Assembly (NCBI RefSeq): GCF_016595235.1
Contig: NZ_JAENHL010000007.1
Location: 310,001 to 374,000 of the forward strand
Length of the DNA stretch: 64,000 bases
Reading direction: 5' to 3'
From: Taklimakanibacter albus
GTDB taxonomy: Bacteria; Pseudomonadota; Alphaproteobacteria; Rhizobiales; Aestuariivirgaceae
Each line of letters opens with the position of its first letter. Position 1 is the first letter of the stretch. Below, piece after piece: positions 1 to 64,000 of this stretch. The position numbers and the translations under genes are program-made. Below the pieces are notes generated by a model. That model searched no databases and was not told the origin of the DNA. It saw only the letters and a program-made list of their open reading frames with translations.

Positions 1-926
1 GCGCGGATGGCCTTGGGCTCGAATTCCTCCGGCAGGATCGGGCCGATGATGCCATAGCGGTTGCGGGTCGGCACCAGGAAGGCCGGGATGCCGCCCGACA
101 GGATCAGCCCCTGCTCGATCGACTTGTGGCAATTGCGGTCGCACAGCGCGAACTGGCCGTCACCGACCGCGGCGGCGAAAATGGTGCGGTTGGCGCCGGA
201 CGTGCCGGTGAGGCCGGAATAGCTGCGATGTGCGCCGAAGACGCGCGCCGCATAGGCTTCCGCCTCGCCGATCGGCCCTGAATGCTCGAGCAGCGAGCCG
301 AGCCCGCCGCGCTCGATACCGGTATCGGCGCGGAACAGATTCTCGCCAAAGAAGTCGAAGAAGATGCGCCCCGCCGGTGTCTTGGTGAAGGCGACGCCGC
401 CCTGGTGGCCGGGGGCCGCCCAGGAATATTCGGCAAGATTCATGTAGCTGAGAAGCGCCCGGTTGAAGGGCGGCAGGATATTGCGCTGATAGCGTTGGAT
501 CGCCGCCATCACGCGGCTGGCGATGAAGGGAATGGTGTCGGCATGGAGCCACACATATTCATCGGTGAGCTGCATCACCTCGACCGTCAGGTCGTCCCGG
601 GCCGCCTGGTCGGCCATCAGCATGATCGGCACGGTGGCGTTGCGGCTGCGGATGGTTCGGAGCAGGTCCAAGGCCTCGGCGCGGCTCTTCTTGTCCTTGC
701 CCTCGCGTGTCGTCCAGTCGATCAGGATCGCATCGATCGAAGCATCCGAGAGGAACACCGAGCGGCCGTCATGATAGCTCGCCGCCTCGACGACCTCGAT
801 ATCGCGCGAGGTGAGCTCGTCCGCCAGCGCGCGCACGGCCCGCCCGCCGACGCTTTTCGGCACCGCCAGTTCCTCATCGATGATGAGGACCTCGAGCTTC
901 TGGAGCTTGATCGTTCGTTCGAGCAT
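1..926 (-). CDS. Orn/Lys/Arg decarboxylase, N-terminal part (runs off left edge)
   Basis: The first 308 codons of a PLP-dependent basic amino-acid decarboxylase are visible, read leftward from the ATG at 926. Residues about 12-140 form the response-regulator-like wing domain typical of the family. The aminotransferase-fold core follows, with SWAAPGHQGG (168-177), GTSGANR (241-247) and CDRNCHKS (262-269), all conserved family blocks. The PLP-binding lysine motif lies further downstream and is outside the window. Such enzymes make cadaverine, agmatine or putrescine in the cytoplasm; the substrate cannot be decided here. The gene is transcribed away from everything else at this end, so no operon partner is visible. 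Confidence 0.9.
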   Translation of the reverse strand, partial: MLERTIKLQKLEVLIIDEELAVPKSVGGRAVRALADELTSRDIEVVEAASYHDGRSVFLSDASIDAILIDWTTREGKDKKSRAEALDLLRTIRSRNATVPIMLMADQAARDDLTVEVMQLTDEYVWLHADTIPFIASRVMAAIQRYQRNILPPFNRALLSYMNLAEYSWAAPGHQGGVAFTKTPAGRIFFDFFGENLFRADTGIERGGLGSLLEHSGPIGEAEAYAARVFGAHRSYSGLTGTSGANRTIFAAAVGDGQFALCDRNCHKSIEQGLILSGGIPAFLVPTRNRYGIIGPILPEEFEPKAIR

Positions 927-1053
927 GGTTTTACCTCAAGCTTTTGCCGGGCTGCGGTCCGCCCCATCACTTCTACCAGAATAAACAAGAGGATGATGAA
1001 GGTTGGCTGACGCTATGGTGAGTCTCTTGCGGCCGTCAAATGGCGCGCCTTCC

Positions 1054-1377
1054 CTAGGCTGACGGCAAGTACCTCAAGAACACATAGACGGAAGCGCCCG
1101 CGATTATTCCCCCAACCGTGAGCAGGTACATTGGCCAGGGCGCGGGTGCAATACGTTCGCCCCGGCGCGCCCGCCAATAGAGTACAAAATACATCCCTAG
1201 AGCTGGGCCACTCGACGAGATGCTGGTGGTCACGGCCGCCCTGAGAAGGGCTGCATTTGGAAGCGCGCCCCATGAAGCCTTCGACGCCCGTGTGATGCCG
1301 AGCGCAGCCAGCGGATCGAAATAGAAATAAGCTGCGAGAAAGCCAGAAGAGTGAGGCCACCATAAGAAGCGGTCCAA
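1054..1377 (-). CDS. small hypothetical membrane protein
   Basis: This is a 107-residue frame with hydrophobic stretches suggesting about three membrane segments, ending FLRYLPSA. The middle charged stretch (WRARRGER) would be a loop. The TTG start at 1377 is a guess. The frame stays open up to 1428 with no ATG and no clear ribosome site. A second frame (1013-1414) begins with a hydrophobic run too, so a frameshift near the 5' end is possible. I do not recognise a family. It stands alone between the decarboxylase and amn, which is read the other way. Confidence 0.4.
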   Translation of the reverse strand: MDRFLWWPHSSGFLAAYFYFDPLAALGITRASKASWGALPNAALLRAAVTTSISSSGPALGMYFVLYWRARRGERIAPAPWPMYLLTVGGIIAGASVYVFLRYLPSA

Positions 1378-1562
1378 GCCGTCCGATTGCCTGCTTGTGC
1401 AGATACCAGTCCACGGCGCGCCCCTAAATCAGCCTCATGACGAAATCTCCGAAACGTTTCCTTAAGGCAGACTACCGAATGCCATTCTTTATTGTAAGGG
1501 TCAGCCCCCAGCCTGTGGCAGCCCCCGAACCCGTGCTATAGCACCTCCGCAAAGGAGTGCTT

Positions 1563-3041
1563 ATGAACCGCCCGGACCGCCCCGACACCGAGACCTTGAC
1601 GCCCGAAACCGCCGTGGAGCGCCTGATCGCGCTGCATGAGGATGCGGTGGATTCCCTGCGCCAGGCGCTCGACCGGTTCTTCACCCAGAGCATTCCGCCC
1701 TCCTCCAAGGAACGCGCCCGCTTCCGCTATCCCGAACTGCGCCTTGTCTATGGCTCGGGCCAGGCCCAGCCCTCGCTGGCACGCGCTTATGCCAAATTCG
1801 AGAGCCCCGGCATCTATGCAACGACCATCACCCAGCCGCGCGCCTTCCGGGACTATCTCGTCGAGCAGTTGCGCCTTCTCGTCGCCGACTATCCGACCAC
1901 CATCTCGGTCGGCCGCGGCAACCAGGACATTCCCTACCCTTACGTGCTCGATCAGGGCGACGAGCTCGGCCGCGACAATGTCTCGGCCGCCGAGCTGGCG
2001 CGCCACTTCCCGGCCCCGGCGCTGTCCGCCATCGGCGACGAGATCGCCGACGGCTTGTGGACGCCGCCCAAAGGCGAGCCGATGCCGCTCGCATTGTTCG
2101 ACGCCACCCGCACCGACTATTCGCTGAAGCGCATCGTTCACTATACCGGCACCAACTGGCGCCATGTGCAGCCCTGGATCCTGCTCACCAACTATCACCG
2201 CTATGTCGACCAGTTCGTCACCTGGGGCATCGAGCAGATACGCGCCAACGGCCCCTATGACGCGCTCGTCCTGCCCGGCGGCATCATGATCGGGCGCGAC
2301 GGTCTGGCGGTCGAGGATTGCGACACCGCCATCACCTCCTCGCCGTGGCATCGTTTCCAGATGCCGGGCTACCATCTCCTGCGCCGCGACGGCCAGGGCG
2401 GCGTCACCCTCGTCAATATCGGCGTCGGCTCCTCCAACGCCAAGAACATCACCGACCATCTGGCGGTATTGCGCCCGCATTGCTGGCTGATGATCGGCCA
2501 TTGCGGCGGCCTGCGCCAGTCGCAGCGCATCGGCGACTATGTGCTGGCGCATGCTTATTTCCGCCAGGACCGCATCCTCGACGGCGCCGTGCCGCCCGAT
2601 ATTCCCATCCCGGCGCTGGCCGAGGTGCAGGTGGCGCTGCAGGAAGCCGCCGCCAAGGTGACCGGCGAGCGCGGCGAGCAGCTCAAAGCGCGGCTGCGCA
2701 CCGGCACCGTCGTCACCAATGACGACCGCAACTGGGAGCTGCGCTGGTCGCAGGAACGCCGCCGCATCAACCTGTCGCGCGCCATCGCCGTCGACATGGA
2801 ATCGGGCACCATCGCCGCGCAAGGCTATCGCCTGCGCGTGCCCTATGGCACCCTGCTCTGCGTCTCCGACAAGCCGCTGCATGGCGAGATCAAACTGCCC
2901 GGCGCGGCCAACGCCTTCTACGACCGCGCCGTCGGCGAGCACATGATGATCGGCCTCGCCGCCATCGACCTCCTGCGCAGCGAGCTGAAGCAGCTCCATT
3001 CGCGCAAGCTCCGGAGCTTCGACGAGCCGCCTTTCAGATAA
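1563..3041 (+). CDS. amn: AMP nucleosidase
   Basis: This is a 492-residue AMP nucleosidase, which hydrolyses AMP to adenine and ribose 5-phosphate in purine salvage. The N-terminal half is the AMP-nucleosidase-specific domain. The C-terminal half is a nucleoside-phosphorylase fold with GVGSSNAKN, the LMIGHCGGL block and the VDMES motif (about 410-414), whose glutamate contacts ribose. Length and motif order match the family. The ATG at 1563 is chosen because AAAGGAG (1551-1557) lies 5 nt upstream; the GTG at 1557 overlaps that ribosome site and is an unlikely start. It is a single gene followed after 38 nt by ku. Confidence 0.95.
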   Translation: MNRPDRPDTETLTPETAVERLIALHEDAVDSLRQALDRFFTQSIPPSSKERARFRYPELRLVYGSGQAQPSLARAYAKFESPGIYATTITQPRAFRDYLVEQLRLLVADYPTTISVGRGNQDIPYPYVLDQGDELGRDNVSAAELARHFPAPALSAIGDEIADGLWTPPKGEPMPLALFDATRTDYSLKRIVHYTGTNWRHVQPWILLTNYHRYVDQFVTWGIEQIRANGPYDALVLPGGIMIGRDGLAVEDCDTAITSSPWHRFQMPGYHLLRRDGQGGVTLVNIGVGSSNAKNITDHLAVLRPHCWLMIGHCGGLRQSQRIGDYVLAHAYFRQDRILDGAVPPDIPIPALAEVQVALQEAAAKVTGERGEQLKARLRTGTVVTNDDRNWELRWSQERRRINLSRAIAVDMESGTIAAQGYRLRVPYGTLLCVSDKPLHGEIKLPGAANAFYDRAVGEHMMIGLAAIDLLRSELKQLHSRKLRSFDEPPFR

Positions 3042-3079
3042 CCGTCGGGAACCAACCGCCCTCGCCGCCGTTTCCTTAC

Positions 3080-3916
3080 ATGCGCGCTCAATGGAAGGGA
3101 CATTTGCGGCTTTCCCTCGTCACCATCGCCGTGGAATTGCACGCGGCGACGGAGGCTTCGGCGCGGCCGAGCCTGCATCAGCTCGACAAGAAATCCGGCA
3201 AGCGTATCCGTTATGAAAAGATCGTGCCCGGCAAGGGCAAGGTCGCCGACGAGAACATCGTCAAGGGCTTCGAGCTCGGCTCCGGCAAGCATGTCATCCT
3301 GACGCCGGAAGAGCTCGACAAGATCAAGCTCGCCACCAAGCACAGCATCGAGCTTTCGCAATTCGTCGATTATTGCGACATCGATCCGCGCTATTTCGAA
3401 CGCCCCTATTATCTGACCCCGGCCGACGACGTCTCGGCCGAGGGTTACGTCGTCATCCGCGAGGCGCTGAAAGCCGCGAAGAAAGCCGGCATCGGCCAGA
3501 TGGTCATGCGCGGCAAGGAAAACCTCGTGGCGGTGCGGCCCTGCGGCGACGGACTGCTGCTTGAGACCCTGCGCTACGCCGATGAACTGAAAAAATCCGA
3601 CAAGGCCTTCTCGCATGTGCCGGCAAAACGCCCGGCCAAGGACATGATCGAGCTGGCGACCGAGCTGATCGAGCGCAAATCCGGCCCCTTCAAGCCCGCC
3701 GCCTTCAAGGACCACTATGGCGATGCCCTCAAGGCGCTCGTCGCCGAGAAACGCAAGCGCGGCAAGGTCACCGATGTGGAGGAAGATGAAACGCCGCGGC
3801 CCAAGGGCGACAATGTCATCGACCTGATGGACGCGTTAAAAAAGAGCATCGGCGGCAAGAGCGCCGCGGCACCCAAGCCACGCAAACCGGCGCCCAGGAA
3901 GAAGGCGCGCCGCTAG
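3080..3916 (+). CDS. ku: Ku protein of bacterial non-homologous end joining
   Basis: This is a 278-residue Ku homodimer subunit that binds DNA double-strand ends and recruits LigD. The start MRAQWKGHLRLSLVTIAVEL matches the usual WKGxLxLSLV opening of bacterial Ku. The body is the Ku beta-barrel/bridge region, including RYEKIVPGKGK-like and PYYLTP blocks. The C-terminus from about residue 225 is a lysine/arginine-rich tail (PKPRKPAPRKKARR), as seen in Ku proteins whose basic extension aids DNA binding. The stop is 2 nt before the ligD start, so the genes are surely co-transcribed. Confidence 0.95.
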   Translation: MRAQWKGHLRLSLVTIAVELHAATEASARPSLHQLDKKSGKRIRYEKIVPGKGKVADENIVKGFELGSGKHVILTPEELDKIKLATKHSIELSQFVDYCDIDPRYFERPYYLTPADDVSAEGYVVIREALKAAKKAGIGQMVMRGKENLVAVRPCGDGLLLETLRYADELKKSDKAFSHVPAKRPAKDMIELATELIERKSGPFKPAAFKDHYGDALKALVAEKRKRGKVTDVEEDETPRPKGDNVIDLMDALKKSIGGKSAAAPKPRKPAPRKKARR

Positions 3917-3918
3917 CC

Positions 3919-5478
3919 ATGCCCACCGCCCAGGCCGACACGCTCCGTATCTATCACCGCAAGCGCGATTTCAAGGCGACCTCCGAGCCGCGTGGCCGCG
4001 TCGGCCGCCGCCAGGGATATTCCTTCGTCATCCAGAAGCACGACGCCACCCGCCTGCATTTCGACTTCCGCCTCGAGCTCGACGGGGTGCTGAAGAGCTG
4101 GGCGGTCACCAAGGGCCCAAGCCTCGATCCGGAAGAAAAGCGTCTGGCCGTGCGGGTCGAGGATCACCCGCTCGATTATGGCGGCTTCGAAGGCACCATC
4201 CCCGAGGGCCAATATGGCGGCGGCACCGTGATGTTGTGGGATGAAGGCACCTGGGAGCCGGAAGGTGATCCGCATGAGGGCCTGCGCAAAGGCAAGCTCA
4301 GCTTCACTCTGCATGGCCAGCGGCTCAAAGGCGGCTTCGCCTTGGTGCGCATGCGCAAGGACCGCAACGGCAGCAAGCGCGAGAACTGGCTGCTGATCAA
4401 GCAGCGCGATGACGAGGCGGATGCGAAGCTCGATCCCATCGAGGCCTGGCAGACCAGCGTCAGGACGAAACGCAGCATGGCCGGTATCGCCGGCAAGGCG
4501 AAACGCAAGACCGGTAACCGGCGGGACGCATCCCTTCCTCCCTTCATCGCGCCACAGCTCGCTTACCTGAAAGAGCAGCCGCCCGAGGGCAAGCAATGGA
4601 TTCATGAAATCAAATATGACGGCTATCGCATCATCGCGGCGGTCGCCGGCGACGAGATTCGCCTCTACACCCGCAGCGGCCAGGACTGGACCCGAAAATT
4701 CACTTCCATCGCCAAGGCTTTGCGCAAGCTGAAAGCGCAGGCCCTGATCGACGGCGAAGTGGTCGTCTTCGGCGCAACAGGCCGCACCAGCTTTTCGGCG
4801 CTCCAGCAGGCTCTGTCGGAGGGCGATGATGCAGCCTTGCGCTACATCGTCTTCGACCTTTTGATCCTCGATGGCGAGGATCTGCGCCGGTTGCCCTTGA
4901 GCGAGCGCAAGAAGCGGCTGAAGTCTCTTTTCGGCAGGATGGCGGCGCCGCTCTCCTACGGCGATCACATCACCGGCGACAGCGACAAGGTTCTGCGCGA
5001 GGCCTGCCGCCTGGGTGTCGAAGGTCTGGTCTCCAAGGACAAGACGAGCCCTTACGTGTCGCGTCGCGCGCTGAGCTGGATCAAGAGCAAATGCCTCGGC
5101 CGCTCGGAATTCGTCATTGGCGGCTTTCGTCCCTCCGACAAGAAGGGCCGCAGCTTCGCCTCGCTGCTCGTGGGCGAATATGACAAGGGTGGCCGCCTCA
5201 TTTATCGGGGCCGCGTCGGCACCGGTTATGACGAGGCGATCCTGCGGTCGCTCGGCGCCAAGCTCAAAGCGCGCGCGACGGAGAAATCGCCTTTCCTCGA
5301 TGTCCCGCGCGCCATTCGCGGCCGTGCCCGCTGGGTGAAGCCCGACCTCGTCGCCGAGATCGCCTTCACCGAGAGAACCCGCGATGGCATTCTGCGCCAT
5401 CCCGTCTTTCTGGGCCTGCGCGCCGACAAGCGGGCGCGCGATGTGACCGGAGCGGACAGAGCGGAGATAAAGTCATGA
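3919..5478 (+). CDS. ligD: LigD-type protein: 3'-phosphoesterase + ATP-dependent DNA ligase domains
   Basis: This 519-residue end-joining enzyme carries two of the three LigD domains. The N-terminal phosphoesterase domain has all its recognised active-site residues: H41, H47, D49, R51, H83 and Y87 (by comparison with Pseudomonas LigD His42/His48/Asp50/Arg52/His84/Tyr88). The ligase domain has motif I EIKYDGYR with the adenylated lysine at K232, followed by an OB-fold end with SWIKSKC and GFRPSDKKGRS. The polymerase domain is absent here and is encoded by the next gene, whose ATG overlaps this stop (ATGA). It acts with Ku to trim and seal broken ends. Confidence 0.93.
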   Translation: MPTAQADTLRIYHRKRDFKATSEPRGRVGRRQGYSFVIQKHDATRLHFDFRLELDGVLKSWAVTKGPSLDPEEKRLAVRVEDHPLDYGGFEGTIPEGQYGGGTVMLWDEGTWEPEGDPHEGLRKGKLSFTLHGQRLKGGFALVRMRKDRNGSKRENWLLIKQRDDEADAKLDPIEAWQTSVRTKRSMAGIAGKAKRKTGNRRDASLPPFIAPQLAYLKEQPPEGKQWIHEIKYDGYRIIAAVAGDEIRLYTRSGQDWTRKFTSIAKALRKLKAQALIDGEVVVFGATGRTSFSALQQALSEGDDAALRYIVFDLLILDGEDLRRLPLSERKKRLKSLFGRMAAPLSYGDHITGDSDKVLREACRLGVEGLVSKDKTSPYVSRRALSWIKSKCLGRSEFVIGGFRPSDKKGRSFASLLVGEYDKGGRLIYRGRVGTGYDEAILRSLGAKLKARATEKSPFLDVPRAIRGRARWVKPDLVAEIAFTERTRDGILRHPVFLGLRADKRARDVTGADRAEIKS

Positions 5479-6380
5479 CCGAACAGAACGCCGTCGTGGC
5501 GGGAGTCACCCTCACCCATCCCGATAAGGTGCTTTATCCCGAAGTCGGGCTCACCAAGCGCCAGCTCGCCGAATACCTGGCCGCCATTGCCGAGCCTTTC
5601 CTGCGCCATGCCGCGAACCATCCATTGAGCCTGGTGCGCTGCCCGGACGGCATCGGCGACAAATGCTTCTATCAGAAACATCTGAGCGCCCGCATGCCCA
5701 AGGGATTCAAGACCGTCAGCATCCGCGAGAAGGACGGCGGCAAGGCCGACTATCTCTATATTGACGACATCGCCGGCCTCGTCGGCGCGGCGCAGATCGG
5801 CGCGCTGGAGCTTCATCTCTGGGGCGCGCCCAAGGACGATCTCGAACATCCCGACCGTCTCGTCTTCGATCTCGATCCGGATGAAAGCGTTCCTTTCGCC
5901 GAGGTCAGGACCGCGGCCGGCGATCTGCATGACGTCCTCGCCGCCGCCGATCTCGACAGCTTCGCCATGCTGACCGGCGGCAAGGGCATCCATGTCATCG
6001 CCCCGCTTTCGGGACGTAACAGCTGGGACGAGGTCAAGACCTTCGCGCAAGCCATCGCGCAGGGCTTTGCCGCGCGTGAGCCCGATCGCTTCCTCGCCAC
6101 CGCCAGCAAGGCCAAGCGCAAGAATCGCATCTTCATCGACTGGCTGCGCAATGAGCGCGGCGCCACGGCGGTCGCCCCTTATTCGCCCCGCGCCCGCACG
6201 GGCGCACCGGTCGCCGCCCCTGTCAGCTGGAAAGAGCTTGCCCGTCTGGACGGTGCAAATGCCTTCGACACTGTTTCCATGGCCAAACGGTTGAAAAGGT
6301 TAAAGTCCGATCCTTGGCAAGGCTACGATCACGGCCAGTTTATCGGCAAGGCGACGATCAAGGCTGTCGCTGCCGCGTAA
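5475..6380 (+). CDS. LigD-type DNA/RNA polymerase (primase-polymerase domain), stand-alone
   Basis: This 301-residue protein corresponds to the LigD polymerase domain alone, an archaeo-eukaryotic-primase fold that fills gaps at broken ends, often with ribonucleotides. Visible motifs are FDLDPD with metal-binding D132 and D134, a GGKGIHV block (motif II) and RIFIDWLRN (motif III aspartate). ELHLWG precedes motif I, as usual in the family. The start overlaps the PE-ligase stop by 4 nt, implying coupled translation in a 1:1 ratio with the ligase half. In many bacteria these domains are fused in one protein; here the chain is split at the ligase/polymerase junction. Confidence 0.93.
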   Translation: MTEQNAVVAGVTLTHPDKVLYPEVGLTKRQLAEYLAAIAEPFLRHAANHPLSLVRCPDGIGDKCFYQKHLSARMPKGFKTVSIREKDGGKADYLYIDDIAGLVGAAQIGALELHLWGAPKDDLEHPDRLVFDLDPDESVPFAEVRTAAGDLHDVLAAADLDSFAMLTGGKGIHVIAPLSGRNSWDEVKTFAQAIAQGFAAREPDRFLATASKAKRKNRIFIDWLRNERGATAVAPYSPRARTGAPVAAPVSWKELARLDGANAFDTVSMAKRLKRLKSDPWQGYDHGQFIGKATIKAVAAA

Positions 6381-6457
6381 CATTTTTTTACCGCCACAGC
6401 ACTGCCGCAATCGCTCCCCATGTGATGAACCTGTTTCCACCAGGAGTTTTTTCGTCC

Positions 6458-7180
6458 ATGGATCGTCGCTCGCTCGCTGCACTGGGTCTCACCGGAATCG
6501 CAGCCGCCGCCGCTCTCGCCACCCCTTCCCTAGCTCAGGAGTCCAAGACCATGCCGCGCGTCATTTCCCTCAACGGCCACGGCGAGGTGAGGTCCAAGCC
6601 CGATATGGCAATCGTCAATGTCGGCGTCATGTCGCAGGCCGCCACCGCGCGCGAGGCGCTGACCGAGAACACCAAGGCGATGCAGAAGATCTTCGCGGCA
6701 CTCCAGGGCGCCGGCATCGAGGGCAAGGACATCCAGACCTCGAATTTCTCAGTCAATCCGCGTTATCAATATGACCAGAATAATCAGAAGCCGCCGGTCG
6801 TAGTAGGCTATGATGTCTCCAACATGGTCTCGGTGTCGGTGCGCAAGCTCGACAGCCTGGGCGCGGTGCTCGACACGATGGTGAGCGAAGGCTCGAACCA
6901 GATCAACGGCGTCGGCTTCGCCATTGCCGATGACGAGAAGCTCAGGGATGAAGCCCGCAAGCTCGCTGTCGCCGATGCGGAGCGCAAGGCCAAGCTTTAT
7001 GCCGCGACCATGGGCCTGACCGTCGGCCAGGTCATGTCGGTGAGCGAAGGCAACTTCCAGCCGCCGCAGCCCGTATTCTACGGCAAGGCGGTGCGCCAGG
7101 ATTCGGCCGGCAATGTTCCGATCGCCGAGGGCGAGCAGGTCGTTGCCGCCGATGTGAACATCACCTGGGAGATCAAGTAA
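6458..7180 (+). CDS. SIMPL (DUF541) domain periplasmic protein
   Basis: This is a 240-residue exported protein of the SIMPL/DUF541 family, function poorly known (oxidative-stress or outer-surface links have been proposed). Residues 1-26 form a signal peptide (MDRRSLAALG start, alanine-rich core, SLAQES cleavage region). The mature part begins with the family pattern ISLNGHGEV..KPDMAIVNVGV and ends ADVNITWEIK. CAGGAG at 6441-6446 lies upstream of the ATG at 6458; an upstream in-frame ATG at 6425 would put extra residues before the signal peptide. It is monocistronic or paired with the next small secreted protein, separated by a hairpin. Confidence 0.85.
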   Translation: MDRRSLAALGLTGIAAAAALATPSLAQESKTMPRVISLNGHGEVRSKPDMAIVNVGVMSQAATAREALTENTKAMQKIFAALQGAGIEGKDIQTSNFSVNPRYQYDQNNQKPPVVVGYDVSNMVSVSVRKLDSLGAVLDTMVSEGSNQINGVGFAIADDEKLRDEARKLAVADAERKAKLYAATMGLTVGQVMSVSEGNFQPPQPVFYGKAVRQDSAGNVPIAEGEQVVAADVNITWEIK

Positions 7181-7213
7181 CGGTCATAAGCCGTTGATTT
7201 GACTCTCATCTGG

Positions 7214-7239
7214 CGTGCCGGCCTCACAAGGCCGGCGCG
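7214..7239 (+). terminator. GC-rich hairpin after the SIMPL gene
   Basis: An 8-bp perfect stem (GCCGGCCT at 7217-7224 with AGGCCGGC at 7229-7236) around a CACA loop, extendable by three pairs including one G-U. It is not followed by a T run, so it is a weak or factor-assisted terminator, or a processing hairpin between the two genes. Confidence 0.4.
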
Positions 7240-7259
7240 CTCTATTAGGAGATTGGATC

Positions 7260-7553
7260 ATGGCTTTCCGTCATCTGATCGTCTGCGCGATGCTGGCGGC
7301 TTTCATGCCCGCCGCACTTCCGGTCTTCTCTGACACCGCTCAGGCCGCCACCAACCAGACCGTCAAGAAGAAGAAAAAGCCCGTCCAGAAAAAGAAGACC
7401 GCCGAGCCGCGCGTGAAGAAAAACTTCCGCGCGCCCCGGCCGGGCGAGCCCAATGCCGGCTGGACCGACGACTGCCTGGCCTATTACCAGATCTATGGCC
7501 GCACCCCGCCGATCTGCGGAAAATACGGCCGCTCCTTCATGACCTGGGACTGA
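7260..7553 (+). CDS. small secreted lysine-rich protein, unknown function
   Basis: This is a 97-residue protein with a clear signal peptide (residues 1-28, ending DTAQAA). A strongly basic segment follows (KKKKKPVQKKK, about 34-44). The C-terminal part has two cysteines in GWTDDCLAYYQIYG and PPICGKYGRSFMTWD that could form a disulphide. AGGAG at 7247-7251 lies 8 nt before the ATG. I do not recognise a named family. The basic stretch plus export suggests association with anionic envelope polymers, which is inference only. Confidence 0.7.
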   Translation: MAFRHLIVCAMLAAFMPAALPVFSDTAQAATNQTVKKKKKPVQKKKTAEPRVKKNFRAPRPGEPNAGWTDDCLAYYQIYGRTPPICGKYGRSFMTWD

Positions 7554-7571
7554 GCATCAGACCCGATGCCC

Positions 7572-8597
7572 TTACACCGGCGTGTCCAGAAGTGCTTGGA
7601 CATGCCGGTCGAGGAATTTGACATCTTCCGGATTGGTGCCGGGTCCGCCGGCGAAATGCCCCCAGATCGACGGCATTGGGATCAGCTTTGCGCGTGGCAT
7701 ATGCTTGACCTCGATGGCGCTGTCCTCCGGCGGAAAATAGAGATCGGTCTGGCCGGGCATCACATAGGCCAGCGCCTTGATGGCCCCCAGCGCCTTGTGG
7801 AAATCGCCCTTGAAGACCTCGTTCCGGCTGATATCGCCATTCTGCCAGGTCCACAGCATGGTGAGCAGGTTGTTGGCGTCCTTGGGCAGGAAAAAGCCTT
7901 CCCAGAAAGCGACCAGGAAATCCTCGAGCGAGGAAAAGCCCAGCACCTTGAGGTCGAGTTCCTCGCGATAGAATGTCTGCGAAAAACCCCAGCCGGCATA
8001 GACACGCGCCATCGCCCGGAGGCCGCGGGCCGGCTTCTCCTTGTACCAGCCATTGTTCCAGGCGGCGTCCGCCGTCAGCGCCGCTTTCACACCTTCGAGG
8101 AAGACGAAATTATGCCGCGAGCATTTGGCCGAGCCGCAGAACGGCAGGATGCGCTCGACCATCTCGGGATAAAGGCAGCCCCAATGGAAGGTCTGCAGCG
8201 CACCCATCGACCAGCCGATGACGAGCTTGACGCGCTCGATGCCGAGCTCGTCATGCACCAGCCGATGCTGCAGCCGGACATTGTCGTAGGGCGTCACCTG
8301 CGGGAAGCGTGACGCATTATAGGGCTCCGGCATGTTGCTCGGCGAGGATGAGAGGCCGTTGCCCAGCATGTTCGGGATGATGATGAAATATTTGTCGGGG
8401 TCGAGCGCCATACCGGCGCCGACGAGCCACTCATTGTCGTAATGCTGGCCCGAATACCAGGTCGGATAGACGACCACATTGTCCTTCTTCGCATTGAGCT
8501 TGCCGAAGGTCTTATAAGCGAGCTTGCAGTCTCGCAGCGCCGCGCCCGATTGCAGGACGACCGTGCCCGCGTCATAGATCGCATAATCGTTAGGCAT
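7572..8597 (-). CDS. alpha/beta hydrolase related to homoserine O-acetyltransferase (MetX-like)
   Basis: This is a 341-residue alpha/beta-hydrolase of the homoserine-acetyltransferase superfamily. Evidence includes the early LAYKTFGKLN and YPTWYSG blocks, the nucleophile elbow GWSMGA (S130), and a C-terminal SIWGHFAGGPG carrying the likely catalytic histidine. In the family these enzymes acyl-transfer or hydrolyse; the position behind an NCS1 nucleobase/hydantoin-type permease rather than with methionine genes argues against a true MetX. It lies 75 nt downstream of the permease stop. The ribosome site GGGAGAG (8606-8612) sits in the arm of a hairpin described separately, so translation may be RNA-controlled. 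Confidence 0.8.
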   Translation of the reverse strand: MPNDYAIYDAGTVVLQSGAALRDCKLAYKTFGKLNAKKDNVVVYPTWYSGQHYDNEWLVGAGMALDPDKYFIIIPNMLGNGLSSSPSNMPEPYNASRFPQVTPYDNVRLQHRLVHDELGIERVKLVIGWSMGALQTFHWGCLYPEMVERILPFCGSAKCSRHNFVFLEGVKAALTADAAWNNGWYKEKPARGLRAMARVYAGWGFSQTFYREELDLKVLGFSSLEDFLVAFWEGFFLPKDANNLLTMLWTWQNGDISRNEVFKGDFHKALGAIKALAYVMPGQTDLYFPPEDSAIEVKHMPRAKLIPMPSIWGHFAGGPGTNPEDVKFLDRHVQALLDTPV

Positions 8598-8607
8598 GAG
8601 TTCTTCT

Positions 8608-8646
8608 CTCCCTGATGGATCAGGGAGGCCGTTTGCCCGGCCTCCC
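8608..8646 (-). promoter_or_regulatory. two mutually exclusive RNA hairpins before the hydrolase start
   Basis: On the transcript, stem A pairs GGGAGGCCG with CGGCCTCCC (8638-8646 and 8623-8631). Stem B pairs CTCCCTGAT with ATCAGGGAG (8619-8627 and 8608-8616). The CTCCC at 8623-8627 is needed by both, so they cannot coexist. Stem B hides the GGGAG ribosome site of the hydrolase, stem A frees it. Both stems are seen directly; a switching role is inferred. Confidence 0.4.
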
Positions 8647-8672
8647 TTTGTCTTGCTGAATTGCCGGACGTC

Positions 8673-9995
8673 TCAGGCTTCGCGCATCACCTTCGACAGG
8701 ATGAAATAGGCGATCGCCGCGACGACGAAGGCCGAGATCGCCGTCGACCAGTGCGGTGCCTTGAACTCCACCAGCAGCGCCACCGCCGATCCGGCGGCCC
8801 AGGCGATGAAGGCCGGCGCCCGCCAGTCGACCGTCGTGACCGAGTTCTTGCGCGTCACATACTGGTCGATGAGGATGATGGCGCCGATCGGCGGCACCAG
8901 GATGCCGAGCAGCGACAGCCATTCGATGAAGAAGGCCCAGATATTGCCGGCCGCCACCAGGATGCCGATGGCGCCGAGGACGATCGCCATCAGGCGCATA
9001 TTGCTGCCGAGAATGCGCGACCAGCCGGTTGCCGCATTATAGAGGCAGTGGGCACAGACCGAGCCCAGATTGCAGTAGAGGAAGATGAAGGCGAGCAGGC
9101 TCAGCCATGCCATCTGCTTGCCGTTCATATAGCCGAACATGTTGTCGACGCCGAAGGGATTGGCGTTCGGCACGGCGAGCGCCGCCGTCATCACGCCGCC
9201 GACCAGCATGGCGACCAGATTGGCGAAGGGAAAGGCGCTGAAAGTCGAGATCAGCGAGCTCTTGCGGTCCGCCGCCCAGCGGTTGAAGTCGGCCGTCACC
9301 GTGCCGGCGTCGATGAAGAGAGCGAGGACGACGGTCAGGCCGACGCCCATCGACATCGTCGCGACGCCATTGTTGCCCGGATACGCCATGATGGCGCTCC
9401 AGCTCGTGGTGCTGGCGGCATCCGCCGCCACCCACAGTCCGAGAATGACGAAGAGCGGCACCGAGACGACGCCGATCCAGTGCAGCCCGCGCACGCCGAC
9501 AAAGGTGATGCCGACATAAAGGAGCCCGGCGATGACGGTCATCGCCACATAGTTCAGATCATAGGTCGAGCTGATCAGCGCGCCGGTGATGCCGGTCTGC
9601 ACCGCATACCAGCCGAGCAGCAGCGTCGACAGAAGCCCCGAGGCCAGCATGTAGCCCTTGCGCCCGAAGACGATGCTGGCGAGCAAGGCGAAGTTCATGC
9701 CCTTCTGGGTGCCGAGCAGGCCCAGAAGCCCGACATAGCAGAACATGATCAGGTTTCCGATGATCATGGCCTTGAGCGCGTCGGCGAACCCCATGCCGAG
9801 CACCAGGATCGATCCGGTCATCGCCCCGGTGATGATCATCGGGAAGCCGATCCACACCATGGTGACCGAGAACAGGCTTCGCCGCGCTTGCGCCGGCACG
9901 GGCGAGTGTTCGTATTCCTCCCCCAATATATGATCGGCCTCGGCTTCGAGCTGGGTGAGCGAGGCGGTCCGATAGCTTTCCTGATTGTCCGACAT
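8673..9995 (-). CDS. NCS1-family permease (cytosine/purine/hydantoin type)
   Basis: This 440-residue inner-membrane transporter has about twelve hydrophobic segments. Family marks include the N-terminal FSVTMVWIGFPMIITGAMTG block and the middle FIDAGTVTADFNRWAADRKSS, matching the cation:nucleobase symporter-1 family (CodB-like). The substrate is probably a nucleobase, hydantoin or related heterocycle. The ATG at 9995 is preferred because GAGGGA (10002-10007) is 6 nt away; the ATG at 10001 touches the ribosome site. It is the first gene of a unit with the MetX-like hydrolase and has a long structured leader with a terminator. Confidence 0.88.
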   Translation of the reverse strand: MSDNQESYRTASLTQLEAEADHILGEEYEHSPVPAQARRSLFSVTMVWIGFPMIITGAMTGSILVLGMGFADALKAMIIGNLIMFCYVGLLGLLGTQKGMNFALLASIVFGRKGYMLASGLLSTLLLGWYAVQTGITGALISSTYDLNYVAMTVIAGLLYVGITFVGVRGLHWIGVVSVPLFVILGLWVAADAASTTSWSAIMAYPGNNGVATMSMGVGLTVVLALFIDAGTVTADFNRWAADRKSSLISTFSAFPFANLVAMLVGGVMTAALAVPNANPFGVDNMFGYMNGKQMAWLSLLAFIFLYCNLGSVCAHCLYNAATGWSRILGSNMRLMAIVLGAIGILVAAGNIWAFFIEWLSLLGILVPPIGAIILIDQYVTRKNSVTTVDWRAPAFIAWAAGSAVALLVEFKAPHWSTAISAFVVAAIAYFILSKVMREA

Positions 9996-10070
9996 GAGCA
10001 TTCCCTCGAGTTTGTTTTTCTGGTCAGGCACGAAGCAGCCACGCGCATGAAGACGAGAGCCCACATGCGA

Positions 10071-10119
10071 AAACAAAAAGCCCCCACCGAGATCCGTTGG
10101 ATCTGCTGATGGGGGCTTT
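10071..10119 (-). terminator. intrinsic terminator inside the leader of the NCS1 permease
   Basis: Read on the minus strand, AAAGCCCCCA (10119-10110) pairs with TGGGGGCTTT (10086-10077), with an inner AGATCC/GGATCT stem, followed by a T-rich tract (TTTTTGTTTT). It sits between a candidate promoter and the permease start about 75 nt later, with no gene ending into it. That placement is typical of a riboswitch or attenuator expression platform. Confidence 0.65.
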
Positions 10120-10192
10120 CAAGCCGTGATTTGTCGGCAGTATTGCCGATATGGAATGACGGGAACTATAACCGATGGCCGGTGTTTGTCCA
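10120..10192 (-). promoter_or_regulatory. candidate promoter and leader hairpin of the NCS1 permease unit
   Basis: TGGACA (10192-10187) and TATAGT (10170-10165) are separated by 16 nt, each one base from the sigma-70 consensus. A start near 10158 gives a leader of roughly 160 nt. It would contain the hairpin TCGGCA-ATAC-TGCCGA, a short GGCTT/AAGCC stem that competes with the left arm of the terminator, and then the terminator itself. I could not match it to a named riboswitch by eye. Confidence 0.4.
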
Positions 10193-10337
10193 TATCAATT
10201 CCGTGCATCCGCTCGGCGTTGCATAGGCCGCGTTGCTTTCCCCGACGCGGTAATACCGTCAACATGCTGCTGACTGATATTGACAGCAGACTGGGTTAGG
10301 TCTTCCCTCATCCAGCAACCAAGCGCAGAGCCCTTCG

Positions 10338-11303
10338 ATGCCCGTCTGTGAAGCAGACCCCTGGCGACTGCAGTATTTCGAGAAAGTCCCCTGCCCGGCC
10401 GACGTGCTGATCCCGACCGAGGATTGCGACGCCTGGGCGTGGAATCCGCACGAGAATTGGATCTATGACAAATTGCGCGTGGCCGAGAGCCAGGGCCTCG
10501 ATTGCGGTCCGCATGGCGTCACGCCGAAGCGCTTTCCGGTCTTCTCCAAACCCATCGTCAATATGAAAGGCATGGGCGTCGCGAGTGGCCCCTTCCATAC
10601 GCTTGCGGAATATGAAGACGGCTACACGCCCGGCCATTTCTGGACAGCGCTTCTGACCGGCGAGCATGTATCGACCGATTGCGCCATCGTGAAAGGCGAG
10701 ATCCGCTGGCTGCGCCACACGACCGGCACGCCCTTGGCGCAGGGCATGTTCAACTATTGGACCGTTCATGCCGCGACGCGGCCCGAGCTCGAGGCCTATA
10801 TCCGCAAGTGGGCGGGCGAGCATCTCGCTCTCTATACCGGCATGCTCAATGTCGAGACGATCGGCGGCCGCATCATCGACGCGCATCTGCGCTTCGCCGA
10901 TCAATGGCCCGATCTCTATGGCAAAGGCTGGGTCGAGGCGCTGGTCCGGCTCTATGCCGAGAAGCGCTGGCATTTCCCGGACGAAGGTGAACGGCGCGAC
11001 GGTTATTCCGTGGTGCTGTTCGGCCGTCATGGCCGGCGCTATCGTCATCCGGCGCCCGAGGCCGTCAAGGCGGTGCGTGGCCTTCCCGGCGTGTCGAGCG
11101 TGCAGATCACTTTCCATGAGACGAAGCCTGCGGAAGATCATGCCGCTCCGCCCGGCGGCTTCCGCCTCGCCATCATCAATGCGCTCGACCGCGAGGCGGG
11201 CTTCACGGCCCGCCGCCTTCTCGCCAGATCTTTTCCGGCCGAGGACCTGCTCTGGCCGGAAGGCGCGCGCGATCCCGTCATGGCCGACGAGGGCGCACGC
11301 TGA
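10338..11303 (+). CDS. conserved-looking protein of unknown function
   Basis: This 321-residue protein has no signal peptide and no membrane segment. The segment GMLNVETIGGRIIDAHLRFA (about 174-193) resembles the end of an ATP-grasp nucleotide-binding domain (metal-binding N-x-E, then a beta strand). I cannot find the other ATP-grasp elements with certainty, so this is only a hint. Codon use and composition fit the neighbours, supporting a real gene. It stands alone, divergent from the NCS1 permease unit, and its ATG at 10338 has no strong ribosome site. I do not assign a function. Confidence 0.7.
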   Translation: MPVCEADPWRLQYFEKVPCPADVLIPTEDCDAWAWNPHENWIYDKLRVAESQGLDCGPHGVTPKRFPVFSKPIVNMKGMGVASGPFHTLAEYEDGYTPGHFWTALLTGEHVSTDCAIVKGEIRWLRHTTGTPLAQGMFNYWTVHAATRPELEAYIRKWAGEHLALYTGMLNVETIGGRIIDAHLRFADQWPDLYGKGWVEALVRLYAEKRWHFPDEGERRDGYSVVLFGRHGRRYRHPAPEAVKAVRGLPGVSSVQITFHETKPAEDHAAPPGGFRLAIINALDREAGFTARRLLARSFPAEDLLWPEGARDPVMADEGAR

Positions 11304-11479
11304 TGTCGCCGTCAGGCGACTAGTCCCGTTTACCCTGATGCGCTGCTTTCGGACTCTTTTTACAATTTTAGATTTTACTTTAAGGCAAGCGATAGCGGGT
11401 CCGGATAAGCATCCCATCAGCGAAGTGATATTTGCGGCCAGCTGACGGCCCCCGCTTCGCCCGAGGGAGAATGTAGCGG

Positions 11480-13570
11480 ATGCCTGCCACGAGCACGATT
11501 ACCTCGACCGGCAATGCCTATGTCGACGGTGTACTGTCCGGGACCAAATGGGTGGTAAACAGTTTCACCTACAGCTTCCCATCGAGCGCGTCCTTCTATG
11601 GCTCCGGTTATGGTTCCGGTGAGCCGCTCTCCAATTTCGAGGCGCTGAACCCCGTGCAGATGGCGGCGGTCCGCGCGATACTCGCCGACTATTCCGCCGT
11701 CGCCAACATCACTTTCCAGGAGATCACCGAGACCTCCACTCAGCATGCCGATTTCAGGCTGGCGGAGTCGGACAAGCCGGGCACGGCCTGGGCCTACTTT
11801 CCCACCACCATGGCCGAGGGCGGCGATGCCTGGTTCAACAATTCGAAGAACTATTACGACAATCCGGTCATCGGCACTTATGCCTATGCCTCGTTCATTC
11901 ACGAACTGGGTCATGGCCTGGGATTGAAGCATCCCCACGAGACGTCAGGCGCGTTTGGCGCGATGCCGCTCGACCGGGACTCGCTCGAATATTCGATCAT
12001 GAGCTATCGCTCCTATACCGGCCAGTCGACGAGCGGCGGCTATACGAATCCCTATGGCAACTATCCGCAGTCGCTGATGATGTACGACATCGCCGCGCTG
12101 CAGAAGATGTATGGCGCCAATTTCACCACCAACAGCGGCAACACGACCTATACCTGGAGCACGACGACCGGCGAGATGTTCGTCAACGGAGCCGGCCAGG
12201 GCACGCCCGCCGTCAACAAGATATTCCTCACCGTCTGGGACGGTGGCGGAACCGATACTTATGATTTCTCGAACTACGCGACGAACGTCACCGTCGACCT
12301 GCGGCCGGGACAGTGGTCGACGGCCGCGGCGGCGCAGCTGGCGCTTCTCCATTACGACGGATCGAAGGTCGCCGCGGGCAATGTCGCCAACAGCCTCCTC
12401 TATAATGGCGACCTGCGTTCGCTGATCGAAAACGCCATCGGCGGCTCGGCGAGCGACATCCTCATCGGCAATGTCGCGAACAACGTCCTCGATGGCGGCG
12501 CTGGCAATGACCGGCTCACCGGCGATGCCGGCAATGACACGCTGCTGGGTGGCGATGGCACCGATACCGCCGTCTTCAGCGGGCTGCGTTCGCAATATCA
12601 GGTGACCCAGCTGAGCGACGGCTCATTCAGTATCGCGGACTTGCGCAGCGGCTCTCCCGACGGAACGGACATTCTCCGCAATATCGAGCAGTTCCAGTTC
12701 AGCGACAAGCAATACACGCTGGCGGACATATTGACGACCACGTCGACACCACCGACACCGCCGGTCGACCCCTCTCCGGTCGGGCTGACTCTCACCGGCA
12801 CCTCGGCCAACAACACGCTCCAGGGCGCCGCCTTGAATGACACCATCTCCGGCCTCGCGGGCGCCGACACGCTCTATGGTTATGCCGGAGCGGACACGCT
12901 CGATGGCGGCACCGGCAATGACAAGCTTTACGGCGGCGACGGCAATGATCTCCTGATCGGCGGTACGGGCGGCGACAGGCTGGATGGCGGCGCGGGCATC
13001 GATACGGCCAGCTACGCCAATGCCACCGCCGCCGTGATCGCCAATCTGAGCTCCAGCTCGGCCAACCGGGGCGATGCCTATCAAGACGTCTTTGCCGGCA
13101 TCGAGAACCTGACCGGCAGCGATTTTGCCGACACCCTCACCGGAAATGGCTCGGCCAATGTTCTGACGGGCGGCGCCGGCGCCGACAAGCTTTATGGGTC
13201 TGGCGGCAATGACACGCTGATCGGCGGTGCGGGCGCCGACTATCTCGACGGCGGCAGCGGCACGGACACGGTCGTGTTCACGGGCAAGGCGGCCGACTAT
13301 AGCTGGGTCAAGAACAGCAACGGCTCGTGGACGGTGACCGATCTCCGCGCGGGCTCCCCCGATGGGAAAGATACGCTGGTCGGCATCGAGCTCATGCAGT
13401 TCAACGACAGCCTGCTGTCTCCGACCGCGGCGAATACCGTTGCCACGAACAAGGCAGCCGAGCCCCATTTGGATCTCCTGCCGCTGCCCTCTTATGATGA
13501 CCAGCCCATGGGCTGGCTCGCCTCCCATGGCTGGTCGGGCACTTGGGACAAGGGTTTCCTCTTCACCTGA
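11480..13570 (+). CDS. RTX metalloprotease, serralysin-like (peptidase M10B)
   Basis: This 696-residue secreted protease has the zinc-binding motif HELGHGLGLKH (H141, E142, H145, H151) and the Met-turn SIMSY (M174). RTX calcium-binding nonapeptide repeats (GGxGxDxLxGG type) occur in blocks at about 315-360 and 435-600, split by two similar modules containing DLRSGSPDGTD and DLRAGSPDGKD. There is no N-terminal signal peptide, as expected for type I secretion through a C-terminal signal; the C-terminus ends GWSGTWDKGFLFT. GAGGGA (11464-11469) precedes the ATG. The ABC and membrane-fusion genes that export it follow downstream. Confidence 0.93.
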   Translation: MPATSTITSTGNAYVDGVLSGTKWVVNSFTYSFPSSASFYGSGYGSGEPLSNFEALNPVQMAAVRAILADYSAVANITFQEITETSTQHADFRLAESDKPGTAWAYFPTTMAEGGDAWFNNSKNYYDNPVIGTYAYASFIHELGHGLGLKHPHETSGAFGAMPLDRDSLEYSIMSYRSYTGQSTSGGYTNPYGNYPQSLMMYDIAALQKMYGANFTTNSGNTTYTWSTTTGEMFVNGAGQGTPAVNKIFLTVWDGGGTDTYDFSNYATNVTVDLRPGQWSTAAAAQLALLHYDGSKVAAGNVANSLLYNGDLRSLIENAIGGSASDILIGNVANNVLDGGAGNDRLTGDAGNDTLLGGDGTDTAVFSGLRSQYQVTQLSDGSFSIADLRSGSPDGTDILRNIEQFQFSDKQYTLADILTTTSTPPTPPVDPSPVGLTLTGTSANNTLQGAALNDTISGLAGADTLYGYAGADTLDGGTGNDKLYGGDGNDLLIGGTGGDRLDGGAGIDTASYANATAAVIANLSSSSANRGDAYQDVFAGIENLTGSDFADTLTGNGSANVLTGGAGADKLYGSGGNDTLIGGAGADYLDGGSGTDTVVFTGKAADYSWVKNSNGSWTVTDLRAGSPDGKDTLVGIELMQFNDSLLSPTAANTVATNKAAEPHLDLLPLPSYDDQPMGWLASHGWSGTWDKGFLFT

Positions 13571-13591
13571 TGAAACGAGCGGCCGACGCAC

Positions 13592-13813
13592 ATGTATGAC
13601 TGGATTCCCATAGATCGCTGGGTGGAATGCGCAAGCCTGGAACGGCCCGGCATCGTTTTCGAGATCCGCAATGCCGACGGGCAGGCGCTGACCACCGTCT
13701 GCGTCCCCGAGCTGCCCAAGGCGCCCTTCGACTGGACGGCGCCGCCGCTCGAATTTCGCCCGGTCCCCCAGGCGCCCGCCACCCACTCTGCGCCGCTTCC
13801 CGGCCCGTCCTGA
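13592..13813 (+). CDS. small protein in the type I secretion cluster
   Basis: This is a 73-residue frame starting MYDWIPIDRWVECASLERPG and ending in a proline-rich tail. It has no signal peptide and no membrane segment, so it is not the periplasmic inhibitor found beside some serralysins. It lies 21 nt after the protease stop and before the ABC gene, on the same strand. Its amino-acid composition looks coding, and tryptophan-rich small proteins next to secreted RTX proteins are plausible chaperone-like partners; that role is inference. Function unknown. Confidence 0.55.
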   Translation: MYDWIPIDRWVECASLERPGIVFEIRNADGQALTTVCVPELPKAPFDWTAPPLEFRPVPQAPATHSAPLPGPS

Positions 13814-13944
13814 TCGATGGCTGTATATTTTGGGCGACATGAAGAAATAGAACGGCGCCATTAACCGATCGTGCAGCGTTGCGCCCTATGATCGCCGGCT
13901 GATCGCAATTAATCGACTCCCGACGGCGACAAGTCGAGACCCCC

Positions 13945-15666
13945 ATGCTCAAGCTGATGGCCCCTCCCGCCTCCGAGTTGCGCCAGGCCTTTTCGCGCTT
14001 CAAGAGCACATTTCTGTGGCTCGCCATCTTCAGCGGCATCATCAACATTCTCATGCTGACGGGCGCGCTGTTCATGCTCGAGGTCTATGACCGCGTCCTG
14101 CCGAGCGGCAGCGTGCCGACCCTGGTGGCGCTCGCCATTCTTGCCTCCGCGCTTTTCGGCGCACAGGCGCTCTTGGACGTCATCCGGTCGCGGATCCTCG
14201 TCCGCGTCGGCAATTCCTTCACCCGGTCGCTCAGCCCCCGTCTGTTTGATGCCGTCCTGCATCTTCCCCTGGCCTCAGGGCATAGCGGCGACCGGCGGCT
14301 GTCGCCCCGCGATCTCGACCAGATCCGCTCCTTCATCTCCGGCGGCGGATTATTGTCCCTCTTCGATCTTCCCTGGATACCGGCCTATCTGGTCTTCTGT
14401 TTTGCCCTGCATTTCTGGATCGGCGTCACCGTCAGCATCGGCGCGCTCATTCTGCTCACCTTGACGCTCGTCACCGAAATATTGACGCGCAAACCGGCGG
14501 CTGAGGCCACGCTTTCCGCCACCGGGCGGGACGCCTGGACGCAAGCCTGCAAGCAGAACGCCGAAGCCGTCGCGGCGATGGCGATGAAACAGCAGCTCCT
14601 GGCAAGATGGGAGGCGTTGAATCTCCGCTTCCTCAAGGCCCAGGAACAAACGCACGACATCAGCGGAGGTTTTGGCGCACTGTCGAAGGCGCTGCGCATG
14701 CTGCTGCAGTCGGCCGTGCTCGCCGTCGGCGCCTATCTCGTCATCTATGGACAGGCGACCGCGGGCATCATCATCGCGGGCTCGATCCTCAGCGCCCGGG
14801 CTCTGGCGCCCGTCGAGCTTGCGATCGCGAACTGGCGTGGTTTCCAGGCCGCGCGGCAGGGCGCGCGGCGGCTCGATCTGGCGCTCGCCGACACGCCGAC
14901 ACACGCCTTGCAGCTTTCCCTGCCCTGGCCGAAGTCCCATCTCTCCGTCGAGAATGCGAGCATTTCCCCGCCCGGAGCGGCCCATCGTGTGATCAACGAT
15001 GCGAGCTTCACACTTTCGGCGGGCACGGCGCTCGGCATCATCGGTCCCAGCGCGTCGGGCAAGTCCTCGCTCGCGCGCGCGCTTGTCGGCATCTGGCCCT
15101 TGGCGAACGGCAAGATCTGCCTCGACAGCGCCGCTCTGAAACTCTGGCCGTCGCAGACACTCGGCGACAATATCGGTTATCTGCCACAGGAAGCCCAGCT
15201 CTTCGACGGCACCATGGCGGAGAATATCTCGCGCTTCGCGCCCGACGCATCCGCCGAGGACATCATCGCGGCGGCAAAGGCTGCCGGTGTGCACGAGATG
15301 ATACTGGGATTTGCCGCCGGCTATCAGACGCGTATCGGCGAGGGCGGCTTTCTCCTGTCCGCCGGGCAGCGGCAGCGGCTGGGACTGGCCCGCGCTTTGT
15401 ATCGCAACCCCTTTCTTGTCGTGCTCGACGAGCCGAATTCAAATCTCGACTCCGACGGAGAAGAGGCCCTCACGCGCGCTATCATGGACATCCGGGCGCG
15501 TTCAGGCATCGTCATCGTCATCGCGCATCGCCCTAACGTCCTCGCGGCGGTCGACAAGCTGCTGGTGCTGGCCGAAGGCCGCGTTCAGGCCTTCGGACCC
15601 AAGGCCGATGTGCTGCAGCAGGCCCGCCGGCCGGCGCCGATTGCCATTGCGGGAGGCAGAACTTGA
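13945..15666 (+). CDS. type I secretion ABC transporter (PrtD/HlyB class, permease + ATPase)
   Basis: This 573-residue inner-membrane exporter has an N-terminal transmembrane domain with about six segments, including the LMLTGALFMLEVYDRVLPSGS block typical of PrtD/RsaD-type transporters. The C-terminal ATPase has Walker A GPSASGKSS (about 367-375), signature LSAGQRQRLGLARAL and Walker B VVLDEPNSNLD, then the H-loop in VIVIAHRP. There is no C39-peptidase domain. It pairs with the membrane fusion protein that starts within its stop codon and presumably exports the upstream RTX protease. The outer-membrane TolC-like partner is not in this window. Confidence 0.92.
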   Translation: MLKLMAPPASELRQAFSRFKSTFLWLAIFSGIINILMLTGALFMLEVYDRVLPSGSVPTLVALAILASALFGAQALLDVIRSRILVRVGNSFTRSLSPRLFDAVLHLPLASGHSGDRRLSPRDLDQIRSFISGGGLLSLFDLPWIPAYLVFCFALHFWIGVTVSIGALILLTLTLVTEILTRKPAAEATLSATGRDAWTQACKQNAEAVAAMAMKQQLLARWEALNLRFLKAQEQTHDISGGFGALSKALRMLLQSAVLAVGAYLVIYGQATAGIIIAGSILSARALAPVELAIANWRGFQAARQGARRLDLALADTPTHALQLSLPWPKSHLSVENASISPPGAAHRVINDASFTLSAGTALGIIGPSASGKSSLARALVGIWPLANGKICLDSAALKLWPSQTLGDNIGYLPQEAQLFDGTMAENISRFAPDASAEDIIAAAKAAGVHEMILGFAAGYQTRIGEGGFLLSAGQRQRLGLARALYRNPFLVVLDEPNSNLDSDGEEALTRAIMDIRARSGIVIVIAHRPNVLAAVDKLLVLAEGRVQAFGPKADVLQQARRPAPIAIAGGRT

Positions 15667-16976
15667 CGTCGCCTGTTCAGCGCCCTGAAGGCGATCCCTC
15701 GATACGCCGGCACATTACGCTTGGCCTGGCGGTCGTAGCCCTTCTGTTGGGCGGAATGGGCAGCTGGGCGATGGTGAGCAAACTGGCCGGAGCCGTCATC
15801 GCGCCGGGTACTCTCGTCGTCGAGAACAACGTCAAGAAAGTGCAGCATCCGACCGGCGGCGTCGTAAAGGAGCTGCTGGTAAAGGAAGGCGACACGGTCA
15901 CGGCGGGCGACCTTCTGATCGCGCTCGACGGCACCCAGGCGCGCGCCAGCCTCGACATCATATTGGGCGGCATCGATGAGCTGGCGACCCGAAAGGCGCG
16001 CCTCGAAGCGGAGAGCGAAGGGGATGACGAATTCGCCTTCCCGGCGGAGCTCACGGAGCGCGCTCAGGAGCCGGGACTGGCGAAGATCCTCGCCGGCGAG
16101 CGGAAGCTGTTCGACTTGCGCAAGGCCGAGCGTACGGGTCAGAAGCGGCTCTTGCGTGAGCGGATCGCCCAGCTCGGCAAGGAAGTGGAAGGCCTTACCG
16201 CGCAAGCCGCCGCCAAGGAGCAGGAACTGTCCCTGATCGCCAAGGAGCTGGCCGGCACGCAGCAGCTCTACCAGAAGGGCCTGATGACGCTATCGCGTCT
16301 GACCGACATCCAACGCACCGCGGCGCGCCTCGAAGGCGAACGCGCCCAGCTCGTCGCCGGCACCGCTGAAGCGAGAGGCAAGATCGCCGAGATGGAGCTG
16401 GAGATCATCCAGATCGACCAGAAGCTGCGCGCCGAAGTGGGGGCGCAGCTCGCCGAGCTCAGGACCAGGCTCGCCGAGCTTCAGGAACGCAAGACCGCCG
16501 CCCGCGACCAGCTCGACCGGCTCGAGATCCGCGCGCCGCAATCCGGCATTGTCCATGAGCTCGCCGTGCACACGGTTGGCGGCGTCGTGCAGGCGGCCGA
16601 GCCGCTGCTGCTGATCGTTCCCTCTGCCACGGCATTGGCGGTGGACGCCAGAATTGCCCCCAGAGAAGTCGACCGGATCCAGATCGGACAGAAGGTTGCC
16701 TTGCGCTTCTCGAACTTCAATCAGCAGACGACGCCTGAGATCGATGGCCGGCTGGTGCGGGTTTCGGCCGACGTGTCGGAAGACGCGCGGACGGGCATCA
16801 GCTATTACACGGCGCGCATCGACATCTCAGCCGATCAGCTCCGCAGGTTGGGCATGGTCAAGCTCCTGCCCGGCATGCCGGTGGAGACCTTCATCGCGAC
16901 CGAAGAGCGGACCGTCGCCTCTTATTTGCTGAAGCCGCTGTCGGATCAGCTCCTGCGGGCCTTCCGCCAGGAATAG
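15663..16976 (+). CDS. HlyD-family membrane fusion protein of the type I secretion system
   Basis: This 437-residue periplasmic adaptor has one membrane anchor near residues 18-38 (HITLGLAVVALLLGG onward). The barrel/lipoyl segment follows with the VVENNVKKVQHPTGGVVKEL region. A long coiled-coil hairpin (about 100-290, rich in E/Q/L heptads) comes next, then a second lipoyl half and C-terminal domain. The start is TTG at 15663, overlapping the ABC stop (TTGA) with GGGAGG about 5 nt upstream, so translation is coupled to the transporter. It bridges the ABC exporter to an outer-membrane channel for export of the RTX protease. Confidence 0.9.
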   Translation: MTSPVQRPEGDPSIRRHITLGLAVVALLLGGMGSWAMVSKLAGAVIAPGTLVVENNVKKVQHPTGGVVKELLVKEGDTVTAGDLLIALDGTQARASLDIILGGIDELATRKARLEAESEGDDEFAFPAELTERAQEPGLAKILAGERKLFDLRKAERTGQKRLLRERIAQLGKEVEGLTAQAAAKEQELSLIAKELAGTQQLYQKGLMTLSRLTDIQRTAARLEGERAQLVAGTAEARGKIAEMELEIIQIDQKLRAEVGAQLAELRTRLAELQERKTAARDQLDRLEIRAPQSGIVHELAVHTVGGVVQAAEPLLLIVPSATALAVDARIAPREVDRIQIGQKVALRFSNFNQQTTPEIDGRLVRVSADVSEDARTGISYYTARIDISADQLRRLGMVKLLPGMPVETFIATEERTVASYLLKPLSDQLLRAFRQE

Positions 16977-16984
16977 GTCATCCA

Positions 16985-17032
16985 GAGCGCTTCCCGCCAA
17001 AGTTGCTCGACTTTGGCGATAAGGAAGCGCTC
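16985..17032. repeat. intergenic palindromic repeat (GAGCGCTTCC family)
   Basis: GAGCGCTTCC (16985-16994) pairs with GGAAGCGCTC (17023-17032), and inside it CGCCAAAGT (16995-17003) pairs with ACTTTGGCG (17010-17018). The shape and the GAGCGC ends resemble dispersed intergenic elements of rhizobial genomes. It follows the fusion-protein stop and could also serve as a transcript end. Confidence 0.6.
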
Positions 17033-17044
17033 CAGATCACATGT

Positions 17045-17410
17045 TTACGAGCCCTTTTTCCCGTTCCGATCGAATCGGAACGATTCGATCGGAACGGGAA
17101 GGGCTCTAGCGATCGCCTCGCCATAATGCTCGACCAGCGGAAACGGCTCGTAGAAATGATGCAGCCGCCGCTTCCATTCGAGATAACGATCCGAGCCGCG
17201 GAAGCCTTGTGTATGGGCTTCGAGCGTTTCCCACTCGACCAGCAGCAGATATTTGCCTCGGGTCTCGATGCAGGGCTTGACCGCGATCCGGATGAAGCCG
17301 GGTGTCGCCCGGATCAGCGGCAGCGCGTCCCGCATCGCCTGCTCGAACTCACCTTCGAGTCCTGGCTTCACCTGCAGCAACGCATGTTCGAGGATCATGG
17401 AAGAACTCAC
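17045..17410 (-). CDS. antibiotic-biosynthesis-monooxygenase (ABM) fold protein with repeat-encoded tail
   Basis: This roughly 121-residue ferredoxin-like dimeric alpha-beta barrel protein of the ABM family has the typical start (M)ILEHALLQVKPGLEGEFE and the LLLVEWETLEAH strand. The last 18-19 residues (PVPIESFRFDRNGKKGS) are encoded by a palindromic repeat and are unlikely to belong to the fold. The start may be GTG at 17410, which overlaps the upstream carbonic-anhydrase stop as GTGA, or ATG at 17398. It is the last gene of a four-gene overlapping operon. Enzymatic activity cannot be stated; many ABM proteins are small oxygenases or dimerisation modules. Confidence 0.75.
   Translation of the reverse strand: MSSSMILEHALLQVKPGLEGEFEQAMRDALPLIRATPGFIRIAVKPCIETRGKYLLLVEWETLEAHTQGFRGSDRYLEWKRRLHHFYEPFPLVEHYGEAIARALPVPIESFRFDRNGKKGS
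17049..17106. repeat. 58-bp palindromic element overlapping the end of the ABM gene
   Basis: A near-perfect inverted repeat: GAGCCC...TTCCCGTTCCGATCGAATC on the left pairs with GATTCGATCGGAACGGGAA...GGGCTC on the right, with one 3-nt bulge and a GGAAC loop. It supplies the 3' codons and runs to the stop of the ABM gene. It looks like a dispersed palindromic element rather than a gene-specific terminator. Confidence 0.65.
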
Positions 17411-18039
17411 ACCACTGCCCAGCGGCGCGACTCTTCGTCATAGACATTGAGCTCGCCAAGCGAGATGTCGAACCAGGCGCCGTTAAGCGTGAGGTCACCT
17501 TTGGATTCGCGCACGCGCACCCACGGAAAAGTGCGCAGGTTGGCGAGCGAATGCTCGACGGAGGCTTGCTCGACCAGCGTCAGCCTTTGCGCCAGGCTGA
17601 GTTTCTCGTCATCGACGATCGCCGCGACATCGCGCACGCCGGCGAGCCATTTGCCGATGAAGTCGCCGGTGCTCAGCGGATCGCCCGGCTCGGTGATCGC
17701 CCTGATGCCGCCGCAGCGGCCATGGCCCATGATGACGATGTGCTTGACGCCCAATTGCAGCACGGCGAATTCGAGCGCCGCGCTGGTCGAATGATGACGT
17801 CCGTCCGGCGCATAGGGCGGCACCAGATTGGCCACATTGCGCACGACGAAGATTTCGCCGGGCCCGGCATCGAAGATCGTCTCGGGCGCGGCGCGGGAAT
17901 CGCAGCAGGCGATCATCATGACCGTCGGTTTCTGCTGGCCCTCGCCGAGCTTCCGGTAACGCTCCGCCTCCGAGGCGTAGCGCCCGGCGCGGAAGCTCGC
18001 ATAGCCGTCGAGTAACCGTTGCGGGAAGTTGATGCTCAT
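17407..18039 (-). CDS. beta-class carbonic anhydrase
   Basis: This 210-residue zinc enzyme interconverts CO2 and bicarbonate. The beta-class motifs are complete: CCDSR with zinc ligand C46 and the D47/R49 dyad, then GHGRCGG with H106 and C109. NVANLVPPY is the family block that closes the active site. Length is usual for the beta class, and there is no signal peptide, so it acts in the cytoplasm. Its ATG overlaps the CN-hydrolase stop (ATGA) and its stop overlaps the ABM start, placing it third in a tightly coupled operon. The partner hydrolase may release CO2 or carbamate; that link is inference. Confidence 0.95.
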   Translation of the reverse strand: MSINFPQRLLDGYASFRAGRYASEAERYRKLGEGQQKPTVMMIACCDSRAAPETIFDAGPGEIFVVRNVANLVPPYAPDGRHHSTSAALEFAVLQLGVKHIVIMGHGRCGGIRAITEPGDPLSTGDFIGKWLAGVRDVAAIVDDEKLSLAQRLTLVEQASVEHSLANLRTFPWVRVRESKGDLTLNGAWFDISLGELNVYDEESRRWAVV

Positions 18040-18962
18040 TCCGCCGCCTCCGCTTTATGGACTGAAAGATCGACGAGTTTTGCACGCGGCAGGCTGCCTG
18101 CCCCCGGCTGTTCGCCCCAATGCCGGTAGGTCTGGACGCCGCCCGTCTCGCGCACCCGTTTGAGAAGATCGAGATCGACCTTGGCGGTCACCCATTGCGG
18201 CTTGTTGAGCTCACCCAGCGCGATGACGCCGCCCGGCGGAAACCCCTCATCGGACGGCGCGAAGATACCGGCCGCGCCGCAATTATTCTCGACCGCGGTG
18301 CAGAAGGGCGCCGGCCCCACCGTCGGCGCATGCACCGTATAGACCTGGTTCTCGAGCGCCCGCGCCATGGCGCCGGTGCGCACCCGCCAATAGCCGTGCT
18401 CACTCTCGGTATTGGAGGGCGCCAGGATCACATCGGCGCCGGCTTCGGCGAGCGCCCGCGACAGCAGCGGAAACTCGATATCGTAGCAGATCACCAGACC
18501 GACCCGCGCCGGGCCGATATCGAAGACGGTGAGCTCACGCCCGGCCGCGATCTTCCACGGATCGCGCTCCCAGGGCGTCATCATCAGCTTGGCATAGCGG
18601 CCCACCCGGCCGGACGGTCCGAAGAACCGCGCCACATTGAGGGTTTCACCATCAGCCTGGCGCTCCGGCGCGCTCGCCGCGACGATCGCCACGCCGAACC
18701 GGCGGGCCAGTCTATCATGCACGCGGTCGGCTTCCGGCAGACGCTTCGACACCGCATCGATCGAACGCTGCAGATCATGGCCGGCCTCCGGCCCGTCGAG
18801 CGACACCAGCTCCATCGAGGCATATTCCGGAAACACCAGAAGCTCGGCGCCCTGCCCCGCGGCCTCCGCGACCCAACGCTCGAGCTTCGCCTCGTAGTCG
18901 GCGAAACTGCCAAGCGCGTCGAGCGGATATTGCGCGGCGGCGATCGTCAGGCTTCGGCTCAT
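18036..18962 (-). CDS. carbon-nitrogen hydrolase (nitrilase superfamily)
   Basis: This 308-residue enzyme carries the E-K-C triad of the nitrilase superfamily: E46 in VFPEYAS, K125 in GRYAKLMMTPWE and C159 in VICYDIEFP. These are usually amidases, N-carbamoylases or ureidopropionases; the exact branch cannot be told. The ATG at 18962 (MSRSLTIAAAQYP) is chosen because it forms an ATGA overlap with the stop of the upstream acetyltransferase; longer versions would run deep into that gene. It is followed by carbonic anhydrase with another ATGA overlap, so both proteins are made together. Confidence 0.9.
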   Translation of the reverse strand: MSRSLTIAAAQYPLDALGSFADYEAKLERWVAEAAGQGAELLVFPEYASMELVSLDGPEAGHDLQRSIDAVSKRLPEADRVHDRLARRFGVAIVAASAPERQADGETLNVARFFGPSGRVGRYAKLMMTPWERDPWKIAAGRELTVFDIGPARVGLVICYDIEFPLLSRALAEAGADVILAPSNTESEHGYWRVRTGAMARALENQVYTVHAPTVGPAPFCTAVENNCGAAGIFAPSDEGFPPGGVIALGELNKPQWVTAKVDLDLLKRVRETGGVQTYRHWGEQPGAGSLPRAKLVDLSVHKAEAAE

Positions 18963-19549
18963 AGATCCCTCATCCAGAATTGCAGGGTCTGCTCGGTCTC
19001 GGCCATATTGCCGATCTCGGTCCAGTGATAGGTCGTAACCAGTCCCCTTACAGGCCGGTATTGTCTTTTTGTCCAGAAGGCATCGAGCGGACGGTAATCC
19101 GGGGGCCTGCGTGGGTCGTCCTCGGCCCGGACGACAGCGCAAAAGGTCGAACGGGTGAGCCCGAGCTGGCGTGCCTGCGCCTCCCTTGCATCGAAGAAGG
19201 CGTGCCCCAGGCCCCGGCCGCGATAGCTGGCCGAGAGCACGGATTCGGCGCAGTAGAAGATGGTCGCGATATCGAAGCCCTGGGCCGCGAAGGGGGCCTT
19301 GAACTCGTCATGCTCGGCGATGAGCGGCAGGCCGGTCGAGGCGCCGATGATCTTGTCCCCCTCCCGCGCCACCACGATGACCGCGCCCGGCGCTTGCGCC
19401 AGCTTGGTCAGATAGCGCCGCTCATAATCGAGCGAGCCTTCGTAGAGATAGGGATAGGAGCGGAAAACCTCGATCCGCAGACCTGCCACAGCGTCAAGGC
19501 CGACCGTGAGTCTGTCGCCCGTCAATATTTCGGTGGTGATCCCGCCCAT
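18959..19549 (-). CDS. GNAT-family N-acetyltransferase
   Basis: This is a 196-residue acetyltransferase with the GNAT core: VIVVAREGDKIIGASTG (beta strands) and the acetyl-CoA loop SASYRGRGLGHAFFD (about 110-124). The ATG at 19549 (MGGITTEILTG) is taken because further upstream in-frame codons lie in a palindromic intergenic element. It is the first gene of the operon GNAT / CN-hydrolase / carbonic anhydrase / ABM protein. The substrate is unknown; operon context suggests a small amide or amine metabolite. Confidence 0.85.
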   Translation of the reverse strand: MGGITTEILTGDRLTVGLDAVAGLRIEVFRSYPYLYEGSLDYERRYLTKLAQAPGAVIVVAREGDKIIGASTGLPLIAEHDEFKAPFAAQGFDIATIFYCAESVLSASYRGRGLGHAFFDAREAQARQLGLTRSTFCAVVRAEDDPRRPPDYRPLDAFWTKRQYRPVRGLVTTYHWTEIGNMAETEQTLQFWMRDL

Positions 19550-19588
19550 GGTGAGGGCGGAGCTAAAGCAAAAGGTCGGGGCCCGCAA

Positions 19589-19705
19589 GTTTCGCGGCAG
19601 GTTCCCACATGGCACCGTTTCGCCAAACGAATGGGAGCGCCGTCTCCGGCGCTCCCCGTGTCCTGCCCCTCATTCCGCAAGCGTTACGCAAACCTGCCGC
19701 GAAAC
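19589..19705. repeat. 117-bp nested inverted-repeat element
   Basis: Perfect 15-bp terminal inverted repeats (GTTTCGCGGCAGGTT at 19589-19603 and its complement at 19691-19705) enclose a second perfect 10-bp stem (GGGAGCGCCG at 19633-19642 with CGGCGCTCCC at 19647-19656). The size and perfect ends resemble a MITE or a dispersed intergenic repeat. It lies between the divergently placed GNAT promoter region and the end of phoX. No coding sequence is inside. Confidence 0.6.
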
Positions 19706-19789
19706 GAGGGCTCTCTTGAAGTCCTGATCATCATCGCCGCTCTTCACGACAGGCTGATGTCAGTTTCCACACAATCCGTTTCGAATCTG

Positions 19790-19826
19790 ATTTCAACGAC
19801 TTGGGTGGGTCGCTTGAATCAGATCC
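19790..19826. repeat. direct repeat copy at the 3' side of phoX
   Basis: ATTTCAACGACTTGGGT... ending CTTGAATCAGATCC directly abuts the phoX stop codon. It matches about 31 of 38 positions of the segment at 21848-21885 on the other side of the gene. Confidence 0.55.
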
Positions 19827-21767
19827 TCAACCGCCGATCGACCCGCCGCCCTCGCGCGTGATCGCCACGACCGACGGCCGCGGCGGCATCTTGTCGTTGA
19901 AGTCGGGCCAACGCGTAGTGAGCTTCTCGATCGTCTCCGATCCTTCGGCCGGATGCTGCACCGACACGAACATCGTGGTGCCGTCGGGCGTAAAGGCCGG
20001 GCCCGTCGCTTCCGCATCGGTCGGGCAGCAGAACAGCGCCTTGGGCAATGCTCGCGCCGGACCGTCCGTATCGACGGCAAAGATGCCGTCGGCGAGATCG
20101 AAGTCGTTCATGCCGTCGGTCGCCACGAACATGCGGCCCTTGGGATCGAAGGCGATGTTGTCGGGCGTCATGAAGAAGCCGTCGGCGGTCGTCTCGGGAT
20201 GGAATTTGGCGCCGGTCTCGGGCTTCGAGGGATCACCGCACAGAATGAGAATGTCCCACTTGTACTGGGCCGCCGTATGGTCGGCATCCTTGCCCTCGCC
20301 CGGCGGGATCATCTCGATGATATGGCCCCATTTGTTTTCGGGCCGCGGATTGGCGGCGTCGACCTTTTCCGGCTTGCGCTTGGCCGACTTGGTCAGCACC
20401 GCATAGACGCGGCCCGACACCGGATTGGTCTCGAAATCCTCCGGCCGGTCCATGCCGGTGGCGCCGAGCTTGTCGGCGGCGAGCTGCGTCTTGATCAGCA
20501 CCTCGCCCTGGTCGGCGAAGCCGTTCTCAGCCGTGAGCGGGCCCTTGCCATGGACGAGCGGCAGCCAGTTGAGCGTGCCGTCGGCCTCGAATTTCGCGAC
20601 CGACAGCTCGCCTTCATCGAGAATGCCGATATTGGCCTTGCGATCATTGGCATTGAAGGGCTTGGCCGAGACGAAGCGGTAGAGATATTCCTGATGATCG
20701 TCATCACCCATATAGACGGCGACGCGGCCATCCTTGTTGACGACGACCGTGGCGCCCTCATGGCCCATGCGGCCGAGCGCGGTGCGCTTCACCGGCGTCG
20801 AGTCCGCCTCATAGGGGTCGATCTCGACCACCCACTGGAAGCGGTTCACCTCATTGGGCTCCTTTTCGACATTGAAGCGGTCGTCGAAACGGGCGAAGCC
20901 GTAATAATCGGCGGGCTCATAGCCGATACGTTCCATGAGCTCCTGGTTGGGCGTCTTGGCCGCGTCGCCGCCGAAAAACTCATAAGCGAATTCCTCGCAG
21001 GTCAGGATCGTGCCCCAGGGCGTATAGCCGCCGCCGCAATTGGCCATCGTGCCCTTGACCTTGGTGCCGGAGGGATCGGCCGCCGTCTTGAGCTGGGCGT
21101 GGCCCGCTGCCGGACCGGCAATCGCCATCTCGGTCTCCACCGTGATGCGCCGGTTGAGGGGTGAATTGGCGACGAGCGACCACTTGCCGTCCTTCTTCTC
21201 GATCTCGGCGACGCTGTGGCCCATCGCCGATTTGCAGATCTCGACCAGTTCGGCCGTCATCGTCTTGCCGAGCGTCTCGTCGTCCTTGGCGATGAAACCC
21301 GGCACCATGATATGCGGGTTGGGATATTCGTGATTGACGCAGAGCAGCCCGCGCTCTGAGGATGCTGAGCCGAAGGGCATCGGCAGATAGCCGACGAAGT
21401 CGTTGTTGTAGCCGAACTGACGTGCCTGCGTATTGCCCGACTGCTGGGTCGGCTCGAAATCGGTCGCATCCGCGGTGAGCTTGTCGCCCCAGCGCAGCAG
21501 CACCTCGGCCGTGTAGCCCGGCGCCACGTGATGCGTCTGGTCATAGACGCGCTTAAGCTCGGTGAAGGTGAGCGACGACTGGGTGCCGCCGGCGATCGCC
21601 TCGCCGCCGAAGATCGAGCCGGTGAAGCCCGGGGCGATGGCCGAGGCGGCGGCGATGGCCGCCCCGCCGCGCAGCATGTCGCGGCGCGACAGGCGCTCGG
21701 TCAGCACGCTGCGGAAATTGGGGGATGATGATTTGGAACGGATGCTGTCGGGGTCGTGGCGGGTCAT
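19827..21767 (-). CDS. phoX: PhoX-family alkaline phosphatase (DUF839), Tat-exported
   Basis: This 646-residue PhoX-type phosphatase is a calcium/iron-dependent monoesterase of the periplasm. The N-terminus carries a twin-arginine signal (SRRDMLRGGAAIAAASA, about 27-43). Family blocks include GLLCVNHEYPNPH, GTMANCGGGYTPWGT, TCEEFAYEF and GHEGATVVVNKDGRVAVYMGDD, supplying the metal-binding cysteine/glutamate/aspartate residues. AGGAGG precedes the ATG. A Pho-box-like sequence lies 53-70 nt upstream, fitting induction by phosphate starvation through PhoB. The gene stands alone and is flanked by two similar 38-bp repeats. Confidence 0.92.
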   Translation of the reverse strand: MTRHDPDSIRSKSSSPNFRSVLTERLSRRDMLRGGAAIAAASAIAPGFTGSIFGGEAIAGGTQSSLTFTELKRVYDQTHHVAPGYTAEVLLRWGDKLTADATDFEPTQQSGNTQARQFGYNNDFVGYLPMPFGSASSERGLLCVNHEYPNPHIMVPGFIAKDDETLGKTMTAELVEICKSAMGHSVAEIEKKDGKWSLVANSPLNRRITVETEMAIAGPAAGHAQLKTAADPSGTKVKGTMANCGGGYTPWGTILTCEEFAYEFFGGDAAKTPNQELMERIGYEPADYYGFARFDDRFNVEKEPNEVNRFQWVVEIDPYEADSTPVKRTALGRMGHEGATVVVNKDGRVAVYMGDDDHQEYLYRFVSAKPFNANDRKANIGILDEGELSVAKFEADGTLNWLPLVHGKGPLTAENGFADQGEVLIKTQLAADKLGATGMDRPEDFETNPVSGRVYAVLTKSAKRKPEKVDAANPRPENKWGHIIEMIPPGEGKDADHTAAQYKWDILILCGDPSKPETGAKFHPETTADGFFMTPDNIAFDPKGRMFVATDGMNDFDLADGIFAVDTDGPARALPKALFCCPTDAEATGPAFTPDGTTMFVSVQHPAEGSETIEKLTTRWPDFNDKMPPRPSVVAITREGGGSIGG

Positions 21768-21819
21768 CTGCGCCTCCTGGGTTTGCTTACCTTGGGGGTT
21801 CGCAAACTCAGGCGCGAAG

Positions 21820-21837
21820 ATGAACGCTGAATGACGG
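21820..21837 (-). promoter_or_regulatory. Pho-box-like PhoB site upstream of phoX
   Basis: On the minus strand the sequence reads CCGTCAT-TCAG-CGTTCAT, two 7-mers separated by 4 nt, as in the Pho box CTGTCAT-N4-CTGTCAT. The first half has one mismatch and the second two. The spacing, the position upstream of a phoX gene and the orientation support it; the match alone would be modest. Confidence 0.5.
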
Positions 21838-21847
21838 TTCCGACTCT

Positions 21848-21885
21848 ATTTCAAGGACTTAGGTCTGTCCCTTGAATCAAGATCT
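21848..21885. repeat. direct repeat copy at the 5' side of phoX
   Basis: ATTTCAAGGACTTAGGT... ending CTTGAATCAAGATCT, the partner of the copy at 19790-19826. It runs straight into the palindromic mosaic element that follows. Confidence 0.55.
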
Positions 21886-21886
21886 T

Positions 21887-21990
21887 AGAGCGTCGGCCCG
21901 AAAGGTGCGTGCGGTTTTCGGGTAAGCCGATGCGCAAAAACAAAGAGATAGAGCGCCGCGGCGATTCCAACGGAACGCCCGGCGCTCTAG
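21887..21990. repeat. mosaic intergenic repeat with GAGCG/CGCTC palindromes
   Basis: It starts AGAGCGTCGGCCCGAAA, contains AAAAACAAAGAGATAGAGCG, and ends in a hairpin with arms TAGAGCGCCG (21949-21958) and CGGCGCTCTA (21980-21989). This layout resembles RIME-like intergenic mosaic elements of Rhizobiales. It ends 2 nt before the stop codon of the NTF2-fold gene. Confidence 0.6.
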
Positions 21991-21992
21991 AC

Positions 21993-22406
21993 TCACTTGC
22001 CGAGAACCTGCTTTGTCCAGTCCTTCAGATTGTAGTGGGTAGAGACGCGCGTGATCTTGCCATTCTTGATCTCGAAGAAGGCGCCGACGCGCAATTTGTA
22101 GGTCTGCCCCTTCGCCTTCGGCAGGCCCGGATCGGTCGCGAGATATTTGCCCTTGAGATCGAATTCGGCCGCGGCATGCGCGCCCGTCGTGTCGGTCATC
22201 ACCACGATGTTGGACAGCGTCTCCTTGTAGCTCTTGTTCATATGGGTGAGGAATTCCTTGAACAGCGGCTTGCCCTTGCGGCGCTCGCCCTGGCTCACCT
22301 CATGGACGAAGCTGGTGGCGAGGCAGGACAGCATGCCGTCGACATCCTGCTTGTTGAAGGCGGCATAATAGGTCTGAACGAGCTTGCGGGTCTGGGCGGC
22401 GGTCAC
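21993..22406 (-). CDS. NTF2-like (SnoaL/ketosteroid-isomerase fold) protein
   Basis: This 137-residue cone-fold protein shows the usual start VQTYYAAFNKQDVDGMLSCLA and the late ISTHYN-type strand (RVSTHYNLKDW). Such proteins are small isomerases, hydrolases or binding modules; the function cannot be assigned. The GTG at 22406 is chosen because AGGAG lies 7 nt upstream and longer frames run into the next gene. It sits between the regulator gene upstream and an intergenic repeat downstream, with about 64 nt to the regulator stop on the same strand. Confidence 0.75.
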   Translation of the reverse strand: MTAAQTRKLVQTYYAAFNKQDVDGMLSCLATSFVHEVSQGERRKGKPLFKEFLTHMNKSYKETLSNIVVMTDTTGAHAAAEFDLKGKYLATDPGLPKAKGQTYKLRVGAFFEIKNGKITRVSTHYNLKDWTKQVLGK

Positions 22407-22470
22407 GATGGCACTCCTGATTGGATAACGCGCCCGTTTAGCCCGAGCCTGCGGCTGGAGCAACGACCGT

Positions 22471-24108
22471 TCAGCGATCGATGCTGCGCAGGAGCGCCTC
22501 GAACCGCGGATGGGTGCGCAGTGAAACGAGATCGCTGTCATGCCGGGCCCTGACACGCAACCGGCCACGAATGAGAGGCGTCGAGCGCTCCAGCAGGCCA
22601 ATGGCGGTCTCTGCGTCACCACTGAGGGCATAGGCACAGGCGGCATTGTACAAAGTGAGGACATCGTCGGGCTCCAGCAGAAGCGCCAGGGACGCCCAGT
22701 CGCGGGCACGCCCGGTCTCGCCGAGCCTGGCGAGCGCGGTGGCGCCGAGGGCGGCGGCATTGCCGTGCTCCGGATGTCGCTCGAGCTCGCGCTCGATCTT
22801 TTCCAGGCCGCGGCGCAAGGCCGTCTCCGCCTCGGCGTGACGCCCCATATCCTTATAGGCCTGGGCCAGGAGGATGAGGCACCGGAAGTCGTCGGGCCGA
22901 ACCGCATAGGCCCGCTCGAAATACGCTGCCGCCTCGACATATTGTCCAGTCGCCTGGCACGTGCGGGCGCAGTATTTGAGCGCCTCGAACAGATTGGGAT
23001 CGACCGCCATGGCGCGGCGGAACTCTGTTTCGGCCTCGTCATGGCGGTCGAGAGTCAAAAGCGCCAGGCCGCGCGCGGCGTGGGCCTCGGCGAGATCGGG
23101 GTCGAGCTCCAGCGCCCGTGTGCTCGCCGCGAGGATCGTCTCCGGCGTGGCGTCCGACGCGCTCGACATATAAAGCTCCGACTCGCAATCGGCGAGCCCG
23201 GCAAAGGCGCGCGCATAATTGGGATCGAGCTCGGTCGCCCGCCGGAATATGCGCTTGGCGATCTCGAGGCTGCTCTTCGTTTGCCGATGGAAGAACTGCC
23301 GCCCTCTCAAATAGTGCTCATAGGCCTCGACATTGCTCGTCGGCACTTTCGCGATGGCCTCGCTTTCCTTGGGCAGCAGCCTGATGCGGAGCGACTCGAC
23401 GATCCGGCGCGTGATGTCGTCCTGCACGAGAAAGACGTCGACGAGATCGCGATCATAACGCTCCGCCCACAGATGCCCGCCGGTCTCGCCGTCGATCAGC
23501 TGGGCGCCGATCCGCACCCGCTTGCCGGCCTTGCGGACGCTGCCCTCGAGCACGTAGCGCACGCCGAGCTCCTGGCACAGGCGCTGCGCATTCACGGCCG
23601 CCCCCTTGTAGGCGAAGGTCGAATTGCGCGCCGGCACGAACAGCCCGGAAATCTTGGCAAGATCGGTGATCAGATCCTCGCTGATGCCGTCGCTGAAATA
23701 CTCCTGCTCGGGATCGCCGCTCATATTGACGAAAGGCAGGATGGCGATGGACGCTCCCGTCGCAGCGGCGGGGCTGTTGACCACCTCGCGGCTGCCCTCT
23801 GAAGCCTCCACCTCCGCCACGAAGCGGAAGCCGCGGCCATGGATGGTCCGGATGATCTTCTGATCATCGCCGGTGTCGTTGACCGCCTGCCGCGCCGCCT
23901 TGATCCGGCTGCTGAGGGCGGATTCCGACACGATGCGCTCCTTCCAGATCGTCTTGTGGATCTCGTCCTTGGTGACGGTCCGGTCGCGGTTCTCGACCAG
24001 ATAGCGCAGGAGGTCGAAGACCTGGGGCTCGACCGGCTTCGCGCCATCGGCGCCGCGCAGCTCATATCGGTCGGTGTCGAGTTCCCAATCGCCAAACCGG
24101 TAGATCAC
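22471..24108 (-). CDS. winged-helix regulator with TolB-like and TPR domains
   Basis: This 545-residue protein has a three-part layout. Residues 1-100 are an OmpR/CadC-type winged helix (EPQVFDLLRYLVENRDRTVTKDE, then IRTIHGRGFRFV). Residues about 118-250 are a TolB-N/FlgO-like domain (IAILPFVNMSGDPEQEYFSDGI, then YVLEGSVRKAG). From about 265 to the end there are tetratricopeptide repeats (LDPNYARAFAGLADCE, LDPDLAEAHAARGLALL and others). There is no membrane segment, unlike CadC. Related rhizobial proteins are often labelled adenylate-cyclase-like regulators but have no cyclase domain. The GTG start at 24108 has GAGGA 7 nt upstream. Its targets are unknown. Confidence 0.85.
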   Translation of the reverse strand: MIYRFGDWELDTDRYELRGADGAKPVEPQVFDLLRYLVENRDRTVTKDEIHKTIWKERIVSESALSSRIKAARQAVNDTGDDQKIIRTIHGRGFRFVAEVEASEGSREVVNSPAAATGASIAILPFVNMSGDPEQEYFSDGISEDLITDLAKISGLFVPARNSTFAYKGAAVNAQRLCQELGVRYVLEGSVRKAGKRVRIGAQLIDGETGGHLWAERYDRDLVDVFLVQDDITRRIVESLRIRLLPKESEAIAKVPTSNVEAYEHYLRGRQFFHRQTKSSLEIAKRIFRRATELDPNYARAFAGLADCESELYMSSASDATPETILAASTRALELDPDLAEAHAARGLALLTLDRHDEAETEFRRAMAVDPNLFEALKYCARTCQATGQYVEAAAYFERAYAVRPDDFRCLILLAQAYKDMGRHAEAETALRRGLEKIERELERHPEHGNAAALGATALARLGETGRARDWASLALLLEPDDVLTLYNAACAYALSGDAETAIGLLERSTPLIRGRLRVRARHDSDLVSLRTHPRFEALLRSIDR

Positions 24109-24126
24109 TGATCTGTCCTCGTCCCC

Positions 24127-24196
24127 TCAGGAAACCGCTGCAAAATCAAAAGCTAACAGGGATATCCCGGCATCCTGCGCTCGAATTCAGGAAACC
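24127..24196. promoter_or_regulatory. two identical 10-bp direct repeats 60 bp apart
   Basis: TCAGGAAACC occurs at 24127-24136 and again at 24187-24196, each followed by an AAATC shortly after. They lie in the divergent region between the wHTH-TPR regulator and the DUF1127 gene, at a spacing close to six helical turns. They are candidate regulator half-sites; no consensus is known to me. Confidence 0.35.
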
Positions 24197-24278
24197 CTCA
24201 TGAAATCTCCCAGTGGTGTTCAAGCATGCGCCGGTCGTCATCGCTACCCTGTTTTCACAGTCAGAACGGAGACCAGCC

Positions 24279-24473
24279 ATGAAAGACCTCACCTTGATCC
24301 TGCAGGAATCACTCTCTTCACGAATATTAAGATTTCTGGCCCGACGCCACCGGGCGCGGCGGGACGCGCGTCATCTCGCCGGCCTCGAGGACTATCTCCT
24401 GCGCGATATCGGCCTCAGCCGCGACGAAATCGAGAGGCCATCATCCCCTGTCATCCCGGGCAATCGCTATTGA
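24279..24473 (+). CDS. DUF1127 (YjiS-like) small protein
   Basis: This 64-residue basic protein ends with the DUF1127 signature LAGLEDYLLRDIGLSRDEIE. Small DUF1127 proteins in alphaproteobacteria take part in RNA and phosphate or carbon metabolism in the cases studied; some bind RNA. The start ATG 24279 has GGAGA 6 nt upstream. Its promoter region is shared with the divergent wHTH-TolB-TPR regulator, which may control it. It converges with the ArsR gene, whose stop lies 4 nt beyond. Confidence 0.85.
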   Translation: MKDLTLILQESLSSRILRFLARRHRARRDARHLAGLEDYLLRDIGLSRDEIERPSSPVIPGNRY

Positions 24474-24477
24474 GCCG

Positions 24478-25173
24478 TTACGGCAGTGTGATGCCGAAGG
24501 TGTCGCGGAAGCCTTCGATGCCCAACGGTGTGAAAGTGACGGCGCGGCTGTCGCGGCCGCGTTTGATCCAGCCGAGATCGAGACAGCGCTGGCACAATCC
24601 GGCGCCGAGCTGGCCGGCCAGATGCGAGCGCCTTTCGCTCCAGTCGAGGCAGGTGCGGCAGAGCGGCCGGGTATTTTTGGGCTCATCCAGTTCGAGGCCG
24701 AAATCGCGGAAGAAGCGGTGGCCCTCCTCGGTGACGGCGGCGGCCCCGTCGGACAGGACGATGAACTGCCGGGCGCTCAGCCGGTCGGCGAGCGTGACGG
24801 CGAGCCAGCCGGCCAGATGGTCGTAGCAGGTGCGCGCCGTTCGCATGGCCTGATCCTTGGGGCCGGTCGGGCGGTAGCGCCGGGGGCCATTAGCGGCGAC
24901 GATCATCAGGGCCTCCATCGCGGTCGCGATCTCGGGCGAAGCGAGGCGGAAATAATGATGCCGGCCCTGCTTCGCGAGCGCGATGAAACCGGCCTCGGTG
25001 AGCTTGGCCAGGTGCCCGCTGGTCGTCTGGGCGCTCACCCCCGCATGCCAGGCGAGCTCACCCGCCGTCAGCGCCCGCCCGTCGGCAAGCGCCTGCAGGA
25101 TATTGGCCCGCGCCGGATCGCCGATGAGGGCGGCCACTTCGGCGAGGCTGTTGCCGGAAACGATATTGGTCAT
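24478..25173 (-). CDS. ArsR-family transcriptional regulator
   Basis: This 231-residue regulator has a winged helix at about 10-85 (ALIGDPARANILQALADG, then AGVSAQTTSGHLAKLTEAGFI and the wing KQGRHHYFRLA). The C-terminal half has LCRTCLDWSERRSHLAGQLGAGLC with three cysteines that could bind metal or sense thiols. This layout matches the ArsR regulators found divergent from EamA/DMT exporters or oxidoreductases. The ATG at 25173 (MTNIVSGNSLAEV) begins the conserved part. It is divergent from the EamA transporter, with a 34-bp palindrome between them as probable operator. Confidence 0.88.
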   Translation of the reverse strand: MTNIVSGNSLAEVAALIGDPARANILQALADGRALTAGELAWHAGVSAQTTSGHLAKLTEAGFIALAKQGRHHYFRLASPEIATAMEALMIVAANGPRRYRPTGPKDQAMRTARTCYDHLAGWLAVTLADRLSARQFIVLSDGAAAVTEEGHRFFRDFGLELDEPKNTRPLCRTCLDWSERRSHLAGQLGAGLCQRCLDLGWIKRGRDSRAVTFTPLGIEGFRDTFGITLP

Positions 25174-25210
25174 GGCGCCGACTATACGCCTCGGCTTCTC
25201 CCCGGTCAGC

Positions 25211-25244
25211 CGCGAATGCTTCGGCCGCGGCCGAAGTGTTCGCG
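25211..25244. promoter_or_regulatory. 34-bp hyphenated palindrome, probable ArsR operator
   Basis: The core CTTCGGCCGCGGCCGAAG (25219-25236) is a perfect 18-bp palindrome. Outer arms CGCGAA (25211-25216) and TTCGCG (25239-25244) extend it with TG on both sides. It is midway between divergent ArsR and EamA genes, where ArsR regulators normally bind. Confidence 0.5.
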
Positions 25245-25307
25245 GGCGACGTCCTGCGTGATCCGTGACACAGATCGCGGCCATCACACGAGATTAGGAT
25301 GATCGCC

Positions 25308-26219
25308 ATGACCGCTCCCCGCTCGCTCACCTTCGAACTCCTGCTGCTGGCGCTGCTCGCCACGCTCTGGGGCGCCTCCTACACCTTCATCAAGCTCGGC
25401 GTCGCCACCATCCCGCCGGTCACATTCATCGCCGCGCGCACATTAATCGCCGCTTTCATCCTGCTCACCGTGCTGCGGATGCGCGGCTTGCGCCTGCCAC
25501 ACGACCGCACGACCTGGAAACGTTTCGCCATCCAGGCAGCGCTCAACAGCGTGATGCCCTTCACCCTCATCGCCTGGGCCGAGCTCACCATCGATGCCGG
25601 CCTCGCCGCCATCCTCAATTCCACGACGCCGATCTTCACCTTCCTGCTCACCCTCGTCCTCACCCGGCACGAGCCGTCGAGCTTGCGCAAATTCTTCGGC
25701 GTGCTTGCCGGCATGATCGGCATCTGCCTGATCATCGGTGTCGAGGCCCTGAATGGCGTTGGCCGCGAGCTCCTGGCCCAGCTCGCCATGCTGATTGCCA
25801 CGGTGAGTTATGCCGGCGCCGCCATCTTCGGGCGCAACTTCAAGGATCTCGATCCGATGATGCCGGCCGCGGGGTCGATGCTCTGCGGCGCCGTCATGCT
25901 CATTCCGTTGAGTCTCGTCATCGATCAGCCCTGGACGCTGTCGCCGTCGACGAGCTCGCTCCTGGCCCTGCTCGGCCTCGCCGTCTTCTCGACCGCCCTC
26001 GCCTTCTGCATCTTCTTCCGCCTGGTGAACACTCTGGGCTCGGTCGGTACGACCGCACAGGCCTATCTGCGCGTCCCGATCGGCGTTGCCATCGGCGCGC
26101 TTTTCTTGAGTGAGCGCCTCACCGATACCGCGTGGATCGGCCTCGTCTGCGTGGTGGCGGGAGTCGCCGCCATGACCATCCCGCCGCGCAAACGCAACGC
26201 GACCGCCGTTACTTCTTGA
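25308..26219 (+). CDS. EamA/DMT-superfamily transporter
   Basis: This 303-residue inner-membrane protein has ten hydrophobic segments and two EamA repeats (ALLATLWGASYTFIKLG at the start, the second repeat from about 150). It is a drug/metabolite exporter with unknown substrate. The ATG at 25308 is preferred over 25299 because AGGA lies 8 nt upstream of it, while it touches the earlier codon. It is divergent from an ArsR regulator, which probably represses it. Its stop overlaps the end of the convergent small membrane protein by 11 nt. Confidence 0.9.
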   Translation: MTAPRSLTFELLLLALLATLWGASYTFIKLGVATIPPVTFIAARTLIAAFILLTVLRMRGLRLPHDRTTWKRFAIQAALNSVMPFTLIAWAELTIDAGLAAILNSTTPIFTFLLTLVLTRHEPSSLRKFFGVLAGMIGICLIIGVEALNGVGRELLAQLAMLIATVSYAGAAIFGRNFKDLDPMMPAAGSMLCGAVMLIPLSLVIDQPWTLSPSTSSLLALLGLAVFSTALAFCIFFRLVNTLGSVGTTAQAYLRVPIGVAIGALFLSERLTDTAWIGLVCVVAGVAAMTIPPRKRNATAVTS

Positions 26220-26625
26220 GCTTCGGAGGGTTGGGTTTTGCCGGGGCGGGCTTCGGCCGGTTCGCCTCGGCTTCCTGCTGCAGGTGGAACCGGTGCAGCA
26301 TGCGGTGGAAGACCGGCAACAAAGCGAGACCTGCTATGCCGAACACGAAGATGCCGGAGAAGATCGCATAGAGCCCGGCGAAGATCTTGCCGCTGGTGGT
26401 GGCGAGCGTGCCGATCGGCCCCATGCCGGACAGGATCATCGCTGCATTCACGAAGGCATCGACGGTGCTCATGGCTTCGAAGCCCATATAGCCGGCCATG
26501 CCGAGAACGAGCCAGACGACGATGAGCCCGAAGCTCCACAGGACATTGCGCGCCTGACGCCGAAAGAAGACGCGCCGCGAGGCGAGCGGATGGGCTTTGG
26601 GCTCGAAATGATAGAGCTGATCCAC
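26209..26625 (-). CDS. small membrane protein, possible two-segment channel-like fold
   Basis: This roughly 138-residue protein has two or three membrane segments (NVLWSFGLIVVWLVLGMAGY and FAGLYAIFSGIFVFGIAGLA). The segment FVNAAMILSGMGPIG between them resembles the pore loop of two-segment ion channels. The tail is proline/lysine-rich (KPAPAKPNPPKLKK). Candidate starts are GTG at 26625 (MDQLYHFEPK) or GTG at 26676; neither has a strong ribosome site. It is divergent from the AraC regulator and converges with EamA with an 11-bp overlap. Ion transport is only suggested by shape. Confidence 0.65.
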   Translation of the reverse strand: MDQLYHFEPKAHPLASRRVFFRRQARNVLWSFGLIVVWLVLGMAGYMGFEAMSTVDAFVNAAMILSGMGPIGTLATTSGKIFAGLYAIFSGIFVFGIAGLALLPVFHRMLHRFHLQQEAEANRPKPAPAKPNPPKLKK

Positions 26626-26685
26626 CCCTATCTGGTGGCATGGACAGGTGGTGACGTCAATCTCGGGGCGTGGCACATTAACGCG

Positions 26686-27561
26686 ATGTCACGCACTTTG
26701 GCCGCACCGGAAGACCGCGTCATCCGCCGCCTCGCTTATGAGGGCGAGGCCGGGCAATGGGAGATGTTGCGCTGCGCGCCCCATGCGGCTCTGAAATCCC
26801 ATGTCATCGACTATTCGGGTTACCGCGAGACGCAGGGGGCGGAAATCTGGCGGCGCGAGCTCCCCTGCAGTTTCGTGCCGCTGATCATCAATTTCGGCCC
26901 GGCCTTCCATTTCCGCGACGACCCGCAGAGCCCCGACACCCAGACGAGCTTCACCGCCGGCGTCTATACACGGCCGGTGATCGTCGGCTCGAAGGGTGCC
27001 GCCTTCTGCCTGCAGGTGAATTTCACCCCGCTCGGCGCCTGGCGCTTCTTCCGCCTGGCGCAATCGGAGCTCGAAAGCCGCACCGTGTCGCTCGACGACA
27101 TATTGGGCGCGCAAGGCCGGCTCTTCGTCGCCGAGCTGCATGATGCGCCGGACTGGCCTGAGCGCTTCGCGTTGCTCGATGACTTTCTCGGCAAGCGCAT
27201 TCTGGCGGCGCGCGAGCCCAATGCCAATGTGCGCGAAGTCTGGCAGGCGCTGTCGGCGAGCCACGGTGCCGCCTCGATCACGGCCCTGGCCGAGACCACC
27301 GGCGTCAGCCGCCGTCATCTCGCCAAGCTCTTCCGCGCCGAGATCGGTGCAACGCCGAAGACGATGGCGCGAATCCTGCGCTTCGAGCATGCGCGCAATC
27401 TCGCCCATCACGTGCCGCGCCTCGGCTGGGCCGATCTGGCTTACGAGGCGGGTTATGCCGACCAGGCCCATCTTGCCCGTGAATTCAAGGAATTGTCGGG
27501 CATGACGCCCCAGGAACTGCTGCGCCGCGACCGTGTCGAGACCGGTATTCTTGAGCAGTAA
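26686..27561 (+). CDS. AraC-family transcriptional regulator
   Basis: This 291-residue regulator has a C-terminal AraC HTH pair. It starts at about residue 200 (ITALAETTGVSRRHLAKLFRAEIGATPKTMARILR) and includes the second helix-turn-helix LAYEAGYADQAHLAREFKELSGMTPQELLRR, which is diagnostic. The N-terminal part (YRETQGAEIWRRELPCSFVPLIINFG) is a cupin-like sensor as in many regulators of this class. The ATG at 26686 is taken as start. It is divergent from the small membrane protein and upstream of murA on the same strand, with a 72-nt gap. Target genes are unknown. Confidence 0.88.
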   Translation: MSRTLAAPEDRVIRRLAYEGEAGQWEMLRCAPHAALKSHVIDYSGYRETQGAEIWRRELPCSFVPLIINFGPAFHFRDDPQSPDTQTSFTAGVYTRPVIVGSKGAAFCLQVNFTPLGAWRFFRLAQSELESRTVSLDDILGAQGRLFVAELHDAPDWPERFALLDDFLGKRILAAREPNANVREVWQALSASHGAASITALAETTGVSRRHLAKLFRAEIGATPKTMARILRFEHARNLAHHVPRLGWADLAYEAGYADQAHLAREFKELSGMTPQELLRRDRVETGILEQ

Positions 27562-27633
27562 AATAGGCTCTAAACACTCCCTATCCCGCCCGAATCTCTT
27601 GATTCGATTCCGTTTGTTCAACAAGGAGCCGCC

Positions 27634-28917
27634 GTGACCCGTTTCCTGATCGAGGGGCGCCACCCGATCTCAGGCGCGATCGAGCCCAAGGGCAGCAAGA
27701 ATGCCGCGCTGCCCATCATCGCCGCCACCCTTCTCACCGACGAGGCGGTCACCTTGACCCGCCTTCCCGACATCGCCGATGTGCGCGTGATGGCCAATCT
27801 GTTGCAGGAGATGGGTGCCACCGTCAGCCCGATCACCAACAACCGGGCCACCTTCCGGGCGGCGACGCTGCGCCATTCGGCGCCCGACCGCGCGCTGTCG
27901 CAAGCGATCCGCGCCTCCTTCCTTCTCGCCGGCCCCCTTCTCGCCCGCACCGGCAGCGCGACCTTGCCGCGTCCCGGTGGCGACCGCATCGGCCGGCGCC
28001 CGCTCGATGCGCATATTCTCGCCTTCCAGGAAATGGGGGTCGAGGTCGACATCACCTCCGACAGCTATTGCCTGACCGCGCCCAAGGGCCTCAAGCCCGC
28101 CGACATCTTCCTGGTCGAGATGAGCGTGATGGCGACCGAGAACATCGTCATGGCGGCGGTGCTCACCCCTGGCACGACCCATATCCACAATGCAGCGAGC
28201 GAGCCGCATATCCAGGATCTGTGCCAGTTGCTCATCGCCATGGGAGCGCGCATCGACGGCGTCGGCTCCAATGTGCTGACCATCGAGGGCGTCACGTCGC
28301 TCCATGGGGCGACGCACGAGATCGGACCGGATTATCTGGAAGTCGGCAGCTTCATCGGCCTTGCCGCCGCGACCGGCGGCGATCTCCTGATCCGCAACTG
28401 CCGCCCGCGCGAGCACCGCATGACGGCCATCGCCTATGGCCGGCTCGGCATCGAATGGGAAGTGCGCGGCGAGGACATCTATCTGCCGCGCCACCCGAAG
28501 CTCGAGATCCGCGAGGACATGCATGGCGCTCTGACCAAGATCGATGACGGCCCCTGGCCGGCCTTCCCGGCCGATCTCGTCTCGATCGCACTGGTCGTCG
28601 CCACCCAGGCTGCCGGCACCATCCTCATCCATGAAAAGATGTTCGAGAGCCGCCTGTTCTGGGTCGACAAGCTGATCTCCATGGGCGCCCGCATCATCCT
28701 GTGCGATCCGCACCGTGCCGTCGTCGTCGGCCGCTCGCCGCTTTTCGCCCAGCGCCTGTCGAGCCCCGACATCCGTGCCGGCATGGCGCTGGTCATCGCG
28801 GCACTCTGCGCCGAGGGCCAGAGCGAGATCCAGAATGTCGAGCAGATCGACCGCGGCTATGAGAGGCTCGACGAACGCTTGCGCGCTTTGGGCGCCAGGA
28901 TTGAACGGGCGGATTGA
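27634..28917 (+). CDS. murA: UDP-N-acetylglucosamine 1-carboxyvinyltransferase (MurA) with Asp in place of catalytic Cys
   Basis: This 427-residue enolpyruvyl transferase makes the first committed peptidoglycan precursor. K22 and N23 in [10 protein letters not shown] match the substrate-binding residues. The active-site loop reads [16 protein letters not shown], so residue 117 is Asp where most MurA proteins have the Cys that fosfomycin alkylates. The same Asp is known in Mycobacterium tuberculosis (Asp117) and Chlamydia and gives intrinsic fosfomycin resistance. GTG start with AAGGAG 5 nt upstream. It may be a second paralogue of a housekeeping MurA elsewhere; that cannot be seen here. Its 3' end overlaps the convergent LysR gene by 61 nt. 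Confidence 0.93.
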
Positions 28918-29810
28918 GCCACGAACTCGGCAATCAGCCACTCTTCGAGGGCGCGCGCCGCCGGCGCCTGCTCGGTCTCGGGGGGCGCGATCAGATAATA
29001 GGGATAGGCCGCCGGCACCGAGAGGCGGAACGGCCTGACGAGACGCCGGCTGGCGAGATCATCGCGCACCGTCGCCAGATCGCCCATCGCCACGCCATAG
29101 CCGGTGCGCGCCGCTTCGAGGGAGAGATGCGCGCTGTCGAAATAGACGCCGCGCACCGACCCCGTCGCCGAGAGCCCCGCCGCGGCAAACCAGCGCGACC
29201 AGGCTTCGTCCGTATATTCATGCAGCAGCGTGTGGCCGAGGAGATCGTGAGGCTTCTTGAGCCCCGGCTTGCGCCGCTTCAGCGCCGGGCTGCAGACCGG
29301 GAAGAACTCGGCATGGCCGAGGCGCACCACGCGTTTGCCCGGATGTTCGGCGCTGCCATAGGCGATCGCCAGATCGGCGCGGTCCGCGATCTTGGGATGG
29401 CGCCAATATTCCGTCAGCACATGCACGGCGACATTGGAATGAAGTGAGAGAAACTCACCGAGCCGCGGCACCAGCCAGTTGGCGGCGAGCCCCGGCACAC
29501 AGGAAAGCGTGATCTCGCCTTCGATCTCGCCGCTTTTGATGGCGCTCGCCGCGCGCGTCAGGCGCTCGAAGGAGTCGTGCACCGCCGCCAGGAGCTGCGC
29601 GCCCGCCGGTGTCAGGCCCATTGGCCGCTGACTGCGGTCGAAGAGCGGGCTTCCGAGCTGCTCCTCCAGGGCCCGGATCTGATGCGAGACGGCACCATGG
29701 GTCACCGCCAGCTCCTCCGCGGCGCGCACCAGATTGCGGTGGCGCGCCGCCGCCTCGAAGGCGCGCAGCGCATTGAGCGGCAGGCGGTTGCGCGAGATCG
29801 AGGGCGGCAT
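28857..29810 (-). CDS. LysR-family regulator (GcvA-like)
   Basis: This 317-residue LysR-type regulator has an N-terminal winged helix ([25 protein letters not shown], then [15 protein letters not shown]) in the style of GcvA/AmpR. The periplasmic-binding-type effector domain follows from about 90. It is divergent from the amidinotransferase-fold gene at 29927 with a T-N11-A palindrome between them, so it very likely controls that gene and the following binding protein. Its last 61 nt overlap the end of convergent murA, so the C-terminal residues are encoded on both strands. Confidence 0.9.
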
Positions 29811-29823
29811 GGGCTGGGCTCAC

Positions 29824-29840
29824 TGTGAACTAAACTCACA
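29824..29840. promoter_or_regulatory. LysR-type T-N11-A box in the LysR/hydrolase divergent region
   Basis: TGTGA-ACTAAAC-TCACA is a 17-bp perfect inverted repeat containing the T-N11-A spacing of LysR sites. It lies 14 bp upstream of the LysR start codon and 87 bp upstream of the divergent gene, a usual position for autorepression plus target activation. Confidence 0.5.
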
Positions 29841-29926
29841 TTAGTGCAGAAGTTTTCTCGTTTTGCAATGCGGCACCCGGGTGAGACGATAGCTCCGTCA
29901 ACGGATAAAAAATTGGAGGACGCGAG

Positions 29927-30820
29927 ATGAGTGGTGCGAATGGCGCCGTGGCCTGGGGTGTGTCGGCGCAGACCGGCGAGTTGACCGATGTGCTCCTCGG
30001 CAAGCCCGATCATTTTCGCTGGGTGCCGCTCAATTCGATTTCGGCTGTCACCTTCGCCAATCAGGAGCAGATGGGCCATCGCTTCGATCAGCAGAAGGCC
30101 ATGCACCAGCATCGCCTGATGGTCGATGCCTATGAGAAGGCGGGCGTGCGCTGCCATTTCGCCGAGGCCGATGAAGGCCTGCCCTCCAGCGTCTTCACCC
30201 GCGATTCGAGCTTCATGACGCCCTGGGGCGCGGTCATCACGTCGATCCAGACGCCGCCGCGCCGGCGCGATTATGCGGTCGCTTCCGAATTCTACCGCAA
30301 GGCCGGCATCCCGATCTGGAAATGGGTGACCGCCGGCCATTTCGAAGGCGGCGACTTCGTCATCCTGAAGCCCGGCGTGGCGCTGCTCGGCTGGTCGGGC
30401 GACCGCTCGACCAAGGAAGGCGCCGATCAGGTCGCAGGCTGGCTGCGCGAGAAATCCTGGGAAGTTCAGATCGTGCCGATCCCGCCGCAATTCGTGCATA
30501 TGGATGCGGTGGTGGTGATGTTGGAGAAGGGCGTAGCGCTTGTCTGCGAGGATGCGCTGCCGCCCTACGGCCTCGACTACATCAAGAAGAAGCACGGCAT
30601 CGAGGTCATCAAGGTCGCTTATGCCGATTGCGTGAAGCTCGGCGGCAATGTCGTGAGCCTCGGCAAGAAGCGTGTCCTGTCGATGAGCCACAATGTGAAT
30701 GTGAACCGCCAGCTGAAGGAGGCCGGCTTCGAGGTCACCGCCGTCGATTATGAGATGTTCGCATTGGGCGGTGGCGGCGTGCATTGCTCTTGTCATGAGC
30801 TGCGCCGCAATCCCGACTGA
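29927..30820 (+). CDS. amidinotransferase-fold hydrolase (dimethylargininase / arginine-deiminase-like)
   Basis: This is a 297-residue enzyme of the guanidino-modifying superfamily. Visible family motifs are FTRDSSFMTPWG, GHFEGGDF, VHMDAV with the catalytic histidine, and a C-terminal GGGGVHCSC with the probable nucleophile C287. Members hydrolyse arginine, methylated arginines or related guanidines, or transfer amidino groups; the nearest label is dimethylarginine dimethylaminohydrolase-like. GGAGGA precedes the ATG. A binding protein for peptides follows 35 nt later, so this enzyme probably acts on a transported compound or its fragment. Confidence 0.85.
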   Translation: MSGANGAVAWGVSAQTGELTDVLLGKPDHFRWVPLNSISAVTFANQEQMGHRFDQQKAMHQHRLMVDAYEKAGVRCHFAEADEGLPSSVFTRDSSFMTPWGAVITSIQTPPRRRDYAVASEFYRKAGIPIWKWVTAGHFEGGDFVILKPGVALLGWSGDRSTKEGADQVAGWLREKSWEVQIVPIPPQFVHMDAVVVMLEKGVALVCEDALPPYGLDYIKKKHGIEVIKVAYADCVKLGGNVVSLGKKRVLSMSHNVNVNRQLKEAGFEVTAVDYEMFALGGGGVHCSCHELRRNPD

Positions 30821-30855
30821 ACCTGCAATAATCAAATATAACTGGGGAGGATGGA

Positions 30856-32403
30856 ATGACGAAAACTATCATGACGAACCGCCGCCAGATTCTGGCCGGC
30901 ATGTCGGCCTTTGCCGCGGCGGGCCTGATGGGCGGCATCACGCCGGCCCGCGCCCAGGCGCCACGCAAGGGCGGCAAATTCAGATATGCCATTGTCGGGG
31001 CCTCGATCTCCGATGCCTTCGATCCCTCGACCTTCGCCGATATCGCACCTGGCATGATGAGCTGGCAGAGCCGCAGCAATCTGGTCGAGCTTGGCCCCGA
31101 TCTCAAGCTCAGGCCTGAGCTCGCTGAAAGCTACGAAGGCACCGATCAGGCGCGCAAATGGATATTCAAACTGCGCAAGGGTGTCGAATTCCACAATGGC
31201 AAGACGCTAAGCCCAGAGGACATCATCTTCTCGCTCGGCCTTCATACGCGGCCTGACTCCAAATCCTCGATCAAGCCGACGCTCGACGGCATCGCCGACA
31301 TGAAGGCGGACGGCAAGGACACGCTCATCATCACGCTGAAGGAGCCGAATGCCGACTTCCCCTTCGCGCTCGCCGATTACCACGCCCAGATCCTCCCTGC
31401 CGGCACGACCAACTTCAATGACGGCATCGGCACCGGCCCTTATGTCATGAAGACCTTCGATCCGGGTGTGCGCTGCACCGGCACCCGCTTCGCCAATTAT
31501 TGGAAGGAAGGCCATGGCAATTTCGACGAGGTCGAATGCCTGGCGATTTCCGACAGCACCGCGCGCATGAATGCGCTTTCGACCGGCGATCTCGATGCGG
31601 TGATGTTCGTCGATCTCAAGACGCTGAGCCTCATCGAACGCAATCCCGCCGTCAAGGTCATCAAGGTGCAGAGCGGCGCCCATATGACCTTGCCGATGCA
31701 TGCCACCGTGGCGCCCTTCGACAATAACGACGTGCGCCTCGCCCTCAAATTTGCGCTCGACCGCCAGGAGCTCGTCGACAAGCTGCTGCGCGGCAATGGC
31801 GTCGTCGGCAATGACCATCCGATCCCGCCCTCGAGCCCCTATTACGCCGCCGACCTGCCGCAGCGCGCCTATGATCCCGACAAGACACGCTTCCACCTGA
31901 AGAAGGCCGGGCTCGACAAGCTCACTGTCCAGCTCAGCGCCTCCAACGTCATCCTCGATATCGGTTCCGACACAGCGTCCCTCTATCGCGAAAGCGCCGC
32001 CAAGGCCGGCATCGACATCGAAACCGTGCAGGAGCCGGCCGACAGCTATTGGTCGAATGTCTGGCAGAAGAAGCCTTTCTGCGCGAGCTACTTTGGCGCC
32101 AGGCCGACGCCCGACGGCATCTTCTCGCTGGCCTATGGCACCAAGGCGCCGTGGAATGAAAGCTTCTGGTCCAATGCCCGTTTCGACGAGCTGATGAAGC
32201 AGGGCCGTGCCGAGCTCGACGAGGCCAAGCGCAAGGCGATCTATGGCGAGATGCAACGCATCCTCAACGAGGAAGGTTCGACCATCGTCCCGCTCTTCCC
32301 GGCGGTGATCGATGCCACCTCCGACAAGATCGCCACCGGCACGGTTGCCGGCAATCTCAACATGGATGGTGGCCGCGCCGCCGACCGCTGGTGGTTCGCC
32401 TAA
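30856..32403 (+). CDS. ABC transporter substrate-binding protein, peptide/nickel type (family 5), first copy
   Basis: This 515-residue exported binding protein has an N-terminal NRRQILAG plus hydrophobic run and PARAQ cleavage region, suggesting Tat or Sec export. The mature part has LRPELAESYE, KLRKGVEFHNG and the SGAHMTLPMHAT region typical of DppA/OppA-like family 5 proteins. GGGGAGG precedes the ATG. No permease follows directly; it likely shares the membrane components encoded from 34205. It is followed by a hairpin that separates it from the next operon. The ligand is unknown, presumably peptide-like or guanidino. Confidence 0.9.
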   Translation: MTKTIMTNRRQILAGMSAFAAAGLMGGITPARAQAPRKGGKFRYAIVGASISDAFDPSTFADIAPGMMSWQSRSNLVELGPDLKLRPELAESYEGTDQARKWIFKLRKGVEFHNGKTLSPEDIIFSLGLHTRPDSKSSIKPTLDGIADMKADGKDTLIITLKEPNADFPFALADYHAQILPAGTTNFNDGIGTGPYVMKTFDPGVRCTGTRFANYWKEGHGNFDEVECLAISDSTARMNALSTGDLDAVMFVDLKTLSLIERNPAVKVIKVQSGAHMTLPMHATVAPFDNNDVRLALKFALDRQELVDKLLRGNGVVGNDHPIPPSSPYYAADLPQRAYDPDKTRFHLKKAGLDKLTVQLSASNVILDIGSDTASLYRESAAKAGIDIETVQEPADSYWSNVWQKKPFCASYFGARPTPDGIFSLAYGTKAPWNESFWSNARFDELMKQGRAELDEAKRKAIYGEMQRILNEEGSTIVPLFPAVIDATSDKIATGTVAGNLNMDGGRAADRWWFA

Positions 32404-32456
32404 CCAAGTCTTCTTTCGCCATCGGCACGCGCTGATCTTCCGCGTCCCCTCACGAT

Positions 32457-32502
32457 CCTTGCCGTCGTCATGCGTCGAGATGCTTGACGACGGCCGGCAA
32501 GG
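32457..32502 (+). terminator. hairpin separating the two transporter units
   Basis: A perfect 10-bp stem, GCCGTCGTCA (32461-32470) with TGACGACGGC (32485-32494), with outer CCTT/AAGG pairs after a 4-nt bulge. There is no long T run. It lies after the first binding-protein gene and before the LacI-type operator, so it probably ends the first transcript. Confidence 0.4.
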
Positions 32503-32519
32503 CGGTTAGCTTTCCCTAG

Positions 32520-32539
32520 TTGCCGGAACGATCCGGCAA
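32520..32539. promoter_or_regulatory. LacI-type operator upstream of the peptidase operon
   Basis: TTGCCGGAACGATCCGGCAA is a 20-bp palindrome (9 of 10 paired positions) with a central CG, the hallmark of LacI-family sites. It ends 43 bp before the start of the second binding-protein gene. The operon it fronts ends with a LacI-family regulator, the obvious binder. Confidence 0.5.
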
Positions 32540-32582
32540 AACGAGCGCAGCCAATGCGACGAGCCAATAGGGAGACGCCAGC

Positions 32583-34202
32583 ATGCGAATTCAGCTGCCC
32601 ACCGCCGGAGCTGTTGTCCTAGCTTTCCTGCTATCCAATATCGTTCCCGCGACTATCCCCCGCGCGGCCGCGGAAGAGGCGGCCCCGGGCTTTCAGGCCG
32701 TGGCGGACATGAACCTGCCGGCCGGCGGCACGCTGCGTGTCTATCTTGATTACGATACCGTCGCCGCCGCGGGCCTCGATCCGCGCGTCGCCACGACGGC
32801 GCGGTCATGGACGCTCATGGGCCTGTCCTATGAAACGCTGGTGAAGGTCGACGAGAAATTCGGCTTCGTCCCCGGCCTCGCCAAGTCCTGGAAGATCGTC
32901 AGCCCGACCGAATATGTGTTCGACCTTCGCGAGGATGCGGTCTTCTCCAATGGCCGGCCGATGACCGCGGAAGACGTCAAAGGCAGCATCGAGATGCTCC
33001 AGGAAAGCAAATCCTCCTGGGCGCTGCAGCTCGGCCCGATCGCCTCGGTCGACATCACCGGTCCGCATCAGGTGACGATCCGTCTTAGCGCCCCCTACAC
33101 CGCCCTCCTCGGCGCGCTCGCCAATACGCCGGCGGCCATCCTGCCGGTGAAGGAAGCGCGCGCCGGCACCATCGATCTCAGCAAACAAATGGTGGGCACC
33201 GGACCCTATGTCGCGACAGCCCATGTCCAGGACGAATCCTGGACCTTCACCAAGAATCCGCATCATCCCGACGCGGCGAAGATCGGCGTCGACACCATCG
33301 ACATCGAGATCGTGGCCGATGAAGCCAACCGCTTGGCGGCGATCCGCGACGGCAGCGCGCACTACGCCTTCTTCAACAACGCCGACGCGCTGGATCTTCT
33401 CGCCGGCTCGCCCCAGGCGCGCGTCGTCAAGCAGCAGAATACCGATTTCTACTATCTGATCCTCAACTCGAAGAACCCGACCTCGCCCTTGCACGACGAG
33501 CGCGTGCGGCTTGCCGTCAACGCCGCGATCGACCGGGCCCAGCTCTCCGATCTGGCGCTCGCCGGATTGGGCCTCACGACGGGTGTGACGCCGGTCACCT
33601 TGCCGGGCGCCTGCGATCCCGCCAAGCTGCCCTCGGCGACGCTGAGCGATGCAGAGATCAGCAAGCTCCTTGCCGATGCCGGGGCGACGAACATCAAGCT
33701 CAGCCTGACGACCTGGAACGAGGAAAGCGCGCCGGCGCAGATCGCGCAGATCATCCAGCAGCAGCTGCAGCGTTTCGGCATCACGATCGAGATCAAGGTC
33801 GTCGACGATCCGGCCTATGTCGCTGAATTCTACGGCTCGGACCAGCCCGCAACGGCCGATATCGGCATCAGCTGGTATGCCGGATATGGCGATGCCGCCA
33901 TGGTCTCGCGCTGGTGGAACACCGAGCAGGCCACCTTCACCGCCCGCTACATGACCGGATCGCCCGAGCTCAATGCGCTGGTCGTCAAGGCCAGCCAGGA
34001 GCCGCAAGGAGCATCGCGCGATCAGGTGCTGACGGAGCTCTGCGCCGCGGTCGACAAGGGGGCCGAGCAGATTCCGCTGATGACCCGCCCGGGCGTCATC
34101 GCCTATCGTACCGACAAGGTAAGTCCGACCATCAACACGAATGAAGGCTACGGCAATCTGTTGCGCTACATCACCGATTTCCGGCTGACGGGAACGAAAT
34201 AA
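32583..34202 (+). CDS. ABC transporter substrate-binding protein, peptide type (family 5), second copy
   Basis: This 539-residue periplasmic binding protein has a Sec signal (residues 1-30, ending IPRAAAEE). Family 5 marks include VPGLAKSWKIVSPTEYVFDLRE, MTAEDVKGSIEML and VRLAVNAAIDRAQLSDLAL. It differs clearly from the first copy at 30856. GGGAGA precedes the ATG. It is the first gene of a nine-gene operon; the permease gene starts 2 nt after its stop. It should deliver the substrate to the permeases at 34205 and 35173. Ligand unknown. Confidence 0.92.
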   Translation: MRIQLPTAGAVVLAFLLSNIVPATIPRAAAEEAAPGFQAVADMNLPAGGTLRVYLDYDTVAAAGLDPRVATTARSWTLMGLSYETLVKVDEKFGFVPGLAKSWKIVSPTEYVFDLREDAVFSNGRPMTAEDVKGSIEMLQESKSSWALQLGPIASVDITGPHQVTIRLSAPYTALLGALANTPAAILPVKEARAGTIDLSKQMVGTGPYVATAHVQDESWTFTKNPHHPDAAKIGVDTIDIEIVADEANRLAAIRDGSAHYAFFNNADALDLLAGSPQARVVKQQNTDFYYLILNSKNPTSPLHDERVRLAVNAAIDRAQLSDLALAGLGLTTGVTPVTLPGACDPAKLPSATLSDAEISKLLADAGATNIKLSLTTWNEESAPAQIAQIIQQQLQRFGITIEIKVVDDPAYVAEFYGSDQPATADIGISWYAGYGDAAMVSRWWNTEQATFTARYMTGSPELNALVVKASQEPQGASRDQVLTELCAAVDKGAEQIPLMTRPGVIAYRTDKVSPTINTNEGYGNLLRYITDFRLTGTK

Positions 34203-34204
34203 CG

Positions 34205-35176
34205 ATGCGCATCCTGCGCTGGCTTCCGGGACGCCTTTTCAGCGCGGTCATCGTCCTCCTGGGCGCCTCCCTCCTCATCTTCGCGGCGGGACGGAGCCTC
34301 CCCGGAGACTATGCCAACACCGTGCTCGGGCCGCTGTCCAGTGAGGAGGCGCGGGTCGAGCTGCGCGAAAGCTTCGGCTTCGACCGCAGCCTGCCCGAGC
34401 AATATGTCCTCTGGCTGCGCAACGCGCTCGAGGGTGATTTCGGCCTGTCTCTGGCAAGCCAGCGTCCGGTCCGGGAGGAAATCGCCTCGCGTCTTCCGAT
34501 CACTGCCCTTCTCGCCGCGATGGGCATGGTGCTCACCATCGCCATCGGCGTGCCGCTCGGCGTCTATGCCGGCTGCCATGTTGCCGATGGGCGACGCAGT
34601 GCCGCGACCCGCATCGTCAGCACAATCGGCATCAGCCTGCCGGAATTCGTCGTCGGCTCGGTCGTGGTGTTCCTGTTTTCCCACTTCGATTTCGGCCTCA
34701 CCGTCGGGACCTTCGTGTCGCCGGCGGAGGATTTCGGCGCCGGCATCGTCTCGTTGCTCCTGCCCGCGCTGGTGATGGCGATCCCCTGCATCGCCGCCAC
34801 CGCGCGGGCGACCCGCAATGCCGTGATCGACGTCCTGGTCGAACCCCATATCGCGGCCGCCATCGCGCGCGGCGAAACGCCGGGCTTCATCATCCGGCAT
34901 CATGTGCTGCGCAACGCGCTCATTCCGGTCCTCACTCTCACCGCGATCATCATGGCCTATCTCCTCGGCGGCGCCATCATCGTCGAACGGGTCTTCAACG
35001 TTCCCGGCCTCGGCTCCTATCTCGTGCTGGCACTCGGGCGGCGCGACTACCCGGTCATCCAGGCCGTCGTGCTTCTGACGACCGCCATCTTCGTTCTGAT
35101 GAGCCTTCTCGTCGATATCCTCACCGGCATCATCGATCCCCGGGTTGCCGTCACCAAAGCGGGGCCTGGGGCATGA
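34205..35176 (+). CDS. ABC transporter permease, DppB-like
   Basis: This 323-residue inner-membrane permease has about six segments. The family order is visible: SLPGDYANTVLGPLSSEEARVELRE near the N-terminus and the coupling-helix region ATRNAVIDVLVEPHIAAAIARGE, where the EAA-like loop docks to the ATPases. The C-terminal IIVERVFNVPGLGSYLVLA is typical of the B-type subunit. The next permease starts within its stop codon (ATGA). Confidence 0.92.
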   Translation: MRILRWLPGRLFSAVIVLLGASLLIFAAGRSLPGDYANTVLGPLSSEEARVELRESFGFDRSLPEQYVLWLRNALEGDFGLSLASQRPVREEIASRLPITALLAAMGMVLTIAIGVPLGVYAGCHVADGRRSAATRIVSTIGISLPEFVVGSVVVFLFSHFDFGLTVGTFVSPAEDFGAGIVSLLLPALVMAIPCIAATARATRNAVIDVLVEPHIAAAIARGETPGFIIRHHVLRNALIPVLTLTAIIMAYLLGGAIIVERVFNVPGLGSYLVLALGRRDYPVIQAVVLLTTAIFVLMSLLVDILTGIIDPRVAVTKAGPGA

Positions 35177-36054
35177 CGGCCCTCACCCCCATGGCGCGAC
35201 GGCGCGGCCCCGTGGCGCGGGCCTGGGCCTATGTCGCCTCCTTCGACGGCTTCACCAGAGCCGCGATATACGTCCTCGCCGCCCTTATCATCGCAGCCCT
35301 TCTCGGCAGCTGGTTCGGGCTCGGCGGCAGTCCGACCGACATCGTCGGCCGGCGCCTGCAGCCGCCCTCGCTGGCCTTTCCGGTCGGCACCGACAATCTC
35401 GGGCGGTCGGTGCTGCCGCGGCTTCTCGCCGGCGTCACCACCACTCTCCTCCTCTCGGCGGCCGCCGTCGTGCTGGCGGCGCTCATCGCGACGATCAGCG
35501 GAATCATGGCCGGCTATTACGGCGGCCGGATCGGCGGAACGATCATGCGGATCGGCGACATCCTCTGCGCCTTCCCGGCCATCGTGCTCGCCATCCTGGT
35601 CGCCGCCGTCGTCGGTCCCGGCTCCATCGCCGCACTCGCCAGCATCGTTCTCGTCACCGTGCCGCTGATGACCCGCATGGTCGGCCAAGCCGCCCGCCAG
35701 GTGGCGCAGCGCGAGTTCATCACCTCGGCCATCATCAGCGGTGTCGGCACCCGCACGCTCATGATCCGACACATCCTGCCGAATGTGGCGGGGACGATCG
35801 CGATCCAGGGGACTTATGCGCTCTCCGTCGCGATCCTCGTCGAAGGCGGGCTGTCCTTCCTCGGCTATGGCGTCCAGGTGCCCCACGCCTCTCTCGGGCT
35901 CCTGGTGCAGGAAGGCGCGGTCTACATGGTGAAGGCGCCATGGCTGATCCTGGCGCCCGGCGCCATCCTGGTGATCGCGATCCTCGCCATCAACCTCATC
36001 GGCGACAGCCTGCGCGATCGCTTCGACCCGCGCGAAGCGAGGTCGCTGACATGA
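35173..36054 (+). CDS. ABC transporter permease, DppC-like
   Basis: This 293-residue partner permease has the C-subunit start with a single membrane segment and the region FPVGTDNLGRSVLPRLLAG. The core has IRIGDILCAFPAIVLAIL-type helices, and the EAA-like loop lies in QAARQVAQREFITSAIISGVGTRTLMIRHILPN. The ATG overlaps the previous stop and its own stop overlaps the next start, so all transporter parts are translationally coupled. It forms the channel with the DppB-like subunit. Confidence 0.92.
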   Translation: MTALTPMARRRGPVARAWAYVASFDGFTRAAIYVLAALIIAALLGSWFGLGGSPTDIVGRRLQPPSLAFPVGTDNLGRSVLPRLLAGVTTTLLLSAAAVVLAALIATISGIMAGYYGGRIGGTIMRIGDILCAFPAIVLAILVAAVVGPGSIAALASIVLVTVPLMTRMVGQAARQVAQREFITSAIISGVGTRTLMIRHILPNVAGTIAIQGTYALSVAILVEGGLSFLGYGVQVPHASLGLLVQEGAVYMVKAPWLILAPGAILVIAILAINLIGDSLRDRFDPREARSLT

Positions 36055-36917
36055 GCCCGATCATCGACATCGAGAATGTGACCATCGAATATCCGGGCAA
36101 CGGCGCCCGCGTCCTGGCGCTCGATGGCGCAACTCTGCGCGTCGATGCGGGGGAGACCGTCGGTCTCGTCGGTGAATCGGGATCCGGTAAGACGACTCTC
36201 GGTCTTCTCGCCGGACGCCTCTTGCCGCGCAGCGCGAGGGTGACCGGCGGACAGCTTCGCATCGACGGACAGGATGTGCTGGCGCTCGATGATCAGCGCC
36301 TGCGCGCGCTGCGCCGTGAATGCCTCGGCTACATCCCGCAGGATCCGGTCGCCGCCCTCGATCCGACCATGCGGATCGGCCGCCAGCTCGAGCTCGTCCT
36401 GCACGGCCTGCCCAGCGACACCGCCAGCCTTCGGCACCATCTCGACAGCGTCCAGATCAGCGAGCCCGACCGCGTGCTGCGCCTGTTTCCGCATGAGATC
36501 TCGGGCGGCATGGCGCAGCGCGTCATGATCGCCATGGCCATGGCGCGAACGCCACGTCTGCTGGTGGCCGATGAGCCGACCGCCTCCCTCGACAGCCATG
36601 TCCGCACCGAAGTGACGAAGCTGATCTTCAACCTCGCCGCCAAAGCCGGCGCGACCGTGCTCTGGCTCAGCCACGATCTGCGCTCGGTCAGCCGCTGGTG
36701 TGAGCGGGTCGTCGTCATGTATGGCGGCAAGGTGATGGAGGATGGCCCGGCCGCGCAGGTTCTGCGCCATCCGACGCATCCCTACACGATCGCGCTGGCG
36801 GCATCGGACCCGGCCCGGGCGGAGCCCGGTCAGCGTATCGGCACAAGGCCCTTCGATCCCGCCGCATCAGGCACCGAAATGCCCTCCGCCAAATTGGCCG
36901 TGGGAGGCGGGAGATGA
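36051..36917 (+). CDS. ABC transporter ATPase, DppD-like
   Basis: This 288-residue ATPase has Walker A GESGSGKTT (41-49), the Q-loop in LGYIPQDPVAALDPTM, signature ISGGMAQRV and Walker B LLVADEPTASLD, with the H-loop histidine in WLSHDLRS. The C-terminal HPTHPYTIALAAS is typical of oligopeptide-type ATPases. The ATG at 36051 overlaps the permease stop; a longer reading frame upstream of it is a shadow of the permease gene. Confidence 0.93.
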   Translation: MSPIIDIENVTIEYPGNGARVLALDGATLRVDAGETVGLVGESGSGKTTLGLLAGRLLPRSARVTGGQLRIDGQDVLALDDQRLRALRRECLGYIPQDPVAALDPTMRIGRQLELVLHGLPSDTASLRHHLDSVQISEPDRVLRLFPHEISGGMAQRVMIAMAMARTPRLLVADEPTASLDSHVRTEVTKLIFNLAAKAGATVLWLSHDLRSVSRWCERVVVMYGGKVMEDGPAAQVLRHPTHPYTIALAASDPARAEPGQRIGTRPFDPAASGTEMPSAKLAVGGGR

Positions 36918-37669
36918 ACGAGCCGGTTCTGGCGCTCGACGACGTTACCACCGCCTTCACCAGCGGCTGGGGCCCTCATCATTCGGTCATCGCCGCGATG
37001 CGTAATGTGACATTCGCGGTGCATGCCGGTGAAACCTTGGGACTGGTCGGCGAATCCGGCTCAGGCAAAAGCACGACCGCCAGCGTCGCGCTTGGTCTGC
37101 GCAGCCCGACATCGGGCCATGTGCGCTTTCTCGGCAAGCCTTTCGGCGATCGCAAAGACCGGATCGGACTTCTCCAGGCCGTGCCGCAGAATCCGCTCTG
37201 GTCGCTCAATCCCAGGCTCAGGGTCGGGCTGTCGATCGCCGAGCCGCTCGCGGCACTCGACCGCTCATCCCTGGCGAGCCATCAGGCGGCGGTTGAAGCG
37301 ATGCTCGACAAGGTCCGGCTCGACCGCGCTCTCGCGCAGCGTTTCCCGCATGAGCTCTCCGGTGGCCAGCGCCAGCGCGTCACCATCGCCAGGGCCCTGA
37401 TCACCAAACCGCGCTTCCTCGTCTTCGACGAGGCCGTCAGCGCCCTCGATGTCTCCGTCCAGGCGCAGATCCTCAATCTCATCACCGATCTGCAGGTCGA
37501 GCACGGCTTCGCCGCGCTGTTCATCTCGCATGATCTCGCGGCGGTCCGCTACATCGCGCACCGCATCGCCGTCATGCGCAGGGGCCAGATCGTCGAGCTG
37601 GCGGAGACATCGCGCTTCTATGCGCGGCCGCAACATGAATATTCCCGTCAACTTCTGGAGGCATTGTGA
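36914..37669 (+). CDS. ABC transporter ATPase, DppF-like
   Basis: This 251-residue second ATPase has Walker A GESGSGKST (46-54), Q-loop VPQNPLWSLNP, signature LSGGQRQRV and Walker B FLVFDEAVSALD. Alanine replaces the usual proline after the glutamate, a common variant. The end REYS-like PQHEYSRQLLEAL is shorter than in DppF, lacking most of the C-terminal peptide domain. The start overlaps the previous stop; the following peptidase starts with GTG inside this stop. Confidence 0.92.
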   Translation: MNEPVLALDDVTTAFTSGWGPHHSVIAAMRNVTFAVHAGETLGLVGESGSGKSTTASVALGLRSPTSGHVRFLGKPFGDRKDRIGLLQAVPQNPLWSLNPRLRVGLSIAEPLAALDRSSLASHQAAVEAMLDKVRLDRALAQRFPHELSGGQRQRVTIARALITKPRFLVFDEAVSALDVSVQAQILNLITDLQVEHGFAALFISHDLAAVRYIAHRIAVMRRGQIVELAETSRFYARPQHEYSRQLLEAL

Positions 37670-38688
37670 CCACCAACAGCGACCATCGTCTCTGCGGCGT
37701 CCCCAGCTGGGGCGAACGCCGCGGCAATAACGAGATAAAACCCGTTCCGCGCACCGGCGGCCATAAGGATCTTGTCGCATACGACTTTCCCGGCATCGCG
37801 GTCGGGGTCGCCGACTATGCCGAAGGCCCGACAGGCGCGACCGTCATCCACATCCCGGCCGGCGCCCGGCTTGCCATCGATGCCCGCGGCGGTGCCATCG
37901 GCATGAGCAACGGCTTCGAATATTTCGCCCATGCCATCTGCCTGACCGGCGGATCGGTCTATGGCCTCTCCGCCGGCGCCGGCGTCGCCCACGAGCTGCA
38001 TGCGCAGCACGGCAATCGCGGCTCGGTCGATGATCTCAAGCTCGTCTCGACCGCGGTGATCTACGACTTCTCGGCACGCGACAATGCGATTGTCCCGGAT
38101 GCGGCGCTGGGCCAAGCGGCGATACGCGCCGCCGCCCATGGTTCTGTCCCGGTCGGTCGCGTCGGCGCCGGGGCGAGCGCCAGCGCCGGCAAGATCGACC
38201 ATGCCCGGACCGAATTCACCGGCCAGGGCGCCGCTTTCGGTAAAGCGGGTGAGGCACGCGTGCTGGTGGTCACGGTGGTCAATCCGGTCGGTGTCATCGT
38301 CGATCGCGACGGCTCGGTGGTCCGCGGCAATTATGATGCCGTCAGCGGCCGGCGGCGCCCATTGGCGAACGACTGCCTGGAGATGCTGGAGCAATCGCAG
38401 CCGGCGCGGGCGGCGCGCGGCAACACGACCGTCACCGCCGTCGTGACCAATGTGCGTCTCGCCGACAAGGAGCTCATCCATTTCGGACGCCAGGTGCATT
38501 CCTCGATGAACCGCGCCATCCAGCCGTTCCACACGGCGCTCGACGGCGACACCTTGTTCGCGCTGACGACCGATGAGGTCGAGCTCGCACCGCCGCCCGA
38601 TCGCGACAATGGCCTGATGAACTCCATCGCGCTCGGCAGCTTCGCCTCCGAGCTCGCCTGGGATGCGGTGCTGAGGGCCGCGAGATGA
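37666..38688 (+). CDS. P1-family peptidase (DmpA/BapA-like), first copy
   Basis: This 340-residue Ntn-type hydrolase of MEROPS family S58 (P1) would self-cleave to form two chains. By comparison with the Gly-Ser cleavage site of DmpA, the site here is N253-T254 in ARGNTTVTAVVTN, making T254 the nucleophile. Other family blocks are FPGIAVGVADYAEGPTGATV, GSVYGLSAGAGV and VGRVGAGASASAGK. Known members are L-aminopeptidase/D-esterases and beta-aminopeptidases. It has no signal peptide, so it works in the cytoplasm on imported substrate. GTG start inside the ATPase stop (GTGA). Confidence 0.9.
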   Translation: MTTNSDHRLCGVPSWGERRGNNEIKPVPRTGGHKDLVAYDFPGIAVGVADYAEGPTGATVIHIPAGARLAIDARGGAIGMSNGFEYFAHAICLTGGSVYGLSAGAGVAHELHAQHGNRGSVDDLKLVSTAVIYDFSARDNAIVPDAALGQAAIRAAAHGSVPVGRVGAGASASAGKIDHARTEFTGQGAAFGKAGEARVLVVTVVNPVGVIVDRDGSVVRGNYDAVSGRRRPLANDCLEMLEQSQPARAARGNTTVTAVVTNVRLADKELIHFGRQVHSSMNRAIQPFHTALDGDTLFALTTDEVELAPPPDRDNGLMNSIALGSFASELAWDAVLRAAR

Positions 38689-39740
38689 ACAAGGGATCGA
38701 CCATGCCGCTTTACGACGACAGCCTGCCCCATCGTCTGACACCGCCGCCCTTCTGGGAGAAGCGCCCCGGCAACCGGGATGTGGATCTCGTGCCGACGCA
38801 TGGCGAAGGCCGGAGCAAAGTGGCCTTCGACTTCCCCGGCATTGCCGTCGGCACCGCCGAATATGTCGAAGGACCGACCGGCGCCACGGTGATCTCCATC
38901 CCCGCCGGCGCCCGCACCGCCGTCGATGCCCGCGGCGGCGCCATCGGCATCATCGGCCGCTATGAGGATCTCAACCACGCCATCTGCTTTGCCGGCGGAT
39001 CGTCCTATGGCCTCGCGGCCGCGACCGGCGTCAGCGAGGAGATGCTGGCGCAGCAAGGCAACCGCGTGAGCTGGCAGGACCTGCGCTCGACATCGGGCGC
39101 GGTGATCTATGACCTCGCCGCCCGCGACACCGGCATCGTGCCTGACGCGGCGCTCGGCCGGGCGGCCTACCGGGCGGCGCGCAGCGACTGGATTCCTGTC
39201 GGCCGTGTCGGCGCCGGCATCAGCGCCTCAGCCGGCAAGATCGACTTGGCGCGCTGCGAATTTACGGGCCAAGGCGCCGCTTTCGCCAAGCTCGGTCCTA
39301 TCCGCATCCTCATCGTCACCATCGTCAATCCTGTCGGCGTCGTCGTCGGCCGCGACGGCACCGTGCTGCGCGGCAATTACGACCGCGCGACAGGCGAGCG
39401 CCGCCTGCCGGTCGTCGACTATGAGCGTGCGCTGCGCGAAGGAACGACGCCGACCACCGCCGCCGGCAACACGACGGTCACCGCGGTGGTGACCAATGTG
39501 CGCCTCGACGACAAGGAGCTGCGGCTGTTCGGCCGCCAGGTGCATTCCTCCATGCATCGGGCGATCCAACCCTTCCACACCAACCATGACGGCGACACGT
39601 TGTTCGCCTTGACGACCGACGAGGTCGAGCTGCCGCCGGCGGGCAGCACACGTCTCGGCGAGCATGCGATCAACTCCATCGCGCTCGCATCGGTCGCCTC
39701 GGAGCTTGCCTGGGACGCCGTCTTGGCGAGCGCCCGATGA
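38685..39740 (+). CDS. P1-family peptidase (DmpA/BapA-like), second copy
   Basis: This 351-residue paralogue of the preceding gene shares blocks such as FPGIAVGTAEYVEGPTGATV, the INSIALASVASELAWDAVL end and the same predicted self-cleavage site, here N262-T263 in AAGNTTVTAVVTN. The two copies have diverged in the substrate-facing region (GIIGRYEDLNHAICFAGGSS versus GMSNGFEYFAHAICLTGGSV). They may form a hetero-oligomer or handle different substrates. The ATG overlaps the stop of the first copy. No signal peptide. Confidence 0.9.
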   Translation: MNKGSTMPLYDDSLPHRLTPPPFWEKRPGNRDVDLVPTHGEGRSKVAFDFPGIAVGTAEYVEGPTGATVISIPAGARTAVDARGGAIGIIGRYEDLNHAICFAGGSSYGLAAATGVSEEMLAQQGNRVSWQDLRSTSGAVIYDLAARDTGIVPDAALGRAAYRAARSDWIPVGRVGAGISASAGKIDLARCEFTGQGAAFAKLGPIRILIVTIVNPVGVVVGRDGTVLRGNYDRATGERRLPVVDYERALREGTTPTTAAGNTTVTAVVTNVRLDDKELRLFGRQVHSSMHRAIQPFHTNHDGDTLFALTTDEVELPPAGSTRLGEHAINSIALASVASELAWDAVLASAR

Positions 39741-40810
39741 CGGTCCATCGTTACGAGACGGATGAGCTGGACCCGTTCCGCCGGGGCGAGGCCATCGGAC
39801 ACGCTTTCGCCGGTGAGATCATCGCGAATATCGAAGGATATCGGGAGCTGTTCCGCGCCGTCCGCGTCGACGAAGCCGGCTTGCCGGCACTCGGTGAAAC
39901 GGCACTCGCCCATATCGATCGCTGGGCGCCCGATCTCGGCGCCGAGCTGCATGGATCTGCCAAGGGCGCCGGCATCCCGCTCTGGCAGATCGGCATGCTG
40001 AATGCCCGCACCGAAATCCTCGCGACCGTCAAGGCGATCGGCGAAGGCGAATGCTCGACCTCGGTGATCCTTCCCGAGGACGGCCCTCCCCGCACCATCC
40101 AGACCTGGGACTGGCATGATGTCTCGAACGAGAACACGCTGGTGGTGCGCTATCCGACACGTGATGGCCGGACGGTGCGCTACTTCACCGAGTTCGGCAT
40201 CCTCGGCAAGATCGGGCTCAACGACGCCGGCATCGGGGTGCATTTCAACATTCTCAATCATGCCAGCGACGGTGAGGGGATCGGTGTCCCCGTCCATGCC
40301 GTGGCCCGCGCGGTTCTCGACGGCGCGAGCACTCTCGCCGAGGCCGTGGCGATCGCGCAATCGGCGGACGTCTCCGCCTCGACCGTCCTCACCATCGTCT
40401 CCTATGCCGACGGCAAGGCGGATGCCGCCCAGGTGGAATTGAGCTCCGGCGGCCATGCGACGCTCCAGGCGCCGGAAGACGGCTTTCTGCTTCACACCAA
40501 CCACTTCCTCGACCGGCGGCTGGCGGCGGGCGAGCTTTCGCCCACGGAGTCGAGCACCTTTCCCAGGCTCGAGCATCTCCAGGCCCGGCGCGCGCTGCTG
40601 GCCGCCATCGATCCGGTGGATCGGGTGGCGGGCCTTCTCGTGCATCAGGCCGATGGTGCGCCGATCTGCTGCCATCCCGACCCCGCACTCTCCTTCGAGA
40701 ATCGCTGGCAGTCGCTGATCACGATCGCGCTCGATCTCGAACGGTCGCGGCTCGAATTTCACGAAGGCGGCCCCTGTACGGTGAGGCGCGAATCCTGGCA
40801 GGTGTTCTGA
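39737..40810 (+). CDS. C45-family hydrolase (isopenicillin N acyltransferase-like)
   Basis: This is a 357-residue protein of the acyl-CoA:6-aminopenicillanate acyltransferase/C45 peptidase family, an Ntn hydrolase activated by self-cleavage before a cysteine. The probable nucleophile is C106 in IGEGECSTSVI, followed by TIQTWDWH and the FGILGKIGLNDAGIGV block typical of the family. Such enzymes hydrolyse or exchange amide bonds of N-acyl amino acids, penicillins or peptides. It has no signal peptide. It is coupled by ATGA to the P1 peptidases, suggesting consecutive steps on the same imported compound. Confidence 0.87.
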   Translation: MTVHRYETDELDPFRRGEAIGHAFAGEIIANIEGYRELFRAVRVDEAGLPALGETALAHIDRWAPDLGAELHGSAKGAGIPLWQIGMLNARTEILATVKAIGEGECSTSVILPEDGPPRTIQTWDWHDVSNENTLVVRYPTRDGRTVRYFTEFGILGKIGLNDAGIGVHFNILNHASDGEGIGVPVHAVARAVLDGASTLAEAVAIAQSADVSASTVLTIVSYADGKADAAQVELSSGGHATLQAPEDGFLLHTNHFLDRRLAAGELSPTESSTFPRLEHLQARRALLAAIDPVDRVAGLLVHQADGAPICCHPDPALSFENRWQSLITIALDLERSRLEFHEGGPCTVRRESWQVF

Positions 40811-40826
40811 AGGAGGAACAAACGGA

Positions 40827-41882
40827 ATGACCCGGAAGCCGGCCCCGCCCGCGGGCGCGGTCACCATCATCGATGTGGCGCAGGCGGCCGGCGTCGCGAA
40901 GACGACGGCATCCGATGCGCTGCGCGGGCATGGGCGGGTATCGCCGGCAACGCGTGAGGCGGTAGTGGCCGCCGCGGCGCGCCTCGGCTTCTCGATCAAC
41001 CGCTCGGCGCGCTCGCTGCGTACCGCGACGACCGGCGCCATCGGCCTCTATATCCCGCAGGTGCTCGCCCATACCGAACATTATATGTCCTTCATCTATG
41101 GCGTCGTGAACGAGGCGGCGGCCTTCGACTACGACGTCACCCTGATCGTCGCGTCGGGCCATGCGAAACACGGCTATGCGCCGCATGTCGATGGCATCGT
41201 CCTCATCGACCCCGTGGCCGAGGATCCCATGATCCAGAGGCTGCTCGATACCGGCCTGCCGATCGTCTCCTCCGAAAGGCTGCTGGGCCCCCGCCAGACG
41301 ACCGGCGTCGTGTGGTCGAACCACGCGCATTATTTCACGCTGCTGCTCGAGCATCTCGCCGAGCGCGGCGCCCGTCATCCGGCGCTCATCGCCTCGACCA
41401 CCCATTCCGAATGGTCCTTCGCCGTCCAGCAGGCCTATGCCGACTGGTGCCGCGCGGCGGATGTCGCGCCGCATCAGGCGCTCGCCCCCTTCGCGGCGCC
41501 GCCGCCGCGCCTGCAGGAAATCGCCCGCGCGATGGTGACGGACGCCCCCGAGATCGATGCCTTCATCGGCGCGGGCGACGGCGTCGCCGCCGCGGTGGCG
41601 CAGGCGCTCGCCTCGGACGGCGTGCGCATCGGCAGCCGGATGCTCATCGCCTCGGGCGTCGACAGCAGCGCCACGCTCGCCGCCCAGCCCCCGATCACCG
41701 CGATCAACACACAAGGTGGCGAAGGTGGCCAGCTCTGCGCCCGCCTGCTGTTCGACCTGCTGCAGGGCCGCGCCGAACCCGGCGTGGAGCTCGAATTGCC
41801 GCTTGAGATCTATTATCGTGCCTCGACGGCCGGGAATGCAGGTCACATTTCTTCAAGACCGGGCCGCAAACGAGGTTCATGA
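40827..41882 (+). CDS. LacI-family transcriptional regulator
   Basis: This 351-residue regulator has the LacI helix-turn-helix at residues 13-35 (TIIDVAQAAGVAKTTASDAL) and hinge, then a periplasmic-binding-type effector domain (IGLYIPQVLAHTEHYMSFIYG onward, with the late GVDSSATLAAQPPITAI block). AGGAGG precedes the ATG. It is the last gene of the peptide-uptake operon, 16 nt after the C45 gene, and the palindrome at 32520-32539 is its likely operator. The inducer is probably the transported substrate or a cleavage product. Confidence 0.9.
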   Translation: MTRKPAPPAGAVTIIDVAQAAGVAKTTASDALRGHGRVSPATREAVVAAAARLGFSINRSARSLRTATTGAIGLYIPQVLAHTEHYMSFIYGVVNEAAAFDYDVTLIVASGHAKHGYAPHVDGIVLIDPVAEDPMIQRLLDTGLPIVSSERLLGPRQTTGVVWSNHAHYFTLLLEHLAERGARHPALIASTTHSEWSFAVQQAYADWCRAADVAPHQALAPFAAPPPRLQEIARAMVTDAPEIDAFIGAGDGVAAAVAQALASDGVRIGSRMLIASGVDSSATLAAQPPITAINTQGGEGGQLCARLLFDLLQGRAEPGVELELPLEIYYRASTAGNAGHISSRPGRKRGS

Positions 41883-41909
41883 TCGTCTCACACCAAGAGG
41901 AGATTGATC

Positions 41910-42338
41910 ATGGACAAGATGCCCACCACCGACACGCCGATCGTCTATGCCGGGGTCTGTTGCTATCGCGACGCGCCCAAAATGCTCGACTGGCTCGAAC
42001 GTGCTTTCGGCTTCAAGAAACACGTCGTCTATACGGGCGATGACGGCAAGATCGTGCATGCCGAGATGGCTTTCGGTTCCTCGATCCTCATGATGTCGAG
42101 CCAGCGCGACGATGGCGTGCTGGGCAAGTTGGTGCGCCCGCCGAGCGAGCTCGGCGCCAACAGCCAGGCCATCTATATCGCTGTGCCGGATGCCGACGCC
42201 GTCCACGCCACCGCCAAAGCGGCCGGCGCCGAGATCGTCATGGGCCTCGCCGACCAACCCTATGGCAGCCGCGATTTCATCTGCAAGGATCCGGAAGGCC
42301 ACATCTGGTGCTTCGGCACCTACGCGCCGCGCGCTTAA
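41910..42338 (+). CDS. VOC-superfamily (glyoxalase/bleomycin-resistance fold) protein
   Basis: This 142-residue two-module beta-alpha-beta-beta-beta protein shows the fold's marks: VCCYRDAPKMLDWLERAFGF at the start and DPEGHIWCFGTY with the late glutamate region at the end. It resembles PhnB-like and bleomycin-resistance-like members, so the substrate is unclear. AGAGGAG lies 7 nt before the ATG at 41910. It follows the LacI gene by 27 nt but is probably separate from that operon. Its stop codon shares TTAA with the stop of the convergent phosphatase. Confidence 0.85.
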   Translation: MDKMPTTDTPIVYAGVCCYRDAPKMLDWLERAFGFKKHVVYTGDDGKIVHAEMAFGSSILMMSSQRDDGVLGKLVRPPSELGANSQAIYIAVPDADAVHATAKAAGAEIVMGLADQPYGSRDFICKDPEGHIWCFGTYAPRA

Positions 42339-42910
42339 GTCTGGTTCCAGCGGCGCAACATCGGCTCGCTCATGTCGTGCTCGTAGCCCAGAACCGACAC
42401 GCTTGCGGTGTCGAGCACGAACAACGCGCCGTCCGCGGGAGCAAGGCCGAGCCAGCGGGCGGTGAGCGTGCGCAGGAAATGCGCCGACGAAAATACCAGC
42501 ACATTGCCGCCCGCCACGCGCAAAGCCGCCACAACCCGGTCGGCACGGGCGCCCGCATCGGCGACACTCTCGCCCTTCGGACAACCATCGCGGAACAAGC
42601 TCCAGCCGGGCCGTTCGAGCAGGATCTCCTTCGTCTTCAGCCCTTCATAGGCGCCATAATCCCATTCGGCGAGATCGGGCTTCACCTCGGCAATGAAGCC
42701 CGCCAGCTCGGCCGTGCGGCGCGCCCGCAGCGACGGGCTCGACCAGACGGCCGTGAAGCTCTTGTCGCGCAGCCTGTCGCCCAGCCGGCGTGCGGCCTCC
42801 TCGCCTTTGGCCGTCAGCGGAATGTCGCTACGCCCGGTATGTTTTCCGCTGGCGCTCCATTCCGTCTCGCCATGCCGCACCAGGATGATTTCGGGAAAAG
42901 CGCTGGCCAT
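42335..42910 (-). CDS. histidine phosphatase family protein
   Basis: This 191-residue phosphoglycerate-mutase-like protein has the RHG motif (R12-H13-G14, phosphorylated histidine H13). WSSPSLRARRTAE follows, then the EWDYGAYEGL acid block and the second histidine in SSAHFLRTLTARW. The substrate is a small phosphate ester; the exact one cannot be read. It lies 1 nt downstream of the VOC gene at 42912 and is therefore in an operon with it and the flavoenzyme. Confidence 0.9.
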   Translation of the reverse strand: MASAFPEIILVRHGETEWSASGKHTGRSDIPLTAKGEEAARRLGDRLRDKSFTAVWSSPSLRARRTAELAGFIAEVKPDLAEWDYGAYEGLKTKEILLERPGWSLFRDGCPKGESVADAGARADRVVAALRVAGGNVLVFSSAHFLRTLTARWLGLAPADGALFVLDTASVSVLGYEHDMSEPMLRRWNQT

Positions 42911-42911
42911 T

Positions 42912-43289
42912 CTACTCTGTGATCCGCCACGGCGGGTTCTTCCTGTTCTCGCCAGCCAGATACAAACACAGCCAGTTGCCGGCGGGATCCTTGAGCCAGG
43001 CTTCGCGCCACAGCCAGCGCTGGTCCTCAGGCTCGTTCTCGAACACGATGCCCTCGGTTTGCAGCGCCTTCACACGCGCATCGAGATCGGCGCATTCGAA
43101 ATAGACATAGATGCCCTCCTCGCCCAATGCGGCATCGGTTTTGTGCAGCGACATCGTCGCCTCGCCATCCGGCAATTCGAAACGCGCATAGATCTGCGTC
43201 TCGACGATCAGCGTCAGGCCGAGTCTCCGATAAAAGGCGATCGATGCCTTGATGTCTCTGGCCGGTACGCTGATCTGATTGAGGTTCAA
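42912..43289 (-). CDS. VOC-superfamily protein
   Basis: This 125-residue glyoxalase-fold protein has the start MNLNQISVPARDIKASIAFYRRLG and end DPAGNWLCLYLAGENRKNPPWRI, both typical of the fold. Histidine, glutamate and aspartate candidates for metal binding are visible but the set is not complete by eye, so it may be non-enzymatic. The ATG overlaps the flavoenzyme stop (ATGA), and the phosphatase follows immediately. Confidence 0.85.
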   Translation of the reverse strand: MNLNQISVPARDIKASIAFYRRLGLTLIVETQIYARFELPDGEATMSLHKTDAALGEEGIYVYFECADLDARVKALQTEGIVFENEPEDQRWLWREAWLKDPAGNWLCLYLAGENRKNPPWRITE

Positions 43290-45232
43290 ATTGCCATCCC
43301 CGCTTTCAAGCCTTCATAGACCGCTTCCTCGGCGGTGCGCGCCGACAGACAGTCGCCCACCAGATAATGCTCGAAGCTTTGCGCCGCTTCGGTAAGCGTA
43401 TCTTCCGGCGCGTTCGGACAGGCGAGCACGATCGTGTCGACATCTTCCAGCACCACCGGCTCCTGCGCCGTCGTATGGACGAAATAGGCGGTCGTCGCAT
43501 CGGCGCCGTAGAGCCGCATCATCGGCAGGATCTTCACGCCGGCCCGATGCAGCCGCGCCAGATGCGCGTCACGCGTGTAGTTCTGGATCGCCATGCCGGC
43601 ACTGAGCCCGTTGACGGCGAGGCGCACATCGACGCCTTCACCGGCGAGCTTCTCGGCGATGCCGAGGCCGATCCAGTCGGCGAGCCAGTCATAGATGACG
43701 ACGCGGGCGCCGGTTTTGGCGCCCTTCAGCACCTCCACCGCATGCAGGACATGGGCATCCTCGCCGATCTCGGCCGGCGGCCGCTGCAGCACCGAACCCG
43801 ACGCGAGCACCACCGCATCGGGCGCTTCGCTCTTGAGAAAGTCCGGCGTCACCGCCTTGCCTTTGACGATGCGCGCGCCGGCAAGCTCCGCCTCGCGGGT
43901 GAGATTGGTGATAATGCCGCCGAATTCGGCGCGCGCCGGCAGAAGCTGGGCGAAACGTGCCTGGCCGCCGAGCTGCGTCTCTTTTTCATAAAGCGTCACC
44001 TCATGGCCGCGCTCCGCCGCCACCGCCGCCGCCTTCAAGCCGCCGGGTCCGCCGCCCACCACCATCACACGTTTGCGCTGCCCCGTCTTGGGTTTTGCGC
44101 CATAGGCAAGCTCACGCCCGGTCTCCGGATGCTGGATGCAGGAGATCGACAGCCCCAGCTGGAAATGCCCGATGCAGGCCTGGTTGCAGGCGATGCAGGC
44201 GCGGATATCGTCGGTGGCGCCGGCCTTGGCCTTGTTGGCCATGCCCGGATCGCAGATCATCGCCCGCGTCATGCCGCACATATCGGCGGCCCCTTCGGCG
44301 ATCACCTTTTCCGCCTCATGCGGCTGGTTGATGCGGCCCGCCACGAAGACCGGCTTGCCGATCGCCTGCTTGAGCTTGCGCGCATAGGGCGCCACATAGG
44401 CATTCTCGATCAGCATCGGCGGCACGATGTGAATGGCCCCACCTTGTGAGGCCGACGTGCCGGCGATGACGTTGAAATAATCGAGATCGTCCTTCAGCAG
44501 CCGGCAGGCGGCGAGCGTCTCGTCCTCCTGCAGTCCGTCGACATCGAGCTCCTCGCCCGACAGCCGCATGCCGATGATGAAGTCGTCATGCACCAGCGCG
44601 CGGGCGCGCTGCGCCGCTTCTTTCACGAACCGGATGCGATTTTCGAGGGAACCGCCGAAACGGTCCTCGCGCCGGTTGACGCGTGGATTGAGAAACTGCG
44701 CCGGCAGATAGCCATGGCTGCCGACGATCTCGACGCCATCGGCGCCCGCTTCCGCCATGCGCCGCGCCACCTGGCCGTAACCTTCGATGATTTCCTCGAC
44801 GAGGGCGAGCGACATTGGCCGGGGCGCAGTACGGAAACGCTCGGACGGCGAGAAGGACGGCGCGAAGGCGGCCTGCGCCACGCCTTCCGGCCGGCCCAGC
44901 AATTCGCGTCCCGGATGGAACAGCTGGACAAAGACCTTGGTGCCTTCCTTGTGGATGGCATCGATCATCTTGGCGAAGGGCCCGATGCAGCTGTCCTCGG
45001 TGCCCATCAGCAGATCATCGGTGTAGCGCGCCGTTTCATGCACCCCCACGACCTGCACCACGATGAGCCCGGCTCCGCCCCGGGCGCGTGCCAGGTGATA
45101 GGCGGTGAGCGCCTCCGACGGCAGGTAGTTCTCCGGCAGATAAGTATCGTGACCGGTCGAGAAGATCCGGTTGCGGAACTCGGTTTTTTTGACCTGGAAG
45201 GGGGTGAAGAGATGCGGGAAGAGCCTGGACAT
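43286..45232 (-). CDS. NADH:flavin oxidoreductase, 2,4-dienoyl-CoA reductase / trimethylamine dehydrogenase type
   Basis: This 648-residue flavoenzyme has three parts. The N-terminal old-yellow-enzyme TIM barrel includes VQLFHPGRE, GADGVEIVGSHGYLPAQFLNP and RREDRFGGSLENR. A 4Fe-4S site follows at CIACNQACIGHFQLGLSISC (C-x2-C-x3-C-x11-C). The C-terminal FAD/NAD part has VVGGGPGGLKAAAVAAERGHEVTLYE. Members reduce unsaturated acyl-CoAs or oxidise methylated amines and related osmolytes; the branch cannot be decided. The ATG at 45232 is preferred over TTG at 45238. It is the first gene of a unit with a VOC protein and a phosphatase. Confidence 0.92.
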   Translation of the reverse strand: MSRLFPHLFTPFQVKKTEFRNRIFSTGHDTYLPENYLPSEALTAYHLARARGGAGLIVVQVVGVHETARYTDDLLMGTEDSCIGPFAKMIDAIHKEGTKVFVQLFHPGRELLGRPEGVAQAAFAPSFSPSERFRTAPRPMSLALVEEIIEGYGQVARRMAEAGADGVEIVGSHGYLPAQFLNPRVNRREDRFGGSLENRIRFVKEAAQRARALVHDDFIIGMRLSGEELDVDGLQEDETLAACRLLKDDLDYFNVIAGTSASQGGAIHIVPPMLIENAYVAPYARKLKQAIGKPVFVAGRINQPHEAEKVIAEGAADMCGMTRAMICDPGMANKAKAGATDDIRACIACNQACIGHFQLGLSISCIQHPETGRELAYGAKPKTGQRKRVMVVGGGPGGLKAAAVAAERGHEVTLYEKETQLGGQARFAQLLPARAEFGGIITNLTREAELAGARIVKGKAVTPDFLKSEAPDAVVLASGSVLQRPPAEIGEDAHVLHAVEVLKGAKTGARVVIYDWLADWIGLGIAEKLAGEGVDVRLAVNGLSAGMAIQNYTRDAHLARLHRAGVKILPMMRLYGADATTAYFVHTTAQEPVVLEDVDTIVLACPNAPEDTLTEAAQSFEHYLVGDCLSARTAEEAVYEGLKAGMAI

Positions 45233-45285
45233 GGCCAAGGCTAACGCAGAACCCCACTCATACGGAAGAGCCTGCGACCAACCGT

Positions 45286-45801
45286 CTATGCTCGCTCGAG
45301 CAGGATGACCTCGTCGCCCATGAAGATCGTGCGCTGATATTCGCGGAACCCGCTCTTTTCGGCGATCCTGAGTGATGGTCTGTTGGCGGGATCGATGATG
45401 CAGACGCTGCGGCCTTTACCGGCCTGGTCGAGCCAGTGGAGCGCCGCCGCCACCGCTTCCGATGCATAACCCTTACCGTGGAAGTCCGGTCCCAGCACCC
45501 AGCCGGCTTCGGGAAAGCCGCGGATCGGCGGCTCGATCATGCGGTGGAAATCGCCGAAGCCGACATCGCCGACGAAACGCCCCGACGCCTTCTCCTCGAC
45601 CGCCCAATAGCCGAAGCCCACCAGCGGCCACAGGCCGCGATAACGCAGGATGCGCGTCCAGCATTCATCGGGCCGCATCGGCTTGCCGCCGATATAATGA
45701 GTGACCGCATCCAGCGACCACATCGCCATGACGTCGGGAAAATCGGCGACTTCATGCGCCCGCAGCCGGAGCCGCGGCGTCTCCAGGACCGGAACTTCCA
45801 T
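45286..45801 (-). CDS. RimJ/RimL-type GNAT acetyltransferase
   Basis: This 171-residue acetyltransferase has the opening LETPRLRLRAHEVADFPDVMAMW, typical of the RimJ/RimL/GNAT_3 branch. GWVLGPDFHGKGYASEAVAAAL is the acetyl-CoA loop, and NRPSLRIAEKSGFREY the final helix-strand. It probably modifies a small amine or protein N-terminus. It lies 8 nt after the GFA-protein gene on the same strand, so both may be co-transcribed. Confidence 0.88.
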   Translation of the reverse strand: MEVPVLETPRLRLRAHEVADFPDVMAMWSLDAVTHYIGGKPMRPDECWTRILRYRGLWPLVGFGYWAVEEKASGRFVGDVGFGDFHRMIEPPIRGFPEAGWVLGPDFHGKGYASEAVAAALHWLDQAGKGRSVCIIDPANRPSLRIAEKSGFREYQRTIFMGDEVILLERA

Positions 45802-45809
45802 GGCTTGAC

Positions 45810-46163
45810 CTATCTGCTGCGCCCGTCGAATTTCTTGATCGCAACCTGATCGGGCGCGAAGCCGTCGACGCAGCGCATATTGATCGCCGCCATGGCCACG
45901 CCATTGGGCGCCTTTGCTTCGCCGTAGGGACCTACACCGCAGGTCGGGCAGAAATGATGGCGGATGCGGTGCGTGTTGAAGGTGTAGGTGGCGAGATCCT
46001 TCTCGGACGTCTTCAAGGTGAACTTGTCGCGCGGTACGAAAGCGAGAAGATGCCCGCGCTTGGAGCAGAGCGAGCAGTTGCAGTCGATCACCTCGCCGAC
46101 CGGGGCCTCGCTGTCGAATTCATAGGCGATGCGCCCGCAATGACATCCGCCGCTATAATGCAT
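45810..46163 (-). CDS. GFA-family (glutathione-dependent formaldehyde-activating enzyme-like) protein
   Basis: This 117-residue zinc-binding protein has three cysteine groups: SGGCHCG (C7, C9), CNCSLCSKRG, and FCPTCGV. These match the GFA/CENP-V fold, which holds two zinc ions. Members act on S-hydroxymethyl-glutathione or are of unknown function. GAGAGGGAG precedes the ATG. It is upstream of the GNAT gene and downstream of a LysR gene on the same strand. Confidence 0.88.
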   Translation of the reverse strand: MHYSGGCHCGRIAYEFDSEAPVGEVIDCNCSLCSKRGHLLAFVPRDKFTLKTSEKDLATYTFNTHRIRHHFCPTCGVGPYGEAKAPNGVAMAAINMRCVDGFAPDQVAIKKFDGRSR

Positions 46164-46192
46164 GGCTTTCTCCCTCTCTTTGACCTTTTCAT

Positions 46193-47146
46193 CTACCCGC
46201 GCATGCCCACATCATCAAGGCCGTCCGGCAGGATGCCGCCGGGTACCGCCTCGTTGAAGCAGCCGAGCTGGCTCTTGAAGGTCTCGATCAGCCAGGACGC
46301 CGCCGGCCCCGGCTGCCGGTCGGTGCGATGCATGGCGTAGAACGGCCCCTGCACCTGTCCGAAAGGTTCGAGATCGAGCTCGACCAGCAGGCCTTTTTTC
46401 AGGTCCTCGGCGATGATCCAGCCCGGCAGGCCGCCCCAGCCGAGACCGGCGCGGATCATCAGATGTTTCGTATGCATGTCGCTGAGCCGCCAGGTGCGGA
46501 AGGCGAAGACGCTGAAGTCCCGACCGCGCGTGCGCTGCGACGGATCGGTGACGACGAGCTGCGTATGCTCGCGCAACTGCTCGAGCGTCACCGGCCCTGT
46601 GAGCCGCGCCAGCGGGTGCTGCGGCGCCGCCACCGGCACCATGGTGACGAGCCCGATTTCGATCAACCGCACATCCGCCTCGCCCGGAACGCCGCCCACC
46701 CCGATATCCGCCTCCCCTTTCATCACCTGATCGACGATCGAACCGAGAGATCCGATGGTGAGACGCAAGTCCACGGTCGGAAACCGCACCGCGAAGTCCT
46801 TCAGTGTACGGATGAATACCGGCGCCGGCAGCACCGGGTCGATGGCGATCGCAACTTCGGCTTCGAGGCCCTGATGATGCCCTTCGACGCGGGCGCGCAG
46901 ATGCTGCAGCACACCGGTCATCCGGCGGGCGTCCTCAAGGACCGCCTTGCCCATCTCGGTGAGTTGCGGCTCGCGCGTGCCCTCGCGCTCGAAGAGTTTT
47001 ACCCCGAGCTGCGCCTCGAGATTGGCGATGCCATAGCTGATGACCGACTGGGCCCGGTTGAGCTTCCGTCCGGCCCCCGAAAAGCTCCCGGTTTCCGCCA
47101 CCGCGAGCAGGATCTGAAGCTGGTCCAGGGTTGGATTGGGCTGCAT
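46193..47146 (-). CDS. LysR-family regulator, divergent from azoreductase
   Basis: This 317-residue LysR regulator has the N-terminal helix-turn-helix LDQLQILLAVAETGSFSGAGRKLNRAQSVISYGIANLEAQLGV and an effector-binding domain from about 90. It is divergent from an FMN-dependent azoreductase gene, a common pairing in which the regulator controls the reductase. A T-N11-A palindrome lies 3 nt upstream of its ATG and would allow autorepression. Confidence 0.92.
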   Translation of the reverse strand: MQPNPTLDQLQILLAVAETGSFSGAGRKLNRAQSVISYGIANLEAQLGVKLFEREGTREPQLTEMGKAVLEDARRMTGVLQHLRARVEGHHQGLEAEVAIAIDPVLPAPVFIRTLKDFAVRFPTVDLRLTIGSLGSIVDQVMKGEADIGVGGVPGEADVRLIEIGLVTMVPVAAPQHPLARLTGPVTLEQLREHTQLVVTDPSQRTRGRDFSVFAFRTWRLSDMHTKHLMIRAGLGWGGLPGWIIAEDLKKGLLVELDLEPFGQVQGPFYAMHRTDRQPGPAASWLIETFKSQLGCFNEAVPGGILPDGLDDVGMRG

Positions 47147-47148
47147 AT

Positions 47149-47163
47149 ATCTAAATACCAGAT
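47149..47163. promoter_or_regulatory. LysR-type box between LysR and azoreductase genes
   Basis: ATCT-AAATACC-AGAT is an inverted repeat with T-N11-A spacing inside. It is AT-rich against a GC-rich background and abuts the LysR start codon. A regulator site is likely from position; the arms are short. Confidence 0.4.
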
Positions 47164-47257
47164 GGATTACATATAAATTATGCCAGTTTTATAGATGGAT
47201 GGCCAGGCACATATTCATCGCGTCAGTTCAACCTCTTCAACGCGAAAGCCCAAACCC

Positions 47258-47905
47258 ATGTCCATCCTCCTCGTCACCTCGAGCCCCCGTGGCAGCGCCT
47301 CGCATTCGACCCGCATCGCCACCGATCTCGCCCACAAACTGCAGGACGCCGATCCGTCGGCCTCGCTGGTGGTGCGCGACCTCGCCGCCAACCCGCTGCC
47401 CCATATCGATTCGGACTATGCCGCCGGCATCTATACGCCGGCCGACAAGCGCAACGCCCGCCAGGCCGAGCTGGTGAGCGCCTCCGACACCGCGGTCGAT
47501 GAGCTCTTCGCCGCCGACACCATCATTCTCGCCACCGGCTTCATCAATTTCGGCATCTCCTCGACGCTGAAATCCTGGATCGACCATGTCGCCCGCGCCG
47601 GCCGTACCTTCTCCTACGACAAGGATGGTCCCAAGGGCCATCTCACCGGCAAGAAGGTCTATATCGTGCTGGCTTCGGGCGGCGTCTATTCGGACGGTCC
47701 GGCGGCGGGCATGGATCATGCCATCCCCTATCTGCGCACCGCGCTCGCTTTCATCGGCCTGACCGATGTCGAGATCATCCGCGTGGAAGGTGTAGGCATG
47801 GGCCCGGAGGCCACTGACAGCGCGTTGAAGAAGGCGACGGCCCGGGTCACTTCACTGGTCTCGGCGGTGAGAAGTCCCCATCTCGCCACCGCCGTCGCCG
47901 CCTGA
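47258..47905 (+). CDS. azoR: FMN-dependent NADH-azoreductase
   Basis: This 215-residue flavodoxin-like reductase has the family opening SILLVTSSPRGSASHSTRIA, which binds the FMN phosphate. FINFGISSTLKSWIDHVARAGRTFSY and VYIVLASGGVYSDG follow. It reduces quinones and azo compounds with NADH in the cytoplasm. It is divergent from a LysR regulator with a LysR-type box between them, so inducible expression by quinone or electrophile stress is plausible. Confidence 0.92.
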   Translation: MSILLVTSSPRGSASHSTRIATDLAHKLQDADPSASLVVRDLAANPLPHIDSDYAAGIYTPADKRNARQAELVSASDTAVDELFAADTIILATGFINFGISSTLKSWIDHVARAGRTFSYDKDGPKGHLTGKKVYIVLASGGVYSDGPAAGMDHAIPYLRTALAFIGLTDVEIIRVEGVGMGPEATDSALKKATARVTSLVSAVRSPHLATAVAA

Positions 47906-47959
47906 TTTTCCGGGAGCAACCACCGCGAGCCGTTCCGGCAACTGCCGGAGCGGCTTTCT

Positions 47960-48391
47960 CTATTCTCCGATCAGATGCAGCAATACCCGGCGTCGATGCG
48001 GCGCATCGCGGTGCTCGAACAGATAGATGCCCTGCCATGTCCCGAGCATCAGCTCACCGCGCGCGATCGGAATCGTCAGCGACACTTGTGTCAGCGCGGT
48101 CCTGATATGGGCTGGCATGTCGTCGGGTCCTTCGCTGCGATGGACCATCCAGCTCGCCCCTTCCGGCACCAGCCGACGGAAGAACTCGTTCAGATCGCGC
48201 CGCACATCGGGATCGGCATTTTCCTGGATCAGCAGCGAGGCTGATGTATGCTGCACGAAGAGCGTGAGCTGGCCGGTCTCCATGCCGCTCGCCTCGACGA
48301 AGCGGCGCGCTTCGCCGGTGATCTCGGTAAAACCCTGACCTCGGGTAGAGATCGCCAATTCGTTCTGGAGCTGACGCATCTGGGAAACCAT
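47960..48391 (-). CDS. YjbQ/UPF0047 family protein
   Basis: This 143-residue protein of the YjbQ family has the signature HTSASLLIQENADPDVRRDL and the end LGTWQGIYLFEHRDAPHRRRVLLHLIGE. Weak thiamine-phosphate synthase activity has been reported for family members; the true role is open. It converges with the azoreductase and is divergent from the host-attachment-type gene with a 49-nt gap. An alternative in-frame start is ATG at 48379. Confidence 0.9.
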   Translation of the reverse strand: MVSQMRQLQNELAISTRGQGFTEITGEARRFVEASGMETGQLTLFVQHTSASLLIQENADPDVRRDLNEFFRRLVPEGASWMVHRSEGPDDMPAHIRTALTQVSLTIPIARGELMLGTWQGIYLFEHRDAPHRRRVLLHLIGE

Positions 48392-48440
48392 TGCTGCTGC
48401 GCTGAGTTTACATCAGGTGGATGAAGCAAAGGAGAACTGA

Positions 48441-48902
48441 ATGGCCGTTGACCGTCTGAAATACAAGGATTGGATCGTCGCCACCGATGGCGGGCGCGCG
48501 TTGATTTTGCGCAATGACGGAACGACCTTGCAACCCAGGCTGACAGTGCTGCGCAAGCACGACCAGAATGTGCCGCCGACACGCGATCTCGGCACCGACA
48601 AGCCGGGCCGCACCCATTCGGGCATCGGACCCGGCCGCTCCTCGATCGAGCCGACCGACCTGCATCAGCAGGCCGAAGACCGCCTGATGAAGGAAGTCGC
48701 CGACGGCCTGGCGGAAGATTTGCGCGAGGGAAAATTCTCGACCTTGATCGTTGCGGCAGCGCCCACTTCTTTGGGCACGCTTCGCAAGGCGATGAGCGAT
48801 GAGCTGCGCAAGGTGGTCGCCGCCGAAGTCGCAAAAAACTTCACCGGCATGGAGGTAGGCAAGCTCGGCGACGCCTTGAGCCAGGCCCTCGAAGCGGCGT
48901 GA
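48441..48902 (+). CDS. host attachment protein family (Host_attach/BaeRF-like)
   Basis: This 153-residue protein shows the family pattern WIVATDGGRALILRNDG at the start and LIVAAAPTSLGTLRKAMSDELRKVVAAEVAKNF at the end, as in rhizobial proteins annotated host-attachment protein. The fold resembles the archaeal release-factor-like (eRF1 domain 2/3) family. The biological role is unproven. AAGGAGAA precedes the ATG. A strong hairpin repeat follows the stop. Confidence 0.85.
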   Translation: MAVDRLKYKDWIVATDGGRALILRNDGTTLQPRLTVLRKHDQNVPPTRDLGTDKPGRTHSGIGPGRSSIEPTDLHQQAEDRLMKEVADGLAEDLREGKFSTLIVAAAPTSLGTLRKAMSDELRKVVAAEVAKNFTGMEVGKLGDALSQALEAA

Positions 48903-48925
48903 GCGACTGCCCTTGCTAGCATTCC

Positions 48926-48968
48926 CCCTCTCCCGTTGCGCAGCAATGGGAGAGGGTGGCCGAAGGCC
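48926..48968. repeat. hairpin repeat (CCCTCTCCC family), likely bidirectional terminator
   Basis: CCCTCTCCCGTTGC (48926-48939) pairs with GCAATGGGAGAGGG (48943-48956) with one G-U pair, followed by GGCC-GAA-GGCC. This CCCTCTCCC/GGGAGAGGG plus GGCCGAAGGCC pattern is a common dispersed element in proteobacterial genomes. It lies between convergent genes and can end both transcripts. Confidence 0.6.
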
Positions 48969-48985
48969 GGGTGAGGGCTCTTACT

Positions 48986-49174
48986 TCAATCCCCTGCGGT
49001 CAGTCCGAGATAGGCCAGAAACCCCGCCACCACCGCGGCGATCCAGCTCGGCCACATCGGCATGGCCTCGCCATCCACCGATATCTCGAAGCCGGTCAAA
49101 GCGCGGAGCAATTGCAGAATGGCGATGATGGCGAAGATGACGCCGGCCAGTCGTGCATATTTCCGAGCGGTCAT
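48986..49174 (-). CDS. small two-segment membrane protein
   Basis: This 62-residue protein has two hydrophobic segments, YARLAGVIFAIIAILQLLRA and WPSWIAAVVAGFLAYLGLTAG, joined by a short acidic loop. GAGGAGG lies 7 nt upstream of the ATG, strong support for translation. Similar small proteins occur widely in Rhizobiales without known function. It converges with the host-attachment-type gene across the hairpin repeat and is downstream of the HlyU-type gene on the same strand. Confidence 0.75.
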   Translation of the reverse strand: MTARKYARLAGVIFAIIAILQLLRALTGFEISVDGEAMPMWPSWIAAVVAGFLAYLGLTAGD

Positions 49175-49225
49175 GGAAGCCTCCTCACGATCTGGTCACG
49201 TTTTGGGGAACAGGCGGGCGCGGGC

Positions 49226-49519
49226 CTATTTGAACATCCGCTCGCCCTGCTCGTCGACGATCTGGCGACCCTTCGACAGCGACAGGTCGGCCGCCTCTTC
49301 GAGCGTCGAGAAGCGGTCGGCACGCACGAATTTGTATTCCTTCATCTGCCCATCGACTTCCTTGGAGATCGTGCCGGCGGTCTGGAACTGGCCGCCTTCC
49401 TTGTAAGGCGTGGCGCGGATGATGAAGCCCTTATGCTCGGTTTCCTTGGCCGCGGCCACCGGCCCATCGCCCGCCGCTTTATCGCCGCCAAGACCAAACA
49501 GGGATTTTAGAAAGGACAT
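49226..49519 (-). CDS. HlyU-family protein
   Basis: This is a 97-residue protein of the HlyU family, named for a Vibrio haemolysin regulator, though alphaproteobacterial members are not winged-helix HlyU. The central HKGFIIRATPYKEGGQFQTAGTI and the end RQIVDEQGERMFK are the family blocks. Residues 1-13 (MSFLKSLFGLGGD) form an amphipathic start. The ATG at 49519 opens the conserved part; longer versions lack support. Function unknown. Confidence 0.8.
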   Translation of the reverse strand: MSFLKSLFGLGGDKAAGDGPVAAAKETEHKGFIIRATPYKEGGQFQTAGTISKEVDGQMKEYKFVRADRFSTLEEAADLSLSKGRQIVDEQGERMFK

Positions 49520-49657
49520 GTCAGACCTGCGTAATTGTTTCCGATAGACTGAACCCTTGCCGCTTTGCCCGCAATAGGCTTGGCGCAGGGCATGGAACGG
49601 ACCTATCCCATTCCCGGAAGCCGCGCTAGTCTCGCCTGCCCTTGCTCGGAGTCTCTG

Positions 49658-50491
49658 ATGCGCCACGTGTTGCTCGCTTTTTTCTGTGCCCTCTTCCTGT
49701 CGGCCACGCCGCTCGCCGCGCGCGAGCAGTCGGACGCACCCGACATCGAAATCCTCGGCTTCTCGCCCGACGGCCGCTACTTTGCCTATGAGCAATATGG
49801 CTATGACATTGCGAGCGACGCGCTCGACGCCGCGATTTTCGTCATCGACCGCGAGACCAACAAGACCGTGGAGGGCTTCCCCTTCGGCTTCATCGCCGAT
49901 CTGCCCGACAACACCAACAAGCCCGATATCGACATTGAATCCTTACGGACGGAAGAAGGCGCGCCCGAGCTCGGCAAGCTCCGGAAGGTGGTGCGTGAGG
50001 AGGCAGCGGCGAAGCTTTCGGCGCTCGAGATCGGGACACAAGGCCGCCGACTTGCCGGCGTGCCGATGACGCAACGCTCGCCCGTCGACGGCAAGGACGC
50101 ACCCTTGAAGTTCGTCGTCTGGCCGACCATTCCGAGCGCCATTCCGGACCAGCAATTCGTCTATTCGATCAGCGCCAAAACCACCGACCCGCTTCCTGAT
50201 TGTGTGAACGCGGCGCCTGAGCCGCGCGATATTCCGGTGACCTTCATCATCACCGCCGAGCGCACCTTTCCCGAAACGAAGACGGTGGCAGCCAAGGAAC
50301 ACATCTATCAATGGGCGATCGCCAAGGATGATTGCCCGGCCGGATTGTGGATCAGCGACATCATCGCGCCACCCGATGCCAAGGGCGACAAACCTGTACT
50401 GCTGATCGTCTTCTTCACCGGCGCCTGGTCATCGGCCGTCGACAGCGCCCGCTATCACGCGACCTTCATCGAGATGCCGGAAGGGGAGTGA
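49658..50491 (+). CDS. exported DUF2259-type protein, intact copy
   Basis: This 277-residue protein has a signal peptide (residues 1-22, ending PLAAREQ). It contains a WD-like strand ILGFSPDGRYFAYEQYG that is typical of DUF2259 proteins. The rest is probably beta-rich. Function unknown. What is remarkable is its 3' end: bases 50224-50489 recur at 53816-54080 with about 96% identity, and a shorter, more degraded piece recurs at about 54435-54502. The intervening DNA has lower GC, so this gene end looks like a repeated insertion target. Confidence 0.8.
   Translation: MRHVLLAFFCALFLSATPLAAREQSDAPDIEILGFSPDGRYFAYEQYGYDIASDALDAAIFVIDRETNKTVEGFPFGFIADLPDNTNKPDIDIESLRTEEGAPELGKLRKVVREEAAAKLSALEIGTQGRRLAGVPMTQRSPVDGKDAPLKFVVWPTIPSAIPDQQFVYSISAKTTDPLPDCVNAAPEPRDIPVTFIITAERTFPETKTVAAKEHIYQWAIAKDDCPAGLWISDIIAPPDAKGDKPVLLIVFFTGAWSSAVDSARYHATFIEMPEGE
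50224..50489 (+). repeat. direct repeat, left copy (3' end of the DUF2259-type gene)
   Basis: Starts CGCGATATTCCGGTGACCTT and runs to the stop of the intact gene. The right copy is 53816-54080, with about ten substitutions over roughly 266 bp by eye. The pair brackets 3.3 kb of foreign-looking DNA. Confidence 0.8.
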
Positions 50492-50514
50492 ATCGGATGA
50501 CAAGAGCTCCTCTT

Positions 50515-51240
50515 CTACTGAAAAGGCTCAAAGACATTCAGTATTAAGATTTCCAGATGATGAGCTACCGTATTAGGTCCGATTTTCAGTGAATTCGGAT
50601 GACCGCAACCATTTCTCCGATCCAAGCAGTTCTTCAACTCCGCCTTTACATTCTTTCCGATTGCGGAGATTGCGGCCAATCTATCCAGAAAATCGGCCTC
50701 TTTCATCCTCCCAAAATCATCAATTGACATGGCGTCTTTCCATCTTGCATCAACTCGTCTTGCCTCCTTGTTGAAGGCAGGGGCAAACTTGGCCAAGACG
50801 GTGTTATACAGAATGTCAACAGCAGCGATCCAAGACATCACGATTGCTGAACGATGCAGCTCCAACTCGTAACACTTAATTGCCTCTTCAACAAAAGCTC
50901 GGGTATTAGGATTTTTGATTTTTGAAAGATGCGATCTCAAATTAACCGCCACATGAACCGCAGCAACACTCAGTGACGACACCCCAAGGTTTCTTAGGTG
51001 TTCTTTGCCTGCGTCTGTAATCTCCCATCCTTTGGGAGTGCGTATTGCCAAGCCTTTCGCACGCCCCAATGTTTTCGATGGGTTCCAGTGTTTTGGTAGA
51101 GCGAAGCCGGCTTCAAATGCACGCTTTCGCATATCGTTGATCTGACAGGCGGAATCGATCACCGCCAAAATCAAAAGTAACTTGTCCGTCTGCGGCAACT
51201 CCCGATGGAGCCAGCGCTTAAGATCGCCATCAGCCAGCAA
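50515..51240 (-). CDS. HEPN-motif protein with N-terminal winged-helix-like domain (island gene 4)
   Basis: This 241-residue protein is of no family I can name. Residues about 15-70 resemble a winged helix (LLLILAVIDSACQINDMRKRAF, then KGWEITDAGKEHLRNLG). The C-terminal 130 residues are helical and end LDRRNGCGHPN, with R209-x4-H214 fitting the HEPN RNase R-x4-6-H motif. The start is TTG at 51240: GGAG lies 7 nt upstream and no ATG is in frame. It overlaps gene 3 by 11 nt, so translation is coupled. GC is about 50% against 60-70% around. RNase activity is inferred only from the motif. Confidence 0.7.
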   Translation of the reverse strand: MLADGDLKRWLHRELPQTDKLLLILAVIDSACQINDMRKRAFEAGFALPKHWNPSKTLGRAKGLAIRTPKGWEITDAGKEHLRNLGVSSLSVAAVHVAVNLRSHLSKIKNPNTRAFVEEAIKCYELELHRSAIVMSWIAAVDILYNTVLAKFAPAFNKEARRVDARWKDAMSIDDFGRMKEADFLDRLAAISAIGKNVKAELKNCLDRRNGCGHPNSLKIGPNTVAHHLEILILNVFEPFQ

Positions 51241-51712
51241 GTTTCTGCTCCATAACCTGCCGCTCAGATTCCTTCATCGCGTACACGTCTTTTGAGACTT
51301 CTATTAAGACTTCCTGCTTCACCAAAGTGTCAAGATAGCTACTAAGGTTGCTGCCATAAGTAGTCTTGTAGTACCCAATGGCCTGTTTCATTTCGTCATG
51401 AATTTCTTGCCGCGTCACAGTCTGCTTCATCCTCAGCACAACGAGAGAAGCTACGCTGGCAGAGACTAGCGAGCTGCCATCTTTGACACCAAGTTTTGCT
51501 GCCACAGACTTAACCGTCATGGCCTGGGCAGGCGTCTTTGGTTTGTCCCCATTAACGTCAAGCTGATTCCCAGGAAACTCGACACTGAGATTGACCATTC
51601 CAAACTCAACGAGTTCTCTTACAATGGGTTCAATCTTGGCTTCAAAGACATCCTTCGCCCCCTCAAATTCCATCTCAATGTGCCCAATCTTCAGACCAAA
51701 ACGAACGTCCAT
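51230..51712 (-). CDS. unknown protein with C-terminal winged-helix-like domain (island gene 3)
   Basis: This 160-residue protein begins MDVRFGLKIGHIEMEFEGAKD with a strand-rich N-terminal half. It ends in a helical block (VTRQEIHDEMKQAIGYYKTTYG, then LSSYLDTLVKQEVLIEVSKDVYAM) that looks like a small winged helix. No family is recognised. GGAG lies 6 nt before the ATG at 51712. It is third of four same-strand genes; the next gene starts inside its 3' end. Codon use and GC differ from the surrounding chromosome. Confidence 0.65.
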   Translation of the reverse strand: MDVRFGLKIGHIEMEFEGAKDVFEAKIEPIVRELVEFGMVNLSVEFPGNQLDVNGDKPKTPAQAMTVKSVAAKLGVKDGSSLVSASVASLVVLRMKQTVTRQEIHDEMKQAIGYYKTTYGSNLSSYLDTLVKQEVLIEVSKDVYAMKESERQVMEQKLAG

Positions 51713-51795
51713 GCTTGCTCCGTCGCCATAGAAGGATTAATTTTTCAAACCGCACATGTAACGAGCGCAACTCTCGAAATGATACAGAGGAGCCA

Positions 51796-52353
51796 CTATG
51801 GGCTTTTTGCGAGTTCCTTGATCATGCGCGCTGCCCTAGTTAGGCCAGGCGCGGTTAACGTCCAGCCCTTATCTTTTGCGCCTGTAAACTCGTTTCCCTT
51901 GTTCTTCAGATAGGTCGCATGATTTGTGTTGTCGTAGCAACCAGAAACCTCGCACAGCTTTCTAGCAAGTTGATCTTCAAATGAGGGAGCCCCTGTTGCA
52001 AGGAACTGTCCCAATCCCGTGAGAATGTAGGCACTAAGCGTCTGCTCCTTGCGGTTTTTTCCTGGCAAACGAGGCGCTATCATCTCAAAGCCGTCCGCGG
52101 TCAGATGAAACACTTGTTGCAGTTCCTCCGGCAAGACATCGTTTTGCCTCATCCACATCTGAGTGCGAGACGGCAGGTTGGTAGCGCTTGCACCTTGATT
52201 GTCGGAATCCACAGCCGGCGCGACCTCTAGCTGCTGTGTTTCGCCCAACAACACCATAGCCGCGCGTATAGCTCGCAAGCGATCTTCCGAGGAAAGCGGC
52301 TCCAAAACCTCAACGATCCTAGTCATTGCTTCAACCGGCACACCATTTGCCAT
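51796..52353 (-). CDS. unknown protein with C-terminal winged-helix-like domain (island gene 2)
   Basis: This is a 185-residue protein. The first 40 residues are helical (VEAMTRIVEVLEPLSSEDRLRAIRAAMVLLGE, a pattern seen in oligomerisation helices) and are followed by a polar linker. The C-terminal 110 residues (QTLSAYILTGLGQFLATGAPSFED to KGWTLTAPGLTRAARMIKEL) share the layout helix, helix, lysine-rich wing, W-x-L-T-x2-G with island gene 1. GGAGAGAAGAAA precedes the ATG. It is second in the operon, 35 nt after gene 1. Function unknown. Confidence 0.65.
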   Translation of the reverse strand: MANGVPVEAMTRIVEVLEPLSSEDRLRAIRAAMVLLGETQQLEVAPAVDSDNQGASATNLPSRTQMWMRQNDVLPEELQQVFHLTADGFEMIAPRLPGKNRKEQTLSAYILTGLGQFLATGAPSFEDQLARKLCEVSGCYDNTNHATYLKNKGNEFTGAKDKGWTLTAPGLTRAARMIKELAKSP

Positions 52354-52388
52354 TTTCTTCTCTCCATATTTGGATCGGAACGTCCGAT

Positions 52389-52784
52389 CTAGACCATTCC
52401 TTCCATCACAAAGCGCTCACCAGTCGACGTGAGCTGCCAAGCCTTCTTTGCATCTTTCTTGCTCGACGCCTCCATCAGGAATCCGCGCGCTACATTCTTG
52501 TTAACGGCATCGTTCAAATTCTTAGGAAGCCTCTCTCGAGCCGAGCGAAATGCAGCTTCCAGATCAGAGACGTTAAACACGTCCACCCCTTCCTGATGCT
52601 CAAGGAAAAATGCTAGCGCGACCACTTTTTGCACTTCAGACTTAGGATTCTTTGTCAGCAAAAACTCCTTGGCCGACAGCTTTCTGGCTCGTGGAGTTTC
52701 CACATCATCGCCTCCTAGAATCCGCTCGAGTCTTTCGATTCGCTCCTCGAGCTTTCTCAGCCTTTCCGCCAGATCATCAATCAT
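52389..52784 (-). CDS. coiled-coil plus winged-helix-like protein (island gene 1)
   Basis: This 131-residue protein starts with a short coiled coil (DDLAERLRKLEERIERLERIL). A domain follows reading SEVQKVVALAFFLEHQEGVDVFNVSDLEAAFRSARERLPKNLNDAVNKN and ending KKAWQLTSTGERFVMEG, a convincing winged helix with lysine-rich wing. The ATG at 52784 is chosen because GGAG lies 6 nt upstream; ATG 52796 has no ribosome site. It is the first gene of the four-gene island operon, with a promoter candidate and an ATAT motif array just upstream, so it may also be the regulator. Confidence 0.7.
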   Translation of the reverse strand: MIDDLAERLRKLEERIERLERILGGDDVETPRARKLSAKEFLLTKNPKSEVQKVVALAFFLEHQEGVDVFNVSDLEAAFRSARERLPKNLNDAVNKNVARGFLMEASSKKDAKKAWQLTSTGERFVMEGMV

Positions 52785-52838
52785 TTCAAACTCCATACTG
52801 ACAAATAGATACACCACACGTTCACTAATTTTGATAAT

Positions 52839-52867
52839 CATATAATAAGATGCAGCCAGCTACGCAA
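52839..52867 (-). promoter_or_regulatory. candidate promoter of the island operon
   Basis: On the minus strand TTGCGT (52867-52862), 17 nt, then TATATG (52844-52839), about 55 nt before the gene 1 start. An alternative -10 (TATTAT) lies 3 nt further upstream. The match is fair, not strong. Confidence 0.35.
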
Positions 52868-52870
52868 GGG

Positions 52871-52918
52871 AATATTCGACAATATATGCAAGAATATTGG
52901 ATATTGCACGAAATATCG
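52871..52918. promoter_or_regulatory. array of five ATAT cores upstream of the island promoter
   Basis: Within 48 bp there are five ATAT cores at spacings of 10, 12, 7 and 12 bp, forming inverted pairs such as CAATAT-N8-ATATTG and GATATT-GCACGA-AATATC. It directly abuts the candidate -35. The layout suggests a cooperative operator, possibly for the winged-helix proteins of the operon. Confidence 0.35.
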
Positions 52919-53072
52919 CCGCTCTCTTGCCAGATTTCTTGGTACACATTGTTTATCCACGCTATATAAAAGCTATCATTATCATACATCCAGTATGTCA
53001 TTGTTTTAGAAAAGGAAAAAATGATTTTTACAGATAATCTGTACGTTTTTCGATGTTTGATAATTTTTTTGA

Positions 53073-53210
53073 CCCTCTTGGCGAGCGTTTAGTTGATGCT
53101 AATTTAGGTCGAATCAGGACGCCATGCGGAGAACTGAACCTCCCGGATGGGCACGCCAAGCGCAGATGTGGATGACCCAAGAGAAGACGCCAAGCGCCCG
53201 GCCAAGAGGG
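53073..53210. repeat. 138-bp segment with 10-bp terminal inverted repeats
   Basis: CCCTCTTGGC (53073-53082) and GCCAAGAGGG (53201-53210) are exact complements. The segment could be a remnant of a small mobile element; no target duplication is evident. Confidence 0.35.
53125..53159. repeat. 35-bp direct repeat, copy 1
   Basis: TGCGGAGAACTGAACCTCCC... ending GCACGCCAA; copy 2 is at 53591-53625 with 2 or 3 substitutions. Confidence 0.6.
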
Positions 53211-53590
53211 CTGAACTCATAATATATTGATTTTATAAGAAAATTTTAGAGCCGAAGGCGGAATTAGGAACCACGCAGTTTGCCCGCATTGGTCTATGAC
53301 GATGTCGCCGTTCACTAACTGCCATAGAATTTCATCGCTACCGTCGTTGAGAAAATATAACTCCCGTGGAGCGCGGCCACGCGGCGAATCGCACTCTGGG
53401 CACGCAAGAAAAGCTACTTATCTAGCCCACGCAAACGCAGAATCCGTTTGAGTAAAAATTAATCTCATAAAAACAACATATTATAGAGACAGCGCCTACT
53501 AATAATGTGAGATGGAGTATGAATTCTAATTTCTGTGCCGCAAGAATCAGCCAAAAAGAAGATGCTAAGTTACAGTAATACAATTCCTCG

Positions 53591-53625
53591 TGCGGAGAAC
53601 TGAACCTCCCGGGTGGGCATGCCAA
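53591..53625. repeat. 35-bp direct repeat, copy 2
   Basis: TGCGGAGAACTGAACCTCCC... ending GCATGCCAA, 466 bp from copy 1. Confidence 0.6.
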
Positions 53626-53815
53626 ATGCAGTAATGGCAACAGCTAATCGCGATAGCTGCACCTCGCCCCGCCCAATCCCTAGCTGGACCAGTGAACATG
53701 AGGTAATTTGCCAAAAAACTCTGGAGCTTTGCTACGATCAGCGTTCGCTTGCCAATGAGGCGGGCTGGCCGACTTTTAGCGCGTGAAAAATGCATAAAAT
53801 GCTAAGTCACCCACT

Positions 53816-54082
53816 CGCGATATTCCGGTGACCTTCACCATCACGGCCGAGCGCACCTTTCCCGAAACGAAGACGGTGGCGCTTAACGAACACATCTATC
53901 AATGGGCGATCGCCAAGGATGATTGCCCGGCCGGATTGTGGATCAGCGACATCATCGCACCACCCGATGCCAAGGGCGACAAACCTGTACTGCTGATCGT
54001 CCTCTTCACCGGCGCCTGGTCATCGGCCGTCGACAGCGCCCGCTATCACGCGACCTTCATCGAGATGCCGGAGGGGGAGTGA
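53816..54082 (+). pseudogene. 3'-terminal remnant of the DUF2259-type gene (second copy)
   Basis: This encodes the last 84 or so residues of the protein at 49658-50491 (DIPVTFTITAERTFPETKT to FIEMPEGE), with only a few substitutions such as AAKEHIYQW to ALNEHIYQW. It lacks the signal peptide and the first two thirds. The break at the 5' side is abrupt: AT-rich foreign sequence runs directly into the repeat at about 53816. A GTG at 53828 could in principle start a short frame, but no ribosome site is seen. It is best read as the right-hand boundary left by an insertion. Confidence 0.8.
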
Positions 54083-54108
54083 AGCAACGGCGCGTCCAGT
54101 AGTCCGGA

Positions 54109-54378
54109 CTACTTGTCCTCACCCGAGGGGTTGATCTTGTCGGTCGGCTGGCCGGACGCCGTGGCCTCCGCCTTCTCCATGGCGAGGCGCAAGCTGTTCG
54201 GGCGCATGTCAGTCCAGTTGCTCTCGATGAAGTCGAGGCATGCCCGGCGACCATCCGCGGGGTGAACGACCCGCCACCCGGCGGGCACGTCGATATGAGA
54301 CGGCCAGAGCGAGTACTGCTCCTCCTCGTTCGGCAGGACGAGAAACGTTCCACTCTCATCGTCGAAGGGATTGGTCAT
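54109..54378 (-). CDS. MbtH-like protein (orphan)
   Basis: This 89-residue MbtH-family protein is a small partner that activates adenylation domains of non-ribosomal peptide synthetases. The signature is complete: [13 protein letters not shown] at the start, SLWP (W25), GWRVVH (W35) and NWTDMRP (W55), which are the three conserved tryptophans. GC is about 60%, like the host. No NRPS gene is in the window. It lies between the second and third remnants of the DUF2259-type gene end, so it may have arrived in a separate insertion event or been trapped there. Confidence 0.92.
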
Positions 54379-54434
54379 GGACTGCTCTTTCGCATTCTTT
54401 TTGCTCCGATGAAGTTCAGTTGTCCAGGAAGCCG

Positions 54435-54502
54435 GTCCTGGTCATCGGTGGTCGACATCTCCCGCTATCGCGCGACTTTCATCGATATACCGAAGGAGGA
54501 AC
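54435..54502 (+). pseudogene. third, degraded copy of the DUF2259-type gene end
   Basis: The stretch CCTGGTCATCGG...GTCGACA...CCCGCTATC...GCGAC.TTCATCGA aligns to bases about 50424-50488 of the intact gene with roughly 85% identity by eye. The frame is no longer maintained with the rest of the gene. Being more diverged than copy 2, it is probably the older event. Confidence 0.65.
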
Positions 54503-54530
54503 AGCCACACTCTCCCAGAGCCAATAGTTG

Positions 54531-55082
54531 TCAGATTTCGTCGTTCCGCGGCCTCAACAATTCTCGCATCCGTGGAAATATCTTCATGCGATTCCAATCA
54601 TCACTCATCAGTTCAAGATCGAACTCTCGTGTCAAAATCTCGAATGTCGAGTCATGAAATCCGAAGATCAAATGGCGCAAGTTATCGAACATCTCCTTTG
54701 TATGCGCGGGATGCACGCTGTTCATGCACTCCATTCGCGCGATCCAACTGGATTTGCCTACCTCGTAGATTCCGAATGAACGAAAGCCACGGGATGCCAG
54801 AGGATGGCCGTGATCGGCCTCCTCATTGGGATAGCCGAACATATGCGAATGCACGCCACGGAAGCGGAAAATTGCATAGACATCAAGACCGCCTATCCTG
54901 TCGGAATGGTTATAGGCCTTTGCCAGTTCGGCTTCGGTCGGGTCCTCGACGTAGTAGGACAACACCACCTTGCGCTCGTCAGCGAGCATCAGTGGATCTG
55001 GAGCTCCCGGCGTAATCCTGGGAAGCCCCTCGATTTCGGCGACCGTATCGTCCTTGACGGAGTAAATCGTTGCCCCCAACAA
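54531..55082 (-). CDS. unknown protein, low GC, start uncertain
   Basis: This is an up to 183-residue frame with a coding-like composition (VVLSYYVEDPTEAELAKAYN, WIARMECMNSVHPAHTKEMFDNLRHLIFGFHDSTFEIL). No family is recognised. GC is about 40% in its second half, unlike the neighbours. The only start that keeps the whole frame is TTG at 55082, which lies in the T run of the rpoD terminator and has no ribosome site; ATG at about 54993 is an alternative. It may have lost its 5' end in the rearrangements of this region. Confidence 0.5.
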   Translation of the reverse strand: MLGATIYSVKDDTVAEIEGLPRITPGAPDPLMLADERKVVLSYYVEDPTEAELAKAYNHSDRIGGLDVYAIFRFRGVHSHMFGYPNEEADHGHPLASRGFRSFGIYEVGKSSWIARMECMNSVHPAHTKEMFDNLRHLIFGFHDSTFEILTREFDLELMSDDWNRMKIFPRMRELLRPRNDEI

Positions 55083-55108
55083 AAAAGGCCGGCTTTCGCC
55101 GGCCTTTT
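55081..55108 (-). terminator. intrinsic terminator of rpoD
   Basis: On the minus strand AAAA-GGCCGGC-GAAA-GCCGGCC-TTTTTT, a perfect 7-bp GC stem with a GAAA tetraloop and a T tract, starting 5 nt after the rpoD stop. Confidence 0.9.
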
Positions 55109-55113
55109 GGTGA

Positions 55114-57183
<2,070 letters not shown>

Positions 57184-57332
57184 GCGTCGCCTATCCTTCT
57201 CGTCTCAACTGATTCGGGGGCCGTGTGCGGTTGTAGCCGCCGGCCCGTTAACCCGTTCCTAACCTTACCTCACGCGCTTCGGGTGGATACCGGTTCCGCC
57301 CATTACGCGCCAATCCATGTTCACACTTTGCC

Positions 57333-59297
57333 CTAAACCGCGTTGGAGCCGCGCCCCGAGGCCTCGCCAAACCCTTCAATATGGGCTTCCGTTCCGGCGT
57401 GGGATGCCAGCTCTTCGCGGATCTGATTGAGCGCGACGAGCTTATCCTCCGTCGGATCGGCGGCGAATTGCACCTCGGCAGCCTTGAGCTCCCGATCCAG
57501 AGTTACACTTTTCCTGTGCAGGGCGAACATCTGACGAAGCGCTGTCCGGGCGTCCGCAGACGCAGCACCGGGGTTCAGGAACCATTCGTTCAGACGTACC
57601 GCCTGGCTTTCAAGGCGGGCCACGACCGGCCCAAGACCTTTATCGTTCAGGTGGCCCCTGAGAGACGATCCGTCAAGACCTTCTGCCAGGGCGGCCATAT
57701 CTATGATTTGCCGCTTCAGCGAGTCAAGCTCGTGTGAAATGAATTCCGCTGCGGCATAATCATCCAGAAAATCATGCAAAAGTTCCGGATGATTGATAAT
57801 TGCTAGGAGTAAAAGCTTCTCCCGGCGCTCCTGCTCATGCTGGCCGCCGCTCTTCTGGGCCAAGGGGCTCGCTTTGAGGCCGGCGCTGGCGGGCGAGGCG
57901 AAATCATGCGGCAGCGGCCGGGCTCGGGGGCCGCGCCGCGCCTGGATGAGGGGTTTTGCCGTCACATATTTGCTGCGCCCCCGCCCGAAGCCCCGGAGCG
58001 AGGGGCCCCCTTGCGGGGCGAGATGGCGGGCGAGCCGCGCCTTGATATCCTCGCCATAATATTTGCGCACCGTCTCATCGCCGATCTCGCGCACCAGGCC
58101 CGACAGCCTGACCTCGAACGAGGCACGCCCGTCCGGCGTGTCGATGCGGGCCTGCTCAGCCTCGCGCGCCCACAGGACATCGGCGAGCGGCCGGGCGTCC
58201 GCGATCACGGTTTTCACCGCCTCGGCGCCCTCATTCTTGAGCAGGTCGTCCGGGTCCTGGCCTTCCGGCAGCAGGGCGAATTTGAGCGAATGGCCGGGCT
58301 TGAGCAGCGGCAGCGCCAGATCGAGCGCCCGGTAGGCGGCCTTGAGCCCCGCCGCATCGCCGTCGAAACACAGCGTCGGCGACGGCGCGATCCGCCACAG
58401 CAGCGCCAGCTGGTCGGTGGTGAGCGCGGTGCCGAGCGGCGCCACCGCATGGCCGATGCCGGCGCGATGCAGCGCGATCACGTCCATATAGCCCTCGACC
58501 GCCACGATCTCGCCGGCTTGGTGCGCAAGCCCGCGCGCTTTGTCGAGATTGTAGAGGACGAAGCCTTTGTGGAAGAGCGTCGTCTCGGGAGAGTTCAAAT
58601 ATTTGGCGAGCGCATCCTTGGACAGAGCGCGGCCGCCAAAGGCGATCACCCGTCCCCTCGGATCGCGGATCGGGAACATCACCCGGTCGCGGAACCGGTC
58701 ATAGGCGACGGGAATGTCGTCGCCGGTGACGACGAGCCCCGCTTCCGCCATCTGCTCGACGGTGACGCCCTTGTCCGCCAGATGGCTGCGGAGCGCCGAA
58801 CGGTCGTCGGGCCCATAGCCCAGCCGGAACTCCTGCTGGATGGCCCCGCTCAGGCCGCGGTCGGCCAGATAGCCGCGGGCCTTGGCGCCCTTGGCCGAAT
58901 GCAGCGTCTCCTCGAAGAACTTGGCCGCCAGCTCCATTACGTCATAAAGCGTGGTCCGGAGCTTCTCGCGCTGGACGTCCTCTTCCGACACATTGGGCAT
59001 CGGCAGGCCGGCTTCCTGGGCGAGCCTTTCGACCGCTTCCGGAAAGCTCACCCCCTCTTTCTCGACGAGGAACGTGAAAATGTCGCCGGACGCCTTGCAG
59101 CCGAAACAGTGATAACGGCCCTTGCGGTCCTCGACATGGAAGGACGCCGTCTTTTCATTATGGAACGGGCAGCAGCCCCAGAAATCGCCGCGTCCTGGAT
59201 TGGACTTCCGCCGGTCCCATTGCACATGCCGGCCCACCACCGTGGACGCCGATACGCGGCCCCGGATCTCGTCAAGAAAGGTGGGAGGAAATCTCAT
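57333..59297 (-). CDS. dnaG: DNA primase DnaG
   Basis: This 654-residue primase makes RNA primers at the replication fork. The N-terminal CHC2 zinc site is GCCPFHNEKTASFHV with C43, H46 and then CFGC (C64, C67). The Toprim core has IVAVEGYMDVIALH (catalytic glutamate) and LCFDGDAAG (metal-binding aspartates), after the RNA-polymerase-like block FRDRVMFPIRDPRGRVIAFGGR. The C-terminal part from about 460 is the DnaB-interaction domain, with a linker rich in R/P/S. It precedes rpoD on the same strand and is likely co-transcribed with it. Confidence 0.97.
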   Translation of the reverse strand: MRFPPTFLDEIRGRVSASTVVGRHVQWDRRKSNPGRGDFWGCCPFHNEKTASFHVEDRKGRYHCFGCKASGDIFTFLVEKEGVSFPEAVERLAQEAGLPMPNVSEEDVQREKLRTTLYDVMELAAKFFEETLHSAKGAKARGYLADRGLSGAIQQEFRLGYGPDDRSALRSHLADKGVTVEQMAEAGLVVTGDDIPVAYDRFRDRVMFPIRDPRGRVIAFGGRALSKDALAKYLNSPETTLFHKGFVLYNLDKARGLAHQAGEIVAVEGYMDVIALHRAGIGHAVAPLGTALTTDQLALLWRIAPSPTLCFDGDAAGLKAAYRALDLALPLLKPGHSLKFALLPEGQDPDDLLKNEGAEAVKTVIADARPLADVLWAREAEQARIDTPDGRASFEVRLSGLVREIGDETVRKYYGEDIKARLARHLAPQGGPSLRGFGRGRSKYVTAKPLIQARRGPRARPLPHDFASPASAGLKASPLAQKSGGQHEQERREKLLLLAIINHPELLHDFLDDYAAAEFISHELDSLKRQIIDMAALAEGLDGSSLRGHLNDKGLGPVVARLESQAVRLNEWFLNPGAASADARTALRQMFALHRKSVTLDRELKAAEVQFAADPTEDKLVALNQIREELASHAGTEAHIEGFGEASGRGSNAV

Positions 59298-59400
59298 GAG
59301 CTACCAAGACCACAAAAGCGGGGATCAAGCCTAAGGCCAAATCGGCCATGCACAGTCTTTCAACAGAATAGCGGCGAACAAAAGGAGAAAGCCGTCCGGA

Positions 59401-59994
59401 TTATCCGGTTCCCTGGGTTTCAGGCTTGGGCTGACGCCGCAGGAACTTGCGGATCGTTCGCACCGCATAGAAGCAGAACAGGATGACGACACCGAGCGCC
59501 ACGAAGGGCACGGCGAGCGCCAGCAGCGACACAAGCGTCGCCGCCCCCAGCTCACCCGTCGCCACCACCGGATTGCCGAGGCCACCGGTGAAGGCGGTGG
59601 AATTGGCCCGGACCAGCGTGGTGATGCCCTGTGTGATGCCGGCGGCGCCACCGCCCGCAATGATGGCGGCCGTCCATTTCACCAACGGAGGCAGATCGGC
59701 CATCACCGCGGCCGAGACGAGCGTACCGGCGACCAGCGCCGCGGGCGTGGCGATCGTGTCGAGCAGATTGTCGACGCCCGGAATATAGAAGGCGAGGATC
59801 TCGGCCAGCGCCGCGACACCCAGCATGATCACCGCGGCGGGGCTCGCGAGCCAGGCAAAGCCGTCGCTCACGGGAATATAGCCGCCATAGGCGGCAACGC
59901 TGGTGATGAGCAGCGGCAGGAACACCCGGAAGCCCACCGCCGAGGCAAGCCCGATGCCGAGCGCGATCGATACCGCAAAATCGAAAGGTGCCAT
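59401..59994 (-). CDS. DUF4126 membrane protein
   Basis: This 197-residue inner-membrane protein has about five hydrophobic segments. The blocks GIGLASAVGFRVFLPLLITSVAAYGGYI and WTAAIIAGGGAAGITQGITTLVRANSTAFTGGLGNPVVA are characteristic of DUF4126. Function unknown. The ATG at 59994 is preferred (AGGAG 8 nt upstream) over in-frame ATG 60000. It is upstream of dnaG on the same strand with a 103-nt gap. Confidence 0.88.
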   Translation of the reverse strand: MAPFDFAVSIALGIGLASAVGFRVFLPLLITSVAAYGGYIPVSDGFAWLASPAAVIMLGVAALAEILAFYIPGVDNLLDTIATPAALVAGTLVSAAVMADLPPLVKWTAAIIAGGGAAGITQGITTLVRANSTAFTGGLGNPVVATGELGAATLVSLLALAVPFVALGVVILFCFYAVRTIRKFLRRQPKPETQGTG

Positions 59995-60003
59995 GGCCAT
60001 CAC

Positions 60004-60351
60004 TCCTCAACCTCCGACAATATAGTGAGTCTCGGGGGTGAATGCATGTGTCGCCCGTCCAGCGCGCTCATCACGCGACTTCTTTCCCTCCCCCTTGCAG
60101 GGAGGGTACGCCTGAAGGGCGGGGGTGGGGGTCGGGTGGTGGTGCAGATTTTTTCTATTCGTAATTTCCAGAGCACCCGCCCCCCATCCGACTCCCACGG
60201 CCCAAGGCCGTGGGAGCCACCTTCCCCGCAAGGGGGAAGGAGAAGATGCGTAATCCCAACGACGCTATTTCGCACGACCCATGCGGCGGGCGCATGCTAT
60301 CCGCCCGCTGCCTGCTCTGGCTCGCGGCACCCGCCTCTGCGACCATGGCGC
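60004..60351. other. gene-free region made of hairpin repeats
   Basis: About 350 bp with no credible gene on either strand. It holds a CCCTCCCCCTTGCAGGGAGGG-type hairpin near 60088-60108 and a perfect 11-bp stem CTCCCACGGCC-CAA-GGCCGTGGGAG (60192-60216). A stem CCTTCCCC/GGGGAAGG at 60220-60240 follows. These belong to the same style of dispersed repeats as at 48926. The promoter of the methyltransferase gene must lie in the last part. Confidence 0.55.
60192..60240. repeat. tandem hairpins of the dispersed repeat type
   Basis: Perfect 11-bp stem with a CAA loop (60192-60216) directly followed by an 8-bp stem with a short GCAAG loop (60220-60240). Confidence 0.6.
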
Positions 60352-61044
60352 ATGCAAAGACCCGATTGGTATTACGATGATCTGAAGCAGGTCGGCACCG
60401 ATTTCGCCGATGCGGCCGAGGTCGCGACCTATGACGAGCGCCAGGCGGATAGCGGCGAGGACCTGACGTTTCTGAAGAAGCTCGGCCTCGGCACTTCCGA
60501 CATCATGGCCGATATCGGCTGCGGCACCGGCCTTCTCGCCTGCACCGCCGCTGCCTTGTGCCGTGAGGTCCATGCCGTGGATGTGTCGCTTCCCATGCTC
60601 GCCGCCACGCGCCGCCGGGCCGCGGCCAAGGGCTTGGCCAATGTCACGACCCAGCATGCGGGTTTTCTCTCGCTTGATCTTCCCGCTGCCGGCCTCGATC
60701 TGATCACCACCAAATTCGCGCTGCACCATTTGCCCGACCAATGGAAAGGCGTCGCCCTCGACCGCCTCGCTCGAGCCTTGAAGCCCGGTGGCAAGCTCTT
60801 CATCCGCGACGTCGTCTTCTCCTGTACGTCGGCCGAATTACCCAGCACCGCGGAAGGCTGGATCGACTGGATGATCGCCAATACCGGCTATGACCGCGCC
60901 ACCGTCGCCTGCCACATCCGCGATGAGCACTCGACCTATGGCTGGATCATGGAAGGCCTCATCAAGCAGGCCGGCTTCGAGCTCGTCTCGGCGGAATATT
61001 CCAACGGCGTCTATGCCGACTACATCGCGGTGCGCTCCGCATGA
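60352..61044 (+). CDS. SAM-dependent methyltransferase (class I)
   Basis: This 230-residue enzyme has SAM-binding motif I MADIGCGTGLL (D54-G60), motif II VHAVDVSLPML and the LDLITTKFALHHLPDQWKGVAL post-motif region, then a LKPGGKLFIRDV strand. The acceptor is unknown. The ATG at 60352 begins the domain; the frame runs further upstream only through the repeat region. The next gene starts within its stop (ATGA), so it is coupled to an EamA transporter. Confidence 0.88.
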   Translation: MQRPDWYYDDLKQVGTDFADAAEVATYDERQADSGEDLTFLKKLGLGTSDIMADIGCGTGLLACTAAALCREVHAVDVSLPMLAATRRRAAAKGLANVTTQHAGFLSLDLPAAGLDLITTKFALHHLPDQWKGVALDRLARALKPGGKLFIRDVVFSCTSAELPSTAEGWIDWMIANTGYDRATVACHIRDEHSTYGWIMEGLIKQAGFELVSAEYSNGVYADYIAVRSA

Positions 61045-61937
61045 ATGACACATCGCCGGCGCCGGGCCGTCCGCTCTGGCTGTTGCTGGCACCCGCCATC
61101 TTTCTCGTTTTGTGGTCGGGCGGCTACAGCATCGCCAAGCTCGGCATCAGGCATGCCGAGCCTCTGACCTTCCTCGCTCTGCGTTACGCCGTGGTGCTCA
61201 TCATCCTGGCGCCTTTCGCCATCGCGATGCGCCCCGCCTGGCCGACGAAACCTGCGCAATGGTTCCATATCGCTTTCGTCGGCTTCCTCATCCAGGGCAT
61301 TTATTTCGGCCTCTGCTATCTCGCCTTCAATGCCGGAGCCTCCGCCGGCACCGTCGCCATCATCGTTTGCCTGCAGCCGATCCTGGTCGGACTGGTGGCG
61401 CCCTATTTCGCACGCGAGCGTGTCAGCGCCTTGCGCTGGCTGGGCCTCGTTCTGGGTCTTGCCGGCGCCGCTACCGTCATCCTCGGACAGTCGGCCGTCA
61501 AATCGGAGAGCATCTTCGGCATTCTGTGCTCGATCGGCGCGCTTCTCGGCATCACCGGCGGCACATTATGGGAAAAACGCTTCGGCATGAGTCATCATCC
61601 GATCGTCTCGAACATGGTGCAATATACGGCGGGCCTCGCCAGCACCTTGCCTTTGGCGCTCGCCACCGAGACGCTGAACGTCGACTGGTCGTCGCCCGAA
61701 TTCATGGCCGCTCTTGCCTATCTGGTGATCGGCAATTCGGTGATCTCGATGACCTTGCTGCTCGCCATGATCCGCGCCGGCGAGGTTTCGCGCGTCTCGT
61801 CGCTCTTCTATCTCGTGCCGCCGGTCGCGACCTTGATGGCGTGGCCGATCCTCGGCGAAGCGATGCCGGTCATCGCCTGGATCGGCATGGGCATCGCCGC
61901 ACTCGGCGTGGCGATTGCGAGCCGGCGGACGGCATGA
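61041..61937 (+). CDS. EamA/DMT-superfamily transporter
   Basis: This 298-residue inner-membrane protein has ten hydrophobic segments in two EamA repeats (LAPAIFLVLWSGGYSIAKLGIRHAEPLTFLALRY and GILCSIGALLGITGGTLWEKR). It is a probable exporter of a metabolite or drug, perhaps the methylated product of the upstream enzyme, since the two genes overlap by 4 nt. It is clearly different from the EamA protein at 25308. Confidence 0.9.
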   Translation: MNDTSPAPGRPLWLLLAPAIFLVLWSGGYSIAKLGIRHAEPLTFLALRYAVVLIILAPFAIAMRPAWPTKPAQWFHIAFVGFLIQGIYFGLCYLAFNAGASAGTVAIIVCLQPILVGLVAPYFARERVSALRWLGLVLGLAGAATVILGQSAVKSESIFGILCSIGALLGITGGTLWEKRFGMSHHPIVSNMVQYTAGLASTLPLALATETLNVDWSSPEFMAALAYLVIGNSVISMTLLLAMIRAGEVSRVSSLFYLVPPVATLMAWPILGEAMPVIAWIGMGIAALGVAIASRRTA

Positions 61938-61971
61938 GATAGTCGCCCCCCAATATCGAAGGAGACTTGTG

Positions 61972-62391
61972 ATGAAAGCACTTTACACCGCACATGGCAG
62001 CGCAACCGGTGGTCGCGACGGACAAGGCCGCACCGATGACGGCAAGATCGACGTCAAGCTGACGCTGCCTAAGGAAATGGGCGGCTCCGGCACCGGCACC
62101 AACCCCGAGCAGCTTTTTTCGGTCGGTTATTCCGCCTGCTATCTGGGCGCGCTCAAATTTGTCGCCGGCAAGGAGAAGGTGAAGATCACCGACGATGCGA
62201 AAGTCTTCGCCAATGTCGGCATCGGCGAACGCGACGACAAGCAGGGCTTCGGCCTCGTGGTGGCGCTCGAAGTGAGCCTGCCGGGCGTCGACAAGGCCAA
62301 GGCCGAAGACCTCGTCAAGAAAGCCCATGTCGTGTGCCCCTACAGCCACGCCACCAAGGGCAATGTCCAGGTCACGACCACCATCGTGTGA
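61972..62391 (+). CDS. ohr: organic hydroperoxide resistance protein Ohr (OsmC family)
   Basis: This 139-residue thiol peroxidase has the two active cysteines of Ohr: C56 in SVGYSACYLGAL and C122 in HVVCPYSHAT. The start LYTAHGSATGGRDGQGRTDDG is typical of the Ohr branch rather than OsmC. It detoxifies organic hydroperoxides using lipoyl thiols in the cytoplasm. AAGGAG precedes the ATG. No OhrR regulator is adjacent. A strong terminator follows. Confidence 0.93.
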   Translation: MKALYTAHGSATGGRDGQGRTDDGKIDVKLTLPKEMGGSGTGTNPEQLFSVGYSACYLGALKFVAGKEKVKITDDAKVFANVGIGERDDKQGFGLVVALEVSLPGVDKAKAEDLVKKAHVVCPYSHATKGNVQVTTTIV

Positions 62392-62401
62392 TTCACATAA
62401 T

Positions 62402-62439
62402 CCCCTCTCTCTCGCCGGGAGAGAGGGGTTAAATTTTTT
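62402..62439 (+). terminator. intrinsic terminator of ohr
   Basis: CCCCTCTCTC (62402-62411) pairs perfectly with GAGAGAGGGG (62419-62428), followed by TTAAATTTTTT. Confidence 0.85.
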
Positions 62440-62514
62440 CGGGCCTTTGTCGATCACGCCCCAGTTCAAACGACTATGGTTCAGCGATCAATCAGGATCG
62501 CCGGGAGATGAACC

Positions 62515-62862
62515 ATGAAATACATGCTCTTGCTCTATCGTGACGAAAGCCGCTTCACGCGGACGGACAATGACATGTCCGCCCCCTATATCGCCTATAC
62601 CCAGGCATTGATCGGCGCCGGCGTGCTGGCTGGCGGCGATCGCCTGCAACCGGTCGAGACCGCCTCGACGGTGCGCCAGGTGAATGGCGAGACGACGGTG
62701 CTCGACGGTCCTTATGCCGACTCCAAGGAGCAGTTGGGCGGCTTCTTCATCATCGATGTGCCCGATCTCGATTCAGCCCTGCAATGGGCGGCGCGCTGTC
62801 CCGGCGCCACACAGGGCAGTGTCGAGGTCCGCCCGCTCTGGATGATGCCGAAGCCCGCATGA
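62515..62862 (+). CDS. YCII/DGPF-domain protein
   Basis: This 115-residue small protein has the start MKYMLLLYRDES and the DGPYADSKEQLGGFFIIDVPDLDSALQWA block that names the DGPF group. In many bacteria these genes sit immediately before an ECF sigma factor of the type found here, with a 4-nt overlap, as seen. Function unproven; the pairing suggests a partner or modulator of the sigma factor. Confidence 0.92.
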   Translation: MKYMLLLYRDESRFTRTDNDMSAPYIAYTQALIGAGVLAGGDRLQPVETASTVRQVNGETTVLDGPYADSKEQLGGFFIIDVPDLDSALQWAARCPGATQGSVEVRPLWMMPKPA

Positions 62863-64000
62863 TGGAACCGGCCAGCCTGCCGCCCGCCGCTGTCGCGCAT
62901 GTCGCCCGGGCGAGCTACGGCAAGCTGGTCGCCTATCTCTCCGCCCGCACGCGTGATGTCGCGAAAGCCGAGGATGCCCTTGCGCAAGCCTTTCTCGAAG
63001 CGCTGAACCGCTGGCCGAAAAGCGGCGTTCCGGAAAGTCCGGAGGCCTGGCTTCTGACCGTCGCCAGGCGCCAGCTCGTCGATCACAATCGCCGCGTCCT
63101 CACCGCCGAGCGCGGCAGGGATCATCTGCTCCTGCTCGCCGAGGAATTGGACGACAAGCCGCGCGACATACCCGATGAACGCCTGAGCCTGATGTTCGCT
63201 TGCGCCCATCCCGCCATCGATGTGCGGATGCGGGCGCCGCTCATCCTGCAGACTGTGTTGGGCTTCGACGCGGCAACCATCGCCCAGGCCTTTCTCGTGT
63301 CGCCCACCACCATGAGCCAGCGCCTGGTGCGCGCCAAGGCCAAGATCAAGGACGCCGGCATTCCGTTCCGTATCCCTGATCGCGATGAGTTGCCGGAACG
63401 CCTCGACGCGGTGCTCGCTGCTGTCTATGCCGCCTTCAGTGCCGGCTGGGCCGATCCCCTGGGCGTCGACGTCCAGCGCAAAGGCCTCGCCGATGAAGCG
63501 ATCTGGCTGGCGCGTCTCATCGTCGAGCTGTTACCGAAGGAGCCCGAAGCGCTGGGTCTGCTCGCACTGCTGCTCCATCTCGATGCGCGCCGCCTCGCGC
63601 GCCGCGACGAAGCCGGCCACTTCGTGCCTTTGATGGAACAGGATCCAGCCCGCTGGCAGGCGCCCTTGATCGAGGAAGCCGACGGTCTCCTGCGCGAAGC
63701 GAGCCGTCATTATTGTATCGGGCGCTATCAGCTCGAAGCCGCGATCCAGTCGGCGCATGCGATCCGCCGGCGTACCGGCCGCGCCGATTGGACGGCGCTC
63801 GAGCGGCTCTATGACCGGCTCTTTGATCTGACCCACTCGCCGGTGGTGGCGCTCAATCGCGCCGTCGTCATCGCCGAGCTGCGCGGCGCGCCCGCAGGCC
63901 TGGCCGCGCTCGACGCCATCGCCGAGGACAAACGCCTCGCCGACTATCAGCCTTATTGGGCAGCGCGCGCCGAGCTTAAGGCGCGTCTCTCCGACAAGGC
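62859..64000 (+). CDS. ECF-like RNA polymerase sigma factor (DUF6596 type), runs off right edge
   Basis: The first 380 residues are visible. Sigma region 2 is at about 15-75 (YGKLVAYLSARTRDVAKAEDALAQAFLEAL, then SPEAWLLTVARRQLVDHNRR). Region 4 is at about 120-160 (RAPLILQTVLGFDAATIAQAFLVSPTTMSQRLVRAKAKI). The long C-terminal extension, with helical YAAFSAGWADPLGVD and LIVELLPKEPEALGLLALLLHLDARR blocks, is typical of the DUF6596 sigma group. The start overlaps the YCII stop (ATGA). The C-terminal end is outside the window. Confidence 0.93.
   Translation, partial: MMEPASLPPAAVAHVARASYGKLVAYLSARTRDVAKAEDALAQAFLEALNRWPKSGVPESPEAWLLTVARRQLVDHNRRVLTAERGRDHLLLLAEELDDKPRDIPDERLSLMFACAHPAIDVRMRAPLILQTVLGFDAATIAQAFLVSPTTMSQRLVRAKAKIKDAGIPFRIPDRDELPERLDAVLAAVYAAFSAGWADPLGVDVQRKGLADEAIWLARLIVELLPKEPEALGLLALLLHLDARRLARRDEAGHFVPLMEQDPARWQAPLIEEADGLLREASRHYCIGRYQLEAAIQSAHAIRRRTGRADWTALERLYDRLFDLTHSPVVALNRAVVIAELRGAPAGLAALDAIAEDKRLADYQPYWAARAELKARLSDK

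Follow-up and report, generated by a model that had tools for sequence, protein, structure and literature searches.

The locus described here raises the question of whether four adjacent genes of low GC content form one functional module and, if they do, what this module may do for its host. The genes lie in a window (i.e., the whole stretch of DNA that was analysed) of 64,000 nt from Taklimakanibacter albus (contig NZ_JAENHL010000007.1, positions 310,001 to 374,000), for which a preliminary description had proposed a nucleic acid-sensing complex of winged-helix-like proteins with a toxic HEPN RNase as its effector.

Operon layout and chromosomal setting

The four genes and the region upstream of them are as follows:

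Gene 1: 52389..52784, minus strand, 131 aa from the ATG at 52784 (reading frame open to 52841)
Gene 2: 51796..52353, minus strand, open reading frame of 185 aa
Gene 3 ("A"): 51230..51712, minus strand, open reading frame of 160 aa
Gene 4 ("B"): 50515..51240, minus strand, open reading frame of 241 aa with a TTG start
Upstream region of the operon: 52842..53815, no strand assigned, approx. 48% GC, with a 41-nt direct repeat

The reading frames, together with a GGAG-type site read from the sequence before each of the four starts (GGAGTTTGAAATG, GGAGAGAAGAAAATG, GGAGCAAGCATG, GGAGCAGAAACTTG), confirmed the initial account of four same-strand genes with ribosome sites. These genes had also been called one coupled operon; genes 3 and 4 indeed overlap by 11 nt in the window, but genes 1 and 2 as well as genes 2 and 3 are separated by gaps (35 and 83 nt, respectively), so that "coupled" is strictly true for genes 3 and 4 alone. 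The low GC content reported for the region (approx. 50% in a chromosome of 60-70%) was found as well, at approx. 49% compared to 60-68%; the 1-kb windows from 50001 to 54000 have GC contents of 0.534, 0.491, 0.484 and 0.482, the window 54001-55000 has 0.566, and every other 1-kb window falls within 0.595-0.684. Likewise, the genes remain unrecognised, as Pfam and NCBIfam gave nothing above curated cut-offs for genes 1-4 and no library gives a name. PspB was rejected as a candidate for gene 1, since the matches cover residues 2-34 only and are below the curated cut-offs. The upstream region (52842..53815) has no second copy elsewhere in the genome, and stretches around the 41-nt repeats folded no better than shuffles; a scan for promoters and terminators found no more than in shuffles, and four Rfam matches in 49500-55200 were all below gathering scores.

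The four-gene operon is an insertion into the chromosome, bounded by a direct repeat of the 3' end of a flanking gene (gene X), with further gene pieces beyond it:

First copy of the 268-bp direct repeat bounding the insert: 50225..50492, plus strand, 3' end of gene X (gene X, 49565-50491)
Second, displaced copy of the gene X 3' end: 53816..54083, plus strand, 96% identical to the first copy
Orphan mbtH gene: 54109-54378, beyond the insert
Piece of the rpoD end, 17 nt: 54416-54432, beyond mbtH
Third piece of the gene X end, 64 nt, 84% identical: 54437-54500, after the rpoD piece

In L024, a sister genome within the genus, gene X is followed directly by the next chromosomal gene (rpoD, identified by eye) and no insert is present; gene 4 is absent from all four other genomes of the genus, three of which carry gene X. 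Since the gene X end of the sister genome agrees with the displaced copy at 98.5% identity over 265 bp, the present end of gene X may be the incoming copy. A gene of 183 aa lies further on, in DNA common to another genome of the genus. The repeats, the mbtH gene, the gene pieces and this 183-aa gene thus indicate that the interval between gene X and rpoD took up cargo more than once. Besides the four genes, no listed open reading frame exceeds 96 aa in 50493-53815, which leaves no room for an integrase in the insert; recombination through the ends of gene X is our guess at the route of insertion. The operon is horizontally acquired and probably represents a mobile accessory module.

Domains of the four proteins

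The preliminary description had pointed to an HEPN motif, R209-x4-H214, in a helical domain that ends gene 4, and this was borne out by the model and by conservation. The predicted structure of gene 4 (pLDDT 92.8) consists of a winged helix (residues 13-88) and an HEPN fold (residues 107-241), and the protein carries R209-N-G-C-G-H214. Among 34 aligned relatives, residues R209, N210 and P215 do not vary and H214 is kept in 33, with F116, E119, C123, R130, W137 and N235 also invariant (34/34 rows); an R[ND]x3H motif is present in 44 of the 45 gene-4 loci. Marks of the HEPN superfamily include metal-independent RNase activity and a second conserved acidic residue upstream, typically in the form Ex3[KR]. 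The upstream acidic residue of gene 4, E119, occurs in 34/34 rows, but four positions further along the invariant C123 takes the place of K or R, which departs from the Ex3[KR] spacing. The marks by which the superfamily is defined in the parts of PMC3710099 drawn on here, i.e., an R-x4-6-H motif with a polar residue after the R, are found in gene 4, as is the helical fold. From the model and this site we infer that gene 4 probably encodes an HEPN RNase effector.

Comparisons with known HEPN proteins point in a similar direction. HEPN toxins such as HepT are near the top of the fold matches of gene 4, and a sequence search of the PDB found Dandelion-HEPN for its HEPN domain (E 3e-4). The PADLOC profile for PD-T7-3 matches 21 of the 34 gene-4 relatives, and among the same 34 the Csx20 and Csx1/Csm6 HEPN models match one relative each, DUF4145 matches eight weakly and HEPN_RiboL-PSP matches one weakly. 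The window gene 4 itself gave a partial match to PD-T7-3 (3.9e-6; residues 101-145, model positions 6-51 of 432). Its match in PHROGs was to phrog_27609, a family of unknown function (1.7e-5), all other PHROGs matches of genes 1-4 being above 0.03, and a BFVD fold search with gene 4 gave no E under 0.1.

A winged-helix fold is also predicted for gene 3, the model of which shows a beta-beta-alpha domain (residues 2-41) followed by a winged helix (residues 74-160) that resembles the winged helices of ORC, linker histone, MukF/MukE and PadR. The block W-x-L/I-T-x2-G, reported earlier for genes 1, 2 and 4, was found in all three translations (as WQLTSTG, WTLTAPG and WEITDAG, respectively). Gene 1 combines a winged-helix block (residues approx. 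37-128) with a heptad-like N-terminal helix (residues approx. 1-25, by eye); the coiled coil ascribed to it thus stands as a coiled-coil-like start, read by eye from the heptads and not computed. Gene 2 has an N-terminal, helical-looking block with an LEPL motif and a possible C-terminal winged helix. PADLOC matches of gene 3 were weak only (DpdH, 0.0025; Csx21, 0.0064; HTH_IX, 0.013). Sequence matches of the gene-3 family in the PDB, i.e., a designer PPR protein (6e-4, none of its stretches passing individually), a surface protein (0.18) and a penicillinase repressor (0.39), were not trusted.

Profile comparisons were used to assess whether the winged-helix block is common to all four proteins, as had been suggested. 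Among the four window proteins, the gene-3-family profile finds gene 1 (E 6e-10 to 1e-9). Family comparisons with hhalign gave 96.5% for genes 1 and 3, 92.5% for genes 1 and 4, 94.9% for genes 3 and 4 and 96.2% for genes 2 and 3, the first comparisons of the gene-2 family being partly circular because its alignment contained the gene-3-like protein of locus L053. In the shuffle-control runs, pairs 1-3, 1-4 and 3-4 reached 96.7, 86.7 and 76.5%, and pairs 2-3, 1-2 and 2-4, for which the gene-2 set included L053 (itself gene-3-like, E 2e-27), reached 93.4, 55.2 and 0.3%, respectively. None of 60 column-shuffled controls was as good for pairs 1-3, 1-4, 2-3, 3-4 and 1-2; for pair 2-4, 4 of 60 column shuffles were as good as the real profile score. 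Without L053, pair 2-3 gave 91.4% (0 of 40 shuffles as good). When the window gene 2 alone was compared to the gene-3 profile, 34 of 40 shuffles were as good; its relatives match the gene-3 profile at 96%, and the window gene 2 matches these relatives at 85.5%. These profile tests thus place the block firmly in genes 1, 3 and 4, but only indirectly in gene 2. The suggestion that all four proteins share it thus appears to hold for genes 3 and 4 by the models and for gene 1 by the profile, but for gene 2 only through its relatives.

The conserved pair and its relatives

When genome contigs were scanned, a single gene 4 sequence found nothing and the alignment found 44 loci. Of 45 loci, which come from Proteobacteria, Bacteroidota and others, 41 have a gene-3 relative directly upstream of gene 4; this includes 21 of the 25 loci that did not enter model building. 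A 4-nt overlap between the two frames occurs in 25 of the 45. In at least four loci (L028, L030, L051 and L060), gene 3 is immediately preceded by a gene-2-like gene, and in L053 the place of gene 3 is occupied by a single gene that begins like gene 2 and ends like gene 3. What is conserved is genes 3 and 4 as a pair, with gene 2 added in some loci; the four-gene set expected from the preliminary description recurs as this pair and as the order 2-3-4, whereas the full set was seen only here.

The distribution of the pair is patchy. The gene-4 profile matches 12 of the 385 genomes searched from the class, T. albus included; in five of the 12 the match is confined to the HEPN part, and among the others one has an internal stop. 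Among 150 related genomes, 6 have a gene-4 match (again including T. albus), and genes 1 and 2 were found only in T. albus itself. The window protein falls, in a tree built from 34 gene-4 proteins, within a supported set of 7 (99/97), the labels of which are Proteobacteria, Alpha- and Gammaproteobacteria, Methyloligella, Brevundimonas and a viral contig; its nearest rows are alpha- and gammaproteobacterial MAGs and the viral contig. Next to this set are a Betaproteobacteria row and a possibly misbinned MAG with the label Euryarchaeota. Eight plasmid records match gene 4 in part, none covering 80%, and the plasmid records contained no match to window genes 2 and 3; on one plasmid, pLM19O1, a gene 3/4 pair is located approx. 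2 kb from a VapC-type toxin-antitoxin pair.

Defence genes had been expected near homologues of the operon, and PADLOC was applied to 90 neighbours, of which 87 came from the 173 that satisfied limits on size and distance and 3 were chosen by hand. Defence neighbours were traced in three loci, i.e., a restriction enzyme and methyltransferase in L029, a TIR-NLR in L061 and Fic in L030; MzaA, PD-Lambda-5_B and mad3 were further, untraced matches among the 90. These three loci are a raw count; as the scan had no control set, no enrichment in defence islands is claimed.

In the viral copy of gene 4 (L071), which is preceded by tail-type genes and a DNA methylase (identified by eye), another partner replaces gene 3. 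This partner is of the same family as the first gene of a haloarchaeal operon (profile comparison 94.3%; 0 of 60 shuffles as good). Two haloarchaeal plasmids carry a relative of gene 1 (E 3e-8 and 1e-4), and no relative was found in viral contigs, in phage records or in the other 149 of the 150 related genomes; phage records gave no match to gene 4 either. In these plasmids the gene-1 relative comes second among four overlapping genes that adjoin a gene for a HerA/DUF87 ATPase. The first of the four has a helix-turn-helix signal in its match to TrmB and the fourth matches AAA_assoc_C, both above the Pfam cut-offs, and the third and fourth have weak helix-turn-helix matches; the third did not match the phage partner and reached 36% against the first haloarchaeal gene.

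Known systems and possible function

The closest described relative by sequence is PD-T7-3 (PADLOC PDLC04108), the full-length protein of which is of the same family as Dandelion (PDB 9wx2/9wxf/9wwz), with the HEPN domain of gene 4 falling in its sequence group. However, PD-T7-3/Dandelion is a single protein of approx. 430-460 aa with an N-terminal HEPN domain and a long C-terminal part, whereas the window protein has 241 aa, carries its HEPN domain C-terminally after a winged helix and has a conserved partner gene. As the architecture differs and the match covers positions 6-51 of a 432-position model, gene 4 represents a related domain and not a member of PD-T7-3/Dandelion. In the portions of the literature drawn on here, PD-T7-3 protected E. 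coli from T-even phages (PMC9519451) and is tabulated under the Pfam HEPN family PF18735 (PMC10952713); ORF376, suggested to be BxaP, is described in the relevant portion of PMC10799925 as structurally similar to PD-T7-3, and BxaP as carrying DUF4145, a predicted HEPN domain.

Other HEPN systems also differ from the window operon. Pfam and PADLOC found no CARF domain in the window protein, unlike the Csm6/Csx1 HEPN RNases. A nucleotidyltransferase is the known antitoxin of HEPN toxins; Pfam found none among window genes 1-4, and gene 3, with its beta-beta-alpha domain and winged helix, is thus unlike the partner in MNT-HEPN (MntA-HepT). AbiF-type HEPN systems reportedly have an adjacent structured partner RNA. 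Two PADLOC candidates were matched by relatives, i.e., PDC-S35 by the gene-4 relative of L034 (2e-7, residues 11-111) and PDC-M34A by the partner of the HEPN-only gene of L090 (2e-8, residues 211-242 of 247), but the window genes matched neither at E up to 1; a literature search on PDC-S35 found no paper. A similarity of DUF5343 to the partner gene of L090/L091 was not confirmed, as Pfam gave L090 no family and no paper was found. In literature searches on HEPN with winged helix or defence, PD-T7-3 and Dandelion, the pair or operon was not recognised among the matches listed, which is weak evidence, since most subscription papers were outside the search.

On balance, we regard it as moderately probable that the operon is a mobile accessory module in which gene 4 would be the HEPN-type RNase effector, gene 3 its regular winged-helix partner and genes 2 and 1 further subunits. 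Computation supports this through the HEPN fold with its R/N/H site, the winged helices modelled in genes 3 and 4, the conservation of these two genes as a pair, the finding that the operon is an insertion and the relationship in sequence between the HEPN domain and PD-T7-3. The winged-helix subunits would assemble through one another and on nucleic acid and would keep an HEPN dimer inactive, with gene 3 among the holders. A phage or mobile element that altered the bound nucleic acid or stripped off a subunit might release or activate the HEPN protein, which would then cleave RNA and stop growth or phage production; exchange of subunits (gene 2, gene 1 or the phage partner) may tune what is sensed. 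Judged from its sequences, the module looks defence-like and is a candidate undescribed anti-virus or toxin module. If so, it would represent a multi-subunit HEPN system under winged-helix control, found across a range of Proteobacteria and Bacteroidota and nearly invisible to PADLOC, which gives only weak partial matches in the window, and a clean case of an RNase effector kept in check by subunits of DNA-binding type.

The nearest rival is a type II-like toxin-antitoxin system that maintains the mobile segment and does not sense phages, with gene 3 as antitoxin/autorepressor, gene 4 as HEPN toxin and genes 1 and 2 as extra regulators. The small partner preceding the putative toxin with a 4-nt overlap in 25 of 45 loci, the HepT-like toxins among the top fold matches and the VapC-type neighbour on pLM19O1 all agree with it. 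However, effector and partner carry winged helices of the same family, the pair can be joined by one or two further genes, another partner accompanies the phage copy and Pfam found no nucleotidyltransferase in window genes 1-4; because the putative toxin has a winged helix of its own, subunits are added and the partner is exchanged in the phage, we consider this rival unlikely. It seems quite improbable that the genes encode a nucleoid or transcription-regulating complex with an HEPN domain that serves dimerisation or ligand binding and is not an enzyme: the R/N/H residues are kept across divergent members, and the patchy presence (12 of 385 class genomes, T. albus included) and low GC content fit an accessory conflict gene better, even though at least three of the four genes contain winged-helix blocks, that of gene 3 resembles those of ORC, linker histone, MukF/MukE and PadR, and the haloarchaeal gene-1 relatives have no recognised HEPN gene in their operon.

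A chance cluster of unrelated cargo genes sharing one insert would accord with the surrounding stack of unrelated cargoes (mbtH, the 183-aa gene) and with the full four-gene set having been seen only in this genome. All frames are intact, however, each with a ribosome site, the order gene 2-gene 3-gene 4 recurs in L028, L030, L051 and L060, and the pair is kept in 41 of 45 loci; for genes 2-4 this explanation is largely refuted, and we consider it very improbable overall.

A wider and more tentative extension of the RNase-effector reading, doubtful in our view, is that a toolkit of small winged-helix subunits has been recombined across bacteria, phages and haloarchaea into complexes with differing outputs. 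In bacteria the output would be an HEPN RNase, paired with gene 3 or the phage partner; in haloarchaea it would be a HerA/DUF87 ATPase. The gene-1 relatives in the haloarchaeal operons, with the helix-turn-helix signals of the genes around them, and the family membership of the phage partner speak for this reading. The window operon would then be the most elaborate bacterial form seen, and the subunit family exchanged between the phage copy and the haloarchaeal operon could show how such complexes evolve.

Cargo between gene X and the presumed rpoD gene

The interval between gene X, which lies immediately beyond the four-gene operon of winged-helix-type proteins, and the presumed rpoD gene (rpoD being read by eye) is a cargo hotspot (50492-55113 of the window). 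It holds three cargo stretches. Between them the end of gene X recurs as copies or fragments, one of which has a 17-nt fragment of the rpoD end beside it.

Cargo stretches and repeat in the interval
50515-52784, minus strand: cargo, four-gene operon
within 50492-55113: cargo, orphan mbtH gene
within 50492-55113: cargo, gene of 183 aa
53125-53165, 53591-53631: direct repeat of 41 nt with 90% identity between its copies, located upstream of the four-gene operon

The RNA structure of the 41-nt repeat was no better than that of shuffled sequences.

In another genome of the genus (L025), the X-rpoD interval is occupied by approx. 300 bp (4926-5233), in which a long imperfect inverted repeat was apparent by eye; this stretch is perhaps a small mobile element.

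Relatives of gene 1 on haloarchaeal plasmids

Two haloarchaeal plasmids each carry an operon of four overlapping genes (L097, 4523-6496; L098, 4493-6668). The second gene of each operon is a relative of gene 1, some of the operon genes show helix-turn-helix signals, and a DUF87/HerA gene adjoins each operon.

Relatives of gene 4, the predicted HEPN protein, and their neighbors

At L034 (4187-6441), residues 11-111 of the gene 4 relative match the PADLOC defence candidate PDC-S35; in the gene adjoining this relative, a P-loop-like motif was read by eye. A two-gene variant, i.e., a larger partner followed by a short HEPN-like protein (RNQCAHP), was observed at L090 (4183-5449) and L091 (3705-4976), and the candidate PDC-M34A matches the L090 partner (residues 211-242). 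At L093 (3109-7565), a type I restriction enzyme gene adjoins a full-length relative of the anti-phage protein PD-T7-3/Dandelion, whose HEPN domain is related in sequence to that of gene 4.

A gene 4 relative (62% identical) was also found on a viral contig (L071, 3896-5723). Its partner gene differs from the usual partner, and the genes upstream, as judged by eye, are tail-type-looking genes and a DNA methylase.
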